A stretch of DNA of 22,942 nt from a virus, in the IMG/VR virus record IMGVR_UViG_3300042350_006161, positions 1 through 22,942 of that record, one strand, 5' to 3'. Shown piece after piece: positions 1 to 22,942 of the stretch. Position numbers and translations under genes: made by a program. Position 1 is the first letter of the stretch. Each line of letters opens with the position of its first letter. The notes under the pieces are model-generated. The model made no database searches, was not told the origin of the DNA, and was given only the letters and a program-made list of their open reading frames with translations.

Positions 1-150
1 CCGCTGCCAGACGTGAATCGCATCTTGCAGCCCCACCCGCCGCAGCGACTCTTGCAGCTCCTCGGTGGACGCCAGCGCATCACGCCGCGGATTCTTGTCC
101 CATTCCACGACCTTCGTGAGATCGCCCCATTTGATGTATTTTTGGCTCAT
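1..150 (-). CDS. ParB-like N-terminal domain protein (partial, cut by the window edge)
   Basis: Only the first 50 codons are present. The start ATG at 150-148 overlaps the stop of the preceding gene (ATGA). The visible protein begins MSQKYIKWGDL and continues with V-E-W-D-K-N-P-R-R, then an E-L-Q-E-S-L-R-R-V-G-L-Q-D-A-I-H-V stretch. This is the usual opening of ParB/Srx-type nucleotide-binding domains: an N-P-R motif followed by an 'eL--Si---G---Pi-V' helix-strand. In phages such proteins are stand-alone nucleases or are fused to DNA methyltransferases. The cut at base 1 prevents a choice. It is the last visible member of the overlapping early operon. The domain assignment is fairly secure; the function is inferred. 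Confidence 0.7.
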   Translation of the reverse strand, partial: MSQKYIKWGDLTKVVEWDKNPRRDALASTEELQESLRRVGLQDAIHVWQR

Positions 151-809
151 AGTGTTTCGCTTGTTTCCTTTCTCAGATTCCGGCGATGCTGCCCGCCGCG
201 GTTCGTGTTCCCTTCCTGCGCCTCGGCGAAGACCGCCGACGCCTCGCGTGATTTGCTGAACCACGGCGTGAACGCCGCGCCTCCGCGATGCATCCGCGCA
301 CTCGCCCGGACGATCATGTCGTCCATCAGCGCCTTCAGCGCCGCGCTCGGCGCGCTGCGCTGGTTGCTCGCCTTCAGTTGCCAAAGCTCGCCCAACCTCG
401 CCAGCGATGGCAGCACATCCTCGATCGCCGGATCACACTGCGGCCGAAACGCATACGCCAGCAGCGACACCCGCCGGCCGAGCAGCCGTGCCGAGTGCGC
501 CACGCGGCCGTTGTCCGTCAAAAGCTCCACGACCTGCTGCCGTGTCCCCTCATCACAATCCTGCGCCACGCGCAGATCGTAAGTCCACGGCGTGATCGTC
601 GCCCACTCCGGCACCAGCGGAGACGACGGCACCAGCCGCCACGCCAGCAGCGAGGCCCGCTTTCCCATGTCCTCCAGGCATCCGGCACCGATCACGGACT
701 CACTCAGCACCGCCGCCAGCAGCCGCATCGCATCGCTGCGTCCGCCGCAGTTCAGGCCCCGCGCCCCCTGCTCCGCCGCCACGCGCTCGATGTGCAAGTT
801 GTCGCTCAT
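147..809 (-). CDS. Hypothetical early protein, 220 aa
   Basis: The ATG at 809 is chosen because it overlaps the stop of the upstream gene (ATGA, 806-809). The same ATGA coupling links its own stop to the ParB-like gene at 147-150. The frame stays open upstream to 890, but that extension lies inside the neighbouring gene. The protein begins MSDNLHIERVA, has a helical middle with W-A-T-I-T-P-W-T-Y-D-L-R, and ends in a basic, Gln/Asn-rich tail. There are no membrane segments or cysteine motifs. I do not recognise the family. Four consecutive coupled starts support this being a real gene of the early operon. Confidence 0.65.
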   Translation of the reverse strand: MSDNLHIERVAAEQGARGLNCGGRSDAMRLLAAVLSESVIGAGCLEDMGKRASLLAWRLVPSSPLVPEWATITPWTYDLRVAQDCDEGTRQQVVELLTDNGRVAHSARLLGRRVSLLAYAFRPQCDPAIEDVLPSLARLGELWQLKASNQRSAPSAALKALMDDMIVRASARMHRGGAAFTPWFSKSREASAVFAEAQEGNTNRGGQHRRNLRKETSETL

Positions 810-1096
810 AGCAACCACCCCCATTTCTCCTCCATCCGCCGCGCCTGCTCCCGCATCCGCTCCTCGCAGGCCGTAATGATGTTCGCACATGCCATCAGGC
901 AGCAGTTCGCCGACGCCTTTTCCAGCGACAACGTCATCTTGTCCGTCGCCGAGACATCCTCGCGCCCCAGCAGATCCTCAATCAGCCGCACCTGCTCCGA
1001 CCATTGATCCATCTTCTGCCGGGCCTGCTGCAACGTCTGCGCGGGATAATCGCGCACCGCGCACGTCGCCGGGGCCGTGTTCCAGATCGCATTCAC
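806..1096 (-). CDS. Hypothetical early protein, 96 aa, mostly helical
   Basis: Starts at ATG 1096, which overlaps the previous stop (ATGA), and ends overlapping the next start. The upstream sequence contains a purine-rich GGAGAAGGGGG run that can act as a Shine-Dalgarno. The protein is helix-rich and charged (for example Q-Q-A-R-Q-K-M-D-Q-W-S-E-Q-V-R-L-I-E-D-L-L near residues 23-43) and ends with E-E-R-M-R-E-Q-A-R-R-M-E-E-K-W. It looks like a small coiled-coil or adaptor protein. No family is recognised. Reality is supported by translational coupling on both sides. Confidence 0.6.
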   Translation of the reverse strand: MNAIWNTAPATCAVRDYPAQTLQQARQKMDQWSEQVRLIEDLLGREDVSATDKMTLSLEKASANCCLMACANIITACEERMREQARRMEEKWGWLL

Positions 1097-1491
1097 GCCG
1101 CACCCCCTTCTCCTTGTCCGGCCTTCTCATTGTCCAATGATCCAACCGAAAGCCCCATGCGCTCCCAGGCCCGCTGCTGCCGCTCCGCGCACAACTTCTG
1201 CTCATACTGCGGCACATACGGAATACACCCTTCGTCCTTCATCATTCGTCCTTCGTCATTCGCCGTAAAGCGGCGCTCCCTCATCGCCTCCATCCCCTGC
1301 CTCAGCCTTGCAATCACATGCCCCTCGTCAATGAGCACCGGCATGTCACACTCGACACCCGGCGCGACCGTCTGCTGCTCAAACTCAAACACCCGCATGT
1401 GAACACGCCGCAGCCCGTCATGCAGGTCGATGACGAAGCCATGCTTCGCCGGTTTCAAAATCTCTGCCCGTGGCATTTCATTCGTCGTCAT
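1093..1491 (-). CDS. Hypothetical early protein, 132 aa, with repeat-encoded internal and C-terminal segments
   Basis: The ATG at 1491-1489 shares a base with the upstream stop (TGATG), and GGAGGA lies just upstream. The N-terminal two thirds are ordinary sequence with beta-type segments (H-G-F-V-I-D-L-H-D-G-L-R-R-V-H-M-R-V-F-E-F). Residues near A-N-D-E-G-R-M-M-K-D-E-G are translated from an octamer-type DNA repeat at 1229-1262. The C-terminus (S-V-G-S-L-D-N-E-K-A-G-Q-G-E) comes from the GACAATCA-type repeat at 1111-1142. Short tandem repeats have therefore been absorbed into the coding frame. The function is unknown. Confidence 0.6.
   Translation of the reverse strand: MTTNEMPRAEILKPAKHGFVIDLHDGLRRVHMRVFEFEQQTVAPGVECDMPVLIDEGHVIARLRQGMEAMRERRFTANDEGRMMKDEGCIPYVPQYEQKLCAERQQRAWERMGLSVGSLDNEKAGQGEGGAA
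1111..1142. repeat. GACAATCA-type octamer tract (degenerate), at the 3' end of a CDS
   Basis: On the minus strand this reads GGATCATTGGACAATGAGAA then GGCCGGACAAGGAG. It is a short, diverged copy of the tracts at 1859, 2749 and 3191. It lies upstream of the start at 1096 and supplies purine-rich GGAG sequence there, while also encoding the C-terminus of the upstream protein. Confidence 0.55.
1229..1262. repeat. CATTCGTCCTT-type tandem repeat inside a coding region
   Basis: The plus strand reads CTTCGTCCTTCATCATTCG followed by TCCTTCGTCATTCG, i.e. variations of a 7-8 nt unit (TTCGTCC / TTCATCA / TTCGTCA). It is in frame within the gene at 1093-1491 and encodes alternating acidic and basic residues there. 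A fragment of the same family (GAATGAGGAAGGACGAATTA) is at 22066-22085. Confidence 0.6.
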
Positions 1492-1841
1492 CACGCATTC
1501 CTCCTTCGATTGATTTTTCCCGCGGCGTAGCTTTCGGCATGCAGCACATCCGCCCGCGAATACACCGCCTTCCAGCCCCGCGTGCCCTTGAGCGGCCGCA
1601 GGCCCCAGGCACGACACTTGCGCGCCAAATAAAACAGCCGCATATCCGCGTCCGCCGACTCGATGCCCCACCGCTCGCACAACTCCTTCGCCGTCAGCGG
1701 TGCCGTCTCATCAGGACCGCGGACACTCTTGTCCGACCCGCCAACTCGCGACTTGATCTCCCGCAGCTCATCGAGCACCCGACCCAGCATCTCCATCACT
1801 TGGGATGCCTCCAGCGTGTCACGCAAAACTTCCGCACTCAT
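1491..1841 (-). CDS. Helix-turn-helix / excisionase-like small DNA-binding protein, 116 aa
   Basis: The ATG at 1841-1839 shares a base with the upstream stop (TGATG), with AGGAGAAAGGAGGG just before it. The first 40 residues are a helix (V-M-E-M-L-G-R-V-L-D-E-L-R-E-I-K). Residues 49-105 look like a MerR/Xis-type winged helix: L-T-A-K-E-L-C-E-R-W-G-I as helix-turn-helix, then L-R-P-L-K-G-T-R-G-W-K-A-V-Y-S-R-A-D-V as the wing. It could be the phage excisionase (recombination directionality factor) or an early regulator. It sits in the early operon rather than beside the integrase. The fold is moderately confident; the role is inferred. Confidence 0.6.
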   Translation of the reverse strand: MSAEVLRDTLEASQVMEMLGRVLDELREIKSRVGGSDKSVRGPDETAPLTAKELCERWGIESADADMRLFYLARKCRAWGLRPLKGTRGWKAVYSRADVLHAESYAAGKINRRRNA

Positions 1842-2734
1842 CACGCAGCCCTCCTTTCTCCTTGTCTGATGGTCTGATTGTCTCCCTGTCCTGCCCCACC
1901 CTCCAGCGGCATGACATACACCCGCGTGTGATTGCGATACACCACCGGCGGCGTCACGATCGCGCCCCGCGTCATGCGGCTCTGCACGCCCTTGATGGTC
2001 AGGTGCAGCTTGTCCGCCATGCGCAGCATCCACTCGCGCAGCGAGATCGCACCCGCCGGCAGTTTCCGCCGCTGCTCCTTGCGCTTCTCCTCGCTCAGCC
2101 GATGAATCCTCCGGCACTCCGGACAGCGGGAATGCCCCGGCTCGACCTGGCTCGAACACTCACGGCACAGCCCCGCCTGCTTGCGTGCGCGAAACCGCTC
2201 CCGCTGATACCTCGGCGATCCCGACACCGCGTCCGAGTCCACCTTGATCCGTGCTTGCAGCCCTGTCTCCACGAGCCGGATGCGATGCCTCACACTCTCA
2301 AAGCTCAGCGCCGAGATCAGACTGCGGTGCTTCGCCTTCGATTTCGCCACTCGCAGCAGCCAGCCCAGCCGCATCTGCACCCGCCCTGCCGTCGCCGCCG
2401 CCACCATGTCCATCAGCGTCGCGATGCCATCGCTGTGCAGCTCCTTCAGCAGCAGATCCGCCTCACCGCACTTCCCCTGCATCTCGTCAGGGTTCAGCGT
2501 CCACCACTTGGCCGCGTGCGTGATGGCCAGGTCATCCGTCAGCGAGTCCAGCATCGCCGCCGCCAGAATCCACTCGCTGTCGTTGATCGTCATCATCTCC
2601 CCGGCCTGCGCGCCCGTCATGCGCTCCGCATTCGCCCTCGGCAGCTCATGATGCCGACCGCTCAGCGCACCCACCGGCAGCACCGTCAGCCCATCACCCT
2701 TAACCCCTAACCCATCACCACGCTGCACACTCAT
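1841..2734 (-). CDS. Zinc-ribbon early protein with C-terminal helix-turn-helix-like region, 297 aa
   Basis: The start at 2734 overlaps the upstream stop (ATGA) behind a strong GGGGAGG. Residues 5-20 are read from a TTAGGG-type repeat (2691-2718), so the conserved protein may begin later, e.g. the Met-Met at residues 47-48, preceded by GGGGAG. A helical middle leads to a C-x2-C...C-x2-C zinc ribbon (Cys190, 193, 204, 207), then a basic Glu/Lys/Arg segment. Next comes R-E-W-M-L-R-M-A-D-K-L-H-L-T-I-K-G-V-Q-S, which looks like a specificity-type DNA-binding helix pair. The last residues (G-Q-G-D-N-Q-T-I-R-Q-G-E) come from an octamer repeat. Probably a nucleic-acid-binding early protein; no family name can be given. 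Confidence 0.65.
   Translation of the reverse strand: MSVQRGDGLGVKGDGLTVLPVGALSGRHHELPRANAERMTGAQAGEMMTINDSEWILAAAMLDSLTDDLAITHAAKWWTLNPDEMQGKCGEADLLLKELHSDGIATLMDMVAAATAGRVQMRLGWLLRVAKSKAKHRSLISALSFESVRHRIRLVETGLQARIKVDSDAVSGSPRYQRERFRARKQAGLCRECSSQVEPGHSRCPECRRIHRLSEEKRKEQRRKLPAGAISLREWMLRMADKLHLTIKGVQSRMTRGAIVTPPVVYRNHTRVYVMPLEGGAGQGDNQTIRQGERRAA
1859..1891. repeat. GACAATCA octamer tract
   Basis: On the minus strand: GACAGGGAGACAATCAGACC, then ATCAGACAAGGAGAAAGGAGG. The unit is about 8 nt (GACAATCA). It codes for the C-terminus of the zinc-ribbon protein and ends in the Shine-Dalgarno of the next gene (start 1841). Confidence 0.75.
2691..2718. repeat. TTAGGG-type heptamer tract inside the 5' end of a CDS
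   Basis: The minus strand reads GGTGATGGGTTAGGGGTTAA then GGGTGATGG. This is the same text as the intercistronic tracts elsewhere in the window, but here it lies 16 nt inside the proposed reading frame of the gene starting at 2734. It is the only TTAGGG-type copy in the early operon. Confidence 0.7.
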
Positions 2735-2955
2735 GGCTTCACCTCCCCTTGTCTCATGGTCTGATTGTCTGATTGTCCGATGAACACTCCACTCTCCACC
2801 TCCATCACCCGCTTCGCCAGGATCGCCGTAATGACGACCCACCCGAGCCAGCACGCGCCCAGCCAAACGCACAGCAGCATCAGGTAATCCCCCATCCGCT
2901 GCGTCCGCCGATACCTCGTCATCGGCTGTGAAAAAAACGACTCTCTCGCCTTCAT
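2731..2955 (-). CDS. Small single-pass membrane protein, 74 aa
   Basis: The ATG at 2955 overlaps the previous stop (ATGA) behind AAGGAGGT, an excellent ribosome site. After a basic N-terminus (M-T-R-Y-R-R-T-Q-R) there is one hydrophobic segment at about residues 23-46 (Y-L-M-L-L-C-V-W-L-G-A-C-W-L-G-W-V-V). By the positive-inside rule the N-terminus would be cytoplasmic. The C-terminal 14 residues (G-Q-S-D-N-Q-T-M-R-Q-G-E) are translated from an octamer DNA repeat and are probably not conserved. The role is unknown. Small membrane proteins in early phage operons often act in exclusion or host takeover, but nothing here shows that. Confidence 0.6.
   Translation of the reverse strand: MKARESFFSQPMTRYRRTQRMGDYLMLLCVWLGACWLGWVVITAILAKRVMEVESGVFIGQSDNQTMRQGEVKP
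2749..2783. repeat. GACAATCA octamer tract
   Basis: The minus strand reads TCATCGGACAATCAGACAAT, then CAGACCATGAGACAAGGGGA. There are four clear 8-nt units. It encodes the C-terminus of the membrane protein and ends in GGGGAGG, the ribosome site for the gene starting at 2734. Confidence 0.8.
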
Positions 2956-3185
2956 GCGCGACCTCCTTCCACCTTGACGCGATTAATATTCACCGGCAGC
3001 GCCGAGGCCTCCGTCAGCACCATCACCGAGCGTCCCTCGATGAATGCCGCGCCCGCCGTCCGCGTGCGGATCGTGCCCTCCGTCGTGCCCTCCGTCGGCA
3101 GCAGCAGCACCGGCGTCCCCGGCGGTGCCACGTGGTTAAACCCGGACTCAGCCGAGTAAAGATCATGCATGTAATCTGTGATCAT
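2952..3185 (-). CDS. Hypothetical early protein, 77 aa
   Basis: The ATG at 3185 follows an octamer repeat ending in AAGGAGACACAGT, which gives a normal ribosome site 7-8 nt away. Its stop overlaps the next start (ATGA). The protein begins MITDYMHDLYSAESG and is then mostly short beta-strands (V-L-L-L-P-T-E-G-T-T-E-G-T-I-R-T-R-T, S-V-M-V-L-T-E, V-N-I-N-R-V-K-V-E). There is no cysteine or membrane segment. The family is not recognised. The frame is open upstream to 3308, but that part is repeat-derived and low quality. Confidence 0.6.
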   Translation of the reverse strand: MITDYMHDLYSAESGFNHVAPPGTPVLLLPTEGTTEGTIRTRTAGAAFIEGRSVMVLTEASALPVNINRVKVEGGRA

Positions 3186-3365
3186 ACTGTGTCTCCTTGT
3201 CTGGTTGTCTGGTTGTCTCCCTACCTGAAAAAGTCCCGTCGCTTCCCCGCCGGGTGGTAGCTGCGTCTGGTGCTCGCCCGCCTCGGCAGTTCTCGGCTGC
3301 CGTCCCATCCGGTCGCTGTGTCCGCGCCTGGTGCCTCGACCCCGGCTGCCCGCCGGGAGGGAAAA
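3186..3365. other. Gap of about 180 nt without a supported gene
   Basis: Apart from the octamer tract at 3191-3222, the segment is GC-rich with small imperfect inverted repeats (CCCGGC...GCCGGG near 3343-3358). Reading frames crossing it on either strand have no recognisable protein character. It may be leader sequence for the operon downstream. Confidence 0.4.
3191..3222. repeat. GACAATCA octamer tract (GACAACCA variant)
   Basis: The minus strand reads GGTAGGGAGACAACCAGACA, then ACCAGACAAGGAGACACAGT. There are three to four 8-nt units ending in the Shine-Dalgarno for the gene at 3185. This is the clearest case where the repeat lies directly before a start without also encoding an upstream protein. 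Confidence 0.8.
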
Positions 3366-3557
3366 TCACGCGCCTAGCGAGCGCATGTGCCGCCACTCGC
3401 GCAGGCAGGCCTTAGCATTCGTCGCGCGCATCGCCCGCAGATGGCCGAATGCCTCGCGGCTGTCGGGGCATTGATGCATCAGCGACGCCGCGCGCGTCGC
3501 GCCGGACAAAAACAAGTCGAACATCAGCAGGTAATTTGCGGCTCGGGTCGGTTTCAT
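3366..3557 (-). CDS. Hypothetical small protein, 63 aa
   Basis: It lies 25 nt downstream of the RHH gene on the same strand. The protein begins MKPTRAANYLLMFDLFLSGA and is helical and basic, with two cysteines (Q-C-P-D-S and A-K-A-C-L-R-E-W). No ribosome site is obvious before the ATG at 3557. I recognise no family. It is retained because the position fits an operon with the regulator and the composition is protein-like; it could be spurious. Confidence 0.4.
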   Translation of the reverse strand: MKPTRAANYLLMFDLFLSGATRAASLMHQCPDSREAFGHLRAMRATNAKACLREWRHMRSLGA

Positions 3558-3582
3558 AATCGGGTGTCGTCAGGGTTCAGGT

Positions 3583-3774
3583 TCACGCGCTCTTCAAATG
3601 CCGCTCCAGTTGCAGCCGCAGCCAGTTGCTCAGCGTCCGCCCGTCACGCTGCGCCGCACGGCGCGCGGCGCGTTGCAGCCCGGCCGGGCAGCGGAAGGTC
3701 AACATCGTCATTTCATCGCTGTCAGAGACAGCCCTCGCTCGTGGTGCAGTGTGTCGCGGCATCGTGTTTCGCAT
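3583..3774 (-). CDS. Ribbon-helix-helix (Arc/CopG-type) DNA-binding protein, 63 aa
   Basis: Residues 22-63 fit the RHH fold: a short strand M-T-M-L-T-F-R-C-P, helix 1 A-G-L-Q-R-A-A-R-R-A-A-Q-R-D-G, a turn, then R-T-L-S-N-W-L-R-L-Q-L-E-R-H-L as helix 2. RHH proteins bind DNA as dimers through the strand and usually repress their own operon. It is divergent from a second RHH gene at 3877, with about 100 bp between them, and is probably the first gene of the leftward early operon. Another in-frame ATG lies at codon 5 (3762). A lysis-lysogeny or early-gene repressor is the likely role, by inference. Confidence 0.75.
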   Translation of the reverse strand: MRNTMPRHTAPRARAVSDSDEMTMLTFRCPAGLQRAARRAAQRDGRTLSNWLRLQLERHLKSA

Positions 3775-3876
3775 TGAATCGTATGACGAAATACAACAAT
3801 GTATGTGTTAACGCAAGAAAAAACTAAATTTTTTTTCTTAACGGCGGAGGCTGGCGTTCATGTCTAAGCTGCCATC
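3775..3876. promoter_or_regulatory. Divergent control region between two RHH genes
   Basis: This AT-rich island in GC-rich DNA contains two inverted repeats: ATACA-acaa-TGTAT (3791-3804) and AAGAAAAAA...TTTTTTCTT (3815-3839). On the minus strand TTGCGT, 17 nt, TATTTC is a weak -35/-10 candidate pointing to the gene at 3774. No convincing plus-strand promoter was picked out. The five-base arms at 3791-3804 are a plausible operator for an RHH dimer. The repeats are visible in the sequence; the functions are inferred. Confidence 0.5.
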
Positions 3877-3880
3877 ATGA
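3860..3880 (+). CDS. Six-codon upstream ORF (MSKLPS) coupled to the RHH gene
   Basis: An ATG at 3860 sits nine bases after a perfect GGAGG (3846-3850) and encodes M-S-K-L-P-S. Its TGA stop (3878-3880) overlaps the ATG of the RHH gene (3877-3879) as ATGA. The RHH start itself has no Shine-Dalgarno at normal distance, so ribosomes probably load on this mini-ORF and reinitiate. This may be simple coupling or a regulatory leader peptide. Confidence 0.5.
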   Translation: MSKLPS

Positions 3881-4113
3881 AAACCAAATCAACCAGCACC
3901 CCCAAACGCCAGCGACGGCCTGAGAACGACCTTCTCACCGTCAGCCTGCCGAAGTCTCTCAAAGTCCAGCTCGCCGAGGCCGCGCGCCAGGATCAGCGCA
4001 GCGTCTCCAACTACCTTGTGCGCCTGCTCACACGCATCCTCTACCCCGACACCACCACCGCTGCGCTGGACGAAAAGCCGCGCGAGTATGGCACCGATCG
4101 CAACGGCGACTAA
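3877..4113 (+). CDS. Ribbon-helix-helix DNA-binding protein, 78 aa
   Basis: This is the only convincing long plus-strand gene in the window. After a basic N-terminus (K-T-K-S-T-S-T-P-K-R-Q-R-R-P) the core is L-L-T-V-S-L-P-K-S-L as the strand, K-V-Q-L-A-E-A-A-R-Q-D-Q-R-S as helix 1, and V-S-N-Y-L-V-R-L-L-T-R-I-L as helix 2. That is a textbook RHH pattern of the CopG/Arc/MetJ superfamily. The start overlaps the stop of a six-codon upstream ORF. It is followed after 19 nt by a strong terminator, so it is monocistronic. With the opposing RHH gene it probably forms a regulatory pair. Confidence 0.8.
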   Translation: MKTKSTSTPKRQRRPENDLLTVSLPKSLKVQLAEAARQDQRSVSNYLVRLLTRILYPDTTTAALDEKPREYGTDRNGD

Positions 4114-4132
4114 ACCACACCACACCCTCAAC

Positions 4133-4163
4133 AAAAAAGGCCGCTCATTGAGCGGCCTTTTTT
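4133..4163. terminator. Bidirectional intrinsic terminator
   Basis: A perfect 8-bp stem GGCCGCTC-ATT-GAGCGGCC (4139-4157) is flanked by six A on the left and six T on the right. It can therefore terminate both the plus-strand RHH gene (stop at 4113) and the minus-strand membrane protein gene that ends at 4170. It separates the integrase side from the early operon. Confidence 0.9.
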
Positions 4164-4169
4164 ATGTCT

Positions 4170-4373
4170 TCAATACTTTCGCGCATCGCGCTCCTCCTCA
4201 CGTTTCGCCTGCTGCTCCGCCTGCCACAGCAGCCGGTCCAGCGTCTTGCGCATCCTGTCCACCTGCCCGCTCATGTGGATCACGTAGAGCGGCATCAAGA
4301 TCGTTGCAATAATGATCGCCAGCATCACCACCAGCACAATCAAACCCGGCACAGTCGAAGTAAGGTCAATCAT
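4170..4373 (-). CDS. Small membrane protein with charged C-terminal helix, 67 aa
   Basis: The proposed ATG at 4373 is preceded by TTGGAGGT. An earlier in-frame ATG at 4418 would add 15 residues read from repeat-like DNA. One long hydrophobic segment (P-G-L-I-V-L-V-V-M-L-A-I-I-I-A-T-I-L, about residues 9-32) is followed by an amphipathic, strongly charged helix (Q-V-D-R-M-R-K-T-L-D-R-L-L-W-Q-A-E-Q-Q-A-K). It lies immediately downstream of the integrase. Membrane-anchored coiled-coil proteins of this shape can be holin-like or superinfection-exclusion proteins; the role is unknown. Confidence 0.6.
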   Translation of the reverse strand: MIDLTSTVPGLIVLVVMLAIIIATILMPLYVIHMSGQVDRMRKTLDRLLWQAEQQAKREEERDARKY

Positions 4374-4377
4374 ACCT

Positions 4378-4402
4378 CCAACCAAGAACCAAGAACAAGC
4401 CA
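4378..4402. repeat. GGTTCTTG octamer tract
   Basis: The plus strand reads CCAACCAAGAACCAAGAACA followed by AGCC, two and a half 8-nt units of (GGTTCTTG) on the minus strand. It sits just upstream of the 4373 start and about 20 nt from a TTAGGG-type tract, so two repeat families share one short intergenic region. Confidence 0.65.
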
Positions 4403-4420
4403 CCGTCAACACTATCACTT

Positions 4421-4465
4421 CATAACCCTTAACCCCTAACCACTAACTCTTAACCTCTAACTCAC
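4421..4465. repeat. TTAGGG-type heptamer tract at the integrase 3' end
   Basis: The plus strand reads CATAACCCTTAACCCCTAAC, then CACTAACTCTTAACCTCTAA, then CTCAC. There are about six units. The integrase stop codon (TAG, 4443-4445) and its last residues (G-E-L-E-V-K-S) lie inside the tract. Confidence 0.85.
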
Positions 4466-5588
4466 CCCCCCCCACCGTCGGCATCAGCGCAAAAAACCGC
4501 TCCGCCTCACCCCGCGTCTTCAGCGCCCGGTAATTCGTATGCAGCACATCCGCGCTCCGTTGCCCCAAGATCGCCTGCAACGCCGCCTCGTCCTGGTGCA
4601 GCGCGTAATGCATCGAGGCGAACGTATGCCGCAGCCCGTTGTGCGGCCAGCGTGGCAAGCCCGCCTGTTTCCAAAACTTCGGCCAGAGCACCTTCAGATT
4701 GCTCGGAGCCACCGGCCCCGTCTGCATCATCTCCTCCGTCCACCCGGCCGCCGCGATCCATGCCCGCATCTGCGGCGTCAGTTCCATGACGCGCCGCCGC
4801 CGCGTTTTCACCTTCGCCGCGCTCGCGATCACCGATCCACTCTCCAGATTGATCTCCTCCCACCGCAGCCGCTCCAGCTCCGAGCGCCGCATGCCCCGAA
4901 ACAAACCAAGAACCAGAAACGGCATGAACCGCGGCACCTTGAGCCCCGTCATCAACAAGGCCTCACACGACCGCAGCGAAAGCACCTCCACCTCCGCCGG
5001 AGAAACCGTCACCTCCTCCAGCCCTTCGCATGGATCAAGGCCCGCATGCTTCTCAGCAATCGCCCATTTGAACAAACCGCGCACATGCCCCATCGCCTTG
5101 TTCTGCGTCGCCGGGCTCCACCCTTGCGACCTGCGCCACACCTTCAAGTCTTCGCGCGTCATTTCGTGCGCATGCCGCAGCGGAAACGCCCGCGCCAAAG
5201 CCCGCAGCACATGGCGGTAAGTCTGAATCGTCCGCACATCCCTTCCGAGCTCGATGCGGCTCCAGATAAAATCCTCCACCAGCGCAGGCATCAACTTCGG
5301 ATGCCGCACCTTCAAGCCATGCTCCATGAAAAATTCCACCGCCTCGAGAATCGAAGCCCCACACGCCCGCAACCTCTCCCTCACCGCCAAAAACTCCGCC
5401 ATCTCCAACGGCGACGCCGTCAGACCCAAGGCCCCGAGCCGTCGTTTGGTTCCATTCGCACTGGCCAGAGCCGCCTGAGCTTCCTGCTCCGTATCAAAAA
5501 CCACCTGCCGCCTCCGGCCTTCCACCAGCCCATAATCCAACGCCCACTTTTTAGTTCCCGACGGATATTTTCGCTCACGAATGATCAT
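4443..5588 (-). CDS. int: Tyrosine recombinase / phage integrase, 381 aa
   Basis: This enzyme would catalyse site-specific insertion and excision of the phage. The first ~45 residues form an arm-type DNA-binding module (S-G-T-K-K-W-A-L-D-Y-G-L-V-E-G-R-R-R with D-T-E-Q-E-A-Q-A-A-L). Residues about 80-185 are the core-binding helices and 200-370 the catalytic domain. Visible catalytic positions are Arg234 in G-M-R-R-S-E-L, a lysine around 259-261, Arg320 in H-N-G-L-R-H-T-F-A-S, and Tyr353 in H-T-N-Y-R-A-L. The usual H-x-x-R appears as H316-N-G-L-R, so the His is shifted by one, and the LGH is LGQ. The start at 5588 overlaps the GIY-YIG stop (ATGA); an ATG three codons earlier is also possible. 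Confidence 0.92.
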   Translation of the reverse strand: MIIRERKYPSGTKKWALDYGLVEGRRRQVVFDTEQEAQAALASANGTKRRLGALGLTASPLEMAEFLAVRERLRACGASILEAVEFFMEHGLKVRHPKLMPALVEDFIWSRIELGRDVRTIQTYRHVLRALARAFPLRHAHEMTREDLKVWRRSQGWSPATQNKAMGHVRGLFKWAIAEKHAGLDPCEGLEEVTVSPAEVEVLSLRSCEALLMTGLKVPRFMPFLVLGLFRGMRRSELERLRWEEINLESGSVIASAAKVKTRRRRVMELTPQMRAWIAAAGWTEEMMQTGPVAPSNLKVLWPKFWKQAGLPRWPHNGLRHTFASMHYALHQDEAALQAILGQRSADVLHTNYRALKTRGEAERFFALMPTVGGGELEVKS

Positions 5589-6172
5589 GGTTTGCAATGC
5601 CCCGTTTGAAATTGAATTGGCGCTTCGCCATTGTGAGGCGGTTGCAGTTTTTTAATCCACCAAGACTCCATCTCAAAGCATTCCTGTGGAGCATACGGAA
5701 TGACAAAAACGACGGAGAACGGAATCACACCGCGCTGCCGATGCCGAGCCACCCTGGCTGGAATATCCTGCGACATTCCCACGTAGAGAATCCTGCTGAC
5801 TTCATCGCAGAGAAAATACACTCCTGACGTTGCGTGTGGCAGTTCAAAAACATGCGGATGGTCACGCAACTCACTGGGGCAAACAGCACCTGCTCGATAA
5901 GCACGCAGACGCACAATTTCACACTGAAGCTCGCCTAGTTTTTTGCTTTGCTCAGCCACGAGCTCACGCAGGCGCTCTTTTTCGCGGTCAATTTCCTCGA
6001 TCGAAGCGTTGCGTCGAACATACCCGACCATGTTGGCTTTTTGCGCCTCCTCCTTTGTTCGGAAGGATTTTAAAATCCTTTTTCCATTCACAATTCCAAA
6101 ATCAACCTGCCAAGAAATAGAACCTGACCGATTACGACGGCGGCGCATCGTCACCCCATGCGAATTCTTCAT
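5585..6172 (-). CDS. GIY-YIG nuclease with integrase-like N-terminal DNA-binding module, 195 aa
   Basis: Residues 16-47 (G-S-I-S-W-Q-V-D-F-G-I-V-N-G-K-R, then S-F-R-T-K-E-E-A-Q-K-A-N) closely match the N-terminal module of the adjacent integrase. Residues about 57-93 are a coiled coil. Residues 115-182 are a GIY-YIG domain: G117-V-Y119 and L-Y130-V-G132-M-S for the two motifs, Arg140, Glu169 in M-E-S-W-W-I-K-K-L and Asn181 in P-P-H-N. All expected catalytic positions are present. It overlaps the integrase by ATGA, so the two are co-translated. The start is ATG 6172; 6148 (after GGGGTGACG) is an alternative. A DNA-nicking partner in integration or a homing-like enzyme are both possible; neither is shown. 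Confidence 0.85.
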   Translation of the reverse strand: MKNSHGVTMRRRRNRSGSISWQVDFGIVNGKRILKSFRTKEEAQKANMVGYVRRNASIEEIDREKERLRELVAEQSKKLGELQCEIVRLRAYRAGAVCPSELRDHPHVFELPHATSGVYFLCDEVSRILYVGMSQDIPARVARHRQRGVIPFSVVFVIPYAPQECFEMESWWIKKLQPPHNGEAPIQFQTGHCKP

Positions 6173-6239
6173 GCGCAAAACAGACCAGATAAAAAACTGG
6201 CGTCAATTAAAAACTCGTAACGCTGGTGACGTCTAAACC

Positions 6240-6326
6240 GTCTTTTCGCGTCTTTTCGAGTCCTTTCCCGCCCTTTTCTTCCCTCTCCACTCTCTAGTGA
6301 GAGTGGCGACCCCTACGAGAATCGAA
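6240..6326. other. Candidate attP region: tandem arm-type repeats, hairpin, tRNA-3'-end-like core
   Basis: Four adjacent 10-bp units lie at 6240-6279: GTCTTTTCGC, GTCTTTTCGA, GTCCTTTCCC, GCCCTTTTCT. Next is a perfect hairpin CCACTCTC-TAGT-GAGAGTGG (6287-6306). On the minus strand 6326-6304 reads like the 3' end of a tRNA: T-loop TTCGATT, T-stem half CTCGT, acceptor half AGGGGTC, discriminator G, then CCA. The matching 5' halves are absent, so this is a fragment and not a tRNA gene. Its position beside the integrase operon fits an attP that uses a tRNA 3' end as core. The functions are inferred. Confidence 0.6.
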
Positions 6327-6394
6327 GACTAGTTGGTGGCTTGTTTTTCAACGGACTCGGCGCAGAGGTGGCTTTTGAGTGACGGCGTGTTCGA

Positions 6395-6958
6395 TTACTG
6401 AGTGGCTTGGAAATGCATGGCATCGCGGCCCCAGAAGGCACCGGCGGAGAGCCAGCCTTCGCGGCTGAAGGCTTCCATGACTTCGATCGGCATGGTGGCG
6501 GCGACGGGCCAGGCGATGTGGTTGCCGTTGGTGTCGGGGTCGAGATCGACGGCGGCACCGCGGGCGTGGAGGCTGGGCAGGCTGCCGCCGCGCATGGGAC
6601 GATTGTTGTAGCAGCCAGCGTATTGAGCGAGGACGGACCGGGAGGGGCCGCTGGCGATTTCTTCGAGCACGCGGCGGAGGCTGGCGCCGACTTTGCCGTG
6701 GCAGCGGATGATCCTCACAGGCTTGCCGTCGTATTTGAGGCCGAGGTCGGCAACGTCGATGGGGACGAGTTTCGATTCGTCACCGGCGGCACTGTAGAAC
6801 TTGGTGAGGCTGGCTTGATCGGATTTGGGCCACGGGTTTTTCGCTGGCATGAGGCTGCGCAGGTGGCGCTGGCAGGCGGCGATGCTGGCGGGTCCCCAGA
6901 AACCGTCGGGCTCGGCGCCGATGCGCTCTTGGAGGGCGCGGATGTCTTTGGGGTTCAT
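6395..6958 (-). CDS. Endolysin: peptidoglycan-binding plus M15-type D,D/L-Ala-D-Glu peptidase, 187 aa
   Basis: The protein would cut cell-wall peptide cross-links at lysis. Residues 3-35 (K-D-I-R-A-L-Q-E-R-I-G-A-E-P-D-G-F-W-G-P-A-S) are a PG_binding_1-type repeat. Residues 78-185 are an M15 peptidase domain with the zinc and catalytic pattern S-L-H131-A-R-G-A-A-V-D138 and a closing W-G-R-D-A-M-H182-F. There is no signal peptide, so export depends on a holin. ATG 6958 follows a C-rich leader without Shine-Dalgarno. It is the last gene of the late region before the putative att site. Confidence 0.88.
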   Translation of the reverse strand: MNPKDIRALQERIGAEPDGFWGPASIAACQRHLRSLMPAKNPWPKSDQASLTKFYSAAGDESKLVPIDVADLGLKYDGKPVRIIRCHGKVGASLRRVLEEIASGPSRSVLAQYAGCYNNRPMRGGSLPSLHARGAAVDLDPDTNGNHIAWPVAATMPIEVMEAFSREGWLSAGAFWGRDAMHFQATQ

Positions 6959-6971
6959 GGGGGGCGGGGGA

Positions 6972-7009
6972 AGGTTAGGGGTGAAGGGTTAGGAGTTAGT
7001 GGTTAGGGG
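6972..7009. repeat. TTAGGG-type heptamer tract
   Basis: The plus strand reads AGGTTAGGGGTGAAGGGTTA, then GGAGTTAGTGGTTAGGGG. The stop codon of the lipoprotein gene (TAA, 7005-7003) lies in the tract. It fills most of the gap between that gene and the endolysin. Confidence 0.85.
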
Positions 7010-7197
7010 AGGACGCGCAAGGGTTGTTTGGCGCTGGTGGTGGGGCGGCGGAGTGCTTGGGCGGCGGCGGCGAGCTCGGGGTGGCCGATGAGGGTGGCGG
7101 CGGTGGCGTAGAGGGTGAGGCGCTCGTTACGGGAGAGACCGGCGATGTCGTGAGAGCAGGAGCAAAACAACACAGGCAGGCAAAGTAGAGTTTTCAT
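7003..7197 (-). CDS. Putative mini-lipoprotein in the lysis cassette, 64 aa
   Basis: The ATG at 7197 overlaps the stop of the hydrolase gene (ATGA). The protein starts M-K-T-L-L-C-L-P-V-L-F-C-S-C, which resembles a short lipoprotein signal with the last Cys as lipidation site. The lipobox (F-C-S-C) is imperfect. The rest is a helical Ala/Leu-rich segment and a Pro-containing C-terminus. Small lipoproteins next to endolysins are often outer-membrane spanin subunits (Rz1 type); that role is only inferred from position and size. Confidence 0.5.
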   Translation of the reverse strand: MKTLLCLPVLFCSCSHDIAGLSRNERLTLYATAATLIGHPELAAAAQALRRPTTSAKQPLRVLP

Positions 7198-7832
7198 GGT
7201 TGCAGGTCTATAGCGTCATTTGCCAGCAGCATATCTATAGTGGCCTCGAAACGCTCTCCAGGCTCGAACCAGGTCGAGTGACCGTAGGAGTGATTGCTGT
7301 GATCGTGGACGTGCGCGGGGAAAACGCGGGCAAATTCGTCGCCGCGGAGGCCGAGGCTGCCGTAGCCGAGGCCCAGGAGGCCGATGGCCTTTTTTGTGGT
7401 GCTGGCAAAGGCGAGGGCTTTGTCGTTGCGGGAGCCATAGATGTGAATCCGGCGCACGACGCGCGAGGCGATGGCACGGGCGAAATCTTCCTCGCACGCG
7501 GCGGGCGCGAACAGATGGACGGCATCGACTTTCACGCCCATGAGCAACACGCGGGCGATGAGGTCGCAGCCGTTGCTGTGGCCGACGAGGATGATGCGGT
7601 AGTCGGCGTTGCGATAGAGATTGATGCGGCGCATCAGCTCGTCGGCGCGTTTGGCCTGCCCCAGACGACGAAAGAGCGCGGAGCAATAGTATTCAAACTT
7701 TTCAGCCTTCACACCGTCTGGAGTGCGCAGGTTGAGCGCGCTGGTCATCTCGTCCGTCCAGGCATCTTGGGCGGATGGATTCGTGCGGATGCCGTTGATG
7801 CAGATCCAGATGGTCTTCATGGCTTTGGTCAT
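7194..7832 (-). CDS. Alpha/beta hydrolase (serine esterase/lipase-like) in the lysis region, 212 aa
   Basis: The ATG at 7832 overlaps the holin stop (ATGA). A GHSNG nucleophile elbow (Ser86) follows a strand Y-R-I-I-L-V, as in alpha/beta hydrolases. Asp137 in G-S-R-N-D and His185 in Y-G-H-S-T-W-F are plausible acid and base. The N-terminus (T-I-W-I-C-I-N-G-I-R-T-N-P) resembles the 'v-v-i-h-G' first strand and oxyanion loop. There is no signal peptide. Placement between holin and endolysin suggests a role in lysis, perhaps hydrolysing an envelope lipid or ester. Mycobacteriophage LysB is a functional parallel, not a claimed homologue. Confidence 0.75.
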   Translation of the reverse strand: MTKAMKTIWICINGIRTNPSAQDAWTDEMTSALNLRTPDGVKAEKFEYYCSALFRRLGQAKRADELMRRINLYRNADYRIILVGHSNGCDLIARVLLMGVKVDAVHLFAPAACEEDFARAIASRVVRRIHIYGSRNDKALAFASTTKKAIGLLGLGYGSLGLRGDEFARVFPAHVHDHSNHSYGHSTWFEPGERFEATIDMLLANDAIDLQP

Positions 7833-8200
7833 TTCCCCTGCGTGGCGTCGCGGAGGGCGGAGAGGCTGATTTCTTCGAGCTTTTCGACACGGCGGGTTTG
7901 GAGCTGGCAGAGTTCTTCCATCTTGGCGGTGAGGCGTTCTTGCGCGTCGCTGAAGCGGTTCACGGTGTCGATGCCGCGACCCCAAACAGCTCGGAGGATG
8001 AGGACGATGAACGTGGCAAGGGCAATGATGAAGCCGATGAGAACGACATGCAGCGGCTGGATGGCGAGCTCGTCGGGCTCGATGACGGCGAGGTGGTGGA
8101 TGGCGCCGATGATGGCGGTGGCGCAGGTGCCGACGGCGCTCACGAAAGCCCCGGCAATGCAGAGCGCGAGCTGGAGTGGCATGTCGTGATCGTGGAGCAT
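7829..8200 (-). CDS. Holin-like membrane protein, 123 aa
   Basis: Two hydrophobic segments are visible, about residues 9-38 (L-Q-L-A-L-C-I-A-G-A-F-V-S-A-V-G) and 49-72 (V-V-L-I-G-F-I-I-A-L-A-T-F-I-V-L-I-L). A charged coiled-coil tail follows (L-T-A-K-M-E-E-L-C-Q-L-Q-T-R-R-V-E-K-L-E-E). Length and topology suit a two-TM holin that makes inner-membrane lesions. It is directly upstream of, and overlaps, the hydrolase in the lysis operon. The ATG at 8200 has no Shine-Dalgarno (leader CACCTCCCACC). The assignment rests on topology and context, not on sequence family. Confidence 0.65.
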   Translation of the reverse strand: MLHDHDMPLQLALCIAGAFVSAVGTCATAIIGAIHHLAVIEPDELAIQPLHVVLIGFIIALATFIVLILRAVWGRGIDTVNRFSDAQERLTAKMEELCQLQTRRVEKLEEISLSALRDATQGK

Positions 8201-8210
8201 GGTGGGAGGT

Positions 8211-8243
8211 GATGGGTTATGAGCTATGAGTTATTAGTTAAGG
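8211..8243. repeat. TTAGGG-type heptamer tract (TTATGAG variant)
   Basis: The plus strand reads GATGGGTTATGAGCTATGAG, then TTATTAGTTAAGGG. The stop codon of the preceding gene (TAA, 8240-8238) is part of the tract, and the next start (8200) follows about 10 nt later. Confidence 0.8.
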
Positions 8244-8675
8244 GCCGGTGAGCTTTTGGAGTTCGGCTTGTTTGGCGGCGATCTCGGCGGAGAGGGCTTC
8301 GCGTTTGAGGTCGGCGTCGGACTTTTGGGACTCGGCGATGAGTTTGCGGAGGAGTTCGGCTTTGGGGCCGTCGCCGGTTTTGAGTTCCTCGGTGAGCATG
8401 GTGTTGAGGACGGTGGAGATGCGGGCCTTCAGTGCGTTGCGCTCGGCCTCGGCGGTGGCTTTGTCGGCGATGAGGTCTGCTGCCCATTTTTCGAGGGCAA
8501 GCTGGATGGCAGGGGCGAGCTGCTTGTTGTTGGCGATGGCGTCGGCGGGTTTGCCGTAGTCGGTGCCATCGACGGTGACACTGGTGACGTTATTGACCAC
8601 AATGACGGGGTCGGACGCGTGGAGCGCGGTGATCGCAAGAGCAAAGGCGGTGAGGATGAGGATGATGTGTTTCAT
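8238..8675 (-). CDS. Secreted coiled-coil protein, 145 aa
   Basis: It has a clear Sec signal peptide (M-K-H-I-I-L-I-L-T-A-F-A-L-A-I-T-A-L-H-A, cleavage probably after A-L-H-A near residue 20). A short beta region follows (V-I-V-V-N-N-V-T-S-V-T-V-D-G-T-D-Y), then long charged helices to the end (A-E-R-N-A-L-K-A-R-I, A-A-K-Q-A-E-L-Q-K-L). It starts 4 nt after the fibre gene stop. The family is not recognised. A periplasmic coiled coil beside the holin could be a spanin-like lysis factor or a chaperone for the secreted fibre; both are inference. Confidence 0.6.
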   Translation of the reverse strand: MKHIILILTAFALAITALHASDPVIVVNNVTSVTVDGTDYGKPADAIANNKQLAPAIQLALEKWAADLIADKATAEAERNALKARISTVLNTMLTEELKTGDGPKAELLRKLIAESQKSDADLKREALSAEIAAKQAELQKLTGP

Positions 8676-8678
8676 GGA

Positions 8679-10307
8679 TCAGTGTTGAATAACGGTGGCG
8701 CGAAAGGTGCCGCTGGCGGGATTGATGTTGCCGATGAGGTTGTTGTTCATGAAGCGCACAGTCACGGTGTCGGCGGCGCTGACCCAGGCGCGGAAATCAC
8801 ACGAGCCCGCCGGATGCGAGGCGTTGACGATGCCGAGCACGACGACGTTGCCATCGACGGCACCAGTGACAGTGATGGTGAGATCGGTGGTGGCCTGCGG
8901 GGCGGTGTCGGCAAAGTCGAGTGTGGCGGTGGCGGTGAGGACTTTGGAAATGGCGCTGCCGCCGCTGCCGATGGTGAACCCCGAACTACTCACCCGAGCC
9001 TTCTCGGTCGAGTCGTAAACGAGGATCATCTCGCGAGCGCTACCACCACCGCTACCTTTTTGCGTGCCGACACGCCCGACGTTGCCAGACCAGTCGAGCA
9101 CGAGTGACTCGTAGCTCGTGTCATTAGTGTAAGTGTTGATGACATGTAACCCTTGCGCCGTGGTGGTTGTCACGCCGACCAACATGGTCTTGGCCGCTGC
9201 CAGATTTGTGAGGCGTTGATTGTTTCCGAACCAGTAACCTTTGCCGCTGGTGTTGCCACTGATCCAAAAGCCTGCCTGGTCATAGTCTATACTGCTGCCC
9301 GCCGAGGACCCTTTGAAACTACCCGCAAACACCGTGGCGCTGAAGGTGAAATTCCCCGATCCCATGCTACCAGCGATCACGCTGGCGGCTGGTAGGCCGG
9401 TGGCATTCGTCAACACGAGTGCCGACGGCGTGCCGAGGGCGGGCGTGGTGAAGGTCGGACTCGTGGTCATGGCGACGTTGCCGGTGCCGCTGATGGTGTA
9501 TTCGCCGACGACGCCGCCGTTGTTGTAAAGCACGCGCGTTGTGCTGCCGCTGGTAATAGTGGTCGAGCCGATGGTGATGCCGCCGCCACCGGCGGCGGGT
9601 GCCCAGGTGGTGCCATTCCAACTCAGGACTTGGCCGCTGGTGGCACCGCCCTGCGCGAGGTAGCCGAGACCGATGGCGGTGCCGTTCCAGGTGCCGCTGG
9701 TGATCGTGCCGACTGTGGTGATGGCGGTGAGGTTGCCGGTGCCGATGAGCGTGCCGCCGACAGTCGGCAGCGTGAAGGTTTGAAAGGAGCCCATGCCATC
9801 GCTCGGCGAGATGACGGCCTGCACGTTGTCGGCGGCTTCGAGCTGCAACACGCCGGGCAGCCACCCGCCGCTGTTGATGCGGTGGATGGTGAGAGCACGC
9901 GAGATGTCGGCCTCGCCAAAGCTGCCAAAGATCATCACCTTGCCGCCATCGGTTGTGTAATTGCCGCCGGTGCTGGTCGCCAGCGTGGCGGCGGTGCCGA
10001 GGCCGAGATTCGTGCGAGCCGTGGCGGCGCTGGTCAGGTCGGAGAGGTTGTTGGTCGTGACGAGGGCGTTTGTGATGCCGTAGCCCGAGAGCGTGGTCGG
10101 TTTGCCGCTCAGATCAGAGAACGCCCCGCCGAAGGGCGTGATGGCGGCGGGGATTCCGGCGGTCTGGCCGATAACTTGACCGTTGCTCAGCGTGACGCCG
10201 TAGCTGGTGAAGCCGGAGGCACCGCGCTTGCGGAGCTCGTATTGGCCGACGGTTTGGGCGGCGGCGAAGGTGGAAAGAAGGAGGAGGGGAAGGAAAAAGC
10301 GGATCAT
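8679..10307 (-). CDS. Tail fibre / receptor-binding-like protein with Sec signal peptide, 542 aa
   Basis: The protein is Gly/Thr/Ser/Ala-rich and beta-repetitive, with fibre-type modules such as T-L-G-T-P-S-A-L-V-L-T-N-A-T-G-L-P, T-I-T-S-G-T-W-N-G-T-A-I-G and L-S-W-N-G-T-T-W-A-P. The C-terminal ~75 residues (A-T-L-D-F-A-D-T-A-P-Q...L-T-I-T-V-T-G-A...F-R-A-W-V-S-A-A-D-T-V-T-V-R-F) look like a C-terminal module I associate with many phage fibre proteins. The N-terminus (M-I-R-F-F-L-P-L-L-L-L-S-T-F-A-A-A-Q) is a classical signal peptide, which is odd for a virion protein. ATG 10307 is preferred; a start at 10325 adds six residues. Confidence 0.75.
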   Translation of the reverse strand: MIRFFLPLLLLSTFAAAQTVGQYELRKRGASGFTSYGVTLSNGQVIGQTAGIPAAITPFGGAFSDLSGKPTTLSGYGITNALVTTNNLSDLTSAATARTNLGLGTAATLATSTGGNYTTDGGKVMIFGSFGEADISRALTIHRINSGGWLPGVLQLEAADNVQAVISPSDGMGSFQTFTLPTVGGTLIGTGNLTAITTVGTITSGTWNGTAIGLGYLAQGGATSGQVLSWNGTTWAPAAGGGGITIGSTTITSGSTTRVLYNNGGVVGEYTISGTGNVAMTTSPTFTTPALGTPSALVLTNATGLPAASVIAGSMGSGNFTFSATVFAGSFKGSSAGSSIDYDQAGFWISGNTSGKGYWFGNNQRLTNLAAAKTMLVGVTTTTAQGLHVINTYTNDTSYESLVLDWSGNVGRVGTQKGSGGGSAREMILVYDSTEKARVSSSGFTIGSGGSAISKVLTATATLDFADTAPQATTDLTITVTGAVDGNVVVLGIVNASHPAGSCDFRAWVSAADTVTVRFMNNNLIGNINPASGTFRATVIQH

Positions 10308-10308
10308 T

Positions 10309-10346
10309 GGGAGACAATGGGACAATCAGACAATGAGACTGGGAGA
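10309..10346. repeat. GACAATCA octamer tract, inverted relative to the early ones
   Basis: The plus strand reads GGGAGACAATGGGACAATCA, then GACAATGAGACTGGGAGA, four 8-nt units. The early tracts show this text on the minus strand, so this copy is in the opposite orientation relative to transcription and gives a pyrimidine-rich leader (CATTGTCTCCCA) to the fibre gene. Confidence 0.8.
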
Positions 10347-10349
10347 GAC

Positions 10350-10886
10350 TTAGGCGGGAGGTTCGCCGGTGTTGAGGCCGATGTGGAAAACGGTGCCGGA
10401 GGTGTTCACGAGGCGGAGGTAGCCGCTGGCGGTGATGGAGGCGGCAAAGGGTTGGAAATCGGGCGCGGCGTCGGCGGTGCGCAGCCAGGCGTTTTCAATG
10501 GTGACGGGGATGGTGACGCGTTCGACGGTGGCGCTGATCGTCCACTCGATCTCCAGAGCGGCCTCGACGCTTTCGTTGTCATCGAGCAGGGTGCGCAGGG
10601 CGGTGGAGTCCACGCTGGCCCATTCAAAGTCGTAGTAGTCCGCGCCGGTGGCGGTGGCGGCGGAGAGGAGGGCGAGGACGGAGCCGCTGGGCTCGTATTT
10701 GTCCTTCAGCGCGACGCGGAAGGTCGGCGAGCCGCTCAGAAGCGCGGGATCGTCACCGGGGGCGAAAAAGTAAACGCGGAGGCGCAGATGCGTCTGGAGG
10801 CGCGGTGTGATGACCGGCACGGCGACGCCGGTGGCGGAGGCGAGAGCAGTCTTTGTGCTCGTGTTGACATAAACGTCGTATTCCAC
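10350..10886 (-). CDS. Probable tail/baseplate protein, 178 aa
   Basis: It starts with GTG at 10886 (M-E-Y-D-V-Y-V-N-T-S), 15 nt after the previous stop and without Shine-Dalgarno. The protein is beta-rich with a central segment L-K-D-K-Y-E-P-S-G-S-V-L-A-L and an E-I-E-W-T-I-S-A-T-V-E-R-V-T-I-P-V-T-I-E-N-A-W-L sandwich-like stretch. It ends with V-F-H-I-G-L-N-T-G-E-P. This resembles the small beta-sandwich proteins placed between tape measure and fibre in many siphoviruses. No named family is recognised. The role is inferred from position. Confidence 0.6.
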   Translation of the reverse strand: MEYDVYVNTSTKTALASATGVAVPVITPRLQTHLRLRVYFFAPGDDPALLSGSPTFRVALKDKYEPSGSVLALLSAATATGADYYDFEWASVDSTALRTLLDDNESVEAALEIEWTISATVERVTIPVTIENAWLRTADAAPDFQPFAASITASGYLRLVNTSGTVFHIGLNTGEPPA

Positions 10887-10901
10887 GCGGGGGAACGCGT
10901 G

Positions 10902-11312
10902 TCAATAAGGCCAGAAGAGCCGCTCGGCGGCGATGCCGCGGAGCACCTCATCGACTGCGACGTCGATGGCGAGATGCATGGTGCTGGGTCCCATCTCGTA
11001 GTCTTCATAGTAGGGGTCACCGCCGAGTCCGTCATCAAACGCGGCGATGATGCGCACCGGCACGGGCACGACTTTGAGATAGATGTCCAAGGTGTTCGGG
11101 CCGGTGATGGCGGTGCCGCCGGGGAGGGCGGCCTGGGGCGCGCCCTTTTCCGGCACAAGGCCGATCTGCACACCATCACCGACGTCGCCGGGCCAGTCCT
11201 CGAGCACACCGGCCCGTTGCCATGTCGGTAACTGCTGCAAAGCGCCGTTCGTCTGCTCCGGCGGCGGGACGACGGTGACGTCGCGATAGTTGACCGGAGG
11301 AGGGACGGTCAT
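10902..11312 (-). CDS. Hypothetical late structural protein, 136 aa
   Basis: The ATG at 11312 lies 3 nt after the stop of the upstream gene, so the genes are almost fused. The protein is proline-rich at the N-terminus (M-T-V-P-P-P-V-N-Y-R-D-V-T-V-V-P-P-P). It then has V-Q-I-G-L-V-P-E-K-G, L-D-I-Y-L-K-V-V-P-V-P-V-R-I-I-A-A-F and acidic Tyr-rich Y-Y-E-D-Y-E-M. It ends E-R-L-F-W-P-Y. The family is not recognised. The tight packing with neighbours supports a tail-tip or baseplate role. Confidence 0.55.
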   Translation of the reverse strand: MTVPPPVNYRDVTVVPPPEQTNGALQQLPTWQRAGVLEDWPGDVGDGVQIGLVPEKGAPQAALPGGTAITGPNTLDIYLKVVPVPVRIIAAFDDGLGGDPYYEDYEMGPSTMHLAIDVAVDEVLRGIAAERLFWPY

Positions 11313-11315
11313 GGC

Positions 11316-11894
11316 TTACGAGATCCAGAAGGACGCGGCGACATTGCCTGCCGTGGCGTCTTTTTGGTTGAACTGGAAACTGAACGGAAACCATGCATAT
11401 CGCTCCTCCAGTCCGCCGCCGTCGCCATTCCATGTGGCGAGGAGGATGTAGGCGGCGGTGTTCGTGTTCACCGGGCAGCCGGTGGTGTTGATGTTGATCG
11501 CTCCGCTGCTGATGCTGCCGCCGACGACGTATCCGTCCACGGTGGACGCGGTGAAGTTCACCTGCAGGTAGATGTAGTAGAGCGTGTCGTTCGGCGCGTT
11601 CAGCGTGGCCTCGGCGACGACGTGCGCGCCGCCGCTGTCGTAAACGGTGCCGCCGCTGACGACGACGGTGTTGTCATCGCCCGCGCTCGGGGACCAGTTG
11701 CCGCGGAAGGTGCCGCCCATGCCGCCGCCCTTTGTGATCGTCTCCAGTGCGAATCCGCCTGTGCGCGGCACGACGCGGATGGATGGCGAGGAGATCGGCG
11801 TGCGGTCCCGGATCGCCTCCGACAGCGCGGTGATGTGCGCCGCGGCAATGGTCTCGCCGGAGCGCGGTCGGGGGAGAGGGGAGGAGAGGGACAT
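11316..11894 (-). CDS. Probable tail/baseplate protein, 192 aa
   Basis: The opening S-P-L-P-R-P-R-S-G-E-T-I-A-A-A-H-I-T-A-L-S-E-A-I-R resembles the 'G-x-x-I-x-A-x-x-x-N-x-L-x-x-A-I' start seen in many small phage virion proteins that decorate the tail tip. The rest is beta-rich: G-T-V-Y-D-S-G-G-A-H-V-V-A-E-A-T, T-L-Y-Y-I-Y-L-Q-V-N-F and A-A-Y-I-L-L-A-T-W-N-G-D-G-G. ATG 11894 lies just after a TTAGGG-type tract with a C-rich leader (TAACCCCTCC). Function is inferred from position and style. Confidence 0.6.
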   Translation of the reverse strand: MSLSSPLPRPRSGETIAAAHITALSEAIRDRTPISSPSIRVVPRTGGFALETITKGGGMGGTFRGNWSPSAGDDNTVVVSGGTVYDSGGAHVVAEATLNAPNDTLYYIYLQVNFTASTVDGYVVGGSISSGAININTTGCPVNTNTAAYILLATWNGDGGGLEERYAWFPFSFQFNQKDATAGNVAASFWIS

Positions 11895-11899
11895 GGAGG

Positions 11900-11960
11900 G
11901 GTTAGGGGTTAAGGGTGATGAGTTATGAGTTCGGGGTTAGGGGGTGATGAGTTAGGAGTA
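11900..11960. repeat. TTAGGG-type heptamer tract, about 60 nt
   Basis: The plus strand reads GGTTAGGGGTTAAGGGTGAT, GAGTTATGAGTTCGGGGTTA, then GGGGGTGATGAGTTAGGAGT. About eight units (GGGTTAG, GAGTTAT, GGGTGAT, GAGTTAG). The stop codon of the upstream gene (TAA, 11954-11952) lies in it. Confidence 0.9.
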
Positions 11961-12710
11961 GAGGCCGTTGTCCCAGCCGAGACCGCCGCCGGAGCTTTCC
12001 CACTCGGTGACGAGCTCGGTCCATTTGTTGCCGGCATATTTCCCGCGGTAGCCGATGACGAGCCAGTTTTCACCGGCAGGGATCGGCGGCGCAGGCGCGC
12101 CAGGGTCGCTGATTTTGCCGATGCGAGGCAGCGGGACGTCGGACGAATTGAACTGCGTGCGACGCAGCGAATAAAAGGCGGCCTCGTAGCTGGTGATGCC
12201 TTCCAGCTCGATCAGGTTGGCGCATTGATTCGCCAGGCCGCTGTTGGAGAGGAATCGGCGGATCTCATTGCCTTCGCTGTCGATGAGGCCGAACTGGATC
12301 ATGGCGGCGAGCACTCGCTTGTCCGAATCTGAAACGGTGGCGTAGCGAGGATGCCGGATCAGTGACACGGTGCGCAGCTTCACATCCAGCTCCCAGGTCT
12401 CCGAGCTGCCGCCGATGCCGACGGCTCCGGTGAGGTCGCCGGGGTTAACTTGGGTGTTGTCGGTGCCGCCGCTGTAGGTGTATTGCACCTCGGCGAGCTC
12501 GCCGGGGAGGTAGCGGATCTCGATGTTGGACAGCGTCGTGGTGATGTCGTTGACGGTCTTGAACTCGCCGAGCAGGCGCAGATTGCCGCGATCCTGCGCA
12601 TCCTCGCGCTTCATGGTCACCGTCTCGATGTGCGAGATGGTCTCGCGGGAGATCGAGGTCGTGGCTTCAGGCTGGAGGCTGGCGACGGTGCCGCGGTGGG
12701 TGGCGGGCAT
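11952..12710 (-). CDS. Hypothetical late structural protein, 252 aa
   Basis: It begins M-P-A-T-H-R-G-T-V-A-S-L-Q-P-E-A-T-T-S and has beta-strand pairs (S-N-I-E-I-R-Y-L-P-G-E-L-A-E-V-Q-Y-T-Y, T-W-E-L-D-V-K-L-R-T-V-S-L-I). A helical centre follows (S-D-S-D-K-R-V-L-A-A-M-I-Q-F-G). Near the end is W-L-V-I-G-Y-R-G-K-Y-A-G-N-K-W-T-E-L-V-T-E-W-E, typical of tail-tip domains. It is directly downstream of the tape-measure gene, the place of distal tail or baseplate hub proteins. The specific family is not recognised. Confidence 0.6.
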   Translation of the reverse strand: MPATHRGTVASLQPEATTSISRETISHIETVTMKREDAQDRGNLRLLGEFKTVNDITTTLSNIEIRYLPGELAEVQYTYSGGTDNTQVNPGDLTGAVGIGGSSETWELDVKLRTVSLIRHPRYATVSDSDKRVLAAMIQFGLIDSEGNEIRRFLSNSGLANQCANLIELEGITSYEAAFYSLRRTQFNSSDVPLPRIGKISDPGAPAPPIPAGENWLVIGYRGKYAGNKWTELVTEWESSGGGLGWDNGLYS

Positions 12711-12712
12711 TT

Positions 12713-12776
12713 TAGAGTTAGGGGTTAGAAGTTAGAAGTTAGAGGTTATGAGTTAGGGGTGAGAAGTTAGGAGTAT
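12713..12776. repeat. TTAGGG-type heptamer tract, about 64 nt (longest)
   Basis: The plus strand reads AGAGTTAGGGGTTAGAAGTT, AGAAGTTAGAGGTTATGAGT, TAGGGGTGAGAAGTTAGGAG. About nine 7-nt units with G/A variation. The stop codon of the tape-measure gene (12769-12767) is inside it, and the next start (12710) is 3 nt after its end. Confidence 0.9.
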
Positions 12777-13912
12777 TTGGGGATGAGGTTGAGGCGGCGG
12801 ATGGTGGCGTCGATGGACTGGAGGAGGCTGGTTTGTTTGTCGCCGGTTTGGGCGACGCGGCGGAGGGCGGCGGTCTGGCGGGCCATCTCTGAAAGCTGCT
12901 TGCTGCCGTCGGCACGGAGCGGATTGAAGGCGCTGCGGCCGGTGCTGGTGTCCATGTCGCCGCGCAGGCCGCCGAGGGCTCCGGCGAAGGCCTGCGTGCG
13001 GGAGAGGCTTTGTTGAGCGCGTTCTTTGAGGCGGTTCGAGATGGCGTCGATGGTCGGGGCCATCTGAGTCATCGCCGCGCCAAAAAAGCCGGTGACGCGG
13101 CCGAGGAGATTTGGGCCGGTGGGGACGACGGGCTTGCCTGCTTCGCTGCGGGCGATGGCGGCGGTGGAGAGCAGACCGCGCGTTGTATCCGAGATGTTAA
13201 GACCACCAATGCGCGCAAGTTCGCGAGCCAGGTCTATCTGCCGCTGCATTTCATCAGCTTTTTGCTTTTCCCCTGCAATGCGCATCCGGCTGACTTGGAT
13301 CTCTTGAATGGCAACACTTGCAATTTGCGACTCAATGCGCTGGCGAGCTTCTGCAGCGGCAAAAGCCTGCTCTTCGGCTTGTTGCATTCTTTCGCTTAAT
13401 GAGGGACCGCCGAAAACTTGAGCGATAGCATCAGTCAAAGTGCCACCAGCGGCGACTTTGTTCAGATCCATTTGCTTCGATGAACGACGATCCACCACTG
13501 TTTCCAGTGATTGAGCCAAACTCGAAACATCCGCGCCCACAAGATCGCGGTTGAGTTTGGTGAAAAAAGCCGTTTCAGCGGCCTCCGCGTCTGCAAACGC
13601 CTTCTTGGCGTTTTCAGCCATGGTAAAAAACGCGCCACCAATAGCGATGACACCACCCGCAATCGCGCCACCGGCCCCAAACGCGGACAAAAGCTGCGAG
13701 CCCTGCTGAGCGAGCACCCTGGTCACACTTGTGCCCATCTGGAGCTGCACGGCGATGTCCTGCACCTGCATGGAGACACCGCCGAGGCTGCGCATGAGGC
13801 CGCCATTCGCGCGAGTCATCTGCTGCGACGAGCGCGCGACTTTGTCTGGCAGTGTGGCGACGACGGCGTCGAACTGCGTTACATCGGCACCGATTTGGAC
13901 TTGGACGGACAT
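12767..13912 (-). CDS. Tail tape-measure-like protein, short (381 aa)
   Basis: It lies directly downstream of the frameshifted tail chaperone pair, the standard place of the tape measure. The N-terminal 100 residues carry the typical text M-Q-V-Q-D-I-A-V-Q-L-Q-M-G-T-S, L-A-Q-Q-G-S-Q-L-L-S-A-F-G and the hydrophobic G-G-A-I-A-G-G-V-I-A-I-G-G-A-F-F seen in siphovirus tape measures. The remainder is mostly alpha-helix with Gln/Glu/Ala and R-E-L-A-R-I-G-G-L-N-I-S repeats. It is shorter than most siphovirus tape measures (often 600 to over 1000 aa), so the tail may be short or part of the protein may have been lost. Confidence 0.78.
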   Translation of the reverse strand: MSVQVQIGADVTQFDAVVATLPDKVARSSQQMTRANGGLMRSLGGVSMQVQDIAVQLQMGTSVTRVLAQQGSQLLSAFGAGGAIAGGVIAIGGAFFTMAENAKKAFADAEAAETAFFTKLNRDLVGADVSSLAQSLETVVDRRSSKQMDLNKVAAGGTLTDAIAQVFGGPSLSERMQQAEEQAFAAAEARQRIESQIASVAIQEIQVSRMRIAGEKQKADEMQRQIDLARELARIGGLNISDTTRGLLSTAAIARSEAGKPVVPTGPNLLGRVTGFFGAAMTQMAPTIDAISNRLKERAQQSLSRTQAFAGALGGLRGDMDTSTGRSAFNPLRADGSKQLSEMARQTAALRRVAQTGDKQTSLLQSIDATIRRLNLIPKYS

Positions 13913-13938
13913 CTAGTGTGGGAGTGGAGTCAAAGGGG

Positions 13939-13986
13939 AGTGTTAGGAGTTAGGAGTTAAGGGTTAGGGGTGAGGAGTCATGAGTT
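13939..13986. repeat. TTAGGG-type heptamer tract
   Basis: The plus strand reads AGTGTTAGGAGTTAGGAGTT, AAGGGTTAGGGGTGAGGAGT, then CATGAGTT. Six to seven units. It ends at the stop codon of the chaperone fusion (TAA, 13989-13987) and precedes the tape-measure start by about 25 nt. Confidence 0.9.
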
Positions 13987-14525
13987 TTACAGGTAGGCGT
14001 CGAGATCGGAGAGGACGGCATTTGCTTTTGCTTTGAGATCGGAGAGGTTGACCTGGGGGCGATTCGTGAAGTAGCATTTGACGCCGTTGCGGCGGAGGTC
14101 GGCGTGGATGAAGCGGAGGAGGCGCAGGAAGGGCCATGACCACGAGACCACGTCGGGGTCATGCCCGCAGCGAACAGCGGCCCATGTGAGCGACTCGAGC
14201 CAGGGAGGATCGTCCGAGTCGTCTAGGTCAAAGGGACGTCGCCGGAGTCAGTGGTGACGAAGGCGGCGTTGACGGCGGTCAGCGATTCATTGATCACGGT
14301 GAAGACGGGGGCGAGGTCGGAAGGGGAGACGTGCCACAAGTCCACCTTGGCCTGCTTTGCGAGATCCTCGGGTGTGATGGCGGTGACGACGTCCAGCGAG
14401 GCCGAATGAACGATGCGCCACATGACGGCCGCGTGGAAGCGGTCGCGCTGGTCGTTGCTGACGAGTAGAGTAAAGAAGTTGGACCGTTGGAGGAGGTCGT
14501 AGGAAGCGGCGGAGAGGGGGCGCAT
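13987..14525 (-). CDS. Tail assembly chaperone fusion made by -1 frameshift (gpG-T type), about 179 aa
   Basis: The 0-frame protein (100 aa, from 14525) is extended by a -1 slip at CCCTTTG (14235-14229). Past the slip the frame encodes D-L-D-D-S-D-D-P-P-W-L-E-S-L-T-W-A-A, a helical block with F-L-R-L-L-R-F-I-H-A-D-L-R-R-N, and ends S-D-L-D-A-Y-L at the TAA 13989-13987. This -1 frame contains no usable start downstream of its own upstream stop, so it makes sense only as a fusion. Lambda gpG/gpGT and most siphoviruses use the same design just upstream of the tape measure, to coat the tape-measure protein during tail assembly. Confidence 0.8.
14223..14525 (-). CDS. Tail assembly chaperone, gpG-like, 100 aa
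   Basis: This is the unshifted product. It begins M-R-P-L-S-A-A-S-Y-D-L-L-Q-R-S-N-F-F-T-L-L and is mostly helical (A-A-V-M-W-R-I-V-H-S-A, P-S-D-L-A-P-V-F-T-V-I-N-E-S-L). It ends S-G-D-V-P-L-T at TAG 14225-14223, two codons after the slippery heptamer. Chaperones of this class share little sequence. The identification comes from size, helical character, the frameshift site and the next gene being tape-measure-like. ATG 14525 follows a C-rich leader (TTCACGCCCCCC) without Shine-Dalgarno. Confidence 0.72.
   Translation of the reverse strand: MRPLSAASYDLLQRSNFFTLLVSNDQRDRFHAAVMWRIVHSASLDVVTAITPEDLAKQAKVDLWHVSPSDLAPVFTVINESLTAVNAAFVTTDSGDVPLT
14229..14235 (-). other. Programmed -1 frameshift site CCCTTTG
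   Basis: Read on the minus strand in the gpG frame the codons are GTC-CCT-TTG-ACC-TAG. The heptamer C-CCT-TTG fits X-XXY-YYZ exactly, allowing both tRNAs to re-pair as CCC and TTT. The zero-frame stop is two codons later, and the -1 frame stays open for about 80 codons with tail-chaperone-like content. Downstream stimulatory structure was not evaluated. Confidence 0.8.
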
Positions 14526-14533
14526 GGGGGGCG

Positions 14534-14566
14534 TGAAGGGTTAAGGGTTAGGAGTGATGAGTTAGA
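14534..14566. repeat. TTAGGG-type heptamer tract
   Basis: The plus strand reads TGAAGGGTTAAGGGTTAGGA, then GTGATGAGTTAGA. Four units. The stop codon of the upstream 88-aa gene (TAA, 14564-14562) lies in it, and the chaperone start (14525) follows within 10 nt. Confidence 0.85.
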
Positions 14567-14828
14567 TGTGGTATTCGATCATGCTGGCGGCGTGCGGGAG
14601 CATGGCGTGCTGGTGGAAATGATTGAGGTAGGAGGCGAGGCGGGCGGCGGCGGGGCGGGTGAGGATGAGGTCGCGGGTGCGGGTGTCGCGTGGCCACAGG
14701 ATGACGACGGGGGAGCCGTGGGCGTGGCTGAGTTGCCATTCATGCTCGCGGCAGTCGTAGAAATCTATACCGGTCGAGTGATCACCGGCATGAACGACGG
14801 TGAGGTGAGGGTGGAGAGGGGTGTTCAA
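14562..14828 (-). CDS. Hypothetical late protein, 88 aa
   Basis: This His-rich small protein contains T-V-V-H-A-G-D-H-S-T-G-I-D-F-Y-D-C-R-E-H-E-W, then P-V-V-I-L-W-P-R-D-T-R-T-R-D-L-I-L, and ends A-S-M-I-E-Y-H-I. Codon use resembles its neighbours. The only upstream start is TTG at 14828, at the inner edge of an inverted-repeat element (14827-14893), so the true start is uncertain. It lies between the glycosyltransferase cassette and the tail chaperone, where neck or tail-completion proteins are often found. No family is recognised. Confidence 0.5.
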   Translation of the reverse strand: MNTPLHPHLTVVHAGDHSTGIDFYDCREHEWQLSHAHGSPVVILWPRDTRTRDLILTRPAAARLASYLNHFHQHAMLPHAASMIEYHI

Positions 14829-14893
14829 TGACGAAATCAGAATGCGGAATGCGGAATGCGGAGTGCGGGATTGGCCATTTGGGTTTCGTCATT
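14827..14893. repeat. GAATGCGG repeat block flanked by a perfect 10-bp inverted repeat
   Basis: AATGACGAAA (14827-14836) and TTTCGTCATT (14884-14893) are exact inverted copies. Between them is AGAATGCGGAATGCGGAATG followed by CGGAGTGCGGGATT: four tandem 7-8 nt units. The whole is 67 bp, lies in an intercistronic gap, and looks like a miniature transposable or REP-like unit. The origin is inferred. Confidence 0.75.
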
Positions 14894-14898
14894 TCACT

Positions 14899-15135
14899 TC
14901 ACCGTAACGCGTTCACGAAGGCGGTGTGATGCCGGCGGATCTCGGCGCGGGCGGCGGCGGCTCCGGCGTGCCAGATCGCGGAAGCGAGGCAGACGTCGGT
15001 GTCGTGGTCGGGGATGCTGACGGTGATGTCAGGAAAGTCCTTTAGCGTGAACTGTTGGAATCCGCGCAGGTCGGCGTCTTCGCCGAGGGACTCGAAGCCG
15101 AGGGCGTCGAGGAGTTCTTTGGTGGTTTCGTTCAT
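14899..15135 (-). CDS. Hypothetical late protein, 78 aa
   Basis: The start ATG 15135 has a C-rich leader (GCGGTTCGGCCCC). The sequence begins M-N-E-T-T-K-E-L-L-D-A-L-G-F-E-S-L-G-E-D-A. It has a short beta segment (T-L-K-D-F-P-D-I-T-V-S-I-P-D-H-D-T) and ends with an Ala-rich helix containing A-R-A-E-I-R-R-H-H. It is the first gene after the strong terminator at 15183-15223, so its transcription must come from read-through or a promoter inside the repeat tract. The function is unknown. Confidence 0.55.
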   Translation of the reverse strand: MNETTKELLDALGFESLGEDADLRGFQQFTLKDFPDITVSIPDHDTDVCLASAIWHAGAAAARAEIRRHHTAFVNALR

Positions 15136-15150
15136 GGGGCCGAACCGCTT

Positions 15151-15184
15151 GAGTTAAGGGTTAGGGGTGATGGGTTATGAGTTT
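15151..15184. repeat. TTAGGG-type heptamer tract between terminator and gene
   Basis: The plus strand reads GAGTTAAGGGTTAGGGGTGA, then TGGGTTATGAGTTT. About five units. It fills the whole space between the terminator (on its upstream side for minus-strand transcription) and the leader of the gene starting at 15135. Confidence 0.85.
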
Positions 15185-15223
15185 AAAACCCGGCGCGGCC
15201 CCAACCAAAAGACCGCGCCGGGT
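15183..15223 (-). terminator. Intrinsic terminator after the glycosyltransferase genes
   Basis: A perfect 11-bp stem, ACCCGGCGCGG (15188-15198) with CCGCGCCGGGT (15213-15223), has a 14-nt loop. On the minus strand it is followed by TTTTAAAC. It closes the glycosyltransferase cassette. Confidence 0.85.
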
Positions 15224-15261
15224 GAACCACGCAGCAAGGGCATGCGCTGCGCTTGTGCGGT

Positions 15262-15867
15262 TCAAAGTGTCAAAGGCTCCGGCGCGAGCGTGTGCTGCGC
15301 GTCGTGCCGGTAAGTGTGGAGTATGCGGGGGATGTGGTGACCGCGCTGCGCGTGCAGCCGCGCCTGGGCGACCCATGTGAAATCCTCGCCGTAGTTGCTG
15401 TCGAGGAACTGGCAGTGCCTCACCTTGCTGCGGCGCCAGGCGCAGACGTGCCACGCGCCGCGGGTGATGCGTTGATCATCGGGCCCGTCGAGGATGAGCT
15501 TTTCGTCCTTGGCACCGGCTTGGAAGACGACGGTGAAGGGTTTGCCGTTGTAGATGGCAGCTTGCTCGAAGGTGATCACATCGGCCTCCGGTGCGGTGAG
15601 AATGGCGGTGACGAGACTGCCAACGTAATCGGCGGACACATCGTCGTCATCGTCCACGAAGGCAATGAACTCGCCGCGGGCGGCATCAAGAAGGGACTGG
15701 CGCTTGAGGCCGATGGAGCGCGCGCGATTGTCTAGCAGCACAAGGTGCTCGACGGCACCGGGCAGATTCAGCTCGGCGATCTGCGCCTCGATCTTTTCCC
15801 GCAGCGCGTTCGTTTGCGCGGCACGGCTCCAGACGGAGGGTGTGAGGATGGAGAGGTGGGGGGGCAC
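15262..15867 (-). CDS. GT2-family glycosyltransferase (GT-A fold), 201 aa
   Basis: Residues 4-11 (H-L-S-I-L-T-P-S) are the first nucleotide-sugar strand. S-I-G-L-K-R-Q-S-L-L-D-A-A-R-G-E-F-I-A-F-V leads into D72-D-D-D-D76, a DxD-type metal and nucleotide-sugar site. Further on G-E-D-F-T-W is the usual E-D acid/base motif. It is short for GT2, so it may be a stand-alone catalytic domain. The start is GTG at 15867, embedded in C-rich sequence. Together with the two-domain enzyme upstream it probably modifies virion proteins or host glycans; the target is unknown. Confidence 0.82.
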   Translation of the reverse strand: MPPHLSILTPSVWSRAAQTNALREKIEAQIAELNLPGAVEHLVLLDNRARSIGLKRQSLLDAARGEFIAFVDDDDDVSADYVGSLVTAILTAPEADVITFEQAAIYNGKPFTVVFQAGAKDEKLILDGPDDQRITRGAWHVCAWRRSKVRHCQFLDSNYGEDFTWVAQARLHAQRGHHIPRILHTYRHDAQHTLAPEPLTL

Positions 15868-15911
15868 GGGTTAAGAGTTAAGGGTTAGGGGTTAGGGGTT
15901 ATGAGTTAGGG
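15868..15911. repeat. TTAGGG-type heptamer tract between two glycosyltransferase genes
   Basis: The plus strand reads GGGTTAAGAGTTAAGGGTTA, GGGGTTAGGGGTTATGAGTT, then AGGG. Six regular units. The last codons of the upstream enzyme (P-P-N-S-stop) are encoded inside the tract. Confidence 0.9.
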
Positions 15912-17599
15912 GGCACGGTGCGGACTTTTTGGCCGGTGAGGTGCTCGTAGATGGCGGCTCCTTCGGCGTAGCGTTCGGGGGAGTTGTGGGCGGCATAGAT
16001 TTCGTCCCAGCCTTGGCCGTTGTTGAAGAAGGGGTGGTGGTGCTGGATGACGATGTGATTTGCCTGGATGACGACGTCGTCGCGATGGGCGAGCCAGGAG
16101 TGGTAGTCGTCGCTGAAGACGCTCTTGAACTTGGGATGCAGGAAGAAACCTTGCTCCTTGTATCGCAGCCGGTTCATCACGGCGATGCAGAGGAGGTCGT
16201 CGGTGCGGTGGCCGTCGCTGACTTTGAGAACGGCGGGTTGAAGGGTGAGGTATTCGCCGAAGGCCTGTTCGATCATCACGTCCCAGCCCATGGGCGGCTC
16301 GAAGTCGTCGTTGATCTGCACGAGGATCTCGCCACACGACGCGGCGGCGGCGAGATTCCAGGCACCGACGCTGGCCCCCTGCCCCGTCTGGATGACGTGA
16401 CGGTAAACGGTGAGCGGGATGCTGGGCTCGTCGTCGAAGTCGATGGCAAAGATGTGCTCGACGCGGTCAGGATGCGTGGCGCGGTTCAGCCACTGGCGGC
16501 GCGCATCGGCGGCCTGTTTCGGACGACCTCGGGTGGCGTGCAGCAGCGTGATGACGGGATGCGATTGCGCTTTGAGATGGTTGATCTCGCGCACGTCGGC
16601 CTCCTTGAATCGCAGATTGGCACGCAGGGCCATGCCGTGGAGCTGGACGCCGAGATAACCGTAGTATTTGCCGCGGCGATTCCAGATGTATTCAGGCGGC
16701 TCGCTGAGGCCGAGCATGGCCTCGGCATACGAAAGCGCGGCGCGTGGATTGCCAAGGCGCAGCTTGCAGTTCACCATCTCGCCAAAGGCCTCGCGGCGAT
16801 ACGGCACGGCGTTGAGTGCCTGAAGCAAATACTGCTCCTGCGCGCGCGGATTCGTGCTGACCTGCGCGATGTTGATCATGAGCTCGTAGGCTTCGTCCGG
16901 GCCGATGTCGGGATGCTTGAGTGCTTGCTGGGCAATCTTCACGCCTTCTTCAATGCGTCCGACGTAGCGCATCGACTGCCAGAGGTGGAAGAGATGCGAG
17001 AGTGTGCGTTCCGACTCGGGGATGCTCTCCAGAATGCGCAGGTTGCGCTCGTTGTTCGGCGTGCGGTCGTTGTGCGTGGCGTGATGCCACTCGGGCGACT
17101 CCTGCACGATGACGCGCGGCGAATCCATGCTCACCTTGAAGCTCTCATGGATCGGCGAGACCCAGACACCGCAGCCACGGCGCAGAATGCGCTCACGCAG
17201 CACGCAAAGCTGATCTTCCGGCACGACATAGGGCAATGTGACGACATCCGGCCGCTCGGCGGCGATGCGTTTGCGCAGGGCCTGCCATTCATCCAGCGTG
17301 CCGCCATAGACGTCGTCCGTGTCTGCCCAGGCGATGTAATCGCCGGTGGCGAGCTTGAAGGCGAGATTGCGAGCGGCGGCGAAATCATCGACGTGGGACC
17401 ATTCGGCATGCTCGGGCTTGTTGCAATACTCGGCGGTGATGCAGCCGCGTTCGCGGGCGATGTCGAGGCTGGCATCGGGGGATTGATTCCCGATGGCGCG
17501 CACGACGACGATCTCGTCGAAGAGCGAGCCGAAGGAGTCGAGGAAGCGCGGCATCCAGTGCGCGACGTTTCCGGCGATGATGGCGAGGCTGATTTTCAT
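15899..17599 (-). CDS. Two-domain glycosyltransferase with TPR-like linker, 566 aa
   Basis: The N-terminal domain (residues 1-160) is GT2: I-S-L-A-I-I-A-G-N-V-A, F-D-E-I-V-V-V, then R-N-L-A-F-K-L-A-T-G-D-Y-I-A-W-A-D-T-D-D with D93-T-D95-D. Residues about 200-300 are helical with TPR-like spacing (R-I-E-E-G-V-K-I-A-Q-Q-A-L). The C-terminal domain (345-540) is a second GT: P-V-I-T-L-L-H-A-T-R-G-R-P, A-S-V-G-A-W-N-L-A-A-A-A and I-N-D431-D432-F-E-P-P. A closing D-D-Y-H-S-W...H-H-H-P-F-F segment is visible. Such bifunctional enzymes build short glycans. ATG 17599 overlaps the previous stop (ATGA). Late-gene placement suggests capsid or tail glycosylation. Confidence 0.85.
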   Translation of the reverse strand: MKISLAIIAGNVAHWMPRFLDSFGSLFDEIVVVRAIGNQSPDASLDIARERGCITAEYCNKPEHAEWSHVDDFAAARNLAFKLATGDYIAWADTDDVYGGTLDEWQALRKRIAAERPDVVTLPYVVPEDQLCVLRERILRRGCGVWVSPIHESFKVSMDSPRVIVQESPEWHHATHNDRTPNNERNLRILESIPESERTLSHLFHLWQSMRYVGRIEEGVKIAQQALKHPDIGPDEAYELMINIAQVSTNPRAQEQYLLQALNAVPYRREAFGEMVNCKLRLGNPRAALSYAEAMLGLSEPPEYIWNRRGKYYGYLGVQLHGMALRANLRFKEADVREINHLKAQSHPVITLLHATRGRPKQAADARRQWLNRATHPDRVEHIFAIDFDDEPSIPLTVYRHVIQTGQGASVGAWNLAAAASCGEILVQINDDFEPPMGWDVMIEQAFGEYLTLQPAVLKVSDGHRTDDLLCIAVMNRLRYKEQGFFLHPKFKSVFSDDYHSWLAHRDDVVIQANHIVIQHHHPFFNNGQGWDEIYAAHNSPERYAEGAAIYEHLTGQKVRTVPPNS

Positions 17600-17868
17600 G
17601 GGCGCTGCAAAATGACGGTGATGCTTTCTTGGGTGATCCGAACTTCCATTTTCACGCCATTATCCGAGGCGATTGAAAACCACTTTTCAGGGACAGGAAT
17701 ATCCCACTGCATTTGAACTGGGATACAGCGCGGTTTACCACCTTCTACCGTGCGCAGGCCTTTTGCCTCCAGGGTGATCGCCCGTTCAAAGGCATTCAGT
17801 ATTTGCTCAACTCCGCGCTCTGATAGATCGCGGGTGCTGGTGATGACGTTGGTGATAGGTTGGCTCAT
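17596..17868 (-). CDS. Hypothetical protein, 90 aa, leading the glycosyltransferase cassette
   Basis: It begins M-S-Q-P-I-T-N-V-I-T-S-T-R-D-L-S-E-R-G and has a helix R-G-V-E-Q-I-L-N-A-F-E-R-A-I-T-L-E-A-K-G. It ends with beta-strands including K-M-E-V-R-I-T-Q-E-S-I-T-V-I-L-Q. Its stop overlaps the glycosyltransferase start (ATGA). The start codon is only about ten nt after the T-run of the capsid terminator and has no Shine-Dalgarno, so expression depends on terminator read-through or a near-leaderless transcript. No family is recognised. Confidence 0.6.
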   Translation of the reverse strand: MSQPITNVITSTRDLSERGVEQILNAFERAITLEAKGLRTVEGGKPRCIPVQMQWDIPVPEKWFSIASDNGVKMEVRITQESITVILQRP

Positions 17869-17876
17869 AAGACAAT

Positions 17877-17912
17877 AAAAAACCCGCGCTGGCTGGTGCT
17901 GCCAAACGCGGG
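17877..17912 (-). terminator. Intrinsic terminator after the major capsid gene
   Basis: On the minus strand CCCGCG (17912-17907) pairs with CGCGGG (17888-17883). Inner TGGC/GCCA pairing extends the stem, and a T6 run follows. It would reduce transcription of the glycosyltransferase genes relative to capsid. Confidence 0.8.
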
Positions 17913-17981
17913 CGGGACGAGTCCCAGAGTGAAACCGCAGGCTGCGAGCACCATTCGCAGCCTGCGGGATGAGTGCGCCGA
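17913..17981. other. Spacer between capsid gene and its terminator
   Basis: This 69-bp spacer has only imperfect inverted symmetry (GCAGGCTGCGAGC...GCAGCCTGCGGG near 17937-17969), which could form an additional hairpin in the 3' untranslated part of the capsid message. No gene is visible. Confidence 0.35.
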
Positions 17982-18878
17982 TCAGGTGGTCGGCGTGGTG
18001 AAGAGCTTCACCGCACCGGTGACGGCGGCGGAGTAGCCGAAGAGCACGTGGGTGTTGATGAACCACTTGCCCGCGCTGCGGTTCCAGTGACGGGTGTAGA
18101 GCATGGAGATGCCGCTGTCGGCATCGACGAACTGCTCGAACGACGCGTATTCCTCGGCAGGCAGGTAGTTGCCGAGATTGCGCATCGCCACGGCGACGCC
18201 TTCCTTGCCCGCGCAGAAGCCGATCAGCGAGATGCTGTTCGTCGGCAGCACGTCGCTGGCGTAGATGTCGAAGCCGAGCAGGTGGCCGAGCTGGCCTTCC
18301 TTGATCGCCATCGCATCGCCGCGATTGAGCGCAAGCGTGATCTTGTCGTCGCCGAGGAGGGCGGCCTCGACGTCGGTGTTGATCACCATGGCTTTGGTGC
18401 CACGCACACCGGCCTGCAGCATCTTCTGACGCGCGGTGACGAGCTGCGCACGAGCGTAATTCGCGGAGGCGGTGGTGAGGATGGCGTTGCCGAAGTTCGT
18501 CGTGGTGAGCACGCTGAAGACGTCTTGAAGCAGCTTGTTCGCCGTGGCATTGGCGAGCTGCTGCGCGAAGCCTTCGAGGCGGCGGGCATTGGACGAGTCC
18601 GCGATCTGCTGCGGTGTGAGATCGACCGGGGTGATGTAGCGTTTGTCCATCGTGACCGTGATGGCCGAGATGGTGCCGCCGGTGCCTTCATAGGCGGACG
18701 CGCCCTGCACAAAGGACGTGCTGGTCACGTTGCCAAAAAGCGGGACGACCACGGCGGAGCCGGGGGCGACCACTTCGGAGGAGATGTCGGTGCTGAAGAC
18801 GTTCAGCGGGAGGAGGATGTCGGTCAGTTGATCGAAGATCGTTTGACCGAAGAGGGTGTCATTGAAAAGAGTAGCCAT
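17982..18878 (-). CDS. Major capsid protein, HK97 fold, 298 aa
   Basis: The sequence has the pattern of P22-coat/HK97-like shells: L-P-L-N-V-F-S-T-D-I-S-S-E-V-V-A-P-G-S-A-V-V-V-P-L, a long middle helix D-S-S-N-A-R-R-L-E-G-F-A-Q-Q-L-A-N and A-M-V-I-N-T-D-V-E-A-A-L-L. L-G-F-D-I-Y-A-S-D-V-L-P follows, with G-F-C-A-G-K-E-G-V-A-V-A-M as the late beta region. Order protease-scaffold then capsid matches lambda. No N-terminal scaffold segment is visible, consistent with the separate scaffold domain upstream. ATG 18878 has a C-rich leader. It is followed by a terminator. Confidence 0.87.
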   Translation of the reverse strand: MATLFNDTLFGQTIFDQLTDILLPLNVFSTDISSEVVAPGSAVVVPLFGNVTSTSFVQGASAYEGTGGTISAITVTMDKRYITPVDLTPQQIADSSNARRLEGFAQQLANATANKLLQDVFSVLTTTNFGNAILTTASANYARAQLVTARQKMLQAGVRGTKAMVINTDVEAALLGDDKITLALNRGDAMAIKEGQLGHLLGFDIYASDVLPTNSISLIGFCAGKEGVAVAMRNLGNYLPAEEYASFEQFVDADSGISMLYTRHWNRSAGKWFINTHVLFGYSAAVTGAVKLFTTPTT

Positions 18879-18880
18879 GG

Positions 18881-18914
18881 GGAGTTAGAAGTGAGGAGTT
18901 AGGGGCGGAGTTAG
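18881..18914. repeat. TTAGGG-type heptamer tract between protease-scaffold and capsid genes
   Basis: The plus strand reads GGAGTTAGAAGTGAGGAGTT, then AGGGGCGGAGTTAG. About four degenerate units. The protease stop codon (TAA, 18913-18911) forms its right edge. Confidence 0.8.
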
Positions 18915-20116
18915 TTTTGGCGGTGGAAGCCTGCGGATTTGATGGCGGCTTTGTGCTGCTTGAAGAAGGCGCTCCGCGCGGCGGGATCGGTGATCTGCGC
19001 GAACTGCGCGGCGAGGTCCGACTCCGACTCGGCCACCGGAGGCGGCAGGGTGCGGGCGGCATCGGGACGCAGTCCGTGAGACGCGGCGATCTCGGCGGCC
19101 TGGGCGGCGAGGGTTTTTTCTTCTTCCTGCATCTTCGCGAGCTCGGCGCGCAGTTGGGCGACCAGCTCGACGGAGGACCGGAGCGTGGTGTTGGCGGCTT
19201 CGAGTTCGGAAATTTTGGCGAGCGCGGCGTCGCGCTCGGCGGTGAGGGCCTCGACCTGCGCACGGGTGGCGCGGGTTTTCTTCAGCGTGGCCGTGGCGGC
19301 GGCGAGCAGATCGCTGTCGCTCATGTTCGCGGCGGGATCGGCCTCGGCGGCGGGCGTTTCATCGGCGGGCTCAACGGCGGGAGTCTCGGAAGCAGGCGCG
19401 GGCGTTTCTTCGACGGCGGCGGCGGCCTCGGGAGCGGCGGCGGGCGTTTCTTCAGCGGCCTGGGGAGCGGCGGGAGTGGATTCGTTTTCCATGCTCGGCA
19501 GCGCGGTGTCAAACAGCGCACGCGGGGCATGCGCGAAGCGGGAGCCGAAGGAGACGGAAGCGGCGAGGGCGAGCGTGTCGCTGACGCTGTCCACAAAGCC
19601 CTTCGCGGCGGCTTCCTCGCCGGTGAGCCAGGTCTCGGCGTCCATCATTTCCTCGATCTCCTCGGGGTCGATGCCGGTGCGCTCCGTGTAGGCTGAAACG
19701 AGCGAGCCTTTCAGCTTGTCGAGAAGGTCCGCGAGCTCGCGCATGTCGGCGCTGTCACCGAAGGCCATGCCCGACGGATTATGGATCATCAGGTAGGCAT
19801 TCCGCGGCATGGTGACCGTGCGGCCCGCCATCGCGATCACCGAGGCCATTGAGGCCGCGAGGCCTGCGATGGTCACATCGACATTGCCGCGGGACTTGAG
19901 CGCGTTGTAAATGGCAAGACCGTCGAAAACCTCACCGCCGGGAGAGTGGAGGGATAGAGAGATCGCACGCGCAGCCGGAATGCTGGCGAGTTCGCCGAGG
20001 AACTGTTTCGCCGAAACGCCCCAGGCTCCGATCTCGTCATGGATCGAGACCTCGACGGGAGCGGAGTCGGATGTAGCGGCGCGGATGGCATACCAAGAAC
20101 GGGGAGCGTGGGACAT
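18911..20116 (-). CDS. ClpP-like prohead protease fused to scaffolding domain, 401 aa
   Basis: Residues 20-180 are a ClpP/SppA-type serine protease: H-S-P-G-G-E-V-F-D-G, G-L-A-A-S89-M-A-S as nucleophile, M-I-H112-N-P-S-G as base, and M-M-D159-A-E-T-W-L-T-G-E-E-A as likely acid. Residues 210-275 are a low-complexity Ala/Pro/Glu linker of near-repeats (E-T-P-A-A). Residues 280-350 are a coiled coil (A-E-R-D-A-A-L-A-K-I-S-E-L-E-A-A), and the tail is basic (K-Q-H-K-A-A-I-K-S-A-G-F-H-R). This matches lambda C plus Nu3. An internal Met209 could start a separate scaffold, as Nu3 does, but no ribosome site is visible there. Confidence 0.88.
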   Translation of the reverse strand: MSHAPRSWYAIRAATSDSAPVEVSIHDEIGAWGVSAKQFLGELASIPAARAISLSLHSPGGEVFDGLAIYNALKSRGNVDVTIAGLAASMASVIAMAGRTVTMPRNAYLMIHNPSGMAFGDSADMRELADLLDKLKGSLVSAYTERTGIDPEEIEEMMDAETWLTGEEAAAKGFVDSVSDTLALAASVSFGSRFAHAPRALFDTALPSMENESTPAAPQAAEETPAAAPEAAAAVEETPAPASETPAVEPADETPAAEADPAANMSDSDLLAAATATLKKTRATRAQVEALTAERDAALAKISELEAANTTLRSSVELVAQLRAELAKMQEEEKTLAAQAAEIAASHGLRPDAARTLPPPVAESESDLAAQFAQITDPAARSAFFKQHKAAIKSAGFHRQN

Positions 20117-20142
20117 GCACGGGCGCGCATGTCAAAAGAGCA

Positions 20143-21699
20143 TCAAGGCATCGCCGCCGTGGCGGGCGCGGCCTTGGTGGACCAGTCGGGCATCAGATCG
20201 GCGAGTCCGCCGGTGAGGCCTTTTTGCGCGGCGACGGCGGCGGCATGCGCGATGATCTCGGCCTGCAGTTCGATGCGTTCTTCCCAGTCGTTGCCGGCCT
20301 CGGCGTAGAGATCCGCATGCGTGAGCGCGCCGACTTTGAGCGCGGCGATTTTTCCGCTGAGTTCGCGGCCGCGATCGATGGTGAGGTCGCTGCATGGGAT
20401 GGCGATGTGTGTCCACCACTCAGGATCGTCCGGGAAGGGCAGCGCGCCGCGGGCCATGTCCGTGCCCATGACCCAAAAATAGTGCGCCTGGACGGCAGTG
20501 AGCAGGTTCAGCAGCTCGATCTGAATCCACCGCTGAAGTTGTGCCATGTGAAAACGCACCTCGGGGCCACCGGCACCGAGGATGGAAAAGGTGACGGACG
20601 GCGGCAGGCCGATGCCGAGGCTGATCTTCGAGAGCAGTGACTTGTTGAACTCGCGCTCATTCGGGCCCGGTTGATCCGACTCGACGACGCCGAAGTCCTC
20701 GCCCTCCTCCAGCGAGCCCAGGCCGGTGCGTTCGGTGACGGCCTCGACGGAGACGAGATTTTGCTGCGCCGCGGTGGTGCCGTCGGCGTTTGTGCTGGTG
20801 ACGTTGCTTCCTTCTTCGACATGCGGGGCCTGATAGACGCCGAGGCCGAACGGCTGCGAGTTAGCCTTCTGGCGTTTGCGATAAATGCCGACGAACTGGC
20901 GGCGTTTGATGCCGAGTTTGGAGTCCAGGTCGATCTCGATGATGTCGTGCAAATCATTGATGGCATGCGTGAGGCGCGGCATCGGCCGCACCTCGGCGCT
21001 GTCCTGAAAGTCGCCGTAGTAGATGGCGTCAGAAGCGCGAATGGTGGTGCCTTTTTCGCTGCCGTCGAACTTCGACACAAGATTGTAGCCAGTGTGCGCG
21101 CGAAACTGGTCGTAATAGACGCCGTCATGGAAGCCGGCTTTTTCCTCACGTGAGCCGCTGTCGATTTGATGGGAGCCGTAGAGCAGCACCTGTCCTGCGC
21201 CGCTTTGCGCGTAGGAGAGGGCCGTGAGCACGTCGCCATCACGCAGCGCGGCACGGGAAAGCGCGATCTGCCAGCGTGCATGGTTGAGCTTGCGTGCCGC
21301 GTCGAAGACGGCGGGCGACTTGATGCGGTTCTTCCAGTGCCGGTCGGCGATTTTGTTCCAGGCTTTGTCTTTCGTCGCAGGCTGGAGCGTGTAGTAGCCG
21401 ATGAGGTTCGCGAGACCGTTTACCAAAAAGCGAGCGTAACCGTCATTGTAGCAAAGCCAGCGCGATTTCCGCAGGACGGTCTTGCGATTGCCACCCGTGA
21501 GCACCGCGCCCGGATCGAGCGGCGCGAAGTTCATCTGCCCGCGGTTCGGCGTCCACCGCGCGGCCTCGACGCCGAGGTAGTTCAGCACATCCGCCGGCCG
21601 CGAGGACGTGCCCGTGGCGCGCTGCAGGTGCATCTGCGCGGCGTGCTGCTGCTCTAGGGCGCGGGCTTTTGCGCGCTGGCGGGATCGGTGGCTGGACAC
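20143..21699 (-). CDS. Portal protein, lambda (gpB) family, 518 aa
   Basis: The dodecameric portal forms the DNA channel at one capsid vertex. Recognisable text includes L-N-Y-L-G-V-E-A-A-R-W-T-P-N-R, R-K-S-R-W-L-C-Y-N-D-G-Y-A-R-F-L-V-N-G, A-A-L-R-D-G-D-V-L-T-A-L and S-H-Q-I-D-S-G-S. The late part G-L-P-P-S-V-T-F-S-I, then V-R-F-H-M-A-Q-L-Q-R-W-I-Q, is also typical of lambda-type portals. Length is close to lambda gpB. The start is GTG at 21699 after a C-rich leader (ACACCTCCCCCC). It precedes the protease gene by 26 nt, the normal order. Confidence 0.88.
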   Translation of the reverse strand: MSSHRSRQRAKARALEQQHAAQMHLQRATGTSSRPADVLNYLGVEAARWTPNRGQMNFAPLDPGAVLTGGNRKTVLRKSRWLCYNDGYARFLVNGLANLIGYYTLQPATKDKAWNKIADRHWKNRIKSPAVFDAARKLNHARWQIALSRAALRDGDVLTALSYAQSGAGQVLLYGSHQIDSGSREEKAGFHDGVYYDQFRAHTGYNLVSKFDGSEKGTTIRASDAIYYGDFQDSAEVRPMPRLTHAINDLHDIIEIDLDSKLGIKRRQFVGIYRKRQKANSQPFGLGVYQAPHVEEGSNVTSTNADGTTAAQQNLVSVEAVTERTGLGSLEEGEDFGVVESDQPGPNEREFNKSLLSKISLGIGLPPSVTFSILGAGGPEVRFHMAQLQRWIQIELLNLLTAVQAHYFWVMGTDMARGALPFPDDPEWWTHIAIPCSDLTIDRGRELSGKIAALKVGALTHADLYAEAGNDWEERIELQAEIIAHAAAVAAQKGLTGGLADLMPDWSTKAAPATAAMP

Positions 21700-21708
21700 G
21701 GGGGGAGG

Positions 21709-21737
21709 TGTGATGAGTTAGAAGTGAAGAGTTAGGT
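21709..21737. repeat. TTAGGG-type heptamer tract
   Basis: The plus strand reads TGTGATGAGTTAGAAGTGAA, then GAGTTAGGT. Three to four units. The stop codon of the gpW-like gene (TAA, 21734-21732) lies in it. Confidence 0.75.
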
Positions 21738-22022
21738 GGATGTGAAGCGCGTCGAGAAATCGAGCTTCACGCCGTTCGCGGGCGTGGCGCTGTGGCCGTC
21801 GAGGTGGTTCAGCGCGGCGCGGCATTGGGAGAGAAATTGTAGACGCTCGGCGGGTGAGGCTCCGACTTGGAAGGTCGTGCTGTGATTCTCGAATGAGACG
21901 GCAGTGACGATGGTGGGCTCGCGCACGTTCGCGAGATGCGCCCGAAACACGGCATCTCGCGCCTCGATGATCGAGGCCCGCGTGCATGTCTCGGCGAGAA
22001 GTCGGACGATTTCGTCAGTCAC
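21732..22022 (-). CDS. gpW-like head-tail connector candidate, 96 aa
   Basis: It starts with GTG at 22022. The second half, T-I-V-T-A-V-S-F-E-N-H-S-T-T-F-Q-V followed by a helix A-E-R-L-Q-F-L-S-Q-C-R-A-A-L-N-H-L, resembles the strand-plus-helix layout of lambda gpW. In lambda W also lies immediately upstream of the portal gene. An N-terminal helix (E-I-V-R-L-L-A-E-T-C-T-R-A) and R-D-A-V-F-R-A-H-L-A-N complete the alpha-beta-alpha shape. It would seal the filled head at the portal. Identity is low and the call rests on size, fold guess and gene order. Confidence 0.5.
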   Translation of the reverse strand: MTDEIVRLLAETCTRASIIEARDAVFRAHLANVREPTIVTAVSFENHSTTFQVGASPAERLQFLSQCRAALNHLDGHSATPANGVKLDFSTRFTST

Positions 22023-22080
22023 ACGCGGGCGCGTGAGTCAAACGGGGGACCGCGCTGCGCGCGGAATGAGGAAGGACGAA

Positions 22081-22500
22081 TTACCTCCCAAGCGTGCGCA
22101 GAATGGTGTCCGTGGTCTTTTTATCGAGGTCGCTTGATACCAGGCCAAACTTCCCGCCGCGGCCGCGGACGACGTAGAGGCCGCACTGCTGTTTGATGTG
22201 ATCCACGGCGGCGTGGTGGTTCATGAACGCGCAGCGGATGTAGGCGAGCGGATGCTCGGGGTGGCCTTCGTGCCACTTGGGATCGTTCCAAGCGGCGATC
22301 ATTTCGGCGGTCTTGTATTTGCCGCAGCGGCTTTCCCGCTCCAGATACCAGGTCTGGCGCGGGGAGCCGTCGGCGGTCTCGCCGGTGTAGAGCTTTGGTC
22401 CGTCAATGGGCGCGATGCCGAGCGCGGTGAGAGCGGCGAACAGGCGCGTGTCGTTGATGGAATGCGGACGCGCGGAGTAGGTGCCGGAGGGCTCGGACAT
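22081..22500 (-). CDS. Hypothetical late protein, 139 aa
   Basis: It begins M-S-E-P-S-G-T-Y-S-A-R-P-H-S-I-N-D-T-R and contains L-Y-T-G-E-T-A-D-G-S-P-R-Q-T-W-Y-L-E, K-T-A-E-M-I-A-A-W-N-D-P-K-W and a helical F-M-N-H-H-A-A-V-D-H-I-K-Q-Q. It ends V-S-S-D-L-D-K-K-T-T-D-T-I-L. ATG 22500 has the C-rich leader C-C-T-A-G-A-T-C-C-C-C. The family is not recognised. Placed before gpW and portal, it may be a packaging or connector accessory. A fragment of the GAAGGACGAA repeat family lies at its 3' boundary. Confidence 0.55.
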   Translation of the reverse strand: MSEPSGTYSARPHSINDTRLFAALTALGIAPIDGPKLYTGETADGSPRQTWYLERESRCGKYKTAEMIAAWNDPKWHEGHPEHPLAYIRCAFMNHHAAVDHIKQQCGLYVVRGRGGKFGLVSSDLDKKTTDTILRTLGR

Positions 22501-22518
22501 GGGGATCTAGGGCGGGTG

Positions 22519-22548
22519 AACCGTTAAGGGTTCGGAGTTAGGAGTTCT
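22519..22548. repeat. TTAGGG-type heptamer tract
   Basis: The plus strand reads AACCGTTAAGGGTTCGGAGT, then TAGGAGTTCT. Three to four degenerate units between two unknown late genes. The upstream gene's stop codon is 9 nt beyond it. Confidence 0.7.
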
Positions 22549-22556
22549 GGGCTCCG

Positions 22557-22940
22557 TTAGGCACCGAGATCGGCGAACGGAGAGGCCCATAGCTGCGTGG
22601 AGAAGCGGTGGAAGTCTTCGTTGTTCTTCGTCTGCGTGGTGCCGAGGTGGACGGTGTCGCCGTAGCCTGCGGAGGCGCTGGAGCGGTAGAAATCCCCAGG
22701 AGAGTTTGCCAAGGTGACCAGTGCCGCCATGCGGGTGCTGAAGGCGGAGCTGGTCGGCACAAGTCCTTCGATGGTGATTTTGCGCTGGTCGCCGTAAAGC
22801 GTGATGCCGACCTTCTCGCCGGTGTGATCGACGGTGATGCGCTGCTCGACCTCGAAGGCGTCGCTTTGCGACTGGATGATGAAGCCGGTCTGTGAGGACA
22901 TGGCGAAGACGCCGTTGGTTCCGAGTTGGGTAGCAGCCAT
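22557..22940 (-). CDS. Hypothetical small beta-rich late protein, 127 aa (possible tail-tube or decoration protein)
   Basis: The first codon lies at the right edge of the window (ATG 22940). A later ATG (22901, M-S-S-Q-T-G-F-I-I-Q-S) is an alternative start. The protein is beta-rich: V-E-Q-R-I-T-V-D-H-T-G-E-K-V-G-I-T-L-Y-G, R-K-I-T-I-E-G-L-V-P and Y-G-D-T-V-H-L-G-T-T-Q-T-K-N-N-E-D-F-H-R. The last segment, followed by F-S-T-Q-L-W-A, loosely recalls the 'N-x-D-F-R-x-V-x-L-x-L' end of small tail tube proteins. That would supply the tube protein otherwise missing from the tail module, but this is a weak guess. Confidence 0.5.
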   Translation of the reverse strand: MAATQLGTNGVFAMSSQTGFIIQSQSDAFEVEQRITVDHTGEKVGITLYGDQRKITIEGLVPTSSAFSTRMAALVTLANSPGDFYRSSASAGYGDTVHLGTTQTKNNEDFHRFSTQLWASPFADLGA

Positions 22941-22942
22941 AA

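Follow-up and report, generated by a model that had tools for sequence, protein, structure and literature searches.

A GIY-YIG nuclease gene with an integrase-type arm-binding module beside the attachment site of a small clade of temperate phages

Results

In the phage record IMGVR_UViG_3300042350_006161 (positions 1 to 22,942; this whole stretch of 22,942 nucleotides is called the window, and labels such as L003 and L004 denote comparison sequences), a chimeric nuclease gene lies next to the attP and overlaps the integrase gene (Table 1). Its product joins an integrase-type arm-binding module, which we call the reader, to a C-terminal GIY-YIG domain, and the gene is probably a selfish or competitor-attacking element aimed at the integration machinery. 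Sequence comparisons establish five features of this gene: its domain make-up, its position, its foreign composition, the single origin of its module and the recent transfer of the block around it as one unit. The viruses that bear it are few, and their hosts are bacteria of the Verrucomicrobiota type.

Table 1. Coordinates of the features at the nuclease-integrase locus of the window.
Feature	Position	Strand	Evidence
Chimeric GIY-YIG nuclease gene, 195 aa	5585..6172	-	Pfam, PHROG, I-TevI alignment
Tyrosine integrase gene, 381 aa	4443..5588	-	Pfam Phage_integrase E=5e-7; phrog_1 E=4e-33
ATGA shared by nuclease stop and integrase start	5585..5588	-	ORF coordinates
Nuclease residues 7-57, integrase-type arm-binding module	6002..6154	-	Homology and predicted fold
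Nuclease residues 58-105, helical/coiled linker	5858..6001	-	Predicted helix, residues 40-93
Nuclease residues 106-195, GIY-YIG catalytic domain	5588..5857	-	Pfam, I-TevI alignment
Integrase N-terminus, second divergent arm-binding module	5436..5588	-	50% aa identity to L004 over residues 8-51, vs 98% in the body
attP core (TTCGATTCTCGTAGGGGTCGCCA), tRNA-Glu(TTC) 3' end	6304..6326	-	Exact in 7 other IMG/VR contigs
Left arm-type repeat pair (CGTCACTCAAAAGCCAC)	6368..6384	-	Equivalents in relatives
Right arm-type repeat pair (CGTCAC-CAG-CGTTAC)	6217..6231	-	Degenerate vs nuclease-less relatives
Tandem period-10 repeats GAAAAGACGC/GAAAAGACG	6239..6257	-	Right side of core only
Apparent mobile block, 772 bp, 100% identical to L003	5437..6208	-	Flanks about 7-10% diverged

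The locus and its attachment site

On the minus strand the nuclease gene (195 aa) is followed by the integrase gene (381 aa) with an ATGA overlap at 5585-5588, and the coordinates bear out an earlier note on this DNA, made from its letters alone, which had placed the two overlapping genes beside a putative attP. The same layout was found in three distinct contigs (the window, L003 and L004), two of them from different IMG datasets, and is therefore not an assembly accident. The attP also turned out to be real, its core being the 3' end of a tRNA-Glu(TTC) gene: the 23 bp at 6304-6326 recur as exact copies in seven other viral contigs and are identical to the end of a complete tRNA-Glu(TTC) in a Verrucomicrobiota genome, where it lies beside a related integrase (L022:3830-3904) and is the probable attB of these phages.

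In nearly all phages examined, pairs of direct repeats lie to the left and right of the core, usually 10-12 bp apart and with a sequence particular to each phage, and we take these pairs to be arm-type sites. Left-side pairs are present in all seven same-core relatives and in most of the other phages checked. In the window the left pair is CGTCAC...GCCAC and the right pair CGTCAC...CGTTAC; in the other phages the repeats read CGTCAC in L007, CGTAAC in L011 and L080, CGTGAC in L088, L082 and L083, CGGCAC in L014 and L019, CGGCAG in L018 and CGTTAA in L016. Most of these phages also have period-10 tandem repeats (AAAAGNCG type; 6239-6257 in the window), which occur on the integrase side of the core only.

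An integrase-type module fused to a GIY-YIG domain

The first 45 to 70 or so residues of the nuclease are, by sequence, homologous to integrase arm-binding modules. Residues 7-46 share 40% identity with residues 1-40 of the neighbouring integrase (BLASTP, E=3e-7), which upholds the shared N-terminal module proposed in the earlier note, and a profile-profile comparison of the two N-termini (hhalign) related them over 40 columns at 98% probability and E=1.7e-13. Against an HMM built exclusively from the integrase modules of other phages the nuclease scored 51.2 bits, compared with 9.6 for the best among 10,000 shuffles, and it kept 49.5 bits when the closest sequence was left out of the model. 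Furthermore, PHROG integrase families match residues 12-73, so that in sequence the module classes with the N-terminal arm-binding domains of integrases. Its predicted fold, three strands and a helix at high confidence, may also be that of the arm-binding domains of the HPI, HAI7 and P4-like integrases, although the structural matches to these domains (3rmp, 3jtz and 3ju0), and likewise to AP2 domains, are weak (Z 3-4) and suggestive only. Unlike those arm domains, the module in the nuclease has no recombinase attached. The earlier note knew of no described system with this layout, and a literature search likewise found no described fusion of an arm domain with a nuclease.

The C-terminal half passes the Pfam PF01541 cut-off narrowly (22.7 vs 22.6 bits) and does not match the T5orf172-type GIY-YIG domain. 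Residues G117/Y119, Y130/G132, R140, H144 and E169 align with G4/Y6, Y17/G19, R27, H31 and E75 of I-TevI, and N181 is assigned through its PPHN motif only, outside that alignment. With this qualification for N181, the catalytic positions are intact, as had been proposed, and the Pfam match and catalytic residues together assign the protein to the GIY-YIG nuclease superfamily. The catalytic half of the predicted structure has low confidence because the alignment is too shallow, and a Foldseek search with the whole nuclease model gave no significant match in the PDB. Among known defence models there were weak GIY-YIG matches only. The nuclease resembles I-TevI and other GIY-YIG homing endonucleases in its catalytic residues and in having separate binding and cutting parts joined by a linker; unlike I-TevI, it has the reverse domain order with the catalytic part C-terminal, its binding module is of the integrase type and it is not associated with an intron. 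A reading as a group I intron ORF was rejected, since no Rfam match for such an RNA was found at E<=5 within 4300-6500.

In the databases, the closest relative of the GIY-YIG core is a protein of Sinorhizobium phage NV1.1.1 (L118; 34% identity over 97 aa). In that phage (2496-4381) a tyrosine integrase gene lies upstream and overlaps the GIY-YIG gene by a four-base ATGA, and the GIY-YIG protein has an N-terminus weakly like HTH_17/excisionase families (E 0.03-0.06) ahead of its C-terminal GIY-YIG domain. This would be an independent integrase/GIY-YIG pairing with another reader, interesting as a single case. Neighbouring integrase and GIY-YIG genes, for which a search in other phages had been suggested, are thus found in L003 and L004 and, as a different pair, in NV1.1.1.

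The nuclease lies where the integrase normally begins

Five phages without the nuclease share the core (L007, L014, L016, L018 and L019), and in these the integrase starts 92-132 bp to its right. In the window it is the module of the nuclease that starts close to the core, at 150 bp, and the integrase starts at 716 bp. Additionally, the context of the L007 integrase start, GGGGTGATTTTGAGG, aligns with GGGGTGACGATGCG inside the nuclease gene. From these alignments, the nuclease occupies the place where the integrase's own module normally starts.

The composition of this cassette is foreign. Over the stretch that starts at the right arm sites and ends with integrase codon 51, GC content is 47-56%. 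The nuclease has a GC3 of about 47% and the integrase module one of 57%; for the integrase body and the majority of the other genes the value is about 80%. The window and L003 do not differ at a single position from 6208 to 5437 (772 bp), whereas the divergence of the flanks, about 7-10% on both sides, predicts about 58 mismatches; the block ends at the right arm on one side and at codon 51 of the integrase on the other, and no other 100-column stretch of the aligned parts is 100% identical. These values indicate that the block was transferred recently as one unit. L004 presents another combination: its nuclease core is 94-95% identical to that of the window in nucleotides (98% in protein for the GIY-YIG domain) and its integrase body is 92% identical in DNA and 98% in protein, whereas the nuclease module is only 65% identical in nucleotides, the integrase module 52% over codons 8-51, and the upstream region is also a different variant. 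Since the core is alike and the flanking modules are not, modules on both sides of the core have been exchanged. The window and L004 share further tracts of about 100% identity at 6976-6290 and 4400-3400; these phages therefore recombine in general, and the identical block could be the result of ordinary recombination.

Elsewhere in the window, a large secreted and possibly tail-fibre-like gene (8679-10325) is strongly divergent in its middle in L003 and L004, phages that are otherwise 90-97% identical, and a two-domain glycosyltransferase gene (15899-17599; PHROG E about 1e-14 for each half) lies among structural genes.

Besides the window, a GIY-YIG match was found in two of 12 related phage records (L003 and L004), and the nuclease is limited to this single phage clade, so that no repeated invasion is seen. 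A search for the nuclease core in viral contigs, phage records and 388 and 289 genomes of the host phylum and order, respectively, gave no further copies, the genome searches having been run without a positive control and their negative result being weak evidence accordingly. In the same genomes the module was found in integrase-sized frames only, except for one frame of 114 aa. At a single site, then, the nuclease is present in three phages and absent from ten related records, and the 772-bp block is more alike than its flanks of about 7-10% divergence in phages that recombine generally; on these comparisons the cassette looks mobile.

Origin of the reader and its likely sites

The earlier note had matched the module of the nuclease to that of the adjoining integrase in particular, and this pairing did not hold. 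The nuclease module scores 56 bits against the integrase module of L007, a nuclease-less phage with the same tRNA-Glu attachment core, and 34 bits against the neighbouring integrase. In the module tree the two nuclease modules form one clade (100/100), which stands beside L007 with weak support (48/87), and a tree forcing the nuclease module together with that of the neighbouring integrase was rejected (p_AU 3e-4); its closest kin is thus an integrase of a phage that lacks the nuclease. From the tree and the similarity scores, the reader goes back to a single capture in the more distant past, out of an integrase of the same clade, and not to a recent copy of its neighbour; the sequences thereby give the captured module a single origin. 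A recent duplication of the neighbouring integrase's module within the phage is rejected by the same tree test. Fresh capture of the resident integrase module at each invasion is also unlikely, given the low GC common to module and cassette and the single clade (100/100). For the second module, the one now on the window integrase, our search found no donor.

It had also been proposed that both proteins bind the same sites, which the comparison does not support as stated and which is perhaps wrong: the nuclease and integrase modules differ in strand-1 residues of a kind that seems to vary with the arm-site sequence. The nuclease modules and the L007 integrase have N-R-S-G-S in common, and the arms of L007 are CGTCAC, like those of the window. 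The integrase modules of the window and L004 have Y at the N position of this motif, as do six integrases whose arms are CGTGAC; the window attP itself has no CGTGAC pair. More generally, the fourth base of CGTNAC tends to match the residue at position 8 of an integrase N-module (Y with CGTGAC, 6/6), a possible specificity code that we regard as a lead only, as it is uncorrected for kinship. A strict one-residue code at position 8 (N with CGTCAC, H with CGTAAC, Y with CGTGAC) is suggestive but is broken by L025, which has H and CGTGAC, and shared descent has not been removed from it.

Discussion

Our preferred explanation, which we hold with slightly more confidence than doubt, is that the locus is a homing-type GIY-YIG cassette that has captured an integrase arm-site reader and replaces the 5' ends of integrase genes; the suggestion of a homing nuclease with a captured module, one of several in the earlier note, is thus supported. 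Such a cassette would run from the right arm sites through the nuclease (reader, coil and GIY-YIG domain) to a replacement N-terminal module for the integrase, and would take over the attP-proximal 5' end of the integrase gene. The reader would bring the nuclease to CGTCAC-type arm sites of related phages that use the same tRNA-Glu attachment site, the GIY-YIG domain would cut near the start of their integrase gene, and repair from the nuclease-bearing genome would copy the cassette in, with the new N-module making the integrase whole again but without the original target. Arm sites are also found immediately upstream of the nuclease gene, and the nuclease may therefore, by analogy with I-TevI, repress its own operon as well. 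CGTCAC is kept in the phage's own attP, so immunity would need a lost cleavage site.

Two known systems each resemble one side of this arrangement. Odn (Gp88) of Vibrio phage ICP1 combines a RepA_N replication-initiator module borrowed from a satellite with a GIY-YIG-superfamily nuclease and cuts the satellite origin (PMC8263062). Like the window nuclease, Odn and related T5orf172 nucleases have a C-terminal GIY-YIG-superfamily domain behind an N-terminal module homologous to a protein of another element (PMC8263062, PMC10448857), and the identity of the borrowed module is similar (42% in Odn; 40% over 40 aa between the window nuclease and its neighbouring integrase). They differ in that the window nuclease has an integrase arm-binding domain in place of RepA_N, lies within the integrase operon and is a putative cutter only. 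In fungal mitochondria, endonuclease ORFs (Allomyces atp6; Glomus atp6, atp9, cox2 and nad3) bring with them a C-terminal stretch of the host gene that is of foreign origin (PMC3630166). There, as in the window, an endonuclease ORF within a gene brings a divergent terminal replacement and two unlike copies remain (PMC3630166), whereas in the window the duplicated part is N-terminal, one of its copies forms the reader of the nuclease itself, and the gene concerned encodes a phage integrase. Both features are combined in the window, which leads us to favour the homing-type cassette, with an Odn-like attack as its main rival.

That rival, in which the borrowed reader would direct cutting of the attP/integrase region of same-site phages or satellites and homing would be unneeded, is possible, if on the improbable side. 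It has the shared architecture of Odn in its favour (PMC8263062). The nearest kin of the reader, the module of the L007 integrase, comes from a phage that shares the attachment core; the reader is in this sense homologous to a protein with which a rival element binds its site, at the weak tree support noted above. In NV1.1.1 the GIY-YIG relative is joined to a DNA-binding domain of another kind, and its gene likewise overlaps that of an integrase. However, no satellite or competitor is known in these hosts, self-protection is not obvious when the phage's own arms contain CGTCAC, and a block with a replaced integrase module exceeds what such a nuclease needs.

The ATGA-overlap operon, together with arm sites upstream of the nuclease of the type expected for its reader, would fit a domesticated partner of the integrase, one that would attach to the arm sites of its own phage and either nick or bend attP or act as a repressor, and so steer integration, excision or superintegration. 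We consider this role, also raised in the earlier note, unlikely: positive evidence for it was not found, and the close integrase relatives examined, two phages excepted, have no nuclease. A GIY-YIG protein is absent from 10/12 related phage records, same-core ones included, so the nuclease is not needed for the integrase reaction, and a helper is less likely when the gene is missing from most close relatives; the foreign composition and the recent transfer of the block also speak against it. Lastly, two integrase genes might have recombined around a free-standing homing gene, leaving an accidental fusion with an inactive or untargeted nuclease. The rarity of the gene, in one clade only, would agree with such a decaying by-product, but the open frame and the catalytic residues are preserved in three phages and the GIY-YIG domain is 98% identical in protein despite the exchange of the modules that flank it, which makes this very unlikely.

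In a wider and more tentative proposal, to which we give considerably more doubt than credence, GIY-YIG nucleases would repeatedly take readers from the recombination machinery (arm-binding here, possibly excisionase-like in NV1.1.1) and sit in integrase operons as weapons or drives against the attachment sites of competing temperate phages, forcing a turnover of arm specificity. More directly, the locus would show that the recognition domain of an integrase is open to capture by homing or warfare nucleases, which makes attP itself a battleground, and would explain mechanistically how arm-binding modules and arm sites come to be swapped, as is visible among temperate phages. The natural pairs of reader and arm site found here also make the DNA specificity of arm-binding domains testable.

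Follow-up and report, generated by a model that had tools for sequence, protein, structure and literature searches.

A probable lambda G/GT-type tail assembly chaperone gene with a −1 frameshift signal and a covarying hairpin in an uncultured phage lineage

The overlapping G and T frames and their neighbourhood

The window, i.e., the whole 22,942-base stretch of viral DNA that was analysed, carries capsid, protease, portal, putative chaperone and tape-measure genes on its minus strand. Directly upstream of the tape-measure gene lies an overlapping pair of reading frames, here called G and T (Table 1). The 3' end of G reads, codon by codon, GTC CCT TTG ACC TAG, so that the perfect X_XXY_YYZ heptamer is in phase; since a single sense codon, ACC, separates it from the TAG, the stop is the second codon past the heptamer. 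These features agree with an earlier note made from the letters alone, which had placed CCCTTTG two codons before the G stop and described a −1 frame open for about 80 codons, lacking a start of its own and ending just before the tape-measure gene. Indeed, T runs for 80 codons after the slip site, 78 of them beyond the G stop, and the open −1 frame reaches merely 4 codons 5' of the heptamer. The earliest ATG, GTG or TTG in it is a GTG 28 codons in, and a gap of 74 nt separates the T stop from the tape-measure start. The predicted G–T fusion is 179 aa long (99 + 80).

Table 1. Features of the putative chaperone locus and the following gene (window coordinates)
Feature	Position	Strand	Details
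G-like ORF	14525..14223	minus	ATG to TAG, 100 aa; predicted chaperone made by normal translation
Slippery heptamer	14235..14229	minus	C_CCT_TTG, in X_XXY_YYZ phase within G
0-frame stop of G	14223..14225	minus	TAG
T half	13987..14229	minus	−1 frame, 80 codons and TAA (13989..13987)
Spacer	14222..14228	minus	7 nt, heptamer to hairpin
Hairpin	14191..14221	minus	proposed stimulator; CGACTCG (14221..14215), 17-nt loop, CGAGTCG (14197..14191)
Tape-measure protein	12767..13912	minus	381 aa; four PHROG tape-measure families, E 3.6e-8 to 1.4e-3

If the residues Val/Ser-Pro-Leu are encoded at the codon frequencies of eight genes of the window, C_CCT_TTG has a chance of 0.0055–0.0065. We scanned 4885 ORFs from 77 contigs for a heptamer of any type lying in phase no more than 3 codons from the stop, combined with a −1 extension of at least 60 codons, and recovered 46 ORFs. 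By labels assigned on reading the rows, 18–19 of these are sites at the chaperone position and the remaining 27–28 are background. Elsewhere in the window there is one more such match, a GGGTTTG on the opposite strand.

The best PHROG match of the tape-measure ORF is phrog_8892 (E 3.6e-8), and it also matches Pfam TMP_2 at E 5e-6, which falls under the curated cut-off; tblastn found no match to this protein among phages. Neither G, T nor the fusion matched Pfam or PHROGs below E 0.05, a weak criterion as ORF sequence similarity is low between phages: in the part of PMC5009743 that deals with it, the lambda G/GT arrangement is described as conserved in other long-tailed phages despite low similarity of the ORFs. 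The fusion had no tblastn match among 50,697 phage records. The structural model of G is all helical (pLDDT 87.6), and its fold searches returned nothing significant, with all VIA-align rows at Z < 5; the T model is poor (pLDDT 58.8). This absence of family matches for either half, and of a fold match for G, would fit a genuine −1 frameshift whose product is some other pair of small proteins beside the tape-measure gene. We regard that as very unlikely in view of the position directly before the tape-measure gene and of the more distant locus L028: there the equivalently placed G, which has AAAAAAC and is extended in the −1 frame, hits tail assembly chaperone families (phrog_344, E 1.3e-11).

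Two glycosyltransferase-like genes (15262–17599) lie between the capsid and tail genes of the window, and no tail-tube gene was recognised among the ORFs searched between capsid and chaperone. The window capsid protein matches 27 Streptomyces phage records (20 of the 27 listed, at 22.7–30.5%). Alignments of T and capsid confirmed no relatives among 84,980 bacterial and archaeal species represented by one genome each.

A degenerate 7-nt repeat (about CYCYTAAC) also forms arrays at gene junctions of the window, in coding orientation, at 21714–21734, 18881–18901, 15867–15908, 15150–15177, 14537–14564, 13946–13973, 12714–12769, 11898–11925 and 6971–7005. Four of these nine begin on the preceding gene's stop codon, and two further arrays lie on the other strand. 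The sequence CTCCTAACNCCTAAC has 49 matches with at most 3 mismatches, against 0.68 expected. The arrays recur in the close relatives L003 and L020 and were not found in 20 other loci checked. A stricter array pattern picked out 83 stretches of viral contigs; at least 4 arrays occur in 7 of the 80 sequences counted, the window included, with two of the 7 coming from one contig.

Conservation of the heptamer, the −1 frame and a downstream hairpin

The locus is present in three other contigs, with G identities of 100, 98 and 97% and T identities of 100, 90 and 89%. Within G, substitutions at the first, second and third positions of the G-frame codons number 1, 0 and 12 against L003 and 3, 1 and 15 against L004, corresponding to 11 and 14 synonymous and 2 and 3 non-synonymous codon changes, respectively. 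After the heptamer, counts by codon position of the −1 frame are 6, 3 and 21; 5, 4 and 16; and, between L003 and L004, 1, 1 and 12. Thus, third positions of the −1 frame take 21 of 30, 16 of 25 and 12 of 14 changes, nearly all of which would be non-synonymous if read in the other frames. As the third-position bias moves from the G frame to the −1 frame, the selected frame switches at the heptamer. Most of the non-synonymous changes in T lie in its C-terminal part.

More distant relatives were recruited by a capsid protein search (L013–L017) and through the T alignment (L038). Alignments with L013, L014, L016 and L017 gave identities to the window of 30–31% for G and 41–51% for T. In each of L013–L017 and L038, an in-phase CCCTTTG is separated from the TAG by one codon, and T lies in the −1 frame. 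With L002 and L008 (no different from the window at this locus) and L015 (almost a copy of L016) left out, this holds for all eight distinct sites, the window included, and the distance from heptamer to TAG is constant in seven loci and L038. CCCTTTG recurs across three divergent lineages. Among lineages at 41–51% identity, 30 of the 88 T columns are invariant, two of them inside the heptamer.

The earlier note had proposed comparing homologues for the heptamer and the −1 frame, and both are conserved down to these identities. It had further named two observations that would speak against a frameshift: relatives in which the −1 frame is not conserved, and a sequencing difference restoring the frame. 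The −1 frame is kept in the relatives, and no frame-restoring difference occurs in the other three metagenome contigs, of which one has the identical sequence at this locus and two have diverged. The window is a metagenomic contig, so that the frame break could in principle be an assembly error, or the mark of a decayed gene in which G and T once formed one frame. We assign this a close to negligible probability: other contigs repeat the arrangement, as do lineages sharing 30% identity in G, with the same distance to the TAG, and both halves show an excess of synonymous change.

The follow-up added a feature absent from the earlier note, namely a hairpin downstream of the heptamer. At all eight distinct sites, a perfect Watson–Crick helix starts at a spacing of exactly 7 nt, with 7 bp in the window, L003 and L004, 8 bp in L013, L014 and L016, 9 bp in L017 and 11 bp in L038. 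According to PMC4066793, stimulatory structures generally begin 5–8 nt past the slippery sequence. Pairs 1 to 7 of the helix read CGACTCG/CGAGTCG in the window and L004, CGACTCC/GGAGTCG in L003, L013, L014 and L016, and CGATAGC/GCTATCG in L017 and L038. Pairs 4, 5, 6 and 7 are therefore altered on both sides while none of the first seven is broken at the eight sites, although with just three arm sequences these changes represent few independent events. The pairs were counted by script because the loop differs by 2 nt, which leaves the 3' arms unaligned in the MAFFT DNA alignment.

Two comparisons bear on how often such a helix arises by chance. First, under synonymous recoding of T, the probability of an equal or longer helix at a spacing of 7 is 0.024–0.029 for the window group and 0.003–0.008 for the others; with other codon weights and spacings of 4–10, five of six distinct sites fall below 0.05, with L003 at 0.065. 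Second, a motif scan with CCCTTTGNNCTAGACGA retrieved 23 contigs, and we checked 22 loci with the 17-nt motif. The eight chaperone sites, again labelled by reading the rows, have helices of 7–11 bp at a spacing of 7, and all 14 unrelated copies form just 1–4 bp there, the scanned motif covering bases 1–3 of the 5' arm in both sets alike. When the 50 nt that follow the heptamer are folded, their energy is better than that of 98% of synonymous recodings at only three of the eight sites; the window's own site stands at 13%, with average values for L014 and L016. Folding energy being uninformative at several sites, the placed helix was compared with synonymous recodings instead, and it is on this helix, not on folding energy, that the case for the hairpin rests.

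T is conserved as a protein, and in the window, L004, L017 and L038 no start precedes its conserved core; the T frames of L004 and L038 lack any ATG, GTG or TTG. In L003 a TTG lies 12 codons into the frame, and in L013, L014 and L016 a GTG lies 24–26 codons upstream of the heptamer. Some potential start thus occurs at six of the eight sites, which, together with a close overlap of the kind typical of coupled genes, might suggest that T is translated as a gene of its own, either from its own start or by reinitiation once G has terminated. This reading appears highly improbable to us: the start positions vary between relatives, the earliest one in the window comes well inside T, two relatives have none, and the conserved heptamer and hairpin would be left unexplained. 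A −1 frameshift remains the preferred reading.

Near the capsid gene, three of the relatives carry a TTTTTTA two codons before an ORF stop (L014 at 8550, L015 at 2161, L016 at 9000), opening −1 into a downstream ORF that is glycosyltransferase-like in L014; TTTTTTA matches also occur in L050–L053. We rejected these sites in L014–L016 as frameshift candidates, since the −1 reading is FFM, with an ATG directly after the run, and ordinary initiation is therefore probable.

Related chaperone loci with other heptamers

Searching 86 contigs with a profile of T halves yielded 39 matches; 32 had E <= 1e-8 and lay on the coding strand. At the junction, all of these 32 carry a heptamer in phase (23 GGGAAAG and nine CCCTTTG), and 30 are followed within 150 nt by an ORF of at least 150 aa. 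As the profile was built from the groups of the window, L058 and L087, recovery of those groups is circular; L055, L059, L063, L066, L068, L070, L071, L078–L081 and L114 lay outside its training. The rest of the 86 contigs include some that are short, some that end early and some with other heptamer types. Of ten following ORFs compared with PHROGs (L003, L038, L043, L045, L046, L049, L084, L087, L100 and L108), nine match tape-measure families, L084 only at E 0.002, and L100 has no match; the ORF following in L058 also matches tape-measure proteins. In profile comparisons, the window T is linked to the L058 group with a probability of 91.3% (E 9.6e-7, 49 columns) and more weakly to the L087 group (64%), and G to G at 58.8%. 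An unrooted T tree of 27 rows, which carries a long-branch warning, places the CCCTTTG rows between two GGGAAAG groups.

In other relatives the heptamer is GGGAAAC or AAAAAAC, and a −1 extension again precedes a tape-measure gene, which adjoins or overlaps in L009, L012, L028 and L030. On collapsing 40 sites to 28 at 95% identity, a helix of at least 7 bp is found at six of six CCCTTTG, three of four GGGAAAC, two of 14 GGGAAAG and two of four AAAAAAC sites, the last with loops of at least 40 nt; the rows being related, we attach no probability to this contrast. It is an evenly balanced call whether these loci form a homologous chaperone family in which the heptamer was exchanged between GGGAAAG and CCCTTTG with the fusion kept, a fixed covarying hairpin accompanying the change. 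If so, heptamer and hairpin would have been traded off against each other, holding the ratio of G to G–T. Counting against such a trade, AAAAAAC, of low efficiency in E. coli, has the helix at just half of its sites.

The capsid proteins of L009/L043 and L012/L044 are 85% identical to that of the window, but their tape-measure proteins are 35% identical to the window's over 203 residues, and tblastn did not link their chaperone, with GGGAAAC, to that of the window. These phages thus seem to exchange a module made up of the chaperone and tape-measure genes.

Proposed mechanism and comparison with known systems

We are strongly confident that the locus represents a tail assembly chaperone gene of the lambda G/GT type in which a −1 frameshift makes the G–T fusion, so that the phage very probably produces two versions of a tail-assembly helper protein. 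Sequence comparison establishes the overlap and its phase, selection on the −1 frame, heptamer conservation, hairpin covariation and the position before the tape-measure gene; that slippage occurs, its rate and the chaperone role we infer from these. Most ribosomes would read G and stop at the TAG, yielding the shorter protein. In a minority, the hairpin may hold the ribosome while CCT is occupied by tRNA-Pro and TTG by tRNA-Leu; the ribosome would then slip back one base to CCC TTT and read through T. By analogy with lambda, G would coat the tape-measure protein and the fusion would recruit the tail-tube subunit.

The mechanism is already known, and the uncultured phage lineage is a new instance of it; what is added is the hairpin, together with a possible swap of heptamers between related chaperones. 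The G/GT frameshift would thereby extend to a lineage without a matching chaperone in the phage records searched. Further, loci with CCCTTTG plus hairpin, GGGAAAC plus hairpin, and GGGAAAG mostly without one could offer a natural set for studying how the ratio is kept up under a changing slip signal, and annotators might use motif and hairpin together to find frameshifted chaperone genes.

In the part of PMC4066793 concerned with motif efficiency in E. coli, C_CC.U_UU.G is among 18 motifs shifting at more than 0.10% without stimulators, U_UU.G alone is weakly shifty, G_GG.A_AA.G is among the most efficient motifs, and G_GG.A_AA.C and A_AA.A_AA.C are of low efficiency. Our text search, a weak one that missed this very paper, where the motif is written with dots, found no report of CCCTTTG in a tail chaperone; CCCUUUG with frameshift led only to West Nile virus, and CCCTTTG with frameshift and slippery to nothing.

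The GGGAAAC sites (L009/L043, L012/L044, L023 and L024) resemble the window in their −1 extension of 82–97 codons, in a helix of 6–7 bp starting 7 nt after the heptamer and, in L009 and L012, in having the tape-measure gene next. They differ in that the TAG directly follows the heptamer, in that G and T have no tblastn match to the window's and, in L023 and L024, in a 258-aa ORF between T and the tape-measure gene. The GGGAAAG loci (L058, L087, L099 and others of the same capsid family) share with the window the profile match of their T halves, the in-phase heptamer and, where tested, a tape-measure-like following ORF, whereas their G stop lies 0–14 codons away and their few helices of at least 7 bp (at two of 14 sites) occur at other spacings.

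The lambda slippery heptamer is GGGAAAG, and the gpG/gpGT system was reportedly worked out by Levin in 1993 and Xu in 2004, 2013 and 2014. Where the earlier note spoke of the classic lambda G/GT arrangement, the description needs qualifying in its details: unlike lambda, the window has CCCTTTG, a covarying hairpin at a fixed spacing and halves that match no named chaperone family in Pfam or PHROGs. In architecture and predicted mechanism the description holds, as both systems have a small ORF before the tape-measure gene, a slip site near its stop and a −1 fusion.
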